From Pseudobutyrivibrio ruminis (GTDB lineage: Bacteria > Bacillota > Clostridia > Lachnospirales > Lachnospiraceae), in NCBI GenBank assembly GCA_015057305.1, contig SVES01000001.1:118588-182587 (forward strand): 64,000 nt of DNA, written 5' to 3'. Made by a program: the position numbers and the translations under genes. This document shows positions 1-64,000 of this stretch, piece by piece (within the stretch, counting starts at the first letter, position 1; every line of letters begins with the position of its first letter). Below the pieces are notes generated by a model. That model searched no databases. It worked only from the letters and a program-made list of their open reading frames with translations, and was not told the DNA's origin.

Positions 1-100
1 AATAAAGTGTGGTCGTTTTTAAATTATTCTTTATTAGTTTTGTATCGTTTTCACCCTGCGCAAAAGGGTGCTTCTTATTTTTTATATTTATCAGAGACAC
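1..100 (-). CDS. 5' end of a CDS running off the left edge (next gene of the Tad locus), GTG start
   Basis: Minus strand: GAAAGGAGG RBS, then GTG and an open frame VSLINIKNKKHPFAQGENDTKLIKNNLKTTTLY... to the window edge; not in the ORF track. Confidence 0.45.
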   Translation of the reverse strand, partial: MSLINIKNKKHPFAQGENDTKLIKNNLKTTTLY

Positions 101-124
101 CTATTAATACCTCCTTTCCAAGGG

Positions 125-1621
125 TTAATATGAAATATTTTTTTCTTTTGAAATTGTATATCCCGTGAAAGCTGTTTCGTTTGAAAACAATGAAAGAAAC
201 ATCTCATCAGCTGAGTATTCCATTTCTATTGTCGCAGCAAAAACCATGTTGTCACATTTCACATTTTTATAATCATCTAATGAATGTAATGCATACTCCA
301 TTACATCACAGGCTCTCATCCCTAAGGTACTGTTAGATTTCAAGGCCAAAAAGCCCATTAGATACTCTTTGTAGCCTATTGTCCCTTCACATTCCTTTGC
401 CTTTGTGTTTACATCAAGACATGCTGACAAGTGCCACACATCTGAAGTCCATTGGCTTTCACTCTTTTGTAAAGGTATATGGCCTCCAGCTAAAAGTAAC
501 CTTACATCCAGAGTACTTTCCACATAAGCCCATGCCGCCATAATTGCCACAGCAACCAAATCAACTATTCCCTCGTTCATTGTAAAACCTGCTATTATTG
601 CTGCTATGCTTTTTGCTTGATTTCTCATACTGTCACTATGCAATATTGTTGTAAAATTGGCTGCCTCTCGTATTAGCAAAAGCTCCTCTACTACAGCCGC
701 CAATGCTTGTGCATCTGTACCTTTTCCTGAAATTAAATATTCAATCTCATATTTCATTCCAGCATGGCTCTTGTCTGTGCCGTAGTAACTATAATTTGTT
801 AACAGATAATCTATGAATAAAGCTTTATCTGATATTCCGTTTCCTGTTTCAACAGCTTTTGTTCCTTTGTTTAAGCTTCTATGTGAGGGAAATGTATTCA
901 AATCAAACTGCTTATCTGATATGCCTTCTACGTTTACAACAGTAGAAAGAATTCCTTTGGAAAATGCTTCTTTCATTACTCCAAAGGCATCTAAAGGATT
1001 GTCCTCAACCTCCTCTGGTTCTGGATAGTCTCCTGGATTTGTGTTGGGGTCATCATCATTTGCTGCCCGCTCCTTTGCTTCCGCTAGTTCTCTTTTAGCA
1101 TTATCTAAGGTATTCTTTCCGTTTTCCGCCTCTTTTTCTACAGAAACCTTTTCTATTCCATTTATGCCATTAATATTGCCTTGAATTCCATCAATCACCT
1201 GGGAAGCCATATTATCTTTTGCTGCCTTTACACCTTGATATACAACACCCTGTCCATAATCATCCGTGAGTAATGTGTATTCCTTGGCTATACATCCAAC
1301 AGGTATCAGTCTCGCATAATTACTTCCATATTCCATGTTGGCATTATATCTACAATAATCAGTTGTCTTTTGTTCCATTATTGATGGACCAATTAAATCT
1401 GTCCCATAACCCAGATCCACGGCTAAGATTTTATAGTTTGTCCAAAGATATGGATTGTATTCCGAAAATGCACTTTCAACTGCCATATCTGTAAATTCGC
1501 TACTAAAATCTTGCAGTTCATAGGCTCTTATACATTCTGCCATGGTAAATATTAATGTCATAACAGCTGCCATAATTAGTGCAATAAATACAGTGAGGCT
1601 TCCCTTGAGCTTTCTATTCAT
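125..1621 (-). CDS. DUF5702-like Tad-locus surface protein with N-terminal TM segment
   Basis: N-terminus KGSLTVFIALIMAAVMTLIFTMAECIRAYELQ resembles TadE/TadG-type pseudopilin-like N-termini; located directly after the Flp pilin gene. Confidence 0.6.
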   Translation of the reverse strand: MNRKLKGSLTVFIALIMAAVMTLIFTMAECIRAYELQDFSSEFTDMAVESAFSEYNPYLWTNYKILAVDLGYGTDLIGPSIMEQKTTDYCRYNANMEYGSNYARLIPVGCIAKEYTLLTDDYGQGVVYQGVKAAKDNMASQVIDGIQGNINGINGIEKVSVEKEAENGKNTLDNAKRELAEAKERAANDDDPNTNPGDYPEPEEVEDNPLDAFGVMKEAFSKGILSTVVNVEGISDKQFDLNTFPSHRSLNKGTKAVETGNGISDKALFIDYLLTNYSYYGTDKSHAGMKYEIEYLISGKGTDAQALAAVVEELLLIREAANFTTILHSDSMRNQAKSIAAIIAGFTMNEGIVDLVAVAIMAAWAYVESTLDVRLLLAGGHIPLQKSESQWTSDVWHLSACLDVNTKAKECEGTIGYKEYLMGFLALKSNSTLGMRACDVMEYALHSLDDYKNVKCDNMVFAATIEMEYSADEMFLSLFSNETAFTGYTISKEKNISY

Positions 1622-1626
1622 TAATC

Positions 1627-1812
1627 CTATACTCGCTTAGCCTGCTCATTTATTGTCTTGAAAATGCTATTTACTAAAGATGTAAGCTGATCTTTGAAAA
1701 TCAAAACAAGGCCAATTAGCACAACCAAAATAAGTATCATCTCTACTGTTCCAATTCCATCCTCTTCTTCAATAAAATTCTTTATCTTTTGCTTAATCAT
1801 TAAATAATTCAT
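1627..1812 (-). CDS. flp: Flp-type (type IVb) pilin
   Basis: 61 aa; EEEDG|IGTVEMILILVVLIGLVLIF has a prepilin peptidase site with G-1 and E+5 and a hydrophobic helix; Tad context. Confidence 0.8.
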   Translation of the reverse strand: MNYLMIKQKIKNFIEEEDGIGTVEMILILVVLIGLVLIFKDQLTSLVNSIFKTINEQAKRV

Positions 1813-1835
1813 AAATATATTCCTCTCGTTTCTTT

Positions 1836-3053
1836 TTAGCCAAGCTGCATTAAAGCTGGCACAATTAGTATCACTATTACTATAAAAAGCATTCCTGCCA
1901 TAGGGAGAAGCAATTTTGTAGATGCCTCCTCCCCTGCTCTGATTGCTCTTTGCTTTCTCATTTCAAAAGCATACTGTTCTTCTTTTTCCAAGGTAGCTAT
2001 CAAGTCCTTGGAGCCTTTTCTCAAATTTTGCACTAGAAGCATTGCAAGCTTTCTATATTCCTTGCTTTCACTTTTCTGGCCCATATCCTCTAGCGCTGCA
2101 ATTTCACCCATTCCATCCATCATTTTTCTATAGGTGCAAATCATATCTTCATAACCTGGTCTGCTTATACCATTCTTTTTCTTATAGTTATATTTTATAA
2201 TTATTCTTTCTAAGGCTTTCCTAAAACTCATTCCAGCACTTAACAAAATGGATAATTCACTGACTATCATTGGATAGTCTTGTTCCTTTTCCTCTATTTG
2301 TTTTTTCCGGTTTAGCTTTTCATCACGCTTTTCACCTACTTGAAGTCCTATTACTGCTGCAACACCAAGTAAAATTATCTTTAGGCCCCTGAAATTCATT
2401 CTTTTCTTCCATGTTAAAGATATATTTTCAACACTTTTTGGGAGAGATAAAGTGTCTTTATTTCTTGTATCCTTATCTATTTTTGAAAGAGCTCTATTGA
2501 TGGCATTAATTTTTCCTTCTGTTGTTTCCGTCCCTAATTGATATAAGACAACTGAAAAGCTATATAGCTGAGATTCGTCTTCATAGACAAGTTCGACTGT
2601 TAGACTTACTAATTGTCCTTCTTCTGGGATATTTTCAACATTTAATACTCCATCGCTTGAAATCAATCCATAATTGTCAAATTTCCAATAGGCACTTACT
2701 AATCCATCACAATAACTGGTTTTGAGATTAAGGTCGTAGGTCACTTTATTGGGTGATTTATTTTTTCCTAAATATGTAGCATCAATTTCTTTAATAGCTT
2801 GTTTGAAATATGCTTCAATTTCATCCTCTGAAAGACCTTTCTCCGAAACCTCAACAGATATCTGCCTGCTTTCATCTGAAAAGCTTAAGTCTAAATCCTC
2901 TGTGGAATTTCCTTTCCCTGCCTCATTACGTTTTAATTGGCCATCAAAGTTAACCCTTGCATCCAAATAATCATGAGCTAGTAATGCTATTCCCATTATT
3001 GAACATACAATAAGGATTTTCTTATACGTTAATTTCAATGATTCTCCTTCCAA
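1836..3053 (-). CDS. tadC: Type II secretion F-family inner-membrane protein, TadC-like
   Basis: C-terminal half (IVSELSILLSAGMSFRKALERI... KLLLPMAGMLFIVIVILIVPALMQ) is a T2SSF domain; follows TadA and TadB. Confidence 0.75.
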   Translation of the reverse strand: MEGESLKLTYKKILIVCSIMGIALLAHDYLDARVNFDGQLKRNEAGKGNSTEDLDLSFSDESRQISVEVSEKGLSEDEIEAYFKQAIKEIDATYLGKNKSPNKVTYDLNLKTSYCDGLVSAYWKFDNYGLISSDGVLNVENIPEEGQLVSLTVELVYEDESQLYSFSVVLYQLGTETTEGKINAINRALSKIDKDTRNKDTLSLPKSVENISLTWKKRMNFRGLKIILLGVAAVIGLQVGEKRDEKLNRKKQIEEKEQDYPMIVSELSILLSAGMSFRKALERIIIKYNYKKKNGISRPGYEDMICTYRKMMDGMGEIAALEDMGQKSESKEYRKLAMLLVQNLRKGSKDLIATLEKEEQYAFEMRKQRAIRAGEEASTKLLLPMAGMLFIVIVILIVPALMQLG

Positions 3054-3789
3054 GCATAATCAGAAATCCATATGCTATTAAACATGCTGTCATTAGTGCT
3101 ACACCTACAATATTTCCATATAAAGGGGCAATAAATGAACTAGAGGTCAGGGTAATATATCCTAGAATTCCCATTGGCATGATACACATAACCTTAAGCT
3201 CTAATCTCTTTTCAGTGGTAATTGTTTCAATTTCTTGCTTGATGGCTAGATTATCCTCGATTTTCATTGCTGTCTCTCTGATATTTTTTCCATAATCTCC
3301 ACCACTTCTTTTCGCGAATGAAATAATGTCCGCCAAACTTATGGCCTCTTCAATTTCCACAGCCTCTGCAAATTCTGCAAAGGCCTTTTCCAGTTGAATA
3401 TTCATAGCTAGCTTTTGGTTCATAATGTGAACATAAGGCAGCAACAGGGACTCTTTTGAATATAGTTTCATCAATTCCTGTTCGGATTGCTTTACTGCTC
3501 TCTCAAGTGAGTATCCAGTTTGTAGGCCTGCTACAATAAGCATCATGTATTCTTTGAATTCCATTAGCAATAATGCTTTTCGTTTATTTTCCTGCTCCTT
3601 TTTGCTGAGCTTAAGCCAGAACGGTATAACTATTCCACCTACAATAAGCCCATAAATAGACTTGTAAAATAAAAAAGCAATACCTACTGTTAACCCGACA
3701 CCTTGAAGCAATGGAAGGACAATATTTAAATCCTTAGGCCACTTGCCAATAGCTTGTCTATTCTTTTTAGATTTCCGACCTTTTCCCAT
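3022..3789 (-). CDS. tadB: Type II secretion F-family inner-membrane protein, TadB-like
   Basis: T2SSF-like sequence (LLMEFKEYMMLIVAGLQTGYSLERAVKQSEQEL) between TadA and TadC. Confidence 0.75.
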   Translation of the reverse strand: MGKGRKSKKNRQAIGKWPKDLNIVLPLLQGVGLTVGIAFLFYKSIYGLIVGGIVIPFWLKLSKKEQENKRKALLLMEFKEYMMLIVAGLQTGYSLERAVKQSEQELMKLYSKESLLLPYVHIMNQKLAMNIQLEKAFAEFAEAVEIEEAISLADIISFAKRSGGDYGKNIRETAMKIEDNLAIKQEIETITTEKRLELKVMCIMPMGILGYITLTSSSFIAPLYGNIVGVALMTACLIAYGFLIMLGRRIIEINV

Positions 3790-4967
3790 TCTCCTACTAT
3801 CCTTCCATTAATTTCTTCCAATTCCTTAAATTTATATAAGGGATTCAGCTTTATCTCATTGTTTTCCAGACCCTCAACTTCTGATATCTCAAGCAGCTTT
3901 CTACTTTTGTCTCTAAGTCGGCCTAATTGAACTATGATATCTATTCCGGAAGCAATTTGCTGACGTATAGCTGAAAGAGGTATTTCTGCCCCCATTAGTA
4001 CCATGGTTTCCAATCTTGAAAGCATGTCCTTACAGGAATTACTGTGTCCTGTAGAACAGCTTCCATCATGGCCTGTATTAAAGGCTTGTAGCATTTCTAA
4101 TGCTTCCGCGCCTCTGCATTCTCCGACTATTATCCTGTCGGGTCTCATTCGTAATGAGGATTTAAGTAAATCCCTAATAGTAATTTCATTTTTTCCCTCC
4201 AGGTTTGCATTTCGTGCTTCGAGCCTAACAATGTTTTCTACATTTTTTAGCTGTAGCTCTGCAGAATCTTCTATAGTGATTACTCTTTCATCCTTTGGTA
4301 TAAATTCTCCTAGGGCATTTAGAAAAGAAGTTTTTCCACTTCCTGTACCGCCCGAAACAAATATGTTATAGCCACTGATTACAAGTTTTCTTAATAGCTC
4401 AATCTGGTCATCAGAAATTGAACCGAAGGATTTGAGCCTTTCCATAGTCATTTGTTCTTTTGGAAATTTTCTTATAGATATTATGCTGTAATCAACGGCA
4501 GCTGGAGGGAGAACTATGTTTACACGTGAGCCATCCTCTAGCCTTGTATCAACAATAGGATTTGACTCGTTTACCACCTTATTGCTATTTGCCACTATAC
4601 TTTGAATGATGTCATTCAGTTTTTCCTCCGATGAAAATCTTTCATTTGAGTGGATAACCTTGCCGTTTTTCTCTATAAATATGTTCTCAGGTCCATTGAT
4701 CATGATTTCTGTTATTTCTTCATCACTTAACAGATCCTCTAACACATCAAGCTTTCTTAGGGAATTAAATACATGTGATTCAATTCGCTTTCTCTCAGCC
4801 AAGGATACTGGCAACCTTCGGCCCTTTTGGATGATTTTTTCTTTTATAAGCTTCAATAACTCCTCATCGGAAATATCTGTTGATAAATCCAAATCATTCA
4901 TTACCTCAAGTCTTATTGATTCTTCTATATTATCCATAGATTTGTTTAACCTTTTGTCCATTGGCAT
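3726..4967 (-). CDS. tadA: CpaF/TadA family secretion ATPase
   Basis: Walker A GGTGSGKTSFLNAL, RMRPDRIIVGECRGAEALEMLQAFNTGHDGSCSTGHSNS motif typical of CpaF. Confidence 0.93.
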   Translation of the reverse strand: MPMDKRLNKSMDNIEESIRLEVMNDLDLSTDISDEELLKLIKEKIIQKGRRLPVSLAERKRIESHVFNSLRKLDVLEDLLSDEEITEIMINGPENIFIEKNGKVIHSNERFSSEEKLNDIIQSIVANSNKVVNESNPIVDTRLEDGSRVNIVLPPAAVDYSIISIRKFPKEQMTMERLKSFGSISDDQIELLRKLVISGYNIFVSGGTGSGKTSFLNALGEFIPKDERVITIEDSAELQLKNVENIVRLEARNANLEGKNEITIRDLLKSSLRMRPDRIIVGECRGAEALEMLQAFNTGHDGSCSTGHSNSCKDMLSRLETMVLMGAEIPLSAIRQQIASGIDIIVQLGRLRDKSRKLLEISEVEGLENNEIKLNPLYKFKELEEINGRIVGEWEKVGNLKRIDKLLASGLRI

Positions 4968-5931
4968 TAATTAACCTTTTTACAAATACACCCAAATTTC
5001 CTTGTAGCAATTCTTCAATATGATATGAATTATCGGATAAATTACCGGCTGACATTGGTAATATCACATTTTCCATATCAATTGATGCGTCAATCCTTTC
5101 AATGTAATCGCAAAAAACCTCTTGTCCTTTTTTGTAATAATCACCTGGCTTTCCTAATACATAAAGCTTATCCAGCATTTCTATACATCGTGCAAAGCCA
5201 TTTATTGTCCGGCCAAACAGTACAACAATCACGTCATAATTTGCTTGCCTTAAGGTATCAAAAAATCTCATCCAAGTATCACTTTCAATTTCACTAATTT
5301 CATTTGGATTAATAAAGGGCTCAATATAATCGAAACCCATAAAGCTTCGTACATAATCATTTAAATCTATTTTCTCGCTGGTATTTGCATCTATTTCATA
5401 TAGAAGATCCATTAGATTTCTATCACAGGTCTTGCCCACCAATTTTGGCAAAATTGAAATCTCTTCCAGATCTAAGAACAAAACTCTTCCATTTATTTTG
5501 TTTCCTTGACCAAGAGCCATTGAAAATGGCAATTGTAGCTCATGACTTATTGGCGAATAAACGCCAATCATTTTAGATTTTTCATTAGATTTTCTTATAC
5601 TTGTACCAGCAGATTTAAGTTGTCGAAGCTCTACTATCTCATCGATTATTTGAGAAACTGCCTGAAACTTATAGATTTCATTAGCTGCCTCACTATCCAT
5701 ATTTTCTGTCAAAAAATATCTATGCCCTATTACACCCTTAGGTTTAAACTCAGAAATTTCTTTAAATTCCTCCGTCATTATTGCTACGTCATAATTTGAA
5801 TCATCGGAATAAAAGCTTTCTGTAGTTGTAAATATGTGAATACCCACATTAATTTTGTCCATTAGATATGAAGCAAATTTTAGTATGTAGTCTTCACAAG
5901 AATCGCATAATGCAACGTCCAAACTTTTCAT
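4930..5931 (-). CDS. TadZ/CpaE-like protein with degenerate P-loop
   Basis: Position immediately upstream of tadA; ParA-like layout, but the P-loop position reads IGVYSPISHELQLPFSMALGQ, with no GxxGxGKT. Confidence 0.6.
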   Translation of the reverse strand: MKSLDVALCDSCEDYILKFASYLMDKINVGIHIFTTTESFYSDDSNYDVAIMTEEFKEISEFKPKGVIGHRYFLTENMDSEAANEIYKFQAVSQIIDEIVELRQLKSAGTSIRKSNEKSKMIGVYSPISHELQLPFSMALGQGNKINGRVLFLDLEEISILPKLVGKTCDRNLMDLLYEIDANTSEKIDLNDYVRSFMGFDYIEPFINPNEISEIESDTWMRFFDTLRQANYDVIVVLFGRTINGFARCIEMLDKLYVLGKPGDYYKKGQEVFCDYIERIDASIDMENVILPMSAGNLSDNSYHIEELLQGNLGVFVKRLINANGQKVKQIYG

Positions 5932-5951
5932 TTAATATCCTCCATTATTTT

Positions 5952-6419
5952 TCATTTCTTGAACTGTAGTAAAAAAAACGCAGCCGTGATATAAAAAGAA
6001 TAATGAAGATGTCTTCTTAGCAATTGCTTTTCGTATACACTAACAGCTATAATGGCAATAGCAGCAACTATTACCGAGGTTACCATCACATCTGCTGTCA
6101 CCCTGGCACCCACCAACGTGGACATTGCAGAAAATAGTTTGATGTCACCTGAACCAATTTGTTTACCACATAAGTACAGCAACGATAAAACGAATATTGG
6201 CCAAGCTGCTTTTATTACGAAATAAGCAACTCCAATCATCCCATATGATTGCAGGTTCACATATATTCCTGCCAGATATCCCAGGATGATTAATTGATTT
6301 GGAATCCGATATGATTTTGCATCAAAAATTGTTGCAATAGTCAGGATGCTCCAGATCAAAAACGTACTCGTCTTCTTCACCTCCGTTCCCAAGGGAGAAG
6401 TATAGGGGCTTACGACCAC
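5952..6419 (-). CDS. A24-family prepilin peptidase (TadV/CpaA-like)
   Basis: IFDAKSYRIPNQLI and GSGDIKLFSA aspartyl motifs; polytopic. Confidence 0.85.
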   Translation of the reverse strand: MVVSPYTSPLGTEVKKTSTFLIWSILTIATIFDAKSYRIPNQLIILGYLAGIYVNLQSYGMIGVAYFVIKAAWPIFVLSLLYLCGKQIGSGDIKLFSAMSTLVGARVTADVMVTSVIVAAIAIIAVSVYEKQLLRRHLHYSFYITAAFFLLQFKK

Positions 6420-6561
6420 CTGGTATATAAAGTTTCGGGCTATATTATTTTTTGTCTATTTTTACGATTCTTATTTTTGTTAAATAACTATAACAATAAG
6501 ATTTGATTAATATAATCATTTGTTAATATTTCATATATAATTGAAACTTTTACATTAAAAA

Positions 6562-6592
6562 AAGAGATTCCACTTTCTGGAATCTCTTTTTT
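6562..6592 (-). terminator. Intrinsic terminator downstream of fliS
   Basis: AAGAGATTCCActttcTGGAATCTCTT hairpin with flanking A/T runs. Confidence 0.75.
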
Positions 6593-6613
6593 ATAACTAT
6601 TGTTTGAAATAAT

Positions 6614-7090
6614 TTATGCCCAAAAGCCTCGACTGGATTGATTACCCATTATGTTTTCATTTAAGGAGTTTCTACTGTATGTTGCACCAGCCATAACAGC
6701 TTGGGTATTTTTCATTAATGGTGCTGACTTATCCTCCTTTGCTATCTGCTCAAATGCCTCACCTAATTCATCCATAACTTTCTTTGCTTCTAATAATCCA
6801 TCAGAGTTTGCCTTATATATGGACTTTGCAACATTTCGCTGAACATAATCGTAAAGCGCGTACAGATTTCCACTTACCTTATATTCAAAATTCAAATCCT
6901 TCTGGAGGTGATTGACTACCTCTGAGCATTTTTTTAATGCCACAATTGCGTCATCCACTTGGCCAGCCTCAAAGTACTCTAGTGCGTCACCTTCATATTC
7001 CTCATAGATATCATAAAGAATTGTTATCAATCCTGTGCCGTTACTAGATGCTATTTTCAAGGTAAAAGCTGAAATCTTATCTTTGTTCAT
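6614..7090 (-). CDS. fliS: Flagellar export chaperone FliS-like protein
   Basis: FliS-like helical protein (YDIYEEYEGDALEYFEAGQVDDAIVALKKCSEVVNHLQKDLNFE) immediately after flagellin. Confidence 0.7.
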   Translation of the reverse strand: MNKDKISAFTLKIASSNGTGLITILYDIYEEYEGDALEYFEAGQVDDAIVALKKCSEVVNHLQKDLNFEYKVSGNLYALYDYVQRNVAKSIYKANSDGLLEAKKVMDELGEAFEQIAKEDKSAPLMKNTQAVMAGATYSRNSLNENIMGNQSSRGFWA

Positions 7091-7113
7091 TCACTGTACT
7101 CCTTATAAGGCAA

Positions 7114-8721
7114 TTACTGTAAAAGCTGAAGAGCAAGCTGTGGTAATTCGTTCGCCTGTGCTAAAGCAGATGTTCCCGCCTGCTCTAATACATTAAGCTT
7201 TGTATATTCAACCATTGTGGTTGCCATATCGGCATCCTCTATTCTTGAAATGGCTGATGTCATATTTTCTTCAGTTGTATCAAGAGACTTTGTTGTGTGG
7301 TCAAGTCTATTTTCATAGGCTCCGAGCTGAGAACGAACTGAGGTAACATAACTTAATGCTACATCCAGTGAGTTTAGTGCATCCTCTGGACCATTTACTC
7401 TTGTCACATTCAAATCATCAATATACATAAACTGCGTTGTAACTGCTGCAATTCTAACCTCCATATTTTGGTTTTTATTTGCGCCCACATGTAATGTCAT
7501 TGAGCCTATGTCAGTTACATTAAAGGAAATCATTCCTGCGCCTTCGGTATCTGTAGTTGCATCAAATCCAGCTTCTGCTAAAAATGACAATTCAAATCCG
7601 CCAACATCTGTTATTGTTATATGATTTCCATCAGTATTATACGTTGCCTGAGTGCCAAACAAGGAATCATGAGTTGTATCGCCCTCTCTATAAAGGGTTA
7701 TATCTGCATTTTTTCCTTTGTTTGTATCATCCATTATTACCGTGCCATCATCAGCTATTGTAGCTGTATCAAAGCCAAGCACTGCGGCAAAATCCTTTGA
7801 TGAAAATATTATTTCCAAATCTGCGTCAGCGCCATACTTTAATGATTCTATTGCAAATCCAGAACCGTCCGTCTTTGTTGTAATAATTGCTCCAGCCTCT
7901 TCACAGACATTTCTTAAAAGATCGTATACACCTTCACCTGAGGTGCCCTGAGTTAGTTCTATGCCCTTTCCATTTATTGAAATTGTTCCAGACATTCCTA
8001 GCCCTGTTCCACTATTATTGGAAATTTCTTCTCCAGAGCTATTATTTGTTACAACCTGTGTCCATGTTGTGCCATCAATAAAATCCTTTAGATTTGTGCT
8101 GGCTTGTGTGGCGACTGTAGTAGTTGTTGTTATATTAGCATAGCTGTTATTTGTTGTACTTGTGACTGTATTTGTTGCAAAGCTTGCATAACCTGAGCTG
8201 GATCTTGTAGCTGCAGAATTAATTGAAAGCTGGTATGTTCCTGCCGCTACAGTATTACTTGTCTGTATTCTTGTTGCGTGCTCTGCATAAGTTCTATTAT
8301 CCAAAGCTCCATTTAATAAATTGATGTTGTTAAACTCTGTTGTCTCGGCTACTCTGTCAATTTCTTCTAAAAGTGAGTCAATTTCTTTTTGGATAGATTT
8401 TCTATCTGATAAAGAATTTGTTCCATTTGCTGCTTGAACTGAAAGTTCTCTCATTCTCTGAATCATATCGGTCACTTCGTTGAGAGCACCTTCTGCTGTT
8501 TGAAGTACAGAAACACCGTCTGAACTGTTTGTCGATGCCTGTGCCAGTCCTTCAATTTGTGCCTGCATCTTGCCTGCAATTGCTATACCTGAAGGGCTAT
8601 CTGATGCATGGTTGATATTAAAGCCTGAGCTTAATTTTTCCATTACATCTGCAAGGGAATCTTCTGTACCTAGAAGTTGATTATTTGTAATCACCGCTGA
8701 CATGTTGTTGTTAATTCTCAT
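7114..8721 (-). CDS. Flagellin with expanded central region
   Basis: N-terminus MRINNNMSAVITNNQLLGTEDSLADVMEKLSSGFNINHASDSPSGIAIAGKM and C-terminus EENMTSAISRIEDADMATTMVEYTKLNVLEQAGTSALAQANELPQLALQLLQ are classic flagellin D0/D1. Start corrected to 8721 (AGGAGG RBS) from the ORF-track start 8754. Confidence 0.95.
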   Translation of the reverse strand: MRINNNMSAVITNNQLLGTEDSLADVMEKLSSGFNINHASDSPSGIAIAGKMQAQIEGLAQASTNSSDGVSVLQTAEGALNEVTDMIQRMRELSVQAANGTNSLSDRKSIQKEIDSLLEEIDRVAETTEFNNINLLNGALDNRTYAEHATRIQTSNTVAAGTYQLSINSAATRSSSGYASFATNTVTSTTNNSYANITTTTTVATQASTNLKDFIDGTTWTQVVTNNSSGEEISNNSGTGLGMSGTISINGKGIELTQGTSGEGVYDLLRNVCEEAGAIITTKTDGSGFAIESLKYGADADLEIIFSSKDFAAVLGFDTATIADDGTVIMDDTNKGKNADITLYREGDTTHDSLFGTQATYNTDGNHITITDVGGFELSFLAEAGFDATTDTEGAGMISFNVTDIGSMTLHVGANKNQNMEVRIAAVTTQFMYIDDLNVTRVNGPEDALNSLDVALSYVTSVRSQLGAYENRLDHTTKSLDTTEENMTSAISRIEDADMATTMVEYTKLNVLEQAGTSALAQANELPQLALQLLQ

Positions 8722-8803
8722 ATGCTGCCTCCTAAAACAAAGCGTGTCTAGCATCCGTGCGGTGTATTTAATTGTATAGGTCTTCCATGTCCTTACAACA
8801 TTA

Positions 8804-8831
8804 TTATCGGTCGAGGTCTTTTAAAGTTAAC
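8804..8831 (-). promoter_or_regulatory. Candidate sigma-28 (SigD/FliA) promoter of flagellin
   Basis: Minus strand GTTAA-N16-CCGATAA upstream of flagellin; the -10 matches the CCGATA core of sigma-28 promoters. Confidence 0.5.
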
Positions 8832-8907
8832 ACTAAATATACAACTTTTCCTCACCTTCAAATACAAATCCTTGTATTTACTGGCTTTTTCTTTGTTTTT
8901 TCCTCAT

Positions 8908-11871
8908 TTAAAACATCTGGGAAATTACATCTATATAACCTCTTGCGATATTGTATAAAGCTTCAGTTTGAAGCTTATCATCCTTAGCATTCTCTATCTC
9001 TGCTTTTGTAAAATTTCCTACACTCCAATTGTATATATCAGATGCACTGATACCACTTTGCTGATTGAAGCTAAGGTTAAATGTAAAGCCTGTATTTTCT
9101 CGCATTATGGCTGCAATTTCATCAGCTGCGTTTTCAAACTTTTCGCGCATACTAGCTGTCTCGCAATCAACAGTTCCATTAACCTCTCCCGCCTCATAGT
9201 GGAAGGTAGTAGATATTGTGCCAGTAGACTGCAGGTATAGTGCCATCTTTATCAATCCAGACTCACCATTACCTCGAACAATTCTAAGGCTCATTGTTCC
9301 TGCCTCATCTGAAATCATCATTGGAATGTGATATGTCTCACCAGTATTTGCCATTTCTTCCATAGCTTTAGTTTGCTGTAAAACTAAACGCATTCCGTCC
9401 ATGTCAATTGTCCGAACATCTTCTGTCTCAATCATGGTTTTCATAACATTTTCGGCGAGAGTTCCCAATGCTTCCTGAGCCTCTGCCATTTCCTCAGGTG
9501 TATGACAAGCCTCTGCAAAACGAGAATAAGCCATATCGATTAAATCTTCTATTTCTAAGTCTTCTGGGACTTCATCAACCTCTCTTTCATTCATTACATC
9601 CATTCTCATACTAGCTGCTTTAGAAAACAAATCCTTCATGACTTTTCCATTGTTCTCTACGAGGGAAGCTACTGCTGCTATCATATTTGGAGATTGAGGC
9701 ATATTATATTCCTCTAAAATGCTTTCTACAGTTTCAATGGACTTAAAGCTTGCTTTTACCTGCTCTGTCACGTACTTATTGTAGGCAACTTCTGACTCTT
9801 CATCTAAAGCTGTCTCCATAGCTGTTGCAAATTCATCAGGATTCATATTCATAAAGCTATCTTCGCCAACTACCTTTAGCTTGGTAGGTGTCATAGCTTC
9901 TTTAGCATCTCTACACCTATCAGTCAGAAATACCTTTTCTATTTGCTCTGTAATTGATAAGTCCCTTACCACCATTTCATCTAGTTGGCCAAACTTATCA
10001 TTTATCTCATATTCCTGTCCAACGTGACGACTAGATCTTACAGCAGTCATAAGATTTCGCATTGTCACTTCTGTGCCTTGACTTATCAACGCACCAATAG
10101 CTGCACCATCAGACTTTTCCACCTGATGCAACAATCTATAAACACCTACATATGCATCTCGTTCAGCTTCACTTATCTTGGAATTATGCTCTGCCTTCCA
10201 TAAAAACCTTGCAAAGCTTTCTTCATCTGAGGAGCTTCCAAGCTCAGCCTTTATCTGCTCTGTTTTTGCCTTTAGTGCTTCCATTGTCATATCAAGAGGA
10301 TTGTCTCCTCGCTTAATCATTTCAGCAACCACAGCAGGTGTCATGTTCTTAAAAGTTCTTGCCACCATTTCTGTAGACGCTTTCATTCTAGTAACTGATT
10401 CAGCGTTTATATCCATCTGATTATAAGCAAGCACACGTACAGCTTTTTGGCTGGACTCTGTTGCCTCTATATTGAGTCCCTTCAAAATATCCTCTACGTT
10501 TTGGAAAGCTTTGCTCATGCTGTCTCCCAAGTCGGTTCTAACCTCTGTTCCCACAGATTCATAAGTCATTTCCATTCTAGAATATTCAGCTGTTACAGAG
10601 ACACTAACCTCATGTACATATGAAAATGTCTCGGCATTAATATTCGAAAATCTTCCAAGCATAGCTGCTGGGGCAGACTGAATATCTGCCATCTCATTCA
10701 TTACTTGCTTATAAAGATTTATGTTGGAATTTGTCGCCTCATTGTTTTCCCCATTCATGAGAATCTGTAGAAGATTTGTTTCCTGAAGCTTAAGCTTATC
10801 CAATAAATCAGTCAAATCATTTGTATTGACTTCAACACCATTTTTCATCATGGTAAAGGTTGCTTCAACTGTCATAGTCAACTGAATTTCAGTCAGTTGT
10901 CTTCTTGCAGTTATGGTAGGCAATGAATTAGCATCCATTCCCATTACTTCATCAAAAGTCATTTTTGCCTTATCCATTAAAGAATAACCGGGAATTAAAT
11001 AAGCATCTGTTGGCTCTTTACCTTCAGCCACAATATCGTCTATTGCATTTATAATATTTTCCTCAGATGGTTTCTCATAATCACCTAGTTCAACCATGTA
11101 CTCAAGATGTTCCTTAGTAATAGGAACATCTTGCTTCATCATGGCGGCCACCGTTTGTTTTAGTTCCTCTGGTGACAATGGTCTTTGCGCAGACTCTGAT
11201 TGTTCACTCTCTACTTGCTCTATAAGTGAATCTAACTTATCTCCTAATTTTTCAAGAAGACTTATAATGTCCTCATCTGTTGGTGTTCCTGCTCCACTAT
11301 CATTTACAGGCGCTGAGTATGTCGCATTATAAATATTTGAAATAGTTGGCTCCAACTCGTTCTTTACAAGATACGCCTGAGTTTCTACAGGAAGTGTATC
11401 AGAAAGTCCTCTTGTCATTTCTACAGCCTGAGCCATAGAGCTACTCATAGCCTGAATTTCATCAGTATCCAGCCCACCCATCTTGCTAATATCCTTGCCG
11501 GCCTTTGCAAGATTCATTTTTATCTCGTCAACTACTGTAACAATAGCCTCGGAATCCATATCCATTAGATTATGGCCCTCTTCCCTGGCTTTAGCTGTTG
11601 TCTCATCATCTAGGCCTCGTTCAATGTTCTTCACCTTATCTACTGTAGACATGCCAAGAGCTGATGCCTCGTTCACATCCTTCATGAACTCCTCATCAGT
11701 CATTTTTCCTCTATTATCATAAAAAGCATTATCCACCGATATTGATCTAAGTTCTATTTTTGAATTCGGTTTATTATCATCCTTGATACCGCTTGTGCCC
11801 ACTCCAAAGCCTTGGTCTGTAGCACCTTCTGTTTTAATGTAATCCGTTACCTTGAGTGCTTCTACTTGCAT
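8908..11871 (-). CDS. DUF6240-type protein with possible FliK-like C-terminal domain
   Basis: 987 aa, soluble, long helical body; C-terminus (MMISDEAGTMSLRIVRGNGESGLIKMALYLQSTGTISTTFHYEAGEVNGTVDC...) resembles a hook-length-control C-terminal domain; adjacent to flagellin. Confidence 0.5.
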   Translation of the reverse strand: MQVEALKVTDYIKTEGATDQGFGVGTSGIKDDNKPNSKIELRSISVDNAFYDNRGKMTDEEFMKDVNEASALGMSTVDKVKNIERGLDDETTAKAREEGHNLMDMDSEAIVTVVDEIKMNLAKAGKDISKMGGLDTDEIQAMSSSMAQAVEMTRGLSDTLPVETQAYLVKNELEPTISNIYNATYSAPVNDSGAGTPTDEDIISLLEKLGDKLDSLIEQVESEQSESAQRPLSPEELKQTVAAMMKQDVPITKEHLEYMVELGDYEKPSEENIINAIDDIVAEGKEPTDAYLIPGYSLMDKAKMTFDEVMGMDANSLPTITARRQLTEIQLTMTVEATFTMMKNGVEVNTNDLTDLLDKLKLQETNLLQILMNGENNEATNSNINLYKQVMNEMADIQSAPAAMLGRFSNINAETFSYVHEVSVSVTAEYSRMEMTYESVGTEVRTDLGDSMSKAFQNVEDILKGLNIEATESSQKAVRVLAYNQMDINAESVTRMKASTEMVARTFKNMTPAVVAEMIKRGDNPLDMTMEALKAKTEQIKAELGSSSDEESFARFLWKAEHNSKISEAERDAYVGVYRLLHQVEKSDGAAIGALISQGTEVTMRNLMTAVRSSRHVGQEYEINDKFGQLDEMVVRDLSITEQIEKVFLTDRCRDAKEAMTPTKLKVVGEDSFMNMNPDEFATAMETALDEESEVAYNKYVTEQVKASFKSIETVESILEEYNMPQSPNMIAAVASLVENNGKVMKDLFSKAASMRMDVMNEREVDEVPEDLEIEDLIDMAYSRFAEACHTPEEMAEAQEALGTLAENVMKTMIETEDVRTIDMDGMRLVLQQTKAMEEMANTGETYHIPMMISDEAGTMSLRIVRGNGESGLIKMALYLQSTGTISTTFHYEAGEVNGTVDCETASMREKFENAADEIAAIMRENTGFTFNLSFNQQSGISASDIYNWSVGNFTKAEIENAKDDKLQTEALYNIARGYIDVISQMF

Positions 11872-11966
11872 ATAATTCCTCCGCAGTAATTTTTCTTACA
11901 TTTTTTATTTCGGATGATGTCCCTAAATTTTTAAGGTTACAATTTAATTATCTTTACAATAAAAAA

Positions 11967-12028
11967 CACTCTGCATTATGATATGATGCCTGTCTACTTG
12001 ACAGGTCGCATTTCATAATACAGAGTGT
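11967..12028 (-). terminator. Long imperfect hairpin terminator after the 58-aa microprotein gene
   Basis: ACACTCTGcATTATGA...CTGTC-TACTT-GACAG...TCATAATaCAGAGTGT; on the minus strand the stem is followed by TTTTTTATT. Confidence 0.65.
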
Positions 12029-12048
12029 CTTGGTCATCTCAAGAAACA

Positions 12049-12225
12049 CTATGAACAATTCATGCTCATGGCTAATGATACTGTAGGCTGCTTTACCCCA
12101 TTATAGTTGTCATATATTTTCTTCAAATCTGCCGCTAAAAATCCTGGAAAACAAACGCACAATGTGGCAAAATCCATACCACAGCTACACATAGCCTCAA
12201 CAGCCCGTACATCCTGCTCCTTCAT
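12049..12225 (-). CDS. 58-aa Cys-rich microprotein
   Basis: MKEQDVRAVEAMCSCGMDFATLCVCFPGFLAADLKKIYDNYNGVKQPTVSLAMSMNCS; GGGAGG RBS before the internal ATG at 12225, so shorter than the tracked 91-aa ORF. Confidence 0.55.
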   Translation of the reverse strand: MKEQDVRAVEAMCSCGMDFATLCVCFPGFLAADLKKIYDNYNGVKQPTVSLAMSMNCS

Positions 12226-12381
12226 ACCGATACCTCCCAATACATATCTAGATACAATATCTAGCATCAACTTGAGTACTAGTATAACAATATCTTGTGA
12301 AAAAGCTATGTCCTTTATTAACAATTTTAAATATTATTTTTAGTATATTTTATACTTGCATATGTCACCAGCAATAAAAAA

Positions 12382-12404
12382 GCTCCCGTATCAACTACGA
12401 GAGC
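12382..12404 (-). terminator. Intrinsic terminator downstream of the lipoprotein gene
   Basis: Minus strand GCTCTCGTAgttgaTACGGGAGC followed by TTTTTT. Confidence 0.7.
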
Positions 12405-12422
12405 CTATTACTAATTTTATGA

Positions 12423-14363
12423 TTATTCTTCCTCAGTTGAATCTACATTTGTATATACATTCATTTCTATTCCAGAAAGCATTCCTCCTGGCTGAACCCA
12501 GAAAGTATACCATCCCTTGTCTATATCATAATTATAGTAATCAAGCTGAACACTGCCATTATCAAAGGACTCATCATCCTTTTCAAGGTCTCCATATAGT
12601 TCAATTAAATCATCAATTGTATATATTTCTAATTCAACACCGCCTGCGATAACAAATGGATACTCATCGTACTGATTATAGCCAAAAATTGTTGCTCGTA
12701 TATACTGAACAGGAATGTCCCCTAGCGCTACTTCTGTTTCCTCATGATTTACTACTGCAAAATTCATTTTGCTATATTCATTGCCTAAATAATAACCTGA
12801 AAATTCGTAAGATTCCCCTGCTGGAACCATAGTCTCTGGGCCATCCTCAAATACAAAACCTAAATCCACAAGCTGCTGATAAGAAATAGGTAACTGCATA
12901 GTTGTTCCATCAATCTGGAATGTAAAATCATCAAGGTTATCTGACAGTTCTACATCTGATTGTACTGCCTCTTTTCCATCCTCTCGGTATTTATACGATT
13001 TAGCTCTGATTGACATTGCATGTGAGTAATTGTATCGGTCTGGGCTTTCCTCTAAGAGCTTGTAATAGTTTTCTACAGCATCAACATTATTCATCAGTGT
13101 AACATACATGATGATAGAACCGACTTTGTCATCAACGTTTGATATGCTTATTTTACTATTGTTATAGCTTCCCGAAGAAATTGATACATCTATTGCATCA
13201 CCTGAACTGGTATTTTCGATTCCCATTTCTTCAAACACTTTTTTAGCGTCTTTAATCTTTGTGCCTGGCTTTATATCTCCTGGCAAAACAACATCTACAG
13301 AACCAATACCAGTAGAATCGATTACTTCTACCAAACCATATTCAACCTGATTATACTTTTCTGTAAGCCAAGTAGCTTCAAGTGTAATGGTTTTCGTTCC
13401 CTTCTTTAAGGTTATTTCCTCATCATTAGAAGTTAGCTCACTAGGTGCGTCTTCTATTTCCCAGCCGTTATCCATAAACTGTGTAATTGTACATGGCAAA
13501 TGATACAAATCACCATCTATCTCAACATTACCACTTGCTGGATTATCCCCTAATTCAACCGGTGCAATATATCCTGCAATAAATTCTGGTGTCTTAGAAG
13601 CTAGAGCTTCCATATCAGGCTCTTCTGGCATATCGTCGAAGAAGGTTGAATAGGTTTCCTTTGAAAGGTCCATATCATAATCTATAGCGTAAGCGCCATC
13701 ATAATAATCTGCCTGTCCCACGAATTCCTGCTGTGCAAGCATTCTAAGACCTATTCCAGTAGAATCTCCAACCTCACCTTTACCTACGTGATACATATAT
13801 CCTTTGACATAGTTATCTCCATAGTCATCAAAGCTTTCAAATTCCTGCTGAATCATCTTGGCAACTGGTACAGCATACATAAGGTATTCATCGAATTCCA
13901 TTTGTGATGTGCCATAGCTAGCTGCAAGAACTGCCTCTGCTGAGCCAAGATTATAGGCTCTTTCATAGCTTTCATCATATTTTTCATTTACCAGTTCTTC
14001 TACCTTTTTAATTGCATCTTCATTATCCTTTACAGATTGACTACTAAGATAACTTTTTGCAATATCAGAGTCACTAGAATCAAGCTCTGTTCCTCCGATT
14101 GTCTCCCAATCTAGTTCCTGGCCTTGAACCTCAACCGCATTTGTAGCTAAAAGCCATCTCACTAAATCGTAGCTTACATCACTTTCTGTACAACCCGAAA
14201 AAGAATCATCTACTAGAGAAATTTCTTCTAATTGCTTTTCCTCTTTTTCTTCTGTCTCTTGACTCTTTGCTGAATCTTCACTGACAGTAGCCTCCTTGCC
14301 ACAGCCTGCAAGCATCACCGCAGACATTAATAGAGCTGTGGCACTAACCATTTTTCTTTTCAT
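12423..14363 (-). CDS. Lipoprotein of unknown function
   Basis: Lipobox LLMSAVMLAGC after a Lys/Arg-rich N-terminus; 646 aa acidic extracellular part. Confidence 0.65.
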   Translation of the reverse strand: MKRKMVSATALLMSAVMLAGCGKEATVSEDSAKSQETEEKEEKQLEEISLVDDSFSGCTESDVSYDLVRWLLATNAVEVQGQELDWETIGGTELDSSDSDIAKSYLSSQSVKDNEDAIKKVEELVNEKYDESYERAYNLGSAEAVLAASYGTSQMEFDEYLMYAVPVAKMIQQEFESFDDYGDNYVKGYMYHVGKGEVGDSTGIGLRMLAQQEFVGQADYYDGAYAIDYDMDLSKETYSTFFDDMPEEPDMEALASKTPEFIAGYIAPVELGDNPASGNVEIDGDLYHLPCTITQFMDNGWEIEDAPSELTSNDEEITLKKGTKTITLEATWLTEKYNQVEYGLVEVIDSTGIGSVDVVLPGDIKPGTKIKDAKKVFEEMGIENTSSGDAIDVSISSGSYNNSKISISNVDDKVGSIIMYVTLMNNVDAVENYYKLLEESPDRYNYSHAMSIRAKSYKYREDGKEAVQSDVELSDNLDDFTFQIDGTTMQLPISYQQLVDLGFVFEDGPETMVPAGESYEFSGYYLGNEYSKMNFAVVNHEETEVALGDIPVQYIRATIFGYNQYDEYPFVIAGGVELEIYTIDDLIELYGDLEKDDESFDNGSVQLDYYNYDIDKGWYTFWVQPGGMLSGIEMNVYTNVDSTEEE

Positions 14364-14365
14364 TA

Positions 14366-15391
14366 CTATTTATCCTCCACTTCTAAATTTATTTCTCGCC
14401 CATATCTTTTTTCTATTTTTTGATAATAGCGTTTAGTTACCATTTCATCAATTGCATCTTCTATGTCATTTATGGTAATTGTTGCCTGATCTGTCTTTGT
14501 TTTCATTCTAAACATTTCACCATAATAATAACATTCATGAATTTCTTGGAAGCTTTCGTAATTCTGTTGTAATTCATTTTCTATATTGTAAAGTAATTGA
14601 TATGTCTCCTCACTTGTCAAATATCCACACTCATAAGATAATGCTATAACTCGCATTAATCTCAGGTAGTCATATCCCTTTAAGCCTTCCTCACCAAATC
14701 TTACATATGCGCAGGCTGTTGCCTTAACCTTGTAAAAATATCTTGTGGATATTCCATGCTCTTTAAAGTAGGTCTCGTTTATCTTTTTTGCATCAGCAAA
14801 AGAAAAATCTTTACCATAATCCTTCTTTATTGCCTTCACCGCTTTTCTTACATCCTCATCATCAAGGTATTCCTTGAAGCTTAACTGATGACCATATAAA
14901 AGAGTCTTATTTATTATTGCCTTAGCTGAAGCCCTATCGTAGATATCCCATGCTTTACTGAGAAAATATATTGTTTCATCATATACATCATCAGCCTCAT
15001 GTGCGGCTAAAATATCTGCATCCCCGTTTTCTAAGTACGCATACAATGATGTAGCATCAGCTCCCCATTTATAAATGGTCAGTGTTTTATCAAAACCAAC
15101 CTCATCATAGTAATTTCCATTCTCATCATATTCTACTAATAAATGGGAATATTGCTTTTCCATCTGACTTTTTAGGTTTTCATCCACATCCTCAGCTTCA
15201 TCTTCTTTAGCTACTTCTTCATCCAACCCTAAAGCCTCTGTTGATTCACTTGACGCTTCTTCATTTTCAGTAGATGGCTGATACTTTGCGATCTTATTTC
15301 TTGAATAATCCTTGCAGAATAAAATTAAGGCAAGAATTATTGCAGAAATTATAATTATTGAAAGAATAAGACCTAACTTATTTTTTATCAT
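14366..15391 (-). CDS. Membrane-anchored protein with DUF1266-like domain
   Basis: N-terminal TM helix; AWDIYDRASAKAIINKTLLYGHQLSF...YLRLMRVIALSYECGYLTSEETYQLLYNIENELQQNYESFQEIHECYYYG resembles the DUF1266 pattern. Confidence 0.5.
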   Translation of the reverse strand: MIKNKLGLILSIIIISAIILALILFCKDYSRNKIAKYQPSTENEEASSESTEALGLDEEVAKEDEAEDVDENLKSQMEKQYSHLLVEYDENGNYYDEVGFDKTLTIYKWGADATSLYAYLENGDADILAAHEADDVYDETIYFLSKAWDIYDRASAKAIINKTLLYGHQLSFKEYLDDEDVRKAVKAIKKDYGKDFSFADAKKINETYFKEHGISTRYFYKVKATACAYVRFGEEGLKGYDYLRLMRVIALSYECGYLTSEETYQLLYNIENELQQNYESFQEIHECYYYGEMFRMKTKTDQATITINDIEDAIDEMVTKRYYQKIEKRYGREINLEVEDK

Positions 15392-15459
15392 AATTAATTC
15401 ACCCTCTCGTTCTGGGTAGTATTATAATACTAACAATTTATTTTTGCAACACTAAAATA

Positions 15460-15480
15460 CCGCTTCAATATAGAAGCGGC
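15460..15480 (-). terminator. Intrinsic hairpin terminator after the TIR gene
   Basis: Minus strand GCCGCTTCtatattGAAGCGGT followed by ATTTT. Confidence 0.6.
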
Positions 15481-15486
15481 ATTTAC

Positions 15487-18400
15487 TTATTGAACCATAT
15501 ACTTAAGCTTTTGTAATTCTGAAAGCTCAGCATCCCCATATTTTGCCTTGACCTCTTTGATAAGGTCTTCCTGGGTTTTTACTTTAAATTCAAATAGGTT
15601 TGTACCAAATGCACTAACTATGGTCTGTGATTGTGGTATGTATAGTCTTCCATATTCAGCATGATCCAGCAAACCGTAAGAATTCAAATCAATAATGAAC
15701 ATATCATAATCATTATAAATTGATAAAGTATTACTTTCAGCATCATAGCAGCTATTTACCAAATCATTCATCTGCTCATCCATCAAAAATACCAGTTTTG
15801 ACTGCTGTCTATCATATATTTTGAAGTATAAATCATTCCCCTGTAGAAACAGTAGATTATTGTCATCAGAAAATTTCACGTAATCATAGCAATCACCATA
15901 ATACTCAACTACATTTTCTGTTTCTCCTGTTTCTAAATTCTCCACATATAGCTTGCCCTCGTTTGTAACAACAGCGATGATATTGTCATCATTACTTGGA
16001 AAGATGGCTTCTATTTTTTTACTCTTGTATATTTGTTTTGTTTTGGCTGTGCTTGAGTTTATTCTAAAGGCCTCACTTCCCACATTGATTCCGTAGATTA
16101 CTTTACCATCATTTGATATAGATAGGCTCCAGAATCGCATATCTGCCTCACCGCTGTAAACTATTTCTCTTTCTTTTGTATCAACAACATAATAGCTATT
16201 ATCATGGGTGAAAACTGCATACCTGTTATTATTTGATATGGCATAGTTTAATGTACCCATATCCTCAACCACCTGCAAAGTTTCTGCAGCTTTACTTTCT
16301 ATAGAATAAAAATGTAATCTACCATCGTATGTAGGTATCATTATAGTATCATCATCCAAGTAAACAGAATCTGCATATCGTGCATCATCTGCATTAATCT
16401 GGCCAATTTCCTCGCCTGTCTTTGTCTCAAATACTCGGCATATTACCGGATCCTCCATACTTCCGTCAGAAGTTTCTATAAGAAATGAATCTCCAGATGG
16501 ACTTGCTGTCGCTCCTCCATATACACCAGTTTCCATTTCGTATTTTACGATATAATCATCATCTGTCTTAAATTTCATTACCGTAAGATTTGGGCTTCTG
16601 AATCCCTTAGACACAAGAACCTGATTGCTATAATGAAAATCAATTAAAGAATCTGCAACATCTACAGTGAAGTTGTTATATATTGCACCTGTTATTCCAT
16701 CATAATAATAAAACTTACCATCTGATGTTCCTATTGACATTATTGCATTGTTAAGGCTTGCCATGATGTTTTCTATATAGCCGTTTGTTTTAACAGAGCA
16801 AATATCTTCTCCTGTTGACACATCTAATACATATAAATTTTGTATACCATTGACTAAAACCTGGGATATACTAGTGCCATCCAAATCAAATTCCCTTAAA
16901 ATCAAATGTGAATAGCTGGTGCTAAGAATATCCCCACCATAATACAGCTCTCTAGTCCATTTAATATCTCCTGTAAGAGGATCACACTTGGTAACAATCA
17001 TGTTGCAATCTTCGCCGCTAAGCAAATCATTATATCCCATGCAACTGACAACTATATCGCCATCTGAGGCAAAACCTCCTCCAATGTATACTGTTCGTTC
17101 AATTGGAATATCATGTATTTCGTCATTCTTCAAATCTATGCAGGTTACATAGTTTTGCTCATCATCATTGCCAGCGGTATGTTCAATTAACATCCTATCA
17201 TAGCTATCATCATAGGTTATCTCGTCACCGTAGGTTCCCTGTGTTAAATTATCATACCTTTTATATTCTTTTCCTGTAGCTGCATCAACCAATACTAAAT
17301 AATTATTAAACTTAAAGGTTTCATGGTCAAATGCGCTGATTGAAAGAGCTACATATTTGCCTTTAATATCCACATCCGCAAATGTTGCTTTTTCATCCAG
17401 CTTATACTCATAGCCAAGTGTGCCATCATCCTTGTAGCCTCTCACGAAATTATATGATGCGACTATTGCTAAATCTCCCGAATACCCTAAAGCAATTATC
17501 TTGTCCTCGTCCTCATCAATAATTTCGGTCTGCTTTTTAAATAGGCAATCACCTGTTTCCAAATCCCAAATATAGATAGAATTATCATTATCCTTTGATA
17601 CGGCTCTAGTGCCTTCTGTATTTAATGCAAAATCATCCACATTTACATCATGGGATAAAACTAAATCATGGGATAACTGGTTTCCAATATTATAGGTTCC
17701 TAATGCCTGGGAAAGTGCATATACTGAATCTGATACGTAGGGTCTACCGTTTTCTTCTGTAGAAAGCCCCTCCATTGCCACCAAAGCTGCTGTTTTGGAA
17801 TCTCCACTTTCTAGGATATCCAGTGATGTGGCCGCAAGAACCTTTGACTCATTTATAAGCTTTTGCTGATATTCTGCATTAATCTTGGACAGGTTATAGG
17901 CTGTGTAGGCTCCAAATAATACTGCAACTGCCGCAATTCCAGCTGCAATACTCACATTGCGCCTCATTTGCCTTTCTCTATGTCGCTGCTTTAAATCGTC
18001 ATAATCAACATGAAGAATTGATGCTGCTAATCGCAGAGATTCTGTTTTCAGTTTGCGTTTAACTTCTTTTTTGCTCGCACCTCTGACATCCGCCGCCAAT
18101 GGTTCTACTGGATTTCCGTTTTCATCAGTAAGAAGCTGTGGAGGAAATGAATCTGCTGGTTCCCCATCTACCAATACTGCAAGCACATTTTCTCTTCCGT
18201 GCATTGAAATGAAGGTATCTATTTCTTTCATTACCCAGTATGAATCTTTTGTTTGTGGGGAACAAATAACAACAAGAAAGGCTGCCTCTTGTAGTGCCGC
18301 CTCTATATTTGAACCCAGGTCGCTACCTATTGGCAGCTCCTCCTGGTCTCTGAATACTCTATCGATTTTCTTTCTACCGATTTCTTTTTGAATTTTTCTA

Positions 18401-18495
18401 GGAATTTTGGTAGTTTCCAGTGCTTTATGCACCCTCTTTGCCACAAACATGTCCCGCTCTAAATGTCTGTAGCTAATAAACGCATCATATTTCAT
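15487..18495 (-). CDS. TIR domain - TM helix - extracytoplasmic beta-propeller (WD40/YncE-like) receptor-like protein
   Basis: MKYDAFISYRHLERD...VFRDQEELPIGSDLGSNIEAALQEAAFLVVICSPQTKDSYWVMKEIDTF (TIR); Arg-rich RHRERQMRRN then TM VSIAAGIAAVAVLFGAYTAYNL; then repeated beta-propeller-like blades. Start corrected to 18495 (AAGGAAG RBS). Confidence 0.8.
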   Translation of the reverse strand: MKYDAFISYRHLERDMFVAKRVHKALETTKIPRKIQKEIGRKKIDRVFRDQEELPIGSDLGSNIEAALQEAAFLVVICSPQTKDSYWVMKEIDTFISMHGRENVLAVLVDGEPADSFPPQLLTDENGNPVEPLAADVRGASKKEVKRKLKTESLRLAASILHVDYDDLKQRHRERQMRRNVSIAAGIAAVAVLFGAYTAYNLSKINAEYQQKLINESKVLAATSLDILESGDSKTAALVAMEGLSTEENGRPYVSDSVYALSQALGTYNIGNQLSHDLVLSHDVNVDDFALNTEGTRAVSKDNDNSIYIWDLETGDCLFKKQTEIIDEDEDKIIALGYSGDLAIVASYNFVRGYKDDGTLGYEYKLDEKATFADVDIKGKYVALSISAFDHETFKFNNYLVLVDAATGKEYKRYDNLTQGTYGDEITYDDSYDRMLIEHTAGNDDEQNYVTCIDLKNDEIHDIPIERTVYIGGGFASDGDIVVSCMGYNDLLSGEDCNMIVTKCDPLTGDIKWTRELYYGGDILSTSYSHLILREFDLDGTSISQVLVNGIQNLYVLDVSTGEDICSVKTNGYIENIMASLNNAIMSIGTSDGKFYYYDGITGAIYNNFTVDVADSLIDFHYSNQVLVSKGFRSPNLTVMKFKTDDDYIVKYEMETGVYGGATASPSGDSFLIETSDGSMEDPVICRVFETKTGEEIGQINADDARYADSVYLDDDTIMIPTYDGRLHFYSIESKAAETLQVVEDMGTLNYAISNNNRYAVFTHDNSYYVVDTKEREIVYSGEADMRFWSLSISNDGKVIYGINVGSEAFRINSSTAKTKQIYKSKKIEAIFPSNDDNIIAVVTNEGKLYVENLETGETENVVEYYGDCYDYVKFSDDNNLLFLQGNDLYFKIYDRQQSKLVFLMDEQMNDLVNSCYDAESNTLSIYNDYDMFIIDLNSYGLLDHAEYGRLYIPQSQTIVSAFGTNLFEFKVKTQEDLIKEVKAKYGDAELSELQKLKYMVQ

Positions 18496-18511
18496 AACAT
18501 TCTTCCTTAAA

Positions 18512-19111
18512 TTATAGTTCTGTCCTACCATCAAGTGCCCTAAGCAATGTCACCTCATCTATGTACTCCAAGTTTCCGCCAACTGGAACGCCAGATGCTA
18601 TTCGGCTAACCTTTATGCCTGTAGGCTTTATGAGCTTGCTAATATAAGCGGCAGTAGTTTCCCCCTCCAAGGATGAATTAGTGGCAATAATTACCTCCTC
18701 AGCATCCACCTGCTGCAATCTAACCATTAGCTCTTTTAACTTTATATCGCCAGGTCCAATTCCCGCCATTGGGGATATGGCTCCATGTAACACATGGTAT
18801 ACTCCATCAAACTTACCCGTTTTTTCGTAGGCTGCCAAATCTCTAGTATCTTCTACAACCATTATGATATTTTGATTTCGCTTCGGATTTGAACATATTG
18901 GACAAAGCTCATCATCTGTTAAAGTGAAACATTGCTTACAATATCTAACATTTTTTCTAGCTTCAACAATGGCATTAGCCAGGTCATTTACCTTGTCCTC
19001 ATCCATTCCCAATATATGGAAAGCCAGCCTTTGGGCTGACTTACTTCCAATACTTGGCAAATCGCTAAGCTCTGCTATTAAATTGCTTATTTCTTTGCTG
19101 TAATATTCCAT
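18512..19111 (-). CDS. recR: Recombination mediator RecR
   Basis: LPSIGSKSAQRLAFHIL, CxxC zinc motif CKQCFTLTDDELCPIC, Toprim VVEDTRDLAAYEKTG. Confidence 0.95.
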   Translation of the reverse strand: MEYYSKEISNLIAELSDLPSIGSKSAQRLAFHILGMDEDKVNDLANAIVEARKNVRYCKQCFTLTDDELCPICSNPKRNQNIIMVVEDTRDLAAYEKTGKFDGVYHVLHGAISPMAGIGPGDIKLKELMVRLQQVDAEEVIIATNSSLEGETTAAYISKLIKPTGIKVSRIASGVPVGGNLEYIDEVTLLRALDGRTEL

Positions 19112-19114
19112 TAA

Positions 19115-19456
19115 TTAAAATCCTAATCCACCTGGCATCTTTGGCATAGATGCTGCTGTAATTTCATCAATCTTATGCAGTGCTTCATTTGTTGCAGCCA
19201 TAACAAGATCCTCAAGCATTTCAACATCCTCTGGATCAACAGCCTCTGGGTCAATATGTACCTTTGTAATTTCCTTTGAGCCTGTAACTGTTACCTCTAC
19301 AACACCGCCTCCAGCTGTGCCTGTTACCTCTGTTTCCTCAAGCTTTGCCTGAGCCTCTTCCATTTGACGCTGCATACGCTGAGCCTGCTTCATAAGGTTT
19401 GCCATATTGGCTCCACCCATTGCTCCTCCTGGAAATCCGCCTCTACCTTTTCCCAT
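19115..19456 (-). CDS. YbaB/EbfC family nucleoid-associated protein
   Basis: ANLMKQAQRMQRQMEEAQAKLEETEVTG...ISKVHIDPEA-type sequence between dnaX and recR. Confidence 0.93.
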   Translation of the reverse strand: MGKGRGGFPGGAMGGANMANLMKQAQRMQRQMEEAQAKLEETEVTGTAGGGVVEVTVTGSKEITKVHIDPEAVDPEDVEMLEDLVMAATNEALHKIDEITAASMPKMPGGLGF

Positions 19457-19469
19457 ATTTTTAATCCTC

Positions 19470-21062
19470 CTAATTATCTTCTGTTTCTATTTCAATCCCT
19501 TTACTAGCAAAGAAATCCACAACGTCTGTTTTTGTATCCTGTGAATTTACTCCGCTGGAATTAATTTCAACTTTAATCTTTACTGTTTTATTAATCATTT
19601 CCTGGATGGCTAATTCTATTTCATTAATTACCTCTGGCCTATTTAGAAAATCTCCAGCCATTCGCTCCGAGCCTTGTGGTTGATCATATATGATTACCAG
19701 CTCACCCTTGTCATTTACAGTTCGCATATTTGCCTGTTTTAAATATGTCTTTATATTTACAGGCAATTTTCCAAGCAACATGCTCCACTTAGAAACAATC
19801 TGCTGCACTTCTTCTGGAATAGCTGCAGGAAGTGGCTCTTTTTTTGCTGGAGCTAAACTGGGTGCTGATGCCTGACTTGTAGATTGAGGTGCCATTACAA
19901 CTGGAACACCCTTTTCCAGCTTTTTTTCAAGGTTTGCCATTCTGTTATTAAGTGCTGATATGTCTTGCTCCATTTCTGGCTTGCACAATTTAATAAGTGC
20001 AATTTCAATAAGAACTCTCTTTCCAGTAGCATATTTTATTTCATTTGATAAAGCTGACAGGACTTGAATGTATCTCATTAGAATCTCCGTGTCAACCATA
20101 TTTGCCTCTTCTTTTAACAAGGCTATGTTATCAGACGACATTTCCAACACTTCTTCCATATCATCTGAGCTTTTTAACAGCATTAGATTTCGTAGATACC
20201 ATGTGAAATCTACCACAAACTGATTTAAGTCTCGCCCCTGGGTAATTATTTCTTCAAGGGTGTTTATACACTGTGTTACCTCTCCACCTACAATATTGCG
20301 AAGTAATCTGGAAAATACCTCTGTATCTATGGCGCCTAACACCTTTAACACATTATCGTATGTAAGAGTTTGCCCAATATAAAATGCTATGCACTGATCC
20401 AAAAGGCTTAGGCCGTCACGCATAGACCCATCTGCGGCCTTTGCGATGTAGCGAATTGCCTTATCCTCTACATCAACGCCCTCTTTGTCCATTAACTCCT
20501 TTAGTCTTGATGCAATAGTATCAATTGAAATACGGTGAAAATCATATCTCTGGCATCGGCTAAGGATAGTGATTGGAATCTTGTGCACTTCTGTTGTAGC
20601 TAGAATAAACACAACATAAGAAGGTGGCTCCTCCAAGGTCTTAAGCAAAGCATTGAATGCGCCCACAGAAAGCATGTGAACCTCATCAATAATATAGACT
20701 TTGTATTTACCTTCTGTAGGAGGGTATGCCACCTCCTCTACTATCTGTCGGATGCTATCTACACCATTGTTCGAAGCAGCATCCATCTCTATAACATTTA
20801 GGGAGTTGCCTGCTGTAATTGCCTTACACATAGCACACTCCATGCAAGGACATCCGTCCTTAGGATTTTCACAGTTAAGGGTTCTAGCAAGAATTTTTGC
20901 CACAGTTGTCTTACCTGTACCCCTTGTTCCTGTAAAAAGATATGCATGTCCTATACGGTCACTTTTTATCTGGTTTTGAAGAGTTGTAACAATATGGTCT
21001 TGTCCCTTAACATCCTCAAAAACTTGTGGTCTAAACTTTCTATATAATGCCATATAAGACAT
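19470..21062 (-). CDS. dnaX: DNA polymerase III subunit gamma/tau
   Basis: MSYMALYRKFRPQVFEDVKGQDHIVTTLQNQI, Walker A GTRGTGKTT, zinc Cys cluster, DEVHMLS. Confidence 0.96.
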   Translation of the reverse strand: MSYMALYRKFRPQVFEDVKGQDHIVTTLQNQIKSDRIGHAYLFTGTRGTGKTTVAKILARTLNCENPKDGCPCMECAMCKAITAGNSLNVIEMDAASNNGVDSIRQIVEEVAYPPTEGKYKVYIIDEVHMLSVGAFNALLKTLEEPPSYVVFILATTEVHKIPITILSRCQRYDFHRISIDTIASRLKELMDKEGVDVEDKAIRYIAKAADGSMRDGLSLLDQCIAFYIGQTLTYDNVLKVLGAIDTEVFSRLLRNIVGGEVTQCINTLEEIITQGRDLNQFVVDFTWYLRNLMLLKSSDDMEEVLEMSSDNIALLKEEANMVDTEILMRYIQVLSALSNEIKYATGKRVLIEIALIKLCKPEMEQDISALNNRMANLEKKLEKGVPVVMAPQSTSQASAPSLAPAKKEPLPAAIPEEVQQIVSKWSMLLGKLPVNIKTYLKQANMRTVNDKGELVIIYDQPQGSERMAGDFLNRPEVINEIELAIQEMINKTVKIKVEINSSGVNSQDTKTDVVDFFASKGIEIETEDN

Positions 21063-21090
21063 AACAATTACCTACCCTTTTTTAATACTT

Positions 21091-22164
21091 TTAGTCGCCA
21101 AAGCTTATGCCTATGCGCTTGGCTTCTTCTATCATCTGACAATCAGGCTCAACTACCTTAAGCTTTCCAGCCACCTTTTCTAGTGGAATTCTTTTTGTCT
21201 TGCCATCCACCATAGCAATCATATTTCCAAAATCCCCATCCATAATAGCCTGAGCTGCCGCAGAACCCAGTCTTGTACAAAGGACTCTATCATAAGGATC
21301 TGGGCTACCGCCACGCTGCATATGGCCTGGAACTGTAACACGCACTTCGATACCTGTTTCCTTCTGGATTCTATCAGCAATTTCATAAGAAACTGAAGGA
21401 TACTTAGAATTTTCTAATTTCTTTTTATAATCTTTTTTGGATAGCTTTGCATCCTCTTTTGATATGGCACCCTCTGCTACAGCTAAAATTGTAAAGCCCT
21501 TGCCTTCCTCTGTTCTATGATTTATAGCCTTTACAACTTTTTTAATATCATAAGGAATCTCTGGAAGCAGAATTATATCTGCACCTGATGCAACACCTGC
21601 GTAAAGTGTAAGCCAGCCTACCTTGTGACCCATAACCTCTACAATGAACACGCGGCTATGAGATGAGGCTGTAGTATGGATACAGTCAATAGTGTTGCAT
21701 GCAATATCAATAGCACTCTGGAAACCAAATGTTACATCTGTTCCAAAAATATCATTATCAATTGTCTTTGGAAGATGAATAATGTTAAGCCCCTCTTCTC
21801 TGAGAAGATTTGCTGTCTTTTGAGTTCCATTACCACCAAGGATAACCAAGCAGTTAAGATTTAGCTTATAGTAATTGGACTTCATAGCCTCCACTTTATC
21901 TAGTCCGTTCTCATCTGGCTCACGCATGAGCTTGAATGGCTGACGGCTAGAGCCTAAGATTGTACCACCACGTGTCAATATTCCTGAAAAATCTGAGCTT
22001 GTGAGAAGTCTATAGTCTCCGTAAATCAAACCCTTGTACCCATTAAAGAAGCCATAAACCTCCAGGTCCTTCACATTTGCTGCCAATCCCTTGACAACAC
22101 CTCTCATGGCTGCGTTTAAAGCCTGACAATCACCACCACTTGTAAGCATTCCAATTCTAAGCAT
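21091..22164 (-). CDS. pfkA: 6-phosphofructokinase
   Basis: TSGGDCQALNAAMRGVV, LGGNGTQKTANLL, LPKTIDNDIFGTD, MGHKVGWLTLYAG. Confidence 0.9.
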   Translation of the reverse strand: MLRIGMLTSGGDCQALNAAMRGVVKGLAANVKDLEVYGFFNGYKGLIYGDYRLLTSSDFSGILTRGGTILGSSRQPFKLMREPDENGLDKVEAMKSNYYKLNLNCLVILGGNGTQKTANLLREEGLNIIHLPKTIDNDIFGTDVTFGFQSAIDIACNTIDCIHTTASSHSRVFIVEVMGHKVGWLTLYAGVASGADIILLPEIPYDIKKVVKAINHRTEEGKGFTILAVAEGAISKEDAKLSKKDYKKKLENSKYPSVSYEIADRIQKETGIEVRVTVPGHMQRGGSPDPYDRVLCTRLGSAAAQAIMDGDFGNMIAMVDGKTKRIPLEKVAGKLKVVEPDCQMIEEAKRIGISFGD

Positions 22165-22193
22165 AGTCCTTCTCCTTCCTGTAAACCCCTGTT

Positions 22194-23630
22194 TTACTTG
22201 GATGTTTCTATTACTTTTCTTACATAGTTATATATTCTCTCTGTAGAAGCAATTCCAAGTCGCTCCTTTGGAGTATGAATATCGTAAAGCTCTGGACCGA
22301 TTGATACCGCATCAAGTCCTGGTAGCTTAGATGCCAATAGTCCGCACTCTACACCTGCGTGCATTGTCTCAACAATTGCATCCTCGCCCGTCATTTCTTT
22401 ATATAAAGCTACGAGCTCATCTCTGAATGTAGATTCACGCTTGAACTCCCATGCTGGATACTCGCCATGAGTAGATGTCTTGCAACCAAAGCCTTCAGCA
22501 ATCATTCTTACCTTACGCATAAGTGCTGCCTTAGCACTATCAACAGAACTTCTAAGTGAGAATGAGAACTTAAGCTCATCCTCAAGTAAGTTAAGGATGC
22601 CTAAGTTTAATGAAGTTTCAACTAAGCCCTCAATATCGTGGCTCATTGCCTGAACACCGTTTGGTAAAGAAAGGATGAGCTGTACCATCTTTCTTGTATC
22701 TGCTGCATTTACGCCATCTACAACTACATTTCCCTCCGATTTGATTTCGATTTTCATATCTGGGTCAGTAACTGCGTACTCGTTCTTGATAGCTGCTGCT
22801 TCTGCTTCCATAGCCTTAATAGCTTCAGCGCTTGTCACTACCTTCGCTGTAGTTGCTCGTGGAATAGCATTGTCCTTTGTGCCACCCACGTAATCTGCTA
22901 GGCAAACATCTGCTGCATCAATACCTGCTGCAAGGATTCTGTTTACCATCTGTGTGGCATTTGCTCTACCTCTGATTATTTCTGTACCTGAATGTCCACC
23001 AGTGCAATCCTTTACCTCAACTGAAACTAGTGCACCCTTAACTGATTCTTTCTTAAATGGGTACTCAATATCCATTCTGCATCCGCCAGCACATCCGCTA
23101 AGAAAATGTCCCTCTTCCTCTGAATCAAGGTTAAGCATCTTGCGGCCCTTGAGCATAGATACATCGATGCCTGCTGCACCTTCCATGCCTACTTCCTCAG
23201 AAACTGTGATAATCACCTCTAAGCGTGGATGCTTAAGTGTGTCATCCTCTAGGATTGCAAGTGCCATAGCTACCGCTATACCGTCATCGCCCCCAAGAGT
23301 TGTGCCCTTAGCTGTAACAAAGCCATCTACTACCTCTAGGTCTAAGCCCTCTGTAAGCATATCCTTTTTGCAATCTGGATCCTGCTCTGCCACCATATCC
23401 ATGTGGCCCTGAAGGATAAGTGGAGCAACATTTTCCATTCCTTCAGATGCTTCCTTAATCATTATTACGTTGTAAAGATTATCTGTATAATATTCAAGGT
23501 TATGAGCCTTAGCAAATTCTACAAGATATGCACTAATCTTTTCTTCGTGATAACTTGGATGGGGAATTCCACAAATCTCCTCAAAATAATGAAATACTCT
23601 TTCTGGCTCTAAACCTGCTAAAACTGCCAT
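22194..23630 (-). CDS. pepD: Aminoacyl-histidine dipeptidase (PepD family, M20)
   Basis: GLEPERVFHYFEEICGIPHPSYHEEKIS, LQGHMDMVAEQ, GTTLGGDDGIAVAMALAIL, MHAGVECGLL. Confidence 0.93.
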   Translation of the reverse strand: MAVLAGLEPERVFHYFEEICGIPHPSYHEEKISAYLVEFAKAHNLEYYTDNLYNVIMIKEASEGMENVAPLILQGHMDMVAEQDPDCKKDMLTEGLDLEVVDGFVTAKGTTLGGDDGIAVAMALAILEDDTLKHPRLEVIITVSEEVGMEGAAGIDVSMLKGRKMLNLDSEEEGHFLSGCAGGCRMDIEYPFKKESVKGALVSVEVKDCTGGHSGTEIIRGRANATQMVNRILAAGIDAADVCLADYVGGTKDNAIPRATTAKVVTSAEAIKAMEAEAAAIKNEYAVTDPDMKIEIKSEGNVVVDGVNAADTRKMVQLILSLPNGVQAMSHDIEGLVETSLNLGILNLLEDELKFSFSLRSSVDSAKAALMRKVRMIAEGFGCKTSTHGEYPAWEFKRESTFRDELVALYKEMTGEDAIVETMHAGVECGLLASKLPGLDAVSIGPELYDIHTPKERLGIASTERIYNYVRKVIETSK

Positions 23631-23695
23631 TTTATTACTCTTCCTTTCTATCTTAACATCTATTCAAAATCCCCATTCGTAAAATCATAATTACA

Positions 23696-24961
23696 TTAAT
23701 TTTGCTCTGAATAGATGCCATACTCGCAGCCTATATTATAAGCCTCCATATCATCCACAAGCTCCCATTTCCACTCAGCCTTTTTGTTAGCTGTAGTGTC
23801 CTTGGTCTTGAGAATTTTCTTATATAGCTTTATCTCACCTGTACCATTACCGCCATTCCAAAGATTATTATGGCGCTTTTCACCGTTTGGTGCCTCGTAA
23901 TTAATAAGAAGCATATCCTTCTTATTACAGGTGATTTTCGCTTCAAGCTTGGCAAGAGGTGTTTCCTGGGTGATTTCCCATACTACCTGCTCACCCTCTG
24001 TATTGCAATTGAAATCTGTGCTAGTAAGAGTCCAAAACCGGGAGAAGTTAAACTCGTAAGGCTGTCCCTCGTACCAAAAAGCTCCAAGAATTACATCATC
24101 AAAGCTATGTCCCGTTCTTACCTTAGGACGGCCTCCTCCTATATCAAATGCGCTATTTTCAAGCCATTTGCCGGAAATTTTACTCTTAAGATGTGAGGAC
24201 GCAAGCCATACCCATGGTGATGTGAAATCCTTACCCCAGTTTTTATCTGCATAACCATAGCAGCTTTCTGGACTAACTTCATATTCTACACCATCTAGTA
24301 TAACCGAACCACTATACAATGTCTTCATGCCCTCTGCATGCCAAAACATTTCAAATGCCTCAATCTCTCGTGATGCCCAGCCTGCGCCATAGCCCACGTT
24401 AAAAGCTATCTGTTTTTCCAGGTTTAAGTCCCAAACCATCTTGCCAGCCTGGCACATCCACTCAGGGTGAGCCTTAACGTCTTCTTCGGTAACCTCTACC
24501 TTTCCAAGTGTACGGCTCTCTGAGCAAAAACAATCCTCTGCGCTAATAAGAAATGGCACATCCTCTTTTATATTGACCTTGTTCCAACCAAAGAAGCGGT
24601 GCATCTGCTTAGCGCCTTCGCCCCAACAGCCAACCTTTACCATCATGTAAGATGGCTTGATATTTGATGCTTTATTTTCTGGAAGCTGCCCAAATACTGG
24701 CTCGTCTCCACCTAATGCTGGATTGATTGTGAAAAATTCTATAAAGAAGGCTTTCTCCTCACCTGTCTTTTTATTTTTGCCAGTGAAGCTGTGCCACCAC
24801 CAATCATAACCCTCGCTTGCAAGAGCACCCTTTAGCATAAAATCATCTCTTGTTATATCCGAATGGTTAAAGCTATGCTCAATAAGCTTGTCCTTTACAT
24901 CAAGCCCATCAATTTTTTCAAGAACTGTCTCCCCGATTTGACTAAGTTTCTCTTTTACCAT
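23696..24961 (-). CDS. Tocopherol-cyclase-like family protein
   Basis: GYDWWWHSFTG...AFFIEFFTINP and YADKNWGKDFTSPWVWLAS resemble the tocopherol cyclase family signature. Confidence 0.7.
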   Translation of the reverse strand: MVKEKLSQIGETVLEKIDGLDVKDKLIEHSFNHSDITRDDFMLKGALASEGYDWWWHSFTGKNKKTGEEKAFFIEFFTINPALGGDEPVFGQLPENKASNIKPSYMMVKVGCWGEGAKQMHRFFGWNKVNIKEDVPFLISAEDCFCSESRTLGKVEVTEEDVKAHPEWMCQAGKMVWDLNLEKQIAFNVGYGAGWASREIEAFEMFWHAEGMKTLYSGSVILDGVEYEVSPESCYGYADKNWGKDFTSPWVWLASSHLKSKISGKWLENSAFDIGGGRPKVRTGHSFDDVILGAFWYEGQPYEFNFSRFWTLTSTDFNCNTEGEQVVWEITQETPLAKLEAKITCNKKDMLLINYEAPNGEKRHNNLWNGGNGTGEIKLYKKILKTKDTTANKKAEWKWELVDDMEAYNIGCEYGIYSEQN

Positions 24962-25046
24962 AATTTTTTCCCCATTTTCTCATAAAAATCTAATATAAAT
25001 ATACCATTTATTGGGGGTAAATTCTATTCTGAAAGTACAAGAAAAA

Positions 25047-25067
25047 AGCTGCCCAATTTAAGCAGCT
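25047..25067 (-). terminator. Intrinsic terminator of greA
   Basis: Minus strand AGCTGCttaaattggGCAGCT followed by TTTTTT. Confidence 0.7.
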
Positions 25068-25078
25068 ATTGTTTGACT

Positions 25079-25582
25079 TTAATATCTCTTTATTTTGTCA
25101 TCCTCATCTGTTGTTGATTTGTCAATCAACCTAATTTCCACTTCGTAGGAATAATCATCGTTTACTTTTACCATGACTTTGTCTCCTACATGTTTGCCAC
25201 GTATCGCAGCTCCCAGTGGTGATTCTATGGAAATTAGACCTTTAAGTGAATTACCGCGGATGCTTGTTACAAGCTTGTAGGTTTCCTCACAATCGTCCTC
25301 TGGAATATAGATTGTAACTGTGTTATTGATTCCTACCTCGTCATCGGCACTGCTATCATCCACTACCTCTGCAAACTTTAACATCTTCTCTAAATAGCGG
25401 ATGCGGCTATCATTCATGTTCTTGGCACGCTTTGCCTCATGGTACTCAAAATTCTCCGACAAATCTCCCTGAGCTCTTGTCTCCTTAACTTCTTCAAGAA
25501 GCTTTGGACGAAGCACCAGCTTACGCTCATCTATCTCTGCCTGAATCTTTTCTATATCACCCTTTGTAAGTCTCTCTCCCAT
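25079..25582 (-). CDS. greA: Transcription elongation factor GreA family
   Basis: RPKLLEEVKETRAQGDLSENFEYHEAKRAKNMNDSRIRYLEKML and C-terminal FKBP-like GreA domain. Confidence 0.9.
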   Translation of the reverse strand: MGERLTKGDIEKIQAEIDERKLVLRPKLLEEVKETRAQGDLSENFEYHEAKRAKNMNDSRIRYLEKMLKFAEVVDDSSADDEVGINNTVTIYIPEDDCEETYKLVTSIRGNSLKGLISIESPLGAAIRGKHVGDKVMVKVNDDYSYEVEIRLIDKSTTDEDDKIKRY

Positions 25583-25603
25583 TTGTTGTCCTCCTTGATA
25601 TAT

Positions 25604-25774
25604 TTATTCTACCACAACTTCCATCTTTCCTTTAGCCCAATCTGTAATTGCCATTGCATCTGGAGCAAACAAATCTGCTGGGATATCCTGTGGGTCAAAA
25701 AATCTATGTTCAAACACCTCGGATTCATCACATTCAGCTCTGCCTAAACTGTATGGATTTGAGGGATATTTCAT
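25604..25774 (-). pseudogene. 3' remnant of a NUDIX hydrolase gene
   Basis: Minus-strand frame MKYPSNPYSLGRAECDESEVFEHRFFDPQDIPADLFAPDAMAITDWAKGKMEVVVE* resembles the C-terminal tail of NUDIX hydrolases; the NUDIX box is absent and it abuts the GH127 stop codon. Confidence 0.55.
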
Positions 25775-27726
25775 CCCTCATTTATCCATACACGCATTTC
25801 ATTTTCCCCTCTATTAGCCCAAGCATAATATGGAATAAATTTCAATTTATGCTCTTTGATAAGAGGTCTTTTTCTGCTATATAATTCACTATCCGAACTA
25901 CTATCAACGCTCTTCCCATCTGCGATAATAACACCTACTCCATTAAGCAACTTATCTTCAAATTCATAGGTTAGTCCGCTCTCTTCAGGGAGAATTATGC
26001 TTGCTAGATTCTTACCATTGTCGATACCTTCGAGACAATATACAAATGGTCCTCTTGAGATAGCGACTTTTCCAATATTTTCTGATACGTTTGTATTACA
26101 ATAATTTCTTATTAGTGGCATAGTAAATGAAATATGTAAACTAATAGTTGTATCACAAGCTACTTCCACATAAAAATATCCATATGTTATATTTTCATTC
26201 AGGCTTCTATCACCAATAGAAATATTAAAATTCCCAGCCCAATCAGGCACTCTCATTCCTAGCTTTATCGTAGACTTACTAGTGTTTTTAATTGTAATAT
26301 CTATAGCTTCGTCCCATGGAAACTCCGTATTTTGTGATATATGAACCTCGCCATCCTTTGTCTTTAGAACTGACTCAGAACCTATGTATTGATTTATCAG
26401 AATTCTATCATCTGATACCGTATATACGTATTCATCTAATGATGCTATTAACCTAGCCAAATTAGGTGGACAGCAAGCACATCCAAGCCATGATGGACGC
26501 ACTGGTTTTACATGACTTTTCGTAGGATCTTTCTTAGATTTTTCTGGATTAACTTCTAATGGATTTACATAAAAAAAATGTTTACCATCCAGTGCCATTC
26601 CAGCCAAAGCACAATTGTAGAGTGCTCGTTCCATCACTTGAGCATATTCCGCTTTTGGCTCGATTCTTAACATTTGTTTAGCAAAAAAGATTAGTCCTAT
26701 TGCTGCACACGTCTCGCAATACATGGTATCATTTGGCAAATCATAGTCCAGCGTGAAGGATTCCCCCAATACAGTCGAGCCTATTCCTCCCGTAATATAC
26801 ATTCTTTTATTAATGATATTTTTCCATAATGTCTTACATATTTCGTATATTTCGTTATCCTGTGTTGTTGCAGCCAAATCTGCCAATGCCGTACAAAGAT
26901 AAACCAATCTAACAGCATGCCCCTCTGCAGTCTTTTGTTCTGAAATTGGAGCATGATTTTGGAAATATGTATCCGGCATATTTTCAATTCCATTTAACGC
27001 ATTAGGACCCTTATAACAAGTAGCCTGGTCTTTGAAAAAATTTGGATGTTTTCCTCTTTCCATGAGAAAATACTTTGCAAGCCTTAAATATCTTTCTTCC
27101 TTTGTTACGTGATACAATCTTAAAAGACCAATCTCTATTTCCTCGTGTCCATCATATCCATGTATTTTTCCTTCTTCTGGGCCAAAATTTGCGTCGATAT
27201 TATCAGCGCATTTTTTTGCAATGTTTAATACCTTTTCATTTTCCATGGAATCATAATATGCAACAGCCGCTTCAATAAAATGTCCCATACAATACAATTC
27301 GTGACTACCTGCAAGTCTTTTGTATTGCCACTCCAAACCAAGAATAGAATAAAATGTATCAAGATATCCGTCCGGTTCTTGAGCTTCCTCTATCAATTCT
27401 ATAACTTCTAGTGCCTTTTGTTCTATACCAGGATCCATTTTCTCACGTAAGGAATATGCCACTGCTTCAAGCCATTTATACACATCACTATCTTGAAAGG
27501 TCCATCCATAGTGGGTTCCATTAACCTTACCTGCTGCAATCTTAAAGTTCTCTATTGCATGGCTTTTCTCATTCGGAATACTTATATCATTACGTTCGCG
27601 CTCTATTTTTATTCCTGCAATATCATTCAAAACATTCCATTGATACGGAATCATTTGCGTTCTGACAAGATTTCTATACCTGCTCCAAAATTTTGATGTA
27701 ATTTTAATTTTGTCCATACTATTCAA
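25771..27726 (-). CDS. GH127 family glycoside hydrolase (beta-L-arabinofuranosidase-type)
   Basis: ITSKFWSRYRNLVRTQMIPYQWNVLND, YCETCAAIG, SWLGCACCPPNLARL (Cys/Glu active-site region of GH127). Confidence 0.88.
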   Translation of the reverse strand: MNSMDKIKITSKFWSRYRNLVRTQMIPYQWNVLNDIAGIKIERERNDISIPNEKSHAIENFKIAAGKVNGTHYGWTFQDSDVYKWLEAVAYSLREKMDPGIEQKALEVIELIEEAQEPDGYLDTFYSILGLEWQYKRLAGSHELYCMGHFIEAAVAYYDSMENEKVLNIAKKCADNIDANFGPEEGKIHGYDGHEEIEIGLLRLYHVTKEERYLRLAKYFLMERGKHPNFFKDQATCYKGPNALNGIENMPDTYFQNHAPISEQKTAEGHAVRLVYLCTALADLAATTQDNEIYEICKTLWKNIINKRMYITGGIGSTVLGESFTLDYDLPNDTMYCETCAAIGLIFFAKQMLRIEPKAEYAQVMERALYNCALAGMALDGKHFFYVNPLEVNPEKSKKDPTKSHVKPVRPSWLGCACCPPNLARLIASLDEYVYTVSDDRILINQYIGSESVLKTKDGEVHISQNTEFPWDEAIDITIKNTSKSTIKLGMRVPDWAGNFNISIGDRSLNENITYGYFYVEVACDTTISLHISFTMPLIRNYCNTNVSENIGKVAISRGPFVYCLEGIDNGKNLASIILPEESGLTYEFEDKLLNGVGVIIADGKSVDSSSDSELYSRKRPLIKEHKLKFIPYYAWANRGENEMRVWINEG

Positions 27727-27746
27727 TACCCCATTTATTTTAAAAT

Positions 27747-27772
27747 AATAGGGTGGGAACTCCCACCCTATT
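27747..27772 (-). terminator. Intercistronic hairpin
   Basis: ATAGGGTGGGAacTCCCACCCTAT perfect palindrome between the GH39-like and GH127 genes. Confidence 0.6.
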
Positions 27773-27795
27773 TGCCTTTTTATTTGAATTGAAAA

Positions 27796-29526
27796 CTATT
27801 GGCTTATTTCGATATAATCTATCTCTGCGTAATAAGTCCCACCTTCAAAATACGGACTTCCTTTCGCCAAACGAATTACATTTATTCCTTCGTTTAAGCT
27901 TACCTGAACATTTTTTGTAGCGAATTGAGCCCATCCGTCTGTTTCCTCATAAGAAATCGTTTGCCAAGCTCCATTATTGTATGCTAATCCTTGAGTGGAT
28001 GTCGCACCACTTCCATTTGCATACCTTATTGATAATGTATAAGTTCCTGATGACGGAGCGCATACCAAAAAATCTACATAACTGTATACAGGTGTTGTGG
28101 AATCATCATAATCTATCTGACCAACATAATAATTGTTTGAAGCATTTGCACTATAAAACGTATTTGCATTGCTGATAATTGCATTCTCTGCTTCATATCT
28201 TGTCTGCGATGATGATACACCTGGCAATACTAAAAGTCTGTATCCAGAAGTACTGTTACATCCTGATAGAGAAACCGTAATTGATGAACCATTAACATCA
28301 TAATTAGCAGCAGATATTGTATAAGGTCCAGTCGAAACAGAATCTTTGCTTACCCAATCAATTGCTTCTACTCTTACAGTTGCTGTACTTCCTATCCATG
28401 ATGGTAAATCATTCAATGTTATATTTATATCTCCATCATTATCTCCACCAAACATCACAGAAATGTACTTCTCGGAGCTATCTACACAAGCGAAACCATC
28501 TACATAAGTTGACTCTTCGTTACTTGGCACGGTGACAACCATATTTCCACTCATATCGCCATACCATTTATAAAACCACCAACCTGCACCTTTCTGATAG
28601 TCAGTTCCTAGTAAACTACCTAACCTTCCAGGATATGCAGTCCACCACCATGAAATACATGCCGAGTCTATAGAATATCTTTCATATTTAGCTATATATC
28701 TTGCTGCAGAACCTGGACATCCCTCTTTTGTGTGATCAATATCACAATATTCATTAATACTTATTGGTCTGTCTGAAATCCCTAAACTATCTTCTATACT
28801 TCTGTAGTCATTATAATTATTTACAAAATCACTTATATAACTTCCACTTCCATTAGATGACAACTCATGCCAACAAATAATATCTGGCACACAATCATTT
28901 GATACACAATAGGCTAAGAAATTATACATTCTATCATGGTCATAATATCCATCTGATGGTCCAATTATTTTTTCATTTGGATCCAACAGACGTATCAAGT
29001 CATATGTGTTTTCCCACAATGTATAAAATGATCCATTTGTTGATTCATCCCATGTATATACTGGCTCATTCCATATTTCATACCCATAAAAATTATCAGC
29101 CGAGGAATTTAGTTTATCTGTAATAACCGTTTCTACTTCGTCTAACCATGTACTCATACCCGGAAAACTATATGGCCAATTTGGACAAATGTCAGCTAAT
29201 CTTATCATCACCTCACCTGATGAATTGCCGTATAATCTTTCAGCAACATCTATAGCTGCACCTGTCGGCTGCTGATATTCACTTCCAGCTCTAGCCGGAT
29301 TCGTAAATACGTTAGGATTTAACGGTGTAACCAATGTACTTATATCTGCTGGCGTTGTTTCATTTATACCGTACAAAGAGCCGCTAGCACAATGAGTTAC
29401 ACTTCTAATGACATTATCACAGTCTACTGTCAATGATTGAGTTGCCGCTTTTACATCTATAGGAGTACATAAAGTTAGCACAGCAACACTTAACGACAAA
29501 GCAATTGAGATATACTTTTTTATCAT
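27796..29526 (-). CDS. Secreted clan-A glycoside hydrolase (GH39-like) with C-terminal CBM35/CBM6-like module
   Basis: Signal peptide; acid/base motif FYGYEIWNEPVYTW; candidate nucleophile PISINEYCD; C-terminal TRYEAENAIISNANTFYS...GINVIRLAKGSPYFEGGTYYAEIDYIEI. Confidence 0.65.
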   Translation of the reverse strand: MIKKYISIALSLSVAVLTLCTPIDVKAATQSLTVDCDNVIRSVTHCASGSLYGINETTPADISTLVTPLNPNVFTNPARAGSEYQQPTGAAIDVAERLYGNSSGEVMIRLADICPNWPYSFPGMSTWLDEVETVITDKLNSSADNFYGYEIWNEPVYTWDESTNGSFYTLWENTYDLIRLLDPNEKIIGPSDGYYDHDRMYNFLAYCVSNDCVPDIICWHELSSNGSGSYISDFVNNYNDYRSIEDSLGISDRPISINEYCDIDHTKEGCPGSAARYIAKYERYSIDSACISWWWTAYPGRLGSLLGTDYQKGAGWWFYKWYGDMSGNMVVTVPSNEESTYVDGFACVDSSEKYISVMFGGDNDGDINITLNDLPSWIGSTATVRVEAIDWVSKDSVSTGPYTISAANYDVNGSSITVSLSGCNSTSGYRLLVLPGVSSSQTRYEAENAIISNANTFYSANASNNYYVGQIDYDDSTTPVYSYVDFLVCAPSSGTYTLSIRYANGSGATSTQGLAYNNGAWQTISYEETDGWAQFATKNVQVSLNEGINVIRLAKGSPYFEGGTYYAEIDYIEISQ

Positions 29527-29544
29527 GATTACCCCCTTTTAATA

Positions 29545-29570
29545 TTAGAGGCAGGTTTTCCTGCCTCTAA
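29545..29570 (-). terminator. Intercistronic hairpin after the SBP gene
   Basis: TTAGAGGCAGGttttCCTGCCTCTAA perfect palindrome. Confidence 0.6.
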
Positions 29571-29576
29571 TAACTT

Positions 29577-30827
29577 TTAATTACCTATTATTGAATCAAT
29601 TGTGGCTTGTGCTTCTGCTGCTGCATCTACTGGCTCTGCCTCTCCTATCAACACTTTGTTGAAAGCCAATGAAATTGCATCTGATATATCTGGCCATTCA
29701 GGTAATGGTCCTCTTGCATGAGCATATTGCATTTCATCAACAAATACCTGATATACTTCATCGCCTTCAAATTGATTCTCAGCAATTGTAGAATCCGCAG
29801 AAATATAGCCCATTGCATTCATCATATATAAGCAAGTTTCTCCACTAGTAGCATACTTAAGGAATTCAATTGAAGCCTCTTCATTACCACCAGCGATTAC
29901 TGCATAATTCTCGCCACCTAATCCAGAAGCCTGTTCTGCATCCTGTGGAATAGGAGCAACATTCCAATTCATATCAGGCACTTCTTCTCGCATAGTAGGA
30001 ATCTGCCAAGTTCCATTAATCATCATAGCAAGGTTTCCAGAAATAAATTGATTCATTGTGTCGCCCTGAGTCCAATTGATTGCCTCCTTAGGAAATGCTC
30101 CAGACTCTACAAGGCTCTTTTCAAACTCCATAGCCTTGATTCCACCTTCAGAATCTATTTCATATGAGGTGGCACCTGTTGACCAAACCCAAGGTAGGAA
30201 ATTGAATGTACCTTCTTCGTTCTGTAATGCACAATGCGCAAAACCATATACACTATCAGTTGTAGTTGCCTTTGCAACCTCCAATAATTCATCCCATGTT
30301 GTTGGTACCTCACAGCCTGCTGCTTCGAGCATATCTTCATTATAGAAAAGTACCAAGTCATTGCTACCAAATGGAACTCCATAAAGCTTTCCATCTAATG
30401 TGCATGAATTAACAGGTCCATCGTAATAAGTACTTACATCAAATCTACCTGTCAAATCAGCAAAGATACCCATTGCCGCATAAGAAGCATGATCTGGATT
30501 ATCAAGTATTACAATATCCGGTAACTCTCCAGCAGAAGCTCCTACTGATAGCTGTTTCTTGAAGTCTGCAAATGGTACATATTTCGCCTCAACTGTAATA
30601 TCATCCTGCTGACCGTTGAATTCTTCAATAATGTGATTTAACGCCTCTTGATGTCCTTCTGTCTCCCAATAGTACCAAATTGTTACATCACCTGATGCCT
30701 CTGTTCCTGTGCTTGCAACCGCCTCATCTTCTACCGTTGTTGTGCTCGCCGTGGAACCACATCCTACTGCAACCAAGGATAAACTCATGCTGGCTGCTAA
30801 CAGTTTTAAAAATCCCCTTCTCATCAT
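29577..30827 (-). CDS. Sugar ABC transporter substrate-binding lipoprotein (family 1)
   Basis: Lipobox SLVAVGCG; GDVTIWYYWETEGHQEALNHIIEEFNGQQDDITVEAKYVPF; typical SBP_bac_1. Confidence 0.92.
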   Translation of the reverse strand: MMRRGFLKLLAASMSLSLVAVGCGSTASTTTVEDEAVASTGTEASGDVTIWYYWETEGHQEALNHIIEEFNGQQDDITVEAKYVPFADFKKQLSVGASAGELPDIVILDNPDHASYAAMGIFADLTGRFDVSTYYDGPVNSCTLDGKLYGVPFGSNDLVLFYNEDMLEAAGCEVPTTWDELLEVAKATTTDSVYGFAHCALQNEEGTFNFLPWVWSTGATSYEIDSEGGIKAMEFEKSLVESGAFPKEAINWTQGDTMNQFISGNLAMMINGTWQIPTMREEVPDMNWNVAPIPQDAEQASGLGGENYAVIAGGNEEASIEFLKYATSGETCLYMMNAMGYISADSTIAENQFEGDEVYQVFVDEMQYAHARGPLPEWPDISDAISLAFNKVLIGEAEPVDAAAEAQATIDSIIGN

Positions 30828-30928
30828 AACACCTCCTACATTAGTGTTTCTTCTTTATGTCTGTATTATATGTGTATTGTTTTTCTCTCTAAACTCAACT
30901 TTTCTAAAAAAAGAGGAATATTCTAAAA

Positions 30929-32689
30929 CTATTTTTCAATTGGAATTTGAATAGTTATTGTAGTTCCCTTTCCTATTTGACTTTTTATTCGAAAAAAAGC
31001 CTTTTCACCATAATACATTTTTAATCGTGTTATTGCATTTCCCATGCCGATATGTTTTCGATTTTCATCCTCTAGTATTTCTATTGAATTGCACTTATCA
31101 ATTATTTCCTGTTCCATACCTCTACCATTATCACTAATGGTAATTACTAGATTTTCATTAACTACTGCATCAATATTCAATATACACTCATCCTGCCAAT
31201 CTTCGAATCCGTGAACTATGGAATTTTCTATGAATGGTTGCAGAAGTAGCTTATGAATCTTTGCCTCCAATGCTTCTGGCTGGCAATTAATAGTGCAAAT
31301 AAATTTGTTTTTCAATCTAACTTGCTGTAAATATACATATTTTTTCAACCATTCTATTTCATCCCTTAATGAAACTATCGCACTGCTGTCACTAATCGCA
31401 TATCTTAAAATTGATGCTAATGCACTTATAGAACTACTAATCTCAAACTCATCCTTGTCTATGGCAATCCAATTGATTGTATCTAGTGTATTGTATAAAA
31501 AATGGGGATTTATCTGTGCTTCCAAAGCAGCAATCTGTGCCTCCCTCTGCTTTATCATTGCAATACGTTCGCTTTCATTTGCTTCGTCTAGTTTGTGCAA
31601 CATGTCATTGAAGCCATTAGCTATCGTTTCAATTTCAATTGGCATTGAGTCATCAATTTCAATCAAAATATTATCTTTTACTGTCTGTGTCTCACGCATC
31701 CCCGTGACAACCTTATCAACAGACCTTGCTAACCTATCCGTCATCAAAAAAATAATTATTGATATAATAGTAAATACTAACAATTCCACCAATATTATTA
31801 AATACAGCTGCTTTCGTAAGGCCTTTGTTAGATTTTCCCTATTATCTATACAAAAGATATTCCATTCCAAAGCCTCATCATAATAAACATACATTTCATA
31901 ATTTCTAATTGAGGAATTATTGTATACAAAATCCTTGACTGTTTTTTCATCAGAAATATTGATTTCCTCACCTATATATTCCTGTTTATCTCCACAACTA
32001 ATTATTCTTCCATTTATATCAGTTATAAATATATAATCTCCTGACTCCGCACTAGTCCTACAAGAATTTTCTAATAGCTTTTCATCAATACTTATTATTA
32101 CAACACCTATATCTCTTTGTATATCTTTATAATCTACTAACCTATGCCCTAAATGTAATAAATAATAATTTTCATTGGCAAAAGTAGTGCCATATTCTGG
32201 CATGAAAATGTGTAATAAGGCATTTTGAGAAATCTCTGAGTATAATGCCTCCTTATCTAAACTGTAGTTTTCAAGCCATCCGTTTTCATAGGTTTTATTT
32301 GTCATCTGATCATATGCTACTATTTCACGATTAGCTGAAATAACAGTAATAGAACGAATATACTCTTTTGAGTTGACTAAAGCTCTTAAATATCTGCGAA
32401 GGCTATTTTTTGCCACAGAAGAATTTTCATCATTATTGATATTATCAATGTATTCAATTACATCATCATTTGTATATATTTGATACAAAACATCCTCATA
32501 TGAATCTAAAAAAATATTAATGTTGTTATCAACTTGAATAAGTGTATTATTAGCATTTTCTTCCATGCTCTTCTTTAATGAGCTAGCTATATTCAAGTAT
32601 GAAAATATTCCAAGTATTACACTTGATAATAAAGCAACTATCAAAAAGACATATATTATTTTTCTTCTCAGACTTAATTTTTTTCTCAT
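30929..32689 (-). CDS. YesM-type sensor histidine kinase
   Basis: Two TM helices flanking an extracytoplasmic domain, HAMP, QINPHFLYNTLDTINWIA (His kinase) and HATPase (ISDNGRGM). Confidence 0.9.
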   Translation of the reverse strand: MRKKLSLRRKIIYVFLIVALLSSVILGIFSYLNIASSLKKSMEENANNTLIQVDNNINIFLDSYEDVLYQIYTNDDVIEYIDNINNDENSSVAKNSLRRYLRALVNSKEYIRSITVISANREIVAYDQMTNKTYENGWLENYSLDKEALYSEISQNALLHIFMPEYGTTFANENYYLLHLGHRLVDYKDIQRDIGVVIISIDEKLLENSCRTSAESGDYIFITDINGRIISCGDKQEYIGEEINISDEKTVKDFVYNNSSIRNYEMYVYYDEALEWNIFCIDNRENLTKALRKQLYLIILVELLVFTIISIIIFLMTDRLARSVDKVVTGMRETQTVKDNILIEIDDSMPIEIETIANGFNDMLHKLDEANESERIAMIKQREAQIAALEAQINPHFLYNTLDTINWIAIDKDEFEISSSISALASILRYAISDSSAIVSLRDEIEWLKKYVYLQQVRLKNKFICTINCQPEALEAKIHKLLLQPFIENSIVHGFEDWQDECILNIDAVVNENLVITISDNGRGMEQEIIDKCNSIEILEDENRKHIGMGNAITRLKMYYGEKAFFRIKSQIGKGTTITIQIPIEK

Positions 32690-32710
32690 GAATATTATCC
32701 CCATATACAA

Positions 32711-32740
32711 ATTAAATCAGGAGTTTTCTCCTGATTTAAT
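32711..32740 (-). terminator. Intercistronic hairpin
   Basis: ATTAAATCAGGAGttttCTCCTGATTTAAT, perfect 13-bp arms between GH31 and the HK gene. Confidence 0.6.
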
Positions 32741-32753
32741 CATAATAATTGCT

Positions 32754-34757
32754 TTATTGTGCTGCAAGAACAATGTTTTCATCTCTAATAAAAAATGGAA
32801 TAACATCTATCGGCGTTTCCACATTAATCATCTGTCCTCCTTCATATACTATCCCAGTTTCATACTCCTGCCATTTAGCATATCGAGGTAAATATACTGT
32901 TCTTTCCCTACAATTTTCCACTAAAATAGGGGAAACCAAAATATCACCACCAAACATATACTCATCTTCTACGTTCCAGCATTCAGCATCCTCCGGAAAT
33001 TCATAGAAAAGAGTTCTCATAATTGGCGAACCATTTTTATGACTTTCCAACATTATTTTTCTTATATAAGGTCTTAGTTTTTCTCTAATTGAAATATACT
33101 TTTTACAAATTTCATATACCTCATTCCCATAGCTCCATATTTCATTATCAGCACCAGAGCAGCATGTTGCCCCTCCTGAGTCACCATATTGCGGTTGTCT
33201 TGGTTCTCTATCTCCATGCAATCGCATAACCGGACAAAATGTCGCCCATGCAAACCACCTTGCAAACAATTCTCTAAAACGAGAATCACTTGGATTTCCA
33301 CCGTGAAATCCTCCTATATCTGTTGTCCACCAAGGAATTCCCGCCAAACCCATATTTAGACCTGCGACAAGTTGAATTTTCATACTTTCAAAACTGGATG
33401 CTATATCTCCTGACCAAATTAACATTCCATATTTTTGTCCTCCAGCCCAGGTACAACGTGCAAGATTTAAAATATTCTTTTGCCCCTCTTGTAGCATTCC
33501 ATCAAAAAATGTCTTGCCGTAGCAAACTGGATAAATATTACCCACTTCTAAATCTGTCCCCTCATAATATCTGTAATTGTCGAAATCGTAAACACTATAC
33601 TCAGGCTCCGCCTCATCCAACCAAAATGTTTTTATTCCCAGACTATAATAATTTTCTCTTACTTTGCTCCACAAAAATCTTCTAGCCTCCGGATTTGTAA
33701 CATCTATATGGATAGTTTCTCCTTGAAACGATAATCCAACCCTATGACCTCGTTCTACATGAATTAAATAACCTTTTTCCAGCATTTCAGAATAATTTAC
33801 GCTGTTTTTATCCACTGTTGGCCATATAGATACCATTACTTCTGTTCCCATCGAATTAATTTTTTTTATCATTGTTTTTGGATTTGGCCAATATGTCTCG
33901 TCAAATTCCCAATCACCCTGCTTATTCCAATGAAAAAAATCCACAACTATCATATCCAGATGTATTTTTCTGTTATAGTATTCTTCTGCTATATTAATTA
34001 ATTCATTTCGAGTTTGATATCTTAGTTTGCTTTGCCAAAAACCATACCCATATTCAGGCATTATAGGTGTTCGACCTGTTACTGATGTATATTCTTCCAG
34101 TATCTCTTTTATTGATTCGCCTATAACAACCCAGTAATCCAATTCCTTAGCTGAATATGCCTCATAAGATGTTATATTCTTTCCGAATACAGCCCTACCT
34201 ATAGCAGGATTATTCCATAATAATCCATAACCTTTCGATGAAATGGCAAATGGCACACTCACCTGAGAATTTCTATGTGCTAACTCCAAATCTGAACCTT
34301 TTAAATTAAGAATTTGCTGCTGATATTGTCCCATACCATATATTTTTTCATCGGGAAATAATGATTCAAATCGCATACGCAAATGATAATTATCACTCCC
34401 CACAATAGGCTTGTATTCCCTTGCCTCAACTTCTAATGCACTACACTTGGAATCTGTTACATCCCTCCTATTCCTGGAATATTCTTCAATTATCTTCTCC
34501 TTTTTTTGATTATATATTTCTATTTTGCCATGAATAGAAACACAGACCTTTATATCTCCATTTTGTAGTGATGCACCTTCGTCAGTAATACTGATTTTAC
34601 AAGTTTTATTTTTTTGTTCACTCAATGCCCAATTGTTATTTGTAAAATTACTTCTTTTAGTCGCTCTTATTCTTACAGCATTATTTCCCCATGCCTCAAT
34701 CCACACTGTCTCCGAATCATAACTGTATACAACTTTTTCTTTTTCCTCTTTTATCAT
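32754..34757 (-). CDS. GH31 family glycoside hydrolase (alpha-xylosidase/alpha-glucosidase type)
   Basis: PEYGYGFWQSKLRYQTRNELINIAEEY, HLDMIVVDFFHW, KTFWLDEAEPEYS nucleophile region, WWTTDIGGFHGG. Confidence 0.88.
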   Translation of the reverse strand: MIKEEKEKVVYSYDSETVWIEAWGNNAVRIRATKRSNFTNNNWALSEQKNKTCKISITDEGASLQNGDIKVCVSIHGKIEIYNQKKEKIIEEYSRNRRDVTDSKCSALEVEAREYKPIVGSDNYHLRMRFESLFPDEKIYGMGQYQQQILNLKGSDLELAHRNSQVSVPFAISSKGYGLLWNNPAIGRAVFGKNITSYEAYSAKELDYWVVIGESIKEILEEYTSVTGRTPIMPEYGYGFWQSKLRYQTRNELINIAEEYYNRKIHLDMIVVDFFHWNKQGDWEFDETYWPNPKTMIKKINSMGTEVMVSIWPTVDKNSVNYSEMLEKGYLIHVERGHRVGLSFQGETIHIDVTNPEARRFLWSKVRENYYSLGIKTFWLDEAEPEYSVYDFDNYRYYEGTDLEVGNIYPVCYGKTFFDGMLQEGQKNILNLARCTWAGGQKYGMLIWSGDIASSFESMKIQLVAGLNMGLAGIPWWTTDIGGFHGGNPSDSRFRELFARWFAWATFCPVMRLHGDREPRQPQYGDSGGATCCSGADNEIWSYGNEVYEICKKYISIREKLRPYIRKIMLESHKNGSPIMRTLFYEFPEDAECWNVEDEYMFGGDILVSPILVENCRERTVYLPRYAKWQEYETGIVYEGGQMINVETPIDVIPFFIRDENIVLAAQ

Positions 34758-34770
34758 AAAACTTCCCCAA

Positions 34771-35619
34771 TTATCCTTTTACCGCACCATTGGTCATTCC
34801 ACTGATTATATATTTTTGCATAAAAATAAATATTAAAACCACAGGAATGATTGCTACTATTGCAAACGCAGTCAAGTAACTCCATTTTGTTCCATATTGT
34901 CCCATGAAATTAAATATACCTGCAGTAATTGGTCTTTTTTGTTGATCCAAAATAAATGTCATTCCATATGCCAGATCTCCCCATGCATATAGAAATGAAA
35001 AGACTGCACACACAATAACTCCTGGTTTGGCTACTGGTATCAAAATTCTAAAAAAAGCTGATAACCTAGTACAACCATCAATATAAGCGGCCTCCTCTAA
35101 AGCCTGTGGTATTGAAGCAAAATAATTTTTTAGAATCAGAACTGAAAATGGTATACCAATTGTTGCGTCTGCTAATATTGCAGAAATCCATGTATTATAG
35201 ACATGAATTCCCTTAAACATTATAAACATAGGTGTCAATAATACAGATACTGGTAGCATTTGACTAACAAGGAAAAACAATAGAACAAATTTTCTACATT
35301 TAAATTTATATCTTGCTATTGCATATGATGCAGGTACTGCCAAAACAACAGCTATCACCATTGCTCCAACAGAAATTACAAAACTATTGAAAAAAGATGA
35401 GAACATGTTGAAATCACCTGTTTCAATTTGTGCTGCGTACGACTTCGTATTCAGTATATGAGGATACCAAGTTGGTGGTATTTGAAATATTTCCTGTTCT
35501 GTCTTCAATGATGTTATAAAAGTCCAAAATAGTGGGAATAATAACACGAGTAGCAGAACAATCGCCACTATGCAACATATAATATTTTCGCGTTTACTTA
35601 ATCTTCTTTCTGACTCCAT
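34771..35619 (-). CDS. Carbohydrate ABC transporter permease (MalG-like)
   Basis: EEAAYIDGCTRLSAFFRILIPVAKPG EAA loop; six TM segments. Confidence 0.9.
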   Translation of the reverse strand: MESERRLSKRENIICCIVAIVLLLVLLFPLFWTFITSLKTEQEIFQIPPTWYPHILNTKSYAAQIETGDFNMFSSFFNSFVISVGAMVIAVVLAVPASYAIARYKFKCRKFVLLFFLVSQMLPVSVLLTPMFIMFKGIHVYNTWISAILADATIGIPFSVLILKNYFASIPQALEEAAYIDGCTRLSAFFRILIPVAKPGVIVCAVFSFLYAWGDLAYGMTFILDQQKRPITAGIFNFMGQYGTKWSYLTAFAIVAIIPVVLIFIFMQKYIISGMTNGAVKG

Positions 35620-36515
35620 TATTCTTCTCCCTCCATTGTAATCTTTATATATAACATACCTACTGCAAGTAATATCAAAAATAAAACATTGGCCACTGCT
35701 GACCCCTTGCTATACTGAAACATATCAAATGATAATTTATATGAGTATGTAGAAAGCAGATGTGTTGAGTTTACAGGTCCTCCTTCAGTCATTACATAAA
35801 CTAAATCATACACCTTGAATGTATATATGAAACCTAAAACCAAAATTGATTCAATAGTTGGTTTTAATAATGGTATTGTTATATTGAAAAGTTTTTGTAT
35901 TTTATTTGCGCCATCTACGGATGCACTTTCATACAGTTCTTGAGGTATGGTTGTTAATCCAGTAGATAAAAGTATTGTGTTAAAAGGTATCCCTATCCAT
36001 ATATTGGCAATTACAACTGCCGCCATTGCAGTTCCCGGAGTGGTCAACCATTCTATGTTCTCTTTTATAAGACCGATACTTTTGAGAATATAATTAATAA
36101 TGCCAACATCTGTTGAAAACATAAATTTAAACATAAGTGCAGTTACAGTCATTGGCATCATCCATGGTATCATTAATAATCCTCTTACTGGTTTTGCAAC
36201 TTTAAATCTTTTATTAAAAAATAATGCGAGGCAAAAACCTATTAAAAATTGAAATACTAAACATGCAATTGTAAAAATTAAAGTATTTACCAACGCTTTT
36301 CTGAATACTTCATCGGAAAAAATCTCGATATAATTAGCTAATCCAATATAATTTTGCTCACCGTTAGCTAAGTTTCTTACAGAAACATCTTTAAAACTTA
36401 GACTAATATTACTGACTATAGGATAGCCGACAAATATTGCCATATAGATAAACGCCGGCATAACAAATAGCAAGCCTATATTATCGTATCTAAAAAATTC
36501 TTTAATTTTTCCCAT
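35619..36515 (-). CDS. Carbohydrate ABC transporter permease (MalF-like)
   Basis: ELYESASVDGANKIQKLFNITIPLLKPTI EAA loop; start moved to MGKIKEFF (AGGAGG RBS). Confidence 0.9.
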   Translation of the reverse strand: MGKIKEFFRYDNIGLLFVMPAFIYMAIFVGYPIVSNISLSFKDVSVRNLANGEQNYIGLANYIEIFSDEVFRKALVNTLIFTIACLVFQFLIGFCLALFFNKRFKVAKPVRGLLMIPWMMPMTVTALMFKFMFSTDVGIINYILKSIGLIKENIEWLTTPGTAMAAVVIANIWIGIPFNTILLSTGLTTIPQELYESASVDGANKIQKLFNITIPLLKPTIESILVLGFIYTFKVYDLVYVMTEGGPVNSTHLLSTYSYKLSFDMFQYSKGSAVANVLFLILLAVGMLYIKITMEGEE

Positions 36516-36613
36516 AAAAAATTCCTCCTTCTGTTCTGTCAATTACATTTTAGTTTTTATTCCTAAAACTAAAAACGTGACAAATCTAAAAAAAGAGGAA
36601 TTATCCATGGTCA

Positions 36614-38137
36614 TTATTTAATTGTTCTTCGATACTCAGCAGGCAATTTCCCCGTGACTTCTCTAAATACCTTGCTAAAATATTTAGGATCTTGGTACCC
36701 CACTTTATCTGCTATCTCATAAAGTTTCATATTAGTACTTATTAGGAGTTCTTTCGCTTTTGCAATTCTATAATTCTTCAAGTAGGTACTGTAAGTTTCT
36801 CCAATTTCCTTATGAAACTGTGAGCCTAAATATTCAGGAGTAATATTAAGCTTGTTTGCTATTTCGTCTAATGTTATTCCTGTATTATAAAATTCTTGTA
36901 TTAATCCTTCTGCTTTTCTAACTACAAGATGACTTGAAACTGTTTTGTTTGCATCAAATGAAAAAGAAGATAACACATCGTCACAAATATTGTTCAATTC
37001 ATAATGTGTTTTGGCATTCATAATCCTATCTAGCAATTTCTGACGTTGCAAATCTTTATCATTACAGCATCCAGCTTCCTTTCCAACTTCAAGCAAATTC
37101 CACAAAAATCTTACATAACATTCTTTTAACTCTCTAGGATTATAAACTTTACCATCTAAAAATTGGTTATGAAAATCCTGAATCATATATTGCGTTTTAT
37201 TTTTATCTTTACTAAAAACAGCTTTCTTTAAATCATTTTCTATTTCTATAGGATAAATACAAATTGATGTTTGAACTTGTGTTATCTTTGGATAAGAAAT
37301 CAAAATTCCCTCTTCAAATGATATATTCCAGTCCATATATGGATATAAATCATTTATTCCGCTCGTTAGAGCTTCTATTCCTTCAATTTCTTCACATCCT
37401 ACTACAATATCAGCGTCGACCTGATTCAATAATTGGTATTGCACAAAACGCTCAATATCATGTCCGTCATTATAAGAATATATGAGCATCACAATGCTTC
37501 TATGGTACAAAGATTCAATGAGAACATATTTAATATTTTCATATCTGGAAAAAGCCTGTCTAAGAAATTTATAACCAATATCCTTTTTTTCATCGAATGC
37601 ATTTCCCATATAGAGACATAACATAAAAAATTTTTGTTCTAGTTTAATCTCATATGCACTTTTCAAATATTTTATGGTATCAAGATTTGGATGCTTATGC
37701 CCCAAAAGTATTTCGCGCATTATTTGCTCTAAGGTTCCAACTTGTTCAGGCTTTTTTCGTTTTTCTTCTTCCACCTGTTCAGTGATATTTTTTAGAGCAT
37801 TTGAAAAATCTACAACTGAAATAGGTTTTAATAGGTATTCAGTAACCCCCAGCTTCATTGCGCTCCTCGCATATTCAAATTCGGAGTATGCACTAATTAC
37901 TATCGCCTTACTTTTAAGTCCTAATTTATAGATGGATGACAACATCTCAAGCCCATCCATATTTGGCATTCTGATATCCGTAATTACAATATCAGGGTTA
38001 TATTGTTTACATAATTCTACTCCTTGTTTGCCATCCAAGCCTTCAGCTACAATCTCGTAATCATTTTCAAATTTACCTAATAATTTTGCGATACCTTCCC
38101 TTATTCGAGTCTCATCCTCAACAATTAAAACCTTCAT
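36614..38137 (-). CDS. Response regulator with AraC-type output domain (YesN-like)
   Basis: MKVLIVEDETRIREGI REC domain; C-terminal IANKLNITPEYLGSQFHKEIGETYSTYLKNYRIAKAKELL...VGYQDPKYFSKVFREVTG. Confidence 0.92.
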   Translation of the reverse strand: MKVLIVEDETRIREGIAKLLGKFENDYEIVAEGLDGKQGVELCKQYNPDIVITDIRMPNMDGLEMLSSIYKLGLKSKAIVISAYSEFEYARSAMKLGVTEYLLKPISVVDFSNALKNITEQVEEEKRKKPEQVGTLEQIMREILLGHKHPNLDTIKYLKSAYEIKLEQKFFMLCLYMGNAFDEKKDIGYKFLRQAFSRYENIKYVLIESLYHRSIVMLIYSYNDGHDIERFVQYQLLNQVDADIVVGCEEIEGIEALTSGINDLYPYMDWNISFEEGILISYPKITQVQTSICIYPIEIENDLKKAVFSKDKNKTQYMIQDFHNQFLDGKVYNPRELKECYVRFLWNLLEVGKEAGCCNDKDLQRQKLLDRIMNAKTHYELNNICDDVLSSFSFDANKTVSSHLVVRKAEGLIQEFYNTGITLDEIANKLNITPEYLGSQFHKEIGETYSTYLKNYRIAKAKELLISTNMKLYEIADKVGYQDPKYFSKVFREVTGKLPAEYRRTIK

Positions 38138-38206
38138 AAACCACCCAATATTAATAAAGTCTTGTTTACCCATTTTGCAATAGATACATTTCCAGATAAA
38201 GTATCC

Positions 38207-38939
38207 CTAAAACTCTTCACTCACAATCTTGTCGATTTCTTTTTTGAGATATGGAATAAAGTCGCCTTCACCCAAACCCATGGTGACTCCGTGTACTATT
38301 CCCATCAGCTTTCCCTTTTGCAGGATGTTTTGCAATTGTTCTTCGTTAGCTTCATTATAGTACTTCGTGATTATCAATTTGTATAATCGTTCGCTTCCAT
38401 CAGGGAGAAGTATTAAATTGTTTGGATTCAAATCGCCATGAAGGTAATGATTGGATGAGGGGATTTCATCAAGGAACCTGCTCAGTTTTTCTGCATTTTC
38501 TTCACTGATGAGCACTCCAGTAATGTCCTTAAGTTTCTTTTGGTAATGTTCTTTAACATCCTCAAATGTTCCAGCAGGAAAAGTCTTCTCATGCAGTTTT
38601 TTTGCAAACGATATATATAGATTGAGCAAGCGTTCTTTTTCTTCGTCGCTGTTATATTGGGGATCAATGAGTCGGTTGACGATTGTCGTTCCGAAAACTC
38701 TCTCATAAATGACACCAAGCCTGTCCCCCTACTCGAACCATCTCCAAGGCTTTGGCACATGGCATACCGATTTCGGTTAGCTTACGGGTATCATCCCATT
38801 GGGATATTATGTCCTCCTCTGGAAAAAATGGAAAGTACACCTTTAACACCTCTGTTTCTGAATAAGCATAGACGCCTGCAGTTTTTCCTTCTGCTATCAG
38901 CTCAAGACCATCTGTTGAAACATTACGAAGTTTATCCAT
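38207..38939 (-). pseudogene. Frameshifted and internally deleted aminoglycoside-phosphotransferase-fold (TIGR02172-like) kinase pseudogene
   Basis: N-frame MDKLRNVSTDGLELIAEGKTAGVYAYSETEVLKVYFP...EMVRVG and downstream frame GVIYERVFGTTIVNRLIDPQYN...YLHGDLNPNNLILLPDGS are separated by a 1-nt shift at the C5 tract 38725-38729; the residues expected to follow HGDLNPNN with the metal-binding Asp are missing. Confidence 0.75.
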
Positions 38940-39126
38940 AATTATTACTTCTCTTAAGAAAATCAAAAAATCAGTTCTTTGCTATCAAAACCACATAATC
39001 TGTCATCTAAATTGTATCCACTACCTGATTTTTTAACTTTATCATAAATTTATTGTGGACCTAGGTCAATACATTGGACACAAAAAGTTGAATTTTCCCT
39101 TAGCCTTTAGCCAAGAGAAAAAACAT

Positions 39127-39789
39127 TTATGCTGCAGCTAGAGCCTCATCCTCAACCTGTTGAGGGGTCTTATAATCTAAAGCGCTATGGCGCCTCTTAC
39201 GATTATAGAAAGACTCTATATATTCAAAAAGGGCCATTTGAGCCTCTTCGAATGTAGAATAAGTTGTTGTATAAATCTCTTCTTTTTTTAATACTGAGTG
39301 AAAAGATTCGATACAAGCATTGTCATAAGGATTACCTTTACGACTAAAGGAATTAATCATTTTCTTGGAAAGTACATAGCTTTCAAATTCATCACTAGTA
39401 TATTGGCTACCGAGATCACTGTGGATAATTATTCCTTTAGTATCTTTAACATTAAGCAGAGCATTTTTTAATGCCTGAGTAGCTAATTCAGCTGTTATAT
39501 TACGCCCATAGGACCAGCCAATTATTTTGCGGTCATATAAGTCCATGACCGAAGCTAGATAGGTCCAACCTTCATTGAGTACATGGATGTATGTTATGTC
39601 AGTTACTAGCTTTTTATATACAGCATCGGCCTTAAAATCTCGGTTTAATATATTTTCTTTATCGTCTGGTACTTTACCTTGATTTTTTTTGTATTGGTAT
39701 TTTTTTACAACAATACTTTTTATGCTAAATAACTCCCATTGAAAAACGATATCTGTATTTTTCTGTATTTTTAGTTGAACGATAGTCAC
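39127..39789 (-). pseudogene. 5'-truncated IS3/IS150-type transposase (OrfB)
   Basis: DITYIHVLNEGWTYLASVMDLYDRKIIGWSYG, HSDLGSQYTSDEF, NACIESFHSVLKKEEIY (DDE catalytic core); the OrfA and HTH portions are absent. Confidence 0.85.
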
Positions 39790-39941
39790 ATTTGTGACCC
39801 TTGTATTTGACTAACGTTTGCAAACTCAGCAAGCTTTGCAGCATCGTGAGAAACGTTAACAGAAAACTCGAGCTCTTCACCATTAAAGCATCCTACCTTT
39901 GTAGAGGTAGAGCCTGGACTAATAGTTAATAATTTGTAGCT
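39790..39941 (-). pseudogene. buk: 5' remnant of a butyrate kinase gene
   Basis: Minus-strand frame SYKLLTISPGSTSTKVGCFNGEELEFSVNVSHDAAKLAEFANVSQ, matching the butyrate kinase N-terminal INPGSTSTKIGvf motif; no start codon and cut off next to the IS remnant. Confidence 0.72.
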
Positions 39942-40693
39942 TTACGTCGTTCAAAGAAATCGTCAATGTTTGCAATCAGCTCATCTCTTGTCAAAGTCTT
40001 CAATAGATATTTCTCAGGCTTTAGACTAAGAACATTCATGACACTTTCTTTGTCACTTTTGTTAGTCAAAAACATTACAGGAATTGATTGAGTAGCTGAT
40101 TCACTTTTTAGCATTTCAAGTACTTGGGGGCCTGAGGTGACTGGCATTTCATAGTCTAGTAATATCAAATCTACTTCCTTCTTTGCCAAGAATGTAATTG
40201 CTGCCATGCCTGAATTTACCATAAACACTTGATATTTATTGGAGAGCCATGATTCTATGGTTCTAAGCATTGTACCATCATCATCCACAATCAGAATCTT
40301 CTTTTTGGCAAGTCGATTTTCCTCGTCCTTTATAACATCCACAATAGATACTGCCATATCCTTAACATTTACAGGACGCATAAATACACCTGCCAACCTG
40401 TCCTTTGGAATAGTTAAATACAACCTGTCCAAATCGTCATGATTACCAATCACATTGACAGCAGCTTTATCTTCTACGATTCTATCCTTTAGATAAACTA
40501 TCACATCTAAAATAGTATCTAGTTCTTCAATGTATAAAACGTATACATTTGGTTTATCCTCCAGATTTTCAATGTCAGTTACGGATGGTTTTACATGAAT
40601 AATCTCCAAGGCGTGGTTTACTAATTCAGCTTTGATAGAATTAATCATAAATCCTTGATTCGCTATTAATAATATTCGATTATCCTTTGCCAT
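39926..40693 (-). CDS. Response regulator with two receiver-like domains
   Basis: C-terminal REC KKILIVDDDGTMLRTIESW...DLILLDYEMPVTSGPQVLEML...PVMFLTNK; the N-terminal half looks like a divergent pseudo-receiver. Confidence 0.85.
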   Translation of the reverse strand: MAKDNRILLIANQGFMINSIKAELVNHALEIIHVKPSVTDIENLEDKPNVYVLYIEELDTILDVIVYLKDRIVEDKAAVNVIGNHDDLDRLYLTIPKDRLAGVFMRPVNVKDMAVSIVDVIKDEENRLAKKKILIVDDDGTMLRTIESWLSNKYQVFMVNSGMAAITFLAKKEVDLILLDYEMPVTSGPQVLEMLKSESATQSIPVMFLTNKSDKESVMNVLSLKPEKYLLKTLTRDELIANIDDFFERRKATNY

Positions 40694-40708
40694 ACTGTTA
40701 CCTTCCCC

Positions 40709-43666
40709 TTAAAGTAAATTTAATATTGCATCTCTATCTACCGCAGACATCAATCTTATAAGTGTACTATATTTCTCCTCAAACTTTTCCGGAATGATAT
40801 ACTGCTCCAATGATTTCATTACACTATCTGCAGTATTAAAATCATACGCTTCTACAAGTTCCTTTACAACACCAAAAGCTTCATTTAGCTCATATTCAGA
40901 TATTTCTGGCAGATTGTTGTCCTTTTCCATAGCACATGAAAGTTTTTCCTTGTAGCTTCTATATTGGGATAGAAGGCTTGGTGTCATTTCCAATAGTTTT
41001 GACAAATCTCCTTCGTTACCCTTTTCTTCCAACAACGCAGCCTTGTTCGATAGGTCCATTGCACCTATAAGTCTCGCTGAGCTTTTCAATGCATGAACTA
41101 ACACCGTATAGTTCCTTAAATCTTTTTCCTCTAAAAATTTTTCTATGGCATCAGCTTTTGTATCAATAGATACCAAGAAATCTTTGATAACATTTTCTAA
41201 TACCTGATAGTCTCCGCAATTTTTAACTGCAGTCTCTAAATCAATATCTTCTAGCTTACTGAGAAAACTATCTTCTGGAATAATCTCTGAAAAATCAGAT
41301 TTATAATCATCATCACCATTTGCCACAGAAACAGAAACTATCTTTTCTGGAGAAATATAATGTTCTAGCATCTTTTCAAGAAGGGCTCCGTCCACAGGCT
41401 TTGCTAAATAATCAGTAAAACCATGGGCTTGATATTCTGCCTTTGCACCTGAAACAGCATTAGCAGTAAGGGCAATAACTGGAACCTCCTTATTGAGATT
41501 ATTATCCAGTATCTTCATTCTTTCCAAGGTCTCTATTCCATCCATTTTTGGCATTCTATGATCCAGAAGGATTACATCATATTTCTTTTCTTGTATCTTA
41601 TCTAAAGTTTCAAAGCCGCTAGCTGCAGTTTCAACTTTAATTTTAGTTTGCTTTAGCAAGCTCTTTATTACCGTCAGATTCATTTCTGTATCATCTACCA
41701 CAAGAATCCTTGCATCCGGTGCTTCAAATCTTTGATGATACTTGTTCTTGCTCCTTATAAACTCCTTATATTTTTCTTTAAAATCTCCAATTTCTTCCTG
41801 GGAAACCACCTGTTGTTTTACCGCAAATCTAAAGCTGCTTCCTTTTCCATAGGTACTTTCTACTTGAAGCTGGGTTTCCATAAGAGTAAGAAGCCGCTTC
41901 ACAATACTCATGCCAAGTCCTGTACCTTCGATGGAGCGGTTTCTTTCCTCCTCTATGCGCTCGAATGGCGAATAAAGCTTCTTTAAATCATCCTCTTTAA
42001 TACCTATGCCAGTGTCTTTCACTTCAAATGTCAGGTTAATACCAATATCATTCAAAGTTTCATATCCCACATTAAGTGTAACTGTTCCCTTATCTGTATA
42101 TTTTACCGCATTAGATAACAGATTGGTAACACACTGCTTAATTCTAACATCATCGCCTATAAGGATACATGGTATATGCTCATCTACATTTATCTCAAAC
42201 TCTAAGCCTTTATCCGCTGCTTTGGCCGAAACCATGTTTACCAGGTCATTTATTAATGACCCCAAATGATACTGGGCATTTATGATTTCCATTTTACCAG
42301 CTTCAATTTTTGAAAAATCTAGAATATCATTTACTAAACCTAGCAATGTATTTCCTGCAGATTTTGCGTTATTTGCATATTCTAATATCTGCTCATCCTC
42401 GCACTCCCTAATAATCATCTCATTCATGCCAAGAACAGAATTAATAGGTGTTCTTATTTCATGTGACATGTTAGAAAGAAAGCTAGATTTTGCCTCACTT
42501 GCTTGCTTTGCAATTTCCAGCTCTGCTTCTAGTTTTTGTTCCTCCTCTTTTCTACTCACAAAGTCTGCAAACTCCTGCATGGTAGCCTTAAGACTTCTAT
42601 CCAAAACTTGAATTTCATCATGTGTATTATATGTAACGCTATCTATGTATTTTATTGAATCCAATTTAACTTCATCATCAGCACGTATGAAGTAATCCAG
42701 AAATTCAGCCAGAACCCCAATAGGCTCACCTATTTTTGTCTTTGTATAATAATTGGCAATACCAGCCATTGGAACACCAACGCAGAGTATTAAAAGAAGC
42801 ATTTTTATATCAAAGCTTATTGCATATTTATTTAACTTATACTCTATATTATCTATGCCTGCTTCGAATCCATCTGTAGCATCTGCTGAAATATCTTCCA
42901 CCATAGAAACTTCCGTTACGTTTTGGTAGTTTTCCAACATCATTTCCTTTATATCCGGAAAAAGTACAACTATAAAACCACCAACTGAAATACCAAGTAT
43001 TATCTCTACAGATACTATTATTGCAGTAATCTTTTTACTTATCTTTGTCTTTTTGTGTCGATTACGGAGCAATGTATTATTTTTGTATTTATTGGTATAC
43101 ATATAGCCAATAGGAAAAAATCCTTTTATTCTTTCTGACGCATGGTTATAGAAATAATACAAAATAATAGAAACAATAATCGTAGGAAATAACGCCCCAC
43201 AAAAATATAGAGAAAAATTTGAAAAAACACTTACTTTATACTCATTGTCAGCAATAGCAGCATAACAAAGGATTCCCATAAGTCCTATGCCTACAGCTGT
43301 CATAATAGTTGAGACAGCCATTTTTATTTTTGTTTCAAACCAAAAATATTGCGCAAATAAAGAATATATCAACATTCCTGCTAAATCTACGGACAATAAA
43401 TAAGCACCTTCCATTTTAAGGAACATTATAGCTATAAAAAGGCAAAGAAAAGCAATCATCGAAACGAAGTATCCATATAACCCTACCAACAAAAGAGCAG
43501 GAATTAAACCTACCGCAATAATGTACTCGGTACCTATATGAATATTCACTTTGTCCTCCCCTAAAAACAACAACACAGTTGCAGCAGAGAGCAACACGAT
43601 AATGATAATATTACAAAGTGTACTTATACATCCTGTCTTTTTCTCATTTAGTATAAAATCATCCAT
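40709..43666 (-). CDS. Hybrid sensor histidine kinase with REC and HPt domains, multi-TM sensor
   Basis: SFLSNMSHEIRTPINSVLGMNEMI; HATPase GTGLGMSIVKRLL; REC ILVVDDTEMNLTVIKSLL...LLDHRMPKMDGIETLE; HPt LVHALKSSARLIGA. Confidence 0.93.
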   Translation of the reverse strand: MDDFILNEKKTGCISTLCNIIIIVLLSAATVLLFLGEDKVNIHIGTEYIIAVGLIPALLLVGLYGYFVSMIAFLCLFIAIMFLKMEGAYLLSVDLAGMLIYSLFAQYFWFETKIKMAVSTIMTAVGIGLMGILCYAAIADNEYKVSVFSNFSLYFCGALFPTIIVSIILYYFYNHASERIKGFFPIGYMYTNKYKNNTLLRNRHKKTKISKKITAIIVSVEIILGISVGGFIVVLFPDIKEMMLENYQNVTEVSMVEDISADATDGFEAGIDNIEYKLNKYAISFDIKMLLLILCVGVPMAGIANYYTKTKIGEPIGVLAEFLDYFIRADDEVKLDSIKYIDSVTYNTHDEIQVLDRSLKATMQEFADFVSRKEEEQKLEAELEIAKQASEAKSSFLSNMSHEIRTPINSVLGMNEMIIRECEDEQILEYANNAKSAGNTLLGLVNDILDFSKIEAGKMEIINAQYHLGSLINDLVNMVSAKAADKGLEFEINVDEHIPCILIGDDVRIKQCVTNLLSNAVKYTDKGTVTLNVGYETLNDIGINLTFEVKDTGIGIKEDDLKKLYSPFERIEEERNRSIEGTGLGMSIVKRLLTLMETQLQVESTYGKGSSFRFAVKQQVVSQEEIGDFKEKYKEFIRSKNKYHQRFEAPDARILVVDDTEMNLTVIKSLLKQTKIKVETAASGFETLDKIQEKKYDVILLDHRMPKMDGIETLERMKILDNNLNKEVPVIALTANAVSGAKAEYQAHGFTDYLAKPVDGALLEKMLEHYISPEKIVSVSVANGDDDYKSDFSEIIPEDSFLSKLEDIDLETAVKNCGDYQVLENVIKDFLVSIDTKADAIEKFLEEKDLRNYTVLVHALKSSARLIGAMDLSNKAALLEEKGNEGDLSKLLEMTPSLLSQYRSYKEKLSCAMEKDNNLPEISEYELNEAFGVVKELVEAYDFNTADSVMKSLEQYIIPEKFEEKYSTLIRLMSAVDRDAILNLL

Positions 43667-43689
43667 TTTGAATCACCTATAAATTAAAA

Positions 43690-43731
43690 AATCCCCAATA
43701 GTCATGTTAAAAATAACATACTATTGAGGAT
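43690..43731 (-). terminator. Terminator-like hairpin directly upstream of the hybrid HK start
   Basis: Minus strand ATCCTCAATAGtATGTTAttttTAACATgaCTATTGGGGAT followed by TTTTTAATTT, ~20 nt before the HK RBS/ATG. Confidence 0.65.
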
Positions 43732-43871
43732 ATTCTGTGATATTCAAAGAGATATTGGGATATTTATGCCTTTATGTTGCCTAATACTTTTGTATCCACC
43801 CTCTTCTTTTTTAACTCACCTGTAAATTTTAATGCTTTTACGAATGTTTTTTAAAGAGCTAGACAAAATAA

Positions 43872-43891
43872 GGCGCCGCAAACGCGGCGCC
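43872..43891 (-). terminator. Intrinsic terminator of the atp operon
   Basis: GGCGCCGCaaacGCGGCGCC perfect 8-bp GC stem followed on the minus strand by TTATTTTG. Confidence 0.75.
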
Positions 43892-43924
43892 ATGATTATA
43901 CACTCCCGGCTAAACCAAGATTCT

Positions 43925-44155
43925 TTATTCTGTTGGCTTTTTGGCGGCAACACCATGTCGTTGCTGATACACCATGGTTAACATATCTTGCTGATACTTT
44001 TCATCATTGCTGAGAACCTTGAGTTTTTCTCTGACCTCATTCTTTCGGGCACGTAAGGTCTCTAGCTCTTTCATTAATTGAGCTTCTTCATCCTCAAATC
44101 TTTTTAATTGAATCTTTAATTCTTCAATATCTCGCTTTGTATCAGAATCAATCAT
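43925..44155 (-). CDS. Small coiled-coil protein at the end of the atp operon
   Basis: MIDSDTKRDIEELKIQLKRFEDEEAQLMKELETLRARKNEVREKLKVLSNDEKYQQDMLTMVYQQRHG; RBS AGGGGAGG before the internal ATG. Confidence 0.6.
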   Translation of the reverse strand: MIDSDTKRDIEELKIQLKRFEDEEAQLMKELETLRARKNEVREKLKVLSNDEKYQQDMLTMVYQQRHGVAAKKPTE

Positions 44156-44203
44156 AGTATCACCTCCCCTGCCACACACCTGGCTAGTATCTATTATGAA
44201 AGC

Positions 44204-44611
44204 CTAGCGTGTTTGATGTATCTCTTGTCTAACTAACGCTTTTTTAAGCGCAACTTCCGCTCTTAGCACATCAAGACTGGCATCCTTTTGTGCTAAACGA
44301 TTCTTAGCTCTTTCTTCAGCTTTTTTAGCTCGCTCTACATCTATCTCGTCTGGCCACTCAGCAATTTCGGCAAGCAAAGTTACCTTATCTGGGAGAATCT
44401 CAGCGAGGCCCGCATGTACAGCTGCTCTTTTCACACCATCAGCCTCTGTAATAGTACAGATACCAGGCGCGATTACTGTGGTAAGTGGTATATGCTTTGG
44501 CAGAACGCCAATCTCACCACAGGCAGTATTAAATTCAACCATTGTAGCTTCTCCCTCATAAAAGCTACGCTCTGGCGTGATGATTGATACCTTAAAGGTG
44601 TTATCTGCCAT
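44204..44611 (-). CDS. atpC: F0F1 ATP synthase subunit epsilon
   Basis: FKVSIITPERSFYEGEATMVEFNTACGEIGVLPKHIPLTTVIAPG; operon position. Confidence 0.96.
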   Translation of the reverse strand: MADNTFKVSIITPERSFYEGEATMVEFNTACGEIGVLPKHIPLTTVIAPGICTITEADGVKRAAVHAGLAEILPDKVTLLAEIAEWPDEIDVERAKKAEERAKNRLAQKDASLDVLRAEVALKKALVRQEIHQTR

Positions 44612-44623
44612 TTACGCCACCTC

Positions 44624-46024
<1,401 letters not shown>

Positions 46025-46032
46025 TCACTCTC

Positions 46033-46899
46033 CTAACTTAATGCCTCTGCGCCAGCGATAATCTCGGTCAATTCCTGTGTGATTGATCCCTGACGGGCAC
46101 GATTGTATTTTAATGATAGATCACTAATGATATCCTCGGCATTATTTGTAGCTGAATCCATTGCCTGCATACGGGCACCATTTTCAGAAGCAACTGCCTC
46201 TACAAGTGCGCCATAAACAAGTGATGTAACGTATTTTGGAATAATTAGCTCCAATGCTTCCTCTTCATTTGGCTCGAAATTCATGATAGCCTCTGCAGAG
46301 GAAGTCTTTGCAGCCTCAACATCCTCATCGCTAATCTCTGCTGGAAGCAGCTTCATAAGCGTTGGAATCTGGCTTACTGTATTTTTGAAGTGTGTGTACA
46401 CAAGATAAATCTGACCGATTTCTCCTGCTGCGTACGCTTCAAGGACATCATTGCATATGCTGATAGCATCTGCATAGGTAGGTGCCTCCATTACTGGAGA
46501 ATAGTCCTTCTCCACCTGGTAACCCTTGTGGGCAAGGCTCTCACCACCCTTATGGCCTACAACATAAAGCTTTACATCCTCTGGGTTCATTTCGCTGCCA
46601 GTAATCATTTTTACAACATTGGAGTTGTAGCCACCTGCCAGACCACGATTTGATGTGATGACGATAACGCCAATCTTCTCTGAACCATTGTCTGAAAGGT
46701 ATTTGTTGTTTACTGAGCCAGCCTTTGCAAGCATACTACAAATCGTATTATACATGGCGTTGAAATACGGTGTAGTCTGCTCTGCTTTTGAACGAGCCTT
46801 TTGGAGCTTTACTGTAGATACAAGCTTCATGGCCTTAGTGATCTGCTGAGTGCTACTAACACTCTGTTTTCTTCTTTTTATGTCTCTCATTGAGGCCAT
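46033..46899 (-). CDS. atpG: F0F1 ATP synthase subunit gamma
   Basis: MASMRDIKRRKQSVSSTQQITKAMKLVSTVKLQKA; C-terminal ITQELTEIIAGAEAL. Confidence 0.96.
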   Translation of the reverse strand: MASMRDIKRRKQSVSSTQQITKAMKLVSTVKLQKARSKAEQTTPYFNAMYNTICSMLAKAGSVNNKYLSDNGSEKIGVIVITSNRGLAGGYNSNVVKMITGSEMNPEDVKLYVVGHKGGESLAHKGYQVEKDYSPVMEAPTYADAISICNDVLEAYAAGEIGQIYLVYTHFKNTVSQIPTLMKLLPAEISDEDVEAAKTSSAEAIMNFEPNEEEALELIIPKYVTSLVYGALVEAVASENGARMQAMDSATNNAEDIISDLSLKYNRARQGSITQELTEIIAGAEALS

Positions 46900-46914
46900 A
46901 ACAGATCACCCTCC

Positions 46915-48970
<2,056 letters not shown>

Positions 48971-48983
<13 letters not shown>

Positions 48984-49486
48984 GTGTTTTCACCCATTTC
49001 CTTAAGAGTCTGCTCTACTAAGGTGTTCTGAATAGTTGTATCGATGTTAGCAGCTACAACCTTGCTAGCCATAACAGCTGCAACGCTTATCATTTCCTGC
49101 TTAACCTCATCAGCAACCTTCTTCTTTTCAAGCTCAGCCTCCTCGTTTGCACGAGCGATAATAGCTGCGGCTTCTTCCTTAGCGTCGCTAATAATTTTGG
49201 TTTCATTCTTCAAGGCCTTTTGTCTTGCTTCAGCCAGGATTGCATCACGCTCTTTGTTGATATCCTTAAGCTTTGCCTCGTACTCTGCCTTTAGCTTATC
49301 TGCCTCTTCCTTATCTTTCTTAGCATCTGCGATGTCCCTTGCAATGCCATCCTTTCTATCCTGCAAAAGCTTTCTTGCTGGATTGAACAAAAGATTTGAC
49401 ATTATAAGGAATAGGAAGAATACTGCTATGGCTAAAAGTACAGCATCATTCAGCAATTGAAAGTCCAAGTCAAATAGTCTTTCCAA
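48971..49486 (-). CDS. atpF: F0F1 ATP synthase subunit b
   Basis: N-terminal TM followed by FNPARKLLQDRKDGIARDIADAKKDKEEADKLKAEYEAKL. Confidence 0.95.
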
Positions 49487-49533
49487 CTTTTAGCCCCTCC
49501 TTAACTATATTCTTTCTAATATCCTAATTAAGG

Positions 49534-49946
<413 letters not shown>

Positions 49947-49955
49947 TCAGTCCCT

Positions 49956-50684
49956 TTAAGAATCACCGTAAGACTGAGCTATGTATGTCATTGTCAACAT
50001 ACAGAATACATAGGTCTGGATTGCACCTGAAAAAATATCAAAGTATACATGCAATGCTGCAGGCCATACCAAGGCGAACTTTCCTAGCAATCCATATACA
50101 AGACCCATAATGATTGTTCCTGAAAGAACGTTTGCAAATAAACGTAGTGACATTGAAATAGGCACCGCAATATCAGATATTACGTTGATTGGCAGCCAGA
50201 TTGGTAGCCATGGTGGCAATGGAGAACACTTGTCAATCCAAATGTCCTTTGCGCTCTGGTGCCTTACCTTTACTACATGAATGCAAACAAAGGTAATTAA
50301 TGCAAGGGCCAGTGTTGTGCCGTAATCGGCTGTTGGTGGTCTCAAGCCAACCAAACCAGATAAATTAGATACCAAAATGAAACAGAATATGGTACAAATC
50401 CAGTTTGCAAACACTGGTGCGTGCTTACCCATACTTCCTTCCACAATATTATCTAAGAGTCCTACTATTAACTCCAAGATACTCTGGAAGGTATCAGGAA
50501 CTTCAGTGGCATGCTTCAGCTTACGATTGGCGATTAAAGAAAATATTACCAATGAAAGCCACACGATAAGGATGCAGACATGAGAAGTTGTGATCCAAAC
50601 TTCATGACCAAAGACTTCATACTTGAACAAGCCTTTTATCATATCCACAGTATCGCTAGAGGCCAGCAAAATTCCTTCTGTCAC
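49956..50684 (-). CDS. atpB: F0F1 ATP synthase subunit a
   Basis: AVPISMSLRLFANVLSGTIIMGLVYGLLG conserved Arg helix. Confidence 0.96.
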   Translation of the reverse strand: MTEGILLASSDTVDMIKGLFKYEVFGHEVWITTSHVCILIVWLSLVIFSLIANRKLKHATEVPDTFQSILELIVGLLDNIVEGSMGKHAPVFANWICTIFCFILVSNLSGLVGLRPPTADYGTTLALALITFVCIHVVKVRHQSAKDIWIDKCSPLPPWLPIWLPINVISDIAVPISMSLRLFANVLSGTIIMGLVYGLLGKFALVWPAALHVYFDIFSGAIQTYVFCMLTMTYIAQSYGDS

Positions 50685-51127
50685 ACTTTCACCTCCTTTG
50701 TATTTAGTTCTTCACTATTTTCCTCGGATATATCATTGTTTGTTTTACCGAGTTTCTTTATTAGCAAAGGCTGTGCATACGCACTAACCTTGAGCCCTAA
50801 AATACCGATGAGTGCCGTAAACATATTGCCTAGTTTAAACACCATCATTAGAATCATAACTGCGCATACAATCAAATATCTCATAACAGATTTAAATGAC
50901 AAATACTTTTCATGACCCTGTCCAATGCGCACAGATTCTTCAATAATCATAGCTATATGAATTGCCATAAAAACGGCACATCCAATTCCAAAAATTAACC
51001 CTGTTGTATATCTGATTTTGTCTTTTACAAACCAAACACCTACAAGCTCAATTAATACACCATATACAAGTATTCCAAAAATCAAGCCTGGCAAAGCTTG
51101 ATTTAATCTTTTCATCCAATTAATCAT
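50681..51127 (-). CDS. ATP synthase subunit I-like protein
   Basis: Four-TM protein at the AtpI position upstream of atpB. Confidence 0.7.
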   Translation of the reverse strand: MINWMKRLNQALPGLIFGILVYGVLIELVGVWFVKDKIRYTTGLIFGIGCAVFMAIHIAMIIEESVRIGQGHEKYLSFKSVMRYLIVCAVMILMMVFKLGNMFTALIGILGLKVSAYAQPLLIKKLGKTNNDISEENSEELNTKEVKV

Positions 51128-51368
51128 GCTTTTCCTTTGACTCGAATCGTTTTAAATATCCCTTTATGTAACGATATGCTCCATTACATGCTGCAACAAC
51201 ACCTATAAGAATTCCCCCTATGGTAAATCCTTTAGAACCAAAATGATTGGTCAGTGCAACACCTATTACTGTGCATAAAAGAATAGGTACTATTATATTT
51301 ATTCCTAGCTGTAGCACCATTACAAATGAAGCTGCTACATCCTTACTTGCCTTTTTTCTGTCCCTCAC
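51120..51368 (-). CDS. AtpZ/AtpI family protein
   Basis: Two-TM 82 aa, AASFVMVLQLGINIIVPILLCTVIGVALTNHFG...FTIGGILIGVVAACNGAYRYIK. Confidence 0.8.
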   Translation of the reverse strand: MRDRKKASKDVAASFVMVLQLGINIIVPILLCTVIGVALTNHFGSKGFTIGGILIGVVAACNGAYRYIKGYLKRFESKEKHD

Positions 51369-51396
51369 TGCTTGCTCCTATCTGGTAAGTTTAATG

Positions 51397-51882
51397 TTAT
51401 AAAGTGAATGATATTTCTCTACCGGTATGCTGATATTGATAGAATTCAACCCCAGCCGCTCTTAGCATGCGCTTTGATGCAATAACTGATGGGGTGTTTT
51501 CATATTTATCGCTATCATAAATGATAGTTTTTATGCCAGACTGAATAATAGCCTTGGCACATTCATTACATGGAAAAAGTGATACATACAACTTTGAACC
51601 TTCTAACGAACCGCCTCTATAGTTGAGAATTGCGTTTAGTTCACTGTGTGTTGTATAGAAATATTTATTCTCTAGAGGGTCCCCTACTCTTGCCCAAGGG
51701 AACTCATCATCTGAACATCCATTTGGAAAACCATTGTATCCCATAGATAGAATCTTATTATCCTGGCTTACAATGCAAGCTCCAACCTGTGTATTTGGGT
51801 CTTTAGATCTCATACCCGATAATACCGCAACGCCCATAAAGTACTCATCCCAGCTAATATAATCAAGTCTCTTGTCACTCAT
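51397..51882 (-). CDS. dCMP/cytidine deaminase family protein (ComEB-like)
   Basis: MSDKRLDYISWDEYFMGVAVLSGMRSKDPNTQVGACIV; THSELNAI and PCNECAKAI zinc motifs; start moved to 51882. Confidence 0.93.
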   Translation of the reverse strand: MSDKRLDYISWDEYFMGVAVLSGMRSKDPNTQVGACIVSQDNKILSMGYNGFPNGCSDDEFPWARVGDPLENKYFYTTHSELNAILNYRGGSLEGSKLYVSLFPCNECAKAIIQSGIKTIIYDSDKYENTPSVIASKRMLRAAGVEFYQYQHTGREISFTL

Positions 51883-51908
51883 GGTCTTTTCCTCCAATAC
51901 CCATATAT

Positions 51909-52361
51909 TTAAGCTTCTAATACCCTCATTAACTTTTCGATTGAGGCCTTCAAAACCTCGTAGCACAGACCGTATGTCTGTACCGAACCACCATAAGGAT
52001 CCATAACCTCCAGCTCGTCCCCTACAAGCTCATTTAGAAGTTTAACATTATCCTCTGTGGCATTTTCATATTCACTTATTATATTTTGCCTCTGGCTTTC
52101 TTCCATTGTGATAACTAGCGTATTTTCCGAAAAATCAGAATCATCTAATTGTTTGGAAGAATAATCCTTTAGCTCTATACCATTGCTTATCAGTATTGCC
52201 TCAGCCTTTTGGTTTAAGGGCTCTGGAAATTGAACTACCAGCCCCCTGGCTTCACAAATAATAGGACGCTTATGCTCTGTGGCATGAAAAATAGCCGTTG
52301 CCATCGGCGCCCTGGATGTGCCACTACCTGAAGCAAAAATAACTCTATTTATTTTATTCAC
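51909..52361 (-). CDS. Low-molecular-weight protein phosphatase family protein
   Basis: VIFASGSGTSRAPMATAIF (modified CX5R loop region) and DPYGG near the C-terminus; downstream of Sua5. Confidence 0.75.
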   Translation of the reverse strand: MNKINRVIFASGSGTSRAPMATAIFHATEHKRPIICEARGLVVQFPEPLNQKAEAILISNGIELKDYSSKQLDDSDFSENTLVITMEESQRQNIISEYENATEDNVKLLNELVGDELEVMDPYGGSVQTYGLCYEVLKASIEKLMRVLEA

Positions 52362-53440
52362 AACATATTCTCCTGAACTTCGATTACCTTTTGCCCCGCA
52401 GCCTTTAGCAATCTGTTCATAATAGCCTGCCCCATATTTGGTGTGGCAAAGCTTTCTGAAAAAATGATATCAACATTTAACTCATCAAACTGCCGAAGTA
52501 TGTCATATAAATTGTGAGCAATACTTCCTTCATCTGATCTATCTCCAATAATAAGCACCTGCCCATCAGTATATCTATTTGCCGTTTCTGATGTTGCTAT
52601 AATGCCTACTTTTGAGCCGTTTTTTATAGCTTCCCTTGCTTTGTGATTTATCGTAGATATAACCACATCCTCAGCACCAGAAATGATTGTCAAATCTCCC
52701 TTTGGTGCATAATGCTTGTACCTCATGCCTGGAGCCTTAGGCCTCGCTCCTGAGCTGGTTCCCTTGTCATTGTATACAATTCCGGGGTCGATTCTTACTT
52801 CACCAACCACCTGCTTTAGCATCTCCATATTTATGTAGCCTGGGCGAAGAATTGTAACTACATCCTCTGTTAAATCTACTATAGTGGACTCTAAACCTAT
52901 ATCCACCTCTCCACCATCTAATATGGCGTCTATTTTTCCCGATAAATCTTCGTATACATGGCTTGCTTTTGTAGGACTAGGTCTACCTGATGTATTTGCA
53001 CTAGGAGCGGCTATCATACATCCACTTTCTTTGATAAGAGCCAGTGCTACAGGATTATTTGGCATCCTTACGGCCACCGTGTCTAATCCACCAGTGGTCT
53101 CATATGGTATAACATCATTTTTGTTAACCACCATTGTAAGTGGACCTGGCCAAAACGCATTTGCAAGCTTTGCTGCCGTATCTGGTAAATCCTTCGCTAT
53201 ACTTTCCAGCTGTTTAAATTCTGCTATGTGAACAATCAGCGGATTGTCGGAAGGTCTTCCCTTTGCAGCGTAAATCTTTTTTGATGCTTCTTTGTCTGTC
53301 GCATCTCCTCCCAGACCATATACAGTCTCTGTGGGAAATGCCACCAAACCTCCATCAATAAGTATCTTTCCAGCCTCTTTAATACATTTCATATCCAAAG
53401 GCTCAGTTGATACATCCATAATTCTAGTAATCATACTCAA
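52358..53440 (-). CDS. L-threonylcarbamoyladenylate synthase (Sua5/YwlC)
   Basis: GGLVAFPTETVYGLGGDATD, KGRPSDNPLIVHI, SANTSGRPSPTKASHV, and a Sua5 C-terminal domain. Confidence 0.96.
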   Translation of the reverse strand: MSMITRIMDVSTEPLDMKCIKEAGKILIDGGLVAFPTETVYGLGGDATDKEASKKIYAAKGRPSDNPLIVHIAEFKQLESIAKDLPDTAAKLANAFWPGPLTMVVNKNDVIPYETTGGLDTVAVRMPNNPVALALIKESGCMIAAPSANTSGRPSPTKASHVYEDLSGKIDAILDGGEVDIGLESTIVDLTEDVVTILRPGYINMEMLKQVVGEVRIDPGIVYNDKGTSSGARPKAPGMRYKHYAPKGDLTIISGAEDVVISTINHKAREAIKNGSKVGIIATSETANRYTDGQVLIIGDRSDEGSIAHNLYDILRQFDELNVDIIFSESFATPNMGQAIMNRLLKAAGQKVIEVQENML

Positions 53441-53517
53441 AATTATATCACTTTTGCTTTATAACACAATCACTTTAAACCGTTACAAAACCCTAAAAAC
53501 CGTGATTTTTTTGTGTC

Positions 53518-55269
53518 CTACAGGTATTTTGCAATTATGTTCCAAACAGTAGTGTTGTCAAATCCTTTCTTCCAAAATGCTCCCCCCGCAAGATTGTAGC
53601 TATCCATTACCTTTAGCTTTTCTTCAAGTGAAGTCTCATCCTCAACCCATACCTTTATAGTAGTGTTGCCATCAAGCTTCTCTCCATAGTTTTGTCCTGT
53701 TGTGGAATCCCAAGAAGCCACTATACCATTTGTTTTTAAATAATTCTGTATTGCGTCCATTCCATAGGCTGTGCTTGACACTTCTCCATCCTCTGAAACT
53801 TCCCACACTCTACAATAAAATGGCATTCCTAAAATCACCTGCTCAGCTGGAACATCCTCAAGAGTGTCCTTTACGCCTTGCTCAACCCAACCAATCGATG
53901 CAACCGAGCCAGCTTCTTCACTTCCAGAATAATGCTCATCATAGCCCATTATTATTACATAATCTGCATATTTTGCCTGTTCAGCTCTGTTATAGCCTTC
54001 TGATGAAGCAGTTGGAACATAATTATCCACAGAAAGGATAATGTCATTCTTTTCGCATTTAATTGACAATTCTTTTATAAACTGAATGTAGCCATCTACA
54101 GCCTCTGCTGAAAGCTGCTCTATATCAACATTTATTCCGTCCAATCCATAGGTTATTGCCTGTGCTATAAGATTATTAACCAAAGCATCTCTGGCTGATG
54201 TGGTGTTGAGTACTGTTGTTGTATCTACATTTTCGTCCTCCAGGTTGCTAACTAATCCCCAAACCTGAACACCTGCTGCATGACATGTGCTTACATAATT
54301 AGTACTAGCAATAGATGCTATTCCACCTTTATTATCATTTAAGTAAAACCATGTAGGTGATATTACATCTACTCCATTTGAACTTGCTAAAACACTTGCA
54401 ATATCTGCATTTGCCGCTTGAGCTGTCACCTGGTGCCACAGCACTGATATATCGCTTCCTGCAGATATATGATTATACGTACGTTCTGGCAATTGAGCGT
54501 TTACAACCTCTGTTGCATCATAATCTATTGCATTATTTTTTACATATCCCATGACGCCATTTTCTGAGATAACAAAGCTCCACTTACCCGTATCTCGAAT
54601 AACATACATATGCTCGCCCTTTGTGACATCTTCCAAAACAGGGCTCTTTGGACCATTGAGCTTACGTATTTGTGTCTTTTTCTTAGCCTTATATGAATCG
54701 GTCTGAGTATCCACTGACATTATAATTGCTCTGTCAGGATTATCGAAATACATAAGTTTAAAATCAGTTAAAAGACTAAGATAATCCTGCGCAATAAATA
54801 CAGTGTCATCCTGGGCAACTAATACAGGATGACCTAAGCTATTATTGCTCTTATCAATCATATAATCACTGCTGCCTAATGTAGCTGTGTAAATCTCTGA
54901 ATCTGTTGCGTATCTCAAGGTGATTTCAGAAGAATCGTAAACATAACCATCATCCAAATAATCCTTCACGAAGCCCAACTCAAGGTACACCTGACCCTCG
55001 CTAACAATTGCATATGCATTATTTTCAAGCTCTGTGTCAAGCAGCTCTCCATCTAATACAACCGCTGCTTCATTTTCGTGATACACCTGGAAATAATCAG
55101 CAAGATCCATATGCTCCTTAGTTGGAGCATATTTTTTTATTGCATAAATTCCAACTATTAAAACCACCAAAAATGCTAATGCACTTGCAATATATATGTA
55201 GCCCCTTGGTATTCTATATCTTTTCCTTCTTCGTCTATTTTTCATGTTATGTCGATTGCTCATAAGCAT
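53518..55269 (-). CDS. Membrane-anchored GH18 protein with SH3b-like domain
   Basis: N-terminal TM; KSPVLEDVTKGEHMYVIRDTGKWSFVISENGVMGYVKNN; catalytic YGLDGINVDIEQLS (DxxDxDxE). Confidence 0.88.
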   Translation of the reverse strand: MLMSNRHNMKNRRRRKRYRIPRGYIYIASALAFLVVLIVGIYAIKKYAPTKEHMDLADYFQVYHENEAAVVLDGELLDTELENNAYAIVSEGQVYLELGFVKDYLDDGYVYDSSEITLRYATDSEIYTATLGSSDYMIDKSNNSLGHPVLVAQDDTVFIAQDYLSLLTDFKLMYFDNPDRAIIMSVDTQTDSYKAKKKTQIRKLNGPKSPVLEDVTKGEHMYVIRDTGKWSFVISENGVMGYVKNNAIDYDATEVVNAQLPERTYNHISAGSDISVLWHQVTAQAANADIASVLASSNGVDVISPTWFYLNDNKGGIASIASTNYVSTCHAAGVQVWGLVSNLEDENVDTTTVLNTTSARDALVNNLIAQAITYGLDGINVDIEQLSAEAVDGYIQFIKELSIKCEKNDIILSVDNYVPTASSEGYNRAEQAKYADYVIIMGYDEHYSGSEEAGSVASIGWVEQGVKDTLEDVPAEQVILGMPFYCRVWEVSEDGEVSSTAYGMDAIQNYLKTNGIVASWDSTTGQNYGEKLDGNTTIKVWVEDETSLEEKLKVMDSYNLAGGAFWKKGFDNTTVWNIIAKYL

Positions 55270-55344
55270 CTCCCTTTTATTTATATTCCGTTAAAGTATA
55301 ACAAAATACCTCCTCAAATTCCACTTTTTGCCAATATTCAAAAA

Positions 55345-55370
55345 AGCCATCAGATATTAATCCGATGGCT
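55345..55370 (-). terminator. Intrinsic terminator of the kinase/degenerate-NTPase operon
   Basis: Minus strand AGCCATCGGattaatatCTGATGGCT followed by TTTTTT. Confidence 0.65.
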
Positions 55371-55484
55371 AATAGTAACAATTAATTACATTCAATAAAA
55401 TTCATTTATATATTTGTCTTTTTTAGATTCCAATATTACGACAACGGAATCTCCTAATTGTTATTCACAACTACTCCCTTGCAG

Positions 55485-56120
55485 CTACATAAGCATTTCT
55501 AAAAGAGGCTTAAACTCCTTTTCTTTAATCAAAAATGGATTATCTATGATAGGCAATGTTTTCATTGTGCGGTGGAATTCTTTTTCAAAATCTGCGTTTT
55601 CCCTTTTTAAAGTTGTTTTGTTATAAAAATTCATTCCCATATCATCTACTCCTTTCATTTTACTCAATAATATATCCAAATCCCTCCTGCACCATGGCTT
55701 CATTGAACCTATTACTATTCTTTTATCGCACCGTTCAAAGATACATTTTGTTTTTTCATCATAATTGTGTATATCCACTATAATATATCCACTATGACTA
55801 TTTAATAGCTTTAATGCTTTTTCTACATCACAGGCAAGTATATAGGTAACGCCTTTAAAAACAAATCCCACTGTTCCATCAAAGTTTATTTGCTTTTCAC
55901 CTACTGTGCTAAGAAGTTGACTTTCCTCAGCCAGCTCTATATACAACACCTCTCTTTTTAAAGCTGAATGTAAAAAATTTGCCAAAGACAGACATATATG
56001 TGTTACACCAAGCTTTCTTGAAGCTCCTATAATAGATATTGTTTTCTTTTTTGTTTTTGTTATTTTTATCCCTTTTGTTTTTATCTTTTCCTGGTGTTTT
56101 AAAATTTCAATCCATTTCAT
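55485..56120 (-). CDS. Degenerate ParA/TadZ-like P-loop protein
   Basis: TISIIGASRKLGVTHICLSLANFLHSALKREVLYIELAEESQLLST; no P-loop lysine; overlaps the upstream kinase gene by 14 nt. Confidence 0.55.
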   Translation of the reverse strand: MKWIEILKHQEKIKTKGIKITKTKKKTISIIGASRKLGVTHICLSLANFLHSALKREVLYIELAEESQLLSTVGEKQINFDGTVGFVFKGVTYILACDVEKALKLLNSHSGYIIVDIHNYDEKTKCIFERCDKRIVIGSMKPWCRRDLDILLSKMKGVDDMGMNFYNKTTLKRENADFEKEFHRTMKTLPIIDNPFLIKEKEFKPLLEMLM

Positions 56121-57426
56121 TTTGCAATATTGTTGAGAATATCCTTTCCTCTTCCTTTTCTAACCTAATGACACTTTTCAATTGAGGGTACATAAACACT
56201 TTCTTTTTATATTTTTTTGCAAAAGCTATACAGTCTAGCTTGTTTGATAAATTACTTATTATATGTACAGCATCATCTTTAATCCACTGAGGATACTGCT
56301 GTTTATGCCACGGTGCTGTATTTACAATAAAAAGTATTAAGTCGCAATTCATCGCTTCTTCTGTATTATCTTTGCAATCTATTATGTATATACCCTTAGG
56401 AGGCGTAGGCTTTTCAATGGCTTCTCCATAATTTAATATGCCACTAAAATTTTTGTGGTATAAAACACCATCCTTTATATATGTGCCTTTTAAGTTTTCC
56501 ATTAGAATATGGACTGTATCTCCTTCAACGTCTTTGTAATAGCTTTTTATTCCATTTTGATTTAAAAACCTACACAGTTTTATTGCTATAGTTGTGGTTC
56601 CTACTGCATGGCTGTTTCCAACCACAGCTATCTTTTTGCCGAGATAACCTTTGTCCGATTTTTCATTAGTTTTTACTCCTTGTATGTCATATAAATTCTT
56701 TTTCAGATCAGCAATTGTGCGTAATCTTTCCTCCACATTCTCTTGTGTGGCATGACTTACCAGTTTCTTTATTCTAAAATCATCTTTTGCATAACTGTTA
56801 ATTTGCATAAACTCAATTATCTTTCCTACGCCATAAACATCGCATCTCTCGTCTAGATTTTCACCTTTCATTTGTTCTGGTGCAGCCCAATTTTTTGTGC
56901 CAAGGGGCATTGCCTTTGCTGCTTCAGATTTGTATATAGAAATTCCAAAATCTATTAATTTTACTGTGTCGTCTTGTATTATGACATGCTCTGGCTTCAT
57001 ATCCCTGTAAAGCACCGGACCTTGTTGCATATTGTGCAAGGTTTCAACCACTTCACAAAGGCTAAGTGAAAGCCTTAAAAGTTCTTCTTTAGATAATATA
57101 TTGTCTAACAAATACTCCCTTAGTGATAATCCTTCAACGAATTCCTCTACCAAGTAGTACATTTCCTTTGTTTCTTCTACATTAAAAATGGTGGGTGTTT
57201 GGGATGATTTAATTCCCTGTAAAAGATGTGCTTCGGATAGGATGCTGTTTGCATTAGGATGGGCCCTGTGAACTGCCTTTAGAATCCTTAATGCTCCTAT
57301 CTTTTTGTAATTGACAAGTAATACTGCTGTAGCTGCTGTTTCTTGCAGTATCTTTACTATTTCGTACTTGTCTTCAATACCTTCTGGTATCAATATTACA
57401 TCAGCTCCTTCCTTTCGGAAAGGCAT
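56107..57426 (-). CDS. Ser/Thr protein kinase fused to a C-terminal degenerate ParA-like domain
   Basis: Kinase motifs RILKAV, LYRDMKPEHVII, LIDFGIS, NWAAPEQM; C-terminal KKIAVVGNSHAVGTTTIAIKLCRFLNQNGIKSYYKDVEGD...IYIIDCKD. Confidence 0.8.
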   Translation of the reverse strand: MPFRKEGADVILIPEGIEDKYEIVKILQETAATAVLLVNYKKIGALRILKAVHRAHPNANSILSEAHLLQGIKSSQTPTIFNVEETKEMYYLVEEFVEGLSLREYLLDNILSKEELLRLSLSLCEVVETLHNMQQGPVLYRDMKPEHVIIQDDTVKLIDFGISIYKSEAAKAMPLGTKNWAAPEQMKGENLDERCDVYGVGKIIEFMQINSYAKDDFRIKKLVSHATQENVEERLRTIADLKKNLYDIQGVKTNEKSDKGYLGKKIAVVGNSHAVGTTTIAIKLCRFLNQNGIKSYYKDVEGDTVHILMENLKGTYIKDGVLYHKNFSGILNYGEAIEKPTPPKGIYIIDCKDNTEEAMNCDLILFIVNTAPWHKQQYPQWIKDDAVHIISNLSNKLDCIAFAKKYKKKVFMYPQLKSVIRLEKEEERIFSTILQNEMD

Positions 57427-57637
57427 CTCGCAGATAAGTTTATATCACAGAAAACATTATATTGCAACCCCTAATTTTCTTTTACTGTTTTTCTATAACG
57501 TATTAATTTAATAAAATTTTAATACTTTTATCACGATTTATATAGCTTCTTTTCTTTACTTTCCGATATAATATATATATAATTCGAATAAGAAATTTGC
57601 TTCAGCGCATCTTATTTCGATTCGGGAGGTGATTTTT

Positions 57638-58387
57638 ATGAAGATTGAAAGAATCAACGAGAACCAGATCAGATGCACTCTGTCTAGAGAAGATTTAATC
57701 AGCAGGCATATTAAGCTTTCAGAATTAGCTTATGGCTCGGCTAAGGCCAGAGAATTATTTAGAGAACTTATGGAACAAGCTTCATTCCAATACGGTTTTG
57801 AAGCAGAAGATATTCCACTCATGATAGAAGCTATACCACTTTCATCTGAGTCAATTATACTTTTAGTTACAAAGGTAGATAACCCAGATGAGCTCGACAC
57901 TCGTTTCTCAAGATTTTCTGAGGATGATGACGATGATGATGACGATGATATGGATATTGTCGATACACCAGCTAAACCATTTAATGAATCTGCTGCAGAT
58001 GATATTCTTAATATCTTCAATAGCTTACTTGAAAGAGCCAAAGCTTCAATAGCCGCCTCACCTGAGGAGGCTGCTGCAAAGGGCTTACCTGTAGATATTA
58101 CTAAAATGTTTGTTTTTGATAATTTAGACGATGTTCTTAGATTATCTGGAATTTTGGCTAAATTTTATAAAGGAAAGAATTCTCTATACAAGAGTCCATT
58201 TGATAACAAGTATTATCTTGTGGTTAGTAAATCTGACGATTCAGCTGAAACATATAACAAAGTTTGTAACATACTTTCAGAATATAGCAATCAGCAAAAC
58301 TATGTTGTTGGCACTGACCAGTATATGTCTGAACACTATGAAACAATTGCTGAGGGTGATGCTATTCAAAAGCTCGCCACAATTTAA
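57638..58387 (+). CDS. mecA: Adaptor protein MecA
   Basis: MKIERINENQIRCTLSREDLISRHIKLSELAYGSAKARELFRELM; acidic linker; C-terminal MecA domain; GGGAGGTGA RBS. Confidence 0.93.
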   Translation: MKIERINENQIRCTLSREDLISRHIKLSELAYGSAKARELFRELMEQASFQYGFEAEDIPLMIEAIPLSSESIILLVTKVDNPDELDTRFSRFSEDDDDDDDDDMDIVDTPAKPFNESAADDILNIFNSLLERAKASIAASPEEAAAKGLPVDITKMFVFDNLDDVLRLSGILAKFYKGKNSLYKSPFDNKYYLVVSKSDDSAETYNKVCNILSEYSNQQNYVVGTDQYMSEHYETIAEGDAIQKLATI

Positions 58388-58410
58388 AAAGCTTATTTTG
58401 CAAACAAAAA

Positions 58411-58432
58411 AGAACCAGAAATTTCTGGTTCT
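58411..58432. terminator. Bidirectional terminator between mecA and the DUF1858 gene
   Basis: AGAACCAGAAATTTCTGGTTCT palindrome flanked by A- and T-runs. Confidence 0.75.
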
Positions 58433-58445
58433 TTTTATTTACACA

Positions 58446-58652
58446 TTATGCTCTTGAATCTAAAAATGTGTTAATTTCCTCTACAAGGTCATCAGCATCG
58501 ATGCCGTGCACCATAGCTGCCTCCTCGATAGTCTCCATCTGTGATGATGGGCATCCAAGACAGTGCATGCCGATATTAAGTAAAATAGGAGCTACATCAG
58601 CGTCAATCTGAAGAAGCTCACCAATCATAGTAGCCTTTGATACTCTTGCCAT
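58446..58652 (-). CDS. DUF1858 domain protein
   Basis: MIGELLQIDADVAPILLNIGMHCLGCPSSQMETIEEAAMVHGIDADDLVEEIN. Confidence 0.9.
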   Translation of the reverse strand: MARVSKATMIGELLQIDADVAPILLNIGMHCLGCPSSQMETIEEAAMVHGIDADDLVEEINTFLDSRA

Positions 58653-58868
58653 TGTATAATCCATCCTTTCTTATTTTTTCCTGTTGATAATACCATGTAT
58701 TTCAATTTTGCGCAACTGAACTTTTCGTTAAAAAAAATAGGAGTTAGTCTCAGGCTTATTTGTGTACACAATTTAAACCTGTGTTAGACTAAATCAACAC
58801 AAGTTAGTCTTTGTGAACCGCGGTAAGCCTTGATTTTACATGGTTTTTAAAAAATACAATATTTGTTC

Positions 58869-58897
58869 TTGATTTAGACACAATTTGGGTGTAATAT
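58869..58897 (+). promoter_or_regulatory. Sigma-70-type promoter of the ferredoxin gene
   Basis: TTGATT-N17-TAATAT, ~60 nt upstream of the ferredoxin ATG. Confidence 0.5.
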
Positions 58898-58958
58898 ACT
58901 TTTATCAGTTATGGAATTGATAATTTTTATTAATAACATCATTTAAGGAGGATTTATT

Positions 58959-59129
58959 ATGGCATACGTAATTTCTGATTCATGCGTTTCATGTGGTACA
59001 TGTGAGCCTGAGTGTCCAGTAGGAGCTATCTCACAGGGCGATTCACAGTTCAACATTGACGCTGATGCTTGTGTTGAGTGTGGTACATGTGCAGGTGTTT
59101 GCCCAACAGGCGCTATCGCTCAGGGCTAA
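58959..59129 (+). CDS. 2[4Fe-4S] ferredoxin
   Basis: MAYVISDSCVSCGTCEPECPVGAISQGDSQFNIDADACVECGTCAGVCPTGAIAQG*; two CxxCxxCxxxCP motifs; AAGGAGG RBS. Below the ORF-track length cutoff. Confidence 0.96.
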   Translation: MAYVISDSCVSCGTCEPECPVGAISQGDSQFNIDADACVECGTCAGVCPTGAIAQG

Positions 59130-59152
59130 TAACTTAATCAAGAAAACCGGTT

Positions 59153-59178
59153 AAGAGTATCGCTTATGCGATACTCTT
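59153..59178 (+). terminator. Intrinsic terminator of the ferredoxin gene
   Basis: AAGAGTATCGCttatGCGATACTCTT followed by TTTTTTTG. Confidence 0.85.
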
Positions 59179-59191
59179 TTTTTTGTAAAAA

Positions 59192-59224
59192 AATCCCTTG
59201 CCACCTCATTTGTAGCAAGGGATT
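59192..59224 (-). terminator. Intrinsic terminator of dnaB
   Basis: AATCCCTTG...CAAGGGATT, with a T-run on the minus strand. Confidence 0.75.
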
Positions 59225-59228
59225 AAAT

Positions 59229-60611
59229 TTACTCATCATGATTTGAATATTGACTTCTGTCTCTGTTTGCAAAACGTGTGTATTCTGGCAACCATGTAAG
59301 CTCTATTGTTCCAATTGGACCGTTACGTTGCTTAGCCACAATGATTTCCGAAACACCTTTTAATTCGGTATCATGGTTATAATAGTCATCTCGGTAAATA
59401 AACATTACCACATCCGCATCCTGCTCGATGGCTCCGGATTCACGCAAATCCGAAAGCATAGGTCTATGGTCTGGTCTTTGCTCAACGGCTCGGGATAACT
59501 GGGAAAGTGCAACAACTGGCACATTTAATTCTCTTGCCAAGGCCTTTAGAGAACGAGAAATATCTGATATTTCCTGCTGTCTACTTTCGGATTTACCAGA
59601 ACCAGTCATCAACTGTAGGTAGTCGATAATGATAATGGAAAGACCAAATTCCATTTTGTATTTACGGCATTTACTTCTCAGCTGACTTATTGAAATACCT
59701 GGTGTATCGTCAATTATCAGTTTTGACTCACCGATTTTTCCAGCTCCTTCAATAAGGTTTTCCCAATCAGCCTCCTGCAAATTACCTGTTCTCAATTTTT
59801 GGGCATCAACCCTTGACTCAAGAGCAAACAAACGATTAACAAGCTGCTCCTTTGACATTTCCAGTGAGAATATAGCTGCACATAAATGCTCGTGTATGGT
59901 AATATATTGAGCCAAATTCAACACGAAGGCAGTTTTTCCCATTGATGGTCTGGCTGCAATAAGTATTAAATCAGATGGCTGTAATCCAGCTGTCTGTCTA
60001 TCAAGATCGATAAAGCCTGTAGGTATTCCTGTTACAGCACCCTTCTGCTTTGAAGCTGCATCAATCTTCGCAATGGCATTCATAACTACCTGCTTTATAG
60101 GCACATAGTCAGTTTCCCCTCGATTTTGAACCAAAGAAAAGATATCCTTTTCAGTCTGATTAAGAATATCATCTACTTCTTCGGTACCCTCAAAACACAT
60201 ATTTTCTATGTTTTGATTGACCTTTATTATATTTCGAAGAACCGCTTTGTCTTTAACGATTTTCGCATAGCTTTTGGCATTAACTGTGGTAGGAACAGCC
60301 AACACCAAATCCTGAATAAACTCTAATGATGCAAATTCTGGCGGAACACCTTTTTCTTTAAGCTTATTTTGCAGTGTAATCTCGTCTACCGGTTCCCCTG
60401 CATTGTATAGCTCTACAATTGCTTCAAATAACGAGCCGTACTGTTGATGATAAAAGTCCTCCTTTAGTAACATTTCAGAACATTCTACTATAACATCTCT
60501 ATCAACTATCATAGAGCCTATGACGGATTGCTCTGCCTCCAGAGAGCTGGGCATTTGCCTTTTTATAACATCTTCCATCTGATATCTCCTTTTTGGTTTA
60601 ACTGCTGCCAA
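59229..60611 (-). CDS. dnaB: Replicative DNA helicase
   Basis: PSSLEAEQSVIGSMI; AARPSMGKTAFVLNLAQ; IIDYLQLMTG; DLRESGAIEQDADVVMFIYRDDYY. Confidence 0.96.
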   Translation of the reverse strand: MAAVKPKRRYQMEDVIKRQMPSSLEAEQSVIGSMIVDRDVIVECSEMLLKEDFYHQQYGSLFEAIVELYNAGEPVDEITLQNKLKEKGVPPEFASLEFIQDLVLAVPTTVNAKSYAKIVKDKAVLRNIIKVNQNIENMCFEGTEEVDDILNQTEKDIFSLVQNRGETDYVPIKQVVMNAIAKIDAASKQKGAVTGIPTGFIDLDRQTAGLQPSDLILIAARPSMGKTAFVLNLAQYITIHEHLCAAIFSLEMSKEQLVNRLFALESRVDAQKLRTGNLQEADWENLIEGAGKIGESKLIIDDTPGISISQLRSKCRKYKMEFGLSIIIIDYLQLMTGSGKSESRQQEISDISRSLKALARELNVPVVALSQLSRAVEQRPDHRPMLSDLRESGAIEQDADVVMFIYRDDYYNHDTELKGVSEIIVAKQRNGPIGTIELTWLPEYTRFANRDRSQYSNHDE

Positions 60612-60632
60612 GGAAAGCAGCAGCCTTTATAG

Positions 60633-61079
60633 TTATTGCTCTCCTACATGTACTCTAAGAGTGGCTGTTACTTTTGGATGTAGCTTGACCTTTACTTCAT
60701 ATGTTCCAAGGGCTCTAATTGGATCTTCAAGGACAATTTTTTTCTTGTCTATTTCTTTTCCATATTGCTTTTTAGCTGCTTCTGCAATTTCCTTGGTAGA
60801 AACTGAGCCGAATGTTCGACCGCCTTCACCTGTTTTGATTTTGGTCTCAACCTTCCACTCTGCAATCTCCTTTTCAAATGCAAGGGCAGCCTCATAATTT
60901 TCCTGGGCAACCTTCTCGTCATGCTTATTTTGAAGCTTCAAATCATTTAATGCTGCATTTGTTGCCTCTACTCCAAGCTTTTTCTTGAATAACATATTTC
61001 TGGCATAGCCTTCGCTAACCTCTACAATATCCCCCTTTTTACCAAGGGATTTTACGTCTGCAAGTAAAATTACTTTCAT
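60633..61079 (-). CDS. rplI: 50S ribosomal protein L9
   Basis: [39 protein letters not shown]. Confidence 0.97.
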
Positions 61080-63157
61080 AGCTTTATTTCTCCTTCTTCT
61101 AGCATCTTATCAATTGTTGTTTTTAAATCTTCTCTAACTTCGTCGATGGTTCTGTTTTGTATCTGTGCCCCTGCAATATTTACATGGCCACCACCACCAA
61201 GACGAGCCATAATGCTTTGAACATCTATCTCATCAATAGAACGTGAGCTGATAAATATTTTATCCATATATTTTGTTAAAACAAAGGATGCCTTTATTCC
61301 AACTATATTTAAAAGTTCATTCGCAGCCTGGGCACCAACAACTGTTGGACTTTCAAGATTACCGTCTGGTTCACATTCTGATATAGCAAATGCATCTCTA
61401 TAGGTCTGGGCATTTCTGACAATCTCAGCTCTTGCCTTGTATGTCTCCATGTTTTCACGAAGCATTTTTCTAACTCTAGTAACCTCTGCACCATTTCTAC
61501 GAAGAAATGCTGCTGCTTCAAAGGTACGCACTCCAGTTTTAGTCATAAAGTTATTAGTGTCGATTAAAATTCCTGCATAGATACAATCCGCCTCTGTAGG
61601 ATTGATATTAATTTTATCAGCAAAATATTGCAAAACCTCTGCTATCATCTCGCTTGCTGAGGATGCATAAGGTTCTATGTAAGAAAGTATTGGATTTTCG
61701 ATAATTTCCTCTACCTGTCTATGATGGTCTATTACTACTATATTCTTATTCTTGTAAAGCAGGCCTGGACATTCTACGTAGCTTGGCCTGTTTGTATCAA
61801 CAACCATTATAAGTGTATTGTCATTACATATATTCAGTGCCTGCTCACTTGTAATAAACATGTCATCCGGATACTCTTCTTTTTCTGTAAAGCTCTCAAC
61901 CACAGGGCGCATTGAGCTTGTAATGGTATCGATAACTATATTCACAGGTTTTCCTATTTCTCTACCTGCACAATACACTCCAACAGAAGCGCCTAGACAA
62001 TCTGCATCAGAAAGATTGTGTCCCATTACGATGATGCGCTCTCTTGACTCCATGAGCTCTCTTAGAGCCTGGGCTTTAACTCTAGCCTTTACTCTAGTAG
62101 TGCGCTCTACCTCTTTACCATGTGTTCCATAGTAGGAAACGTTTTGTCCGTTCTTGACAACAACCTGACATCCGCCTCTAGCTAAAGCTAGATCAATTGC
62201 CATGTGAGCATACTGAGCCTTCTGTGTATAGCTGTCACTTCCAAGACCTATACCAAGGCTAACTGTAATATCCTTGTCATTTCCCATCTTAATAGAAGTA
62301 ATATCCTCTACTAATGAGAATTTGTCTTCCTCAAACTGATTGAGATATTTCCGCTGAAATACGATAAGGTATTTATCCTTTTCAAGCCTCCGCACAACTG
62401 CATCAGCTTCGCCAAAATATTTATTTATTTTCCTATCAAGCAATGCCAAAAGCATTGAACGTTTTGCGTTTTCCACCTGATCAAATACTTCATCATAGTT
62501 ATCAATATATAGTAACGCCATAACCATTGCCTGGTCGTTTATTTTTGCTTTTGTTATCTGAATATCTGTCTCATCAAACAATATGATAGCTACCAGTCCG
62601 TCAGCCTTGTCCTCATTCTCCACTATAAATGGACTGCCTGTAAGTGGCTCTGACATATCCAGTCTCTGTAAGCATGCCAAATATTTTCTTTCGTTGTATT
62701 CTATATGAATATCAAAATTATCTTCCTTGGCGTGGTCGATTCCTTCTCTTGTAATTTCTGAGAAGATACTAGTAATTGATTTATTATAGGTTTTTGTTTT
62801 ATCTACAAGATGACAGAATTCTTCATTCATCCAAATAATCTTTCCTGTAGAATCCAAAAGAACATATGGCAATCTGAAATTTTTTATAAGCTCTTTTTGA
62901 ACTGTACCATAATGAACTGCATATTCTATTATGGTGTTTTTAAAAGATTTAAGATTTGCTCTATAATAAACGTAACATACCATTCCGTATAAGAGCGTAA
63001 AGATAAGCATGACACCTGCAACCTTGGTGTCAACAAAGCTTAATATGATACAACCTATTAAAAATATAATAAGCATGTACAGAGGAAATCTAAGATAGCG
63101 CCTTAGACGGTTTCTATACTTTACTGCTTCCATATCATTTCTCCCATAATTCTCCAA
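61076..63157 (-). CDS. gdpP: DHH/DHHA1 phosphoesterase with degenerate GGDEF (GdpP-type c-di-AMP phosphodiesterase)
   Basis: Two TM helices, PAS-like and degenerate GGDEF region; [37 protein letters not shown]. Confidence 0.92.
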
Positions 63158-63398
63158 CTTAATTTAGTGTTTTTATTATATCACAATAAGATGCCTTATA
63201 TTATATTTTAAATCGAAGTATGGTGTATTTGTTTAAATTTACAGCCTCTTTTTTGTGCATTATTCACATAGGCTTGTCAAAATAACGAAAGATTTTCTAT
63301 TTTTTGGTTATTCTAACATTGTCCACCATTTTACTATTTTTTATAATCGTAGATAGTTGAGGGGTAACCCTAAAATATAAAAGAGAGGATATTTTATT

Positions 63399-64000
63399 AT
63401 GGCAGACATTTCATTAAAAAACATTAATAAGGTTTATCCAAATGGCTTCCAGGCTGTTAAAGATTTCAACCTTGAGATTCAGGATCAGGAATTTATTATT
63501 TTCGTAGGACCTTCTGGTTGTGGTAAGTCTACAACACTTCGTATGATTGCAGGTCTTGAGGAAATTTCTTCTGGTGAGCTTATCATTGATGGCAAGCTTA
63601 TGAACGATGTAGAGCCTAAGGACAGAGATATCGCAATGGTATTCCAGAACTACGCTCTTTACCCACATATGACAGTTTACGATAACATGGCATTTGGTCT
63701 TAAGTTACGTAAGGTACCAAAGGACGAAATCGATAAGAAGGTACGTGAGGCAGCTAGAATCCTCGACCTTGAGAAGCTTCTTGACAGAAAGCCAAAGGCT
63801 CTTTCAGGTGGACAGAGACAGCGTGTTGCTATGGGTCGTGCAATCGTTCGTAACCCTAAGGTATTCCTTATGGATGAGCCTCTTTCAAACCTTGATGCAA
63901 AGCTTCGTGTTCAGATGAGAACTGAGATTTCTAAGCTTCATGATTCACTTGGCGCTACAATGATCTACGTTACACATGATCAGACAGAGGCTATGACACT
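63399..64000 (+). CDS. MsmK/UgpC-type carbohydrate ABC transporter ATPase (partial, runs off the right edge)
   Basis: [61 protein letters not shown]...[43 protein letters not shown]. Not in the ORF track. Confidence 0.93.

Follow-up and report, generated by a model that had tools for sequence, protein, structure and literature searches.

A predicted surface TIR receptor of Pseudobutyrivibrio with a propeller ectodomain, and its partner genes in relatives

The window analysed here, a stretch of 64,000 nucleotides from a Pseudobutyrivibrio genome, encodes on its minus strand a protein of 1002 amino acids (15487..18495; ATG at 18495, stop at 15487) with a predicted TIR domain, transmembrane helix, stalk and double β-propeller. 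We give roughly even chances to the reading that this protein is an outside-in receptor, the TIR domain of which makes an NAD-derived messenger. In many relatives the receptor gene adjoins a gene for a DHH phosphodiesterase, and in a few it adjoins a gene for a channel-like protein with an RyR domain. These partners point to a bacterial nucleotide signalling pathway that runs from the outside to the inside of the cell.

Architecture of the receptor and comparison with known systems

The TIR domain (aa 1-136, 18088..18495, minus strand) matches the Pfam families TIR_2 (6.5e-11) and ThsB_TIR (7.7e-8), both above the gathering score, and is predicted to be cytosolic. Hydropathy identifies a single transmembrane candidate, aa 181-199 (17899..17955, minus strand), which follows the Arg-rich stretch QRHRERQMRRN and has six lysine or arginine residues before it and two after it. 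The AlphaFold model, calculated from a 57-sequence alignment (mean pLDDT 89.5, pTM 0.74), contains the TIR fold at residues 3-136, a continuous helix 165-229 that would cross the membrane and go on as a stalk, a helical neck (stalk and neck together aa 200-264, 17704..17898, minus strand), and β-strands from residue 270 to 971 (15583..17688, minus strand). We read the strands as about 14 blades in two propellers, predicted to lie outside the cell. WD40 and propeller families of Pfam match aa 270-940, each below its own cut-off, and the best Foldseek matches of the model are tandem WD40 propeller proteins. The strand pattern and these matches both fit four-stranded blades in closed rings, as in WD40-type propellers.

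The initial annotation had described an N-terminal TIR domain, an Arg-rich stretch, one transmembrane helix and propeller-like repeats, and all of these are present by Pfam, hydropathy and AlphaFold. Its placement of the TIR domain inside and the propeller outside, by the positive-inside rule, agrees with the charge bias and the modelled helix. With one transmembrane helix, the positive side towards the TIR domain and an ectodomain beyond, the protein is predicted to be a single-pass surface receptor.

The glutamate of the WxxxE motif is the catalytic residue of plant TIR domains. E91 of the receptor (18223..18225, minus strand), which lies in WVMKE and is the putative catalytic residue, aligns with this glutamate in L6, AT1G72930 and Roq1, so that the Glu of SYWVMKEID, for which the initial annotation had proposed such a comparison, is of the catalytic type. 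W87 and E91 are invariant in two alignments of family homologues, with 28 and 57 sequences. Every prokaryotic TIR domain examined requires the equivalent glutamate, and crowding increases activity (PMC7282519). NADase activity of the receptor TIR domain is thus likely. The TIR fold, by Pfam and AlphaFold, and the WxxxE glutamate are shared with the prokaryotic TIR NADases, reportedly the type described by Essuman and colleagues in 2018, whereas the receptor architecture sets the window protein apart from them.

Toll-like and IL-1 receptors are likewise single-pass proteins with a cytosolic TIR domain and an extracellular sensor. The window receptor differs from them in the reverse order of domains, with the TIR domain N-terminal, in having propellers where they have leucine-rich repeats or Ig domains, and in the NADase-type glutamate of its TIR domain. 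The likeness appears to be one of plan only, and common descent is not claimed. With Thoeris, the receptor shares a TIR domain related to ThsB (PF08937, above the cut-off), and may share a signal of the cADPR type. It differs from Thoeris in being membrane-bound with an ectodomain and in having no adjacent ThsA. Since ThsA, with SIR2/STALD or another reader, is absent from the neighbourhood, a Thoeris identity was rejected, as had been concluded initially. A search for STALD in the own genome gave no match, and the same search matched no control genome either.

The PADLOC and NCBIfam defence models gave no whole-protein system match for the receptor, only weak matches to the TIR domain. Phage records held no receptor match and plasmid records only partial ones; carriage by phages or plasmids was rejected because neither holds a full-length homologue. 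Searches of the open-licence literature yielded no account of this receptor family together with DHH or RyR-channel genes; an earlier description elsewhere is possible.

Genomic setting in Pseudobutyrivibrio

The host genome, of Pseudobutyrivibrio type (Lachnospiraceae), is an 89% complete draft that totals 3.42 Mb over 113 contigs. The order of genes on the minus strand is dnaX-ybaB-recR, receptor gene, DUF1266 gene and lipoprotein gene. The start codon of the receptor gene is 16 nt from the recR stop (recR 18512..19111, minus strand), as noted initially, and a good ribosome-binding site is found there. The DUF1266 gene (14366..15391, minus strand) encodes 341 amino acids, with a PF06889 match (2.9e-20) and an N-terminal signal anchor or transmembrane helix (aa 8-26), in line with the membrane-anchored protein of the initial annotation. 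The lipoprotein gene (12423..14363, minus strand; 646 aa) starts 2 nt further on, also as stated there, and its product indeed has a lipobox (LAGC, aa 18-21). This lipoprotein is internally duplicated towards its C terminus and carries a DUF1266 domain of its own (PF06889 5.6e-7, aa 98-200), the second at the locus; both proteins score above the gathering threshold of this family. Both downstream proteins are therefore predicted extracytoplasmic DUF1266 proteins. Against the PDB, the two gave matches at chance level only. According to profile searches, the genome has one TIR_2 gene, and no DUF1266 genes other than these two.

Between the receptor and DUF1266 genes lies a terminator-like hairpin (15455..15484, minus strand) of 12 bp, with -17.6 kcal/mol (z -5.2) and a stability equalled by none of 200 shuffles. 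Directly behind it, and 5' of the DUF1266 gene, is the promoter-like match TTGCAA-17-TATAAT (15421..15449, minus strand); matches of this kind occur in the region in the number expected by chance, and this one is plausible by position only. Neither the hairpin nor this site is mentioned in the initial annotation. From the hairpin and this site, two transcription units are expected, with the receptor gene read together with recR and the DUF1266 pair read from its own promoter. Another terminator-like hairpin is located 3' of the lipoprotein gene (12380..12406, minus strand).

In Pseudobutyrivibrio, cargo that varies between genomes lies between recR and the DUF6240-flagellin locus (12049-18512 in the window; L094-L116). 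This site is framed by recR on one side, and by a small conserved ORF (12049..12225, minus strand) with the DUF6240 and flagellin genes on the other. The site contains neither a TIR gene nor another large insert in G018, G022, G010, G026, G009, G003 and G028. It holds an LXG-TNT toxin-type gene in G025 and, in G015, a gene that resembles the latter in length and arrangement. FHA/trypsin/kinase genes occupy it in G019, as gene arrangement suggests for G008 too, and a DUF1266 protein with metabolic genes is encoded there in G004. Lysozyme-like GH25 and transposase-family genes are among the contents elsewhere in the genus. The small ORF encodes about 58 amino acids with several cysteines; in many members of the genus it marks one edge of the site, and in G004 it is accompanied by a diverged second copy. 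The DUF6240 protein (8908-11871) beside flagellin has a weak Flg_hook match (0.079) and may be a FliK-like hook-length protein. In G014 and G017, its gene lies in the opposite orientation.

The receptor gene is present in 14 of 29 genus genomes and directly follows recR in 4 of these 14. A functional coupling of recR and the TIR gene was rejected, because the cargo in this gap varies between genomes and the TIR gene lies elsewhere in other members, for example between nrdD and an ABC transporter. The three-gene module proposed in the initial annotation fared unevenly. In G021, the TIR, DUF1266 and lipoprotein genes are tightly packed (gaps of 12 and 5 nt) and operon-like, with three extra genes at the site, and in G001 the TIR gene is followed by a DUF1266-lipoprotein fusion. 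Most relatives lack the module: in G027 the TIR gene stands alone between recR and the DUF6240-flagellin locus, in G012 the TIR and lipoprotein genes are both at the cargo site with other cargo between them, and in G019 they are about 40 kb apart, again with other cargo between them. The lipoprotein is absent from 9 of the 14 TIR-bearing genomes. Where it occurs, it is accompanied by the TIR gene (5/5, p = 0.017), whereas DUF1266 is not enriched with the TIR gene (p = 0.46); the genomes are related, and neither count is phylogenetically independent. The three genes are associated, though loosely. A generally conserved three-gene operon was thus rejected, and the unit is retained for the own genome, G021 and G001.

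Partner genes across the receptor family

Among GTDB species genomes, a scan identified at least 526 encoded relatives of the receptor, and the best 79 loci, nearly all from Lachnospiraceae, were taken for neighbourhood analysis. Among these best 79 of at least 526, a gene of about 504 codons for a DHH/DHHA1 protein lies within three genes of the receptor gene in 46 loci; the next commonest neighbour family reaches 11. The DHH gene is directly adjacent in 39 of the 79, on the same strand in all 39 and upstream in 31; the intergenic distance ranges from -35 to 87 nt and is a 4-nt overlap in six cases. Outside the genus, 9 genomes have both genes against 2.7 expected (p = 1e-4), and in all 9 the two are within about 6 kb. 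The linkage extends across the whole receptor tree, including deep branches, but no adjacent DHH gene on the same strand was found in the window or in its Butyrivibrio/Pseudobutyrivibrio clade. The family-wide partners, which the initial annotation did not identify, are the DHH phosphodiesterase or the RyR-domain channel-like protein.

The DHH and DHHA1 motifs are all invariant in 36 partner sequences, and the folds nearest to the model of the partner (pLDDT 87.9) are those of the TM1595, NrnA and GdpP phosphodiesterases. Compared to these, the partner has an extra, β-rich C-terminal domain (aa 327-502), for which no sequence match was found in the PDB, and its gene shares an operon with that of a TIR receptor. 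The best-known substrates of DHH enzymes are pApA, pAp and c-di-AMP, not ADPR. The idea that the DHH gene is a single core locus merely joined by the TIR gene is unsupported, as DHH genes without a TIR gene have different neighbours in different lineages. The own genome has an unlinked DHH homologue (G000:C18:14663-16189, 54% identical), and in the genus such homologues are present irrespective of the TIR gene. In the lineage of the window, where linkage is absent, the DHH protein may therefore act otherwise. In two other loci (L129:12099-13952 and L130:4938-7274), TIR-trypsin-like fusions are encoded near a TIR receptor and a DHH gene.

In five loci (L214, L219, L226, L233 and G086), the receptor gene adjoins a channel-like gene with a C-terminal RyR domain (PF02026). 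The domain scores above the cut-off in L219 and G086 and below it in L214 and L226, and is presumed in L233 from 72% identity to L226. In L214, L219, L226 and L233, there is no DHH gene alongside. The RyR-adjacent receptors occupy four separate positions in the tree, with L226 and L233 counted as one. The same domain forms the repeat of animal ryanodine receptors and is found in phage RyDEP (RyR/R12) proteins. In the channel-like partners, by contrast, it follows a channel-like part with two transmembrane segments, beside a TIR receptor gene, and ligand binding is putative. Phage RyR-domain proteins bind 2'cADPR and 3'cADPR with nanomolar Kd, and one of them hydrolyses both (PMC13232231). The receptor is encoded in 5 of 13 genomes with RyR genes and in 29 of 145 overall, an enrichment too weak to use, so that the argument for a link between RyR protein and receptor rests on adjacency. 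A genome search detected no RyR gene, and hence no receiver for a messenger, in the own genome (89% complete), which counts against the messenger reading. In another Lachnospiraceae genome (L272:4000-10532), a TIR-TPR protein, of different TIR architecture, is encoded divergently from two RyR-domain proteins.

Ectodomain variation and possible roles

Within the genus, the TIR domain is 76-97% identical to that of the window receptor, and the propellers are mostly 28-58% identical, with 68-73% reached in G027, the nearest relative. In close receptor pairs from separate lineages, identity falls at aa ~350-550. For the G012 and G019 receptors, dS is 0.08-0.31 over aa 1-400, saturated over aa 401-560, 2.2 at aa 561-640, and 0.4-0.9 from there to aa 960, compared to 0-0.34 for dnaX (about 0.1) and the lipoprotein gene of the same pair. 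The jump inside the propeller region against lower values on both sides indicates that the diverged segment was probably exchanged by recombination. From identity profiles and dS, the hypervariable segment covers aa ~350-640 (16576..17448, minus strand). In Butyrivibrio FCS014, tandem paralogues are nearly identical from the TIR domain to the transmembrane helix (dS 0.08-0.19), whereas their ectodomains have diverged (dS 0.45-1.2). The average dN/dS of the receptor is well below 1 (at most about 0.25 per domain), a value that does not in itself point to positive selection. In many ordinary receptors, too, the ectodomain diverges faster than the cytosolic domain. Two unusual homologues may be mentioned. 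One, of 1437 amino acids (L138:7687-12000), has by eye an apparent Ser/Thr-kinase-like region before a degenerate TIR-TM-propeller part; the other, an approximately 814-aa TIR protein (L273) of the 243 kb plasmid pNP243 of Butyrivibrio fibrisolvens D1, is related over the TIR-TM part.

From the computed fold, topology signal, invariant glutamate, partner linkage and exchanged segment, we infer the following course of events. A rigid helical stalk would keep the double propeller outside the cell, where it would bind or be perturbed by a factor at the surface, and this would gather TIR domains at the inner face of the membrane. The gathered domains would cleave NAD+ to ADP-ribose or an isomer of cyclic ADP-ribose. 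The DHH phosphodiesterase encoded in the operon of many relatives would remove the product, and in some relatives it would be read by the RyR-domain ion channel. In the lineage of the window, the two DUF1266 surface proteins would be optional accessories, possibly co-receptors that present a ligand. Candidate stimuli are phages, toxin-bearing neighbours or the state of the envelope; because the ectodomain changes fast and the distribution is patchy, we favour a role in conflict. It is possible, and here we are tentative, that the system as a whole is receptor-driven cADPR signalling with a recombining, immune-receptor-like ectodomain, in which RyR channels read the signal and a dedicated DHH enzyme ends it, the receiver having been exchanged or lost in the window.

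A rather unlikely alternative is suicidal defence, with phage adsorption or a contact toxin sensed at the surface and the TIR domain depleting NAD+ to stop or kill the cell. This would need no separate receiver and so would account for the fact that none is encoded nearby. It is in line with the patchy presence in 14 of the 29 genomes, with the recombining, hypervariable sensor segment, and with the location in the variable cargo site, where sister genomes have an LXG-TNT toxin locus or further genes open to exchange. The DHH phosphodiesterase linked to the receptor in relatives, however, fits messenger turnover better than plain NAD+ depletion, no phage or plasmid record has a full-length homologue, and no known system was matched. 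We regard it as similarly unlikely that the protein is an ordinary signalling or scaffold receptor, the TIR domain of which only recruits other proteins in response to a chemical signal or one from the envelope, with no NAD chemistry and no part in defence. TIR domains are able to serve as scaffolds, the gene is located beside housekeeping genes and under purifying selection overall, and known defence models match the TIR domain only weakly. Yet the invariance of W87 and E91 in 57 homologues points to conserved chemistry, and the recurrent linkage with phosphodiesterase and RyR-channel genes also argues against a mere scaffold. Finally, the TIR domain could regulate the DHH enzyme in a c-di-AMP/pApA or nanoRNA pathway instead of making a messenger. 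The nearest folds of the DHH partner are phosphodiesterases for just these substrates, but we consider this very unlikely, since it leaves unexplained both the invariant glutamate and the alternative partner, the RyR channel, whose domain family has cADPR-binding members.

The best-known bacterial TIR systems respond to intracellular signals. A widespread surface TIR receptor, with at least 526 relatives, the best 79 loci of which are nearly all from Lachnospiraceae, many of them of the rumen or gut, would extend TIR signalling outward and raise the question of what such cells sense. Through the DHH and RyR-channel partners, the nucleotide-messenger pathway of our preferred reading, that of an outside-in receptor with an NAD-derived messenger, can be tested directly. 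Whether bacterial RyR-domain channels may be gated by TIR products is a question that parallels the long debate about cADPR and the ryanodine receptors of animals.
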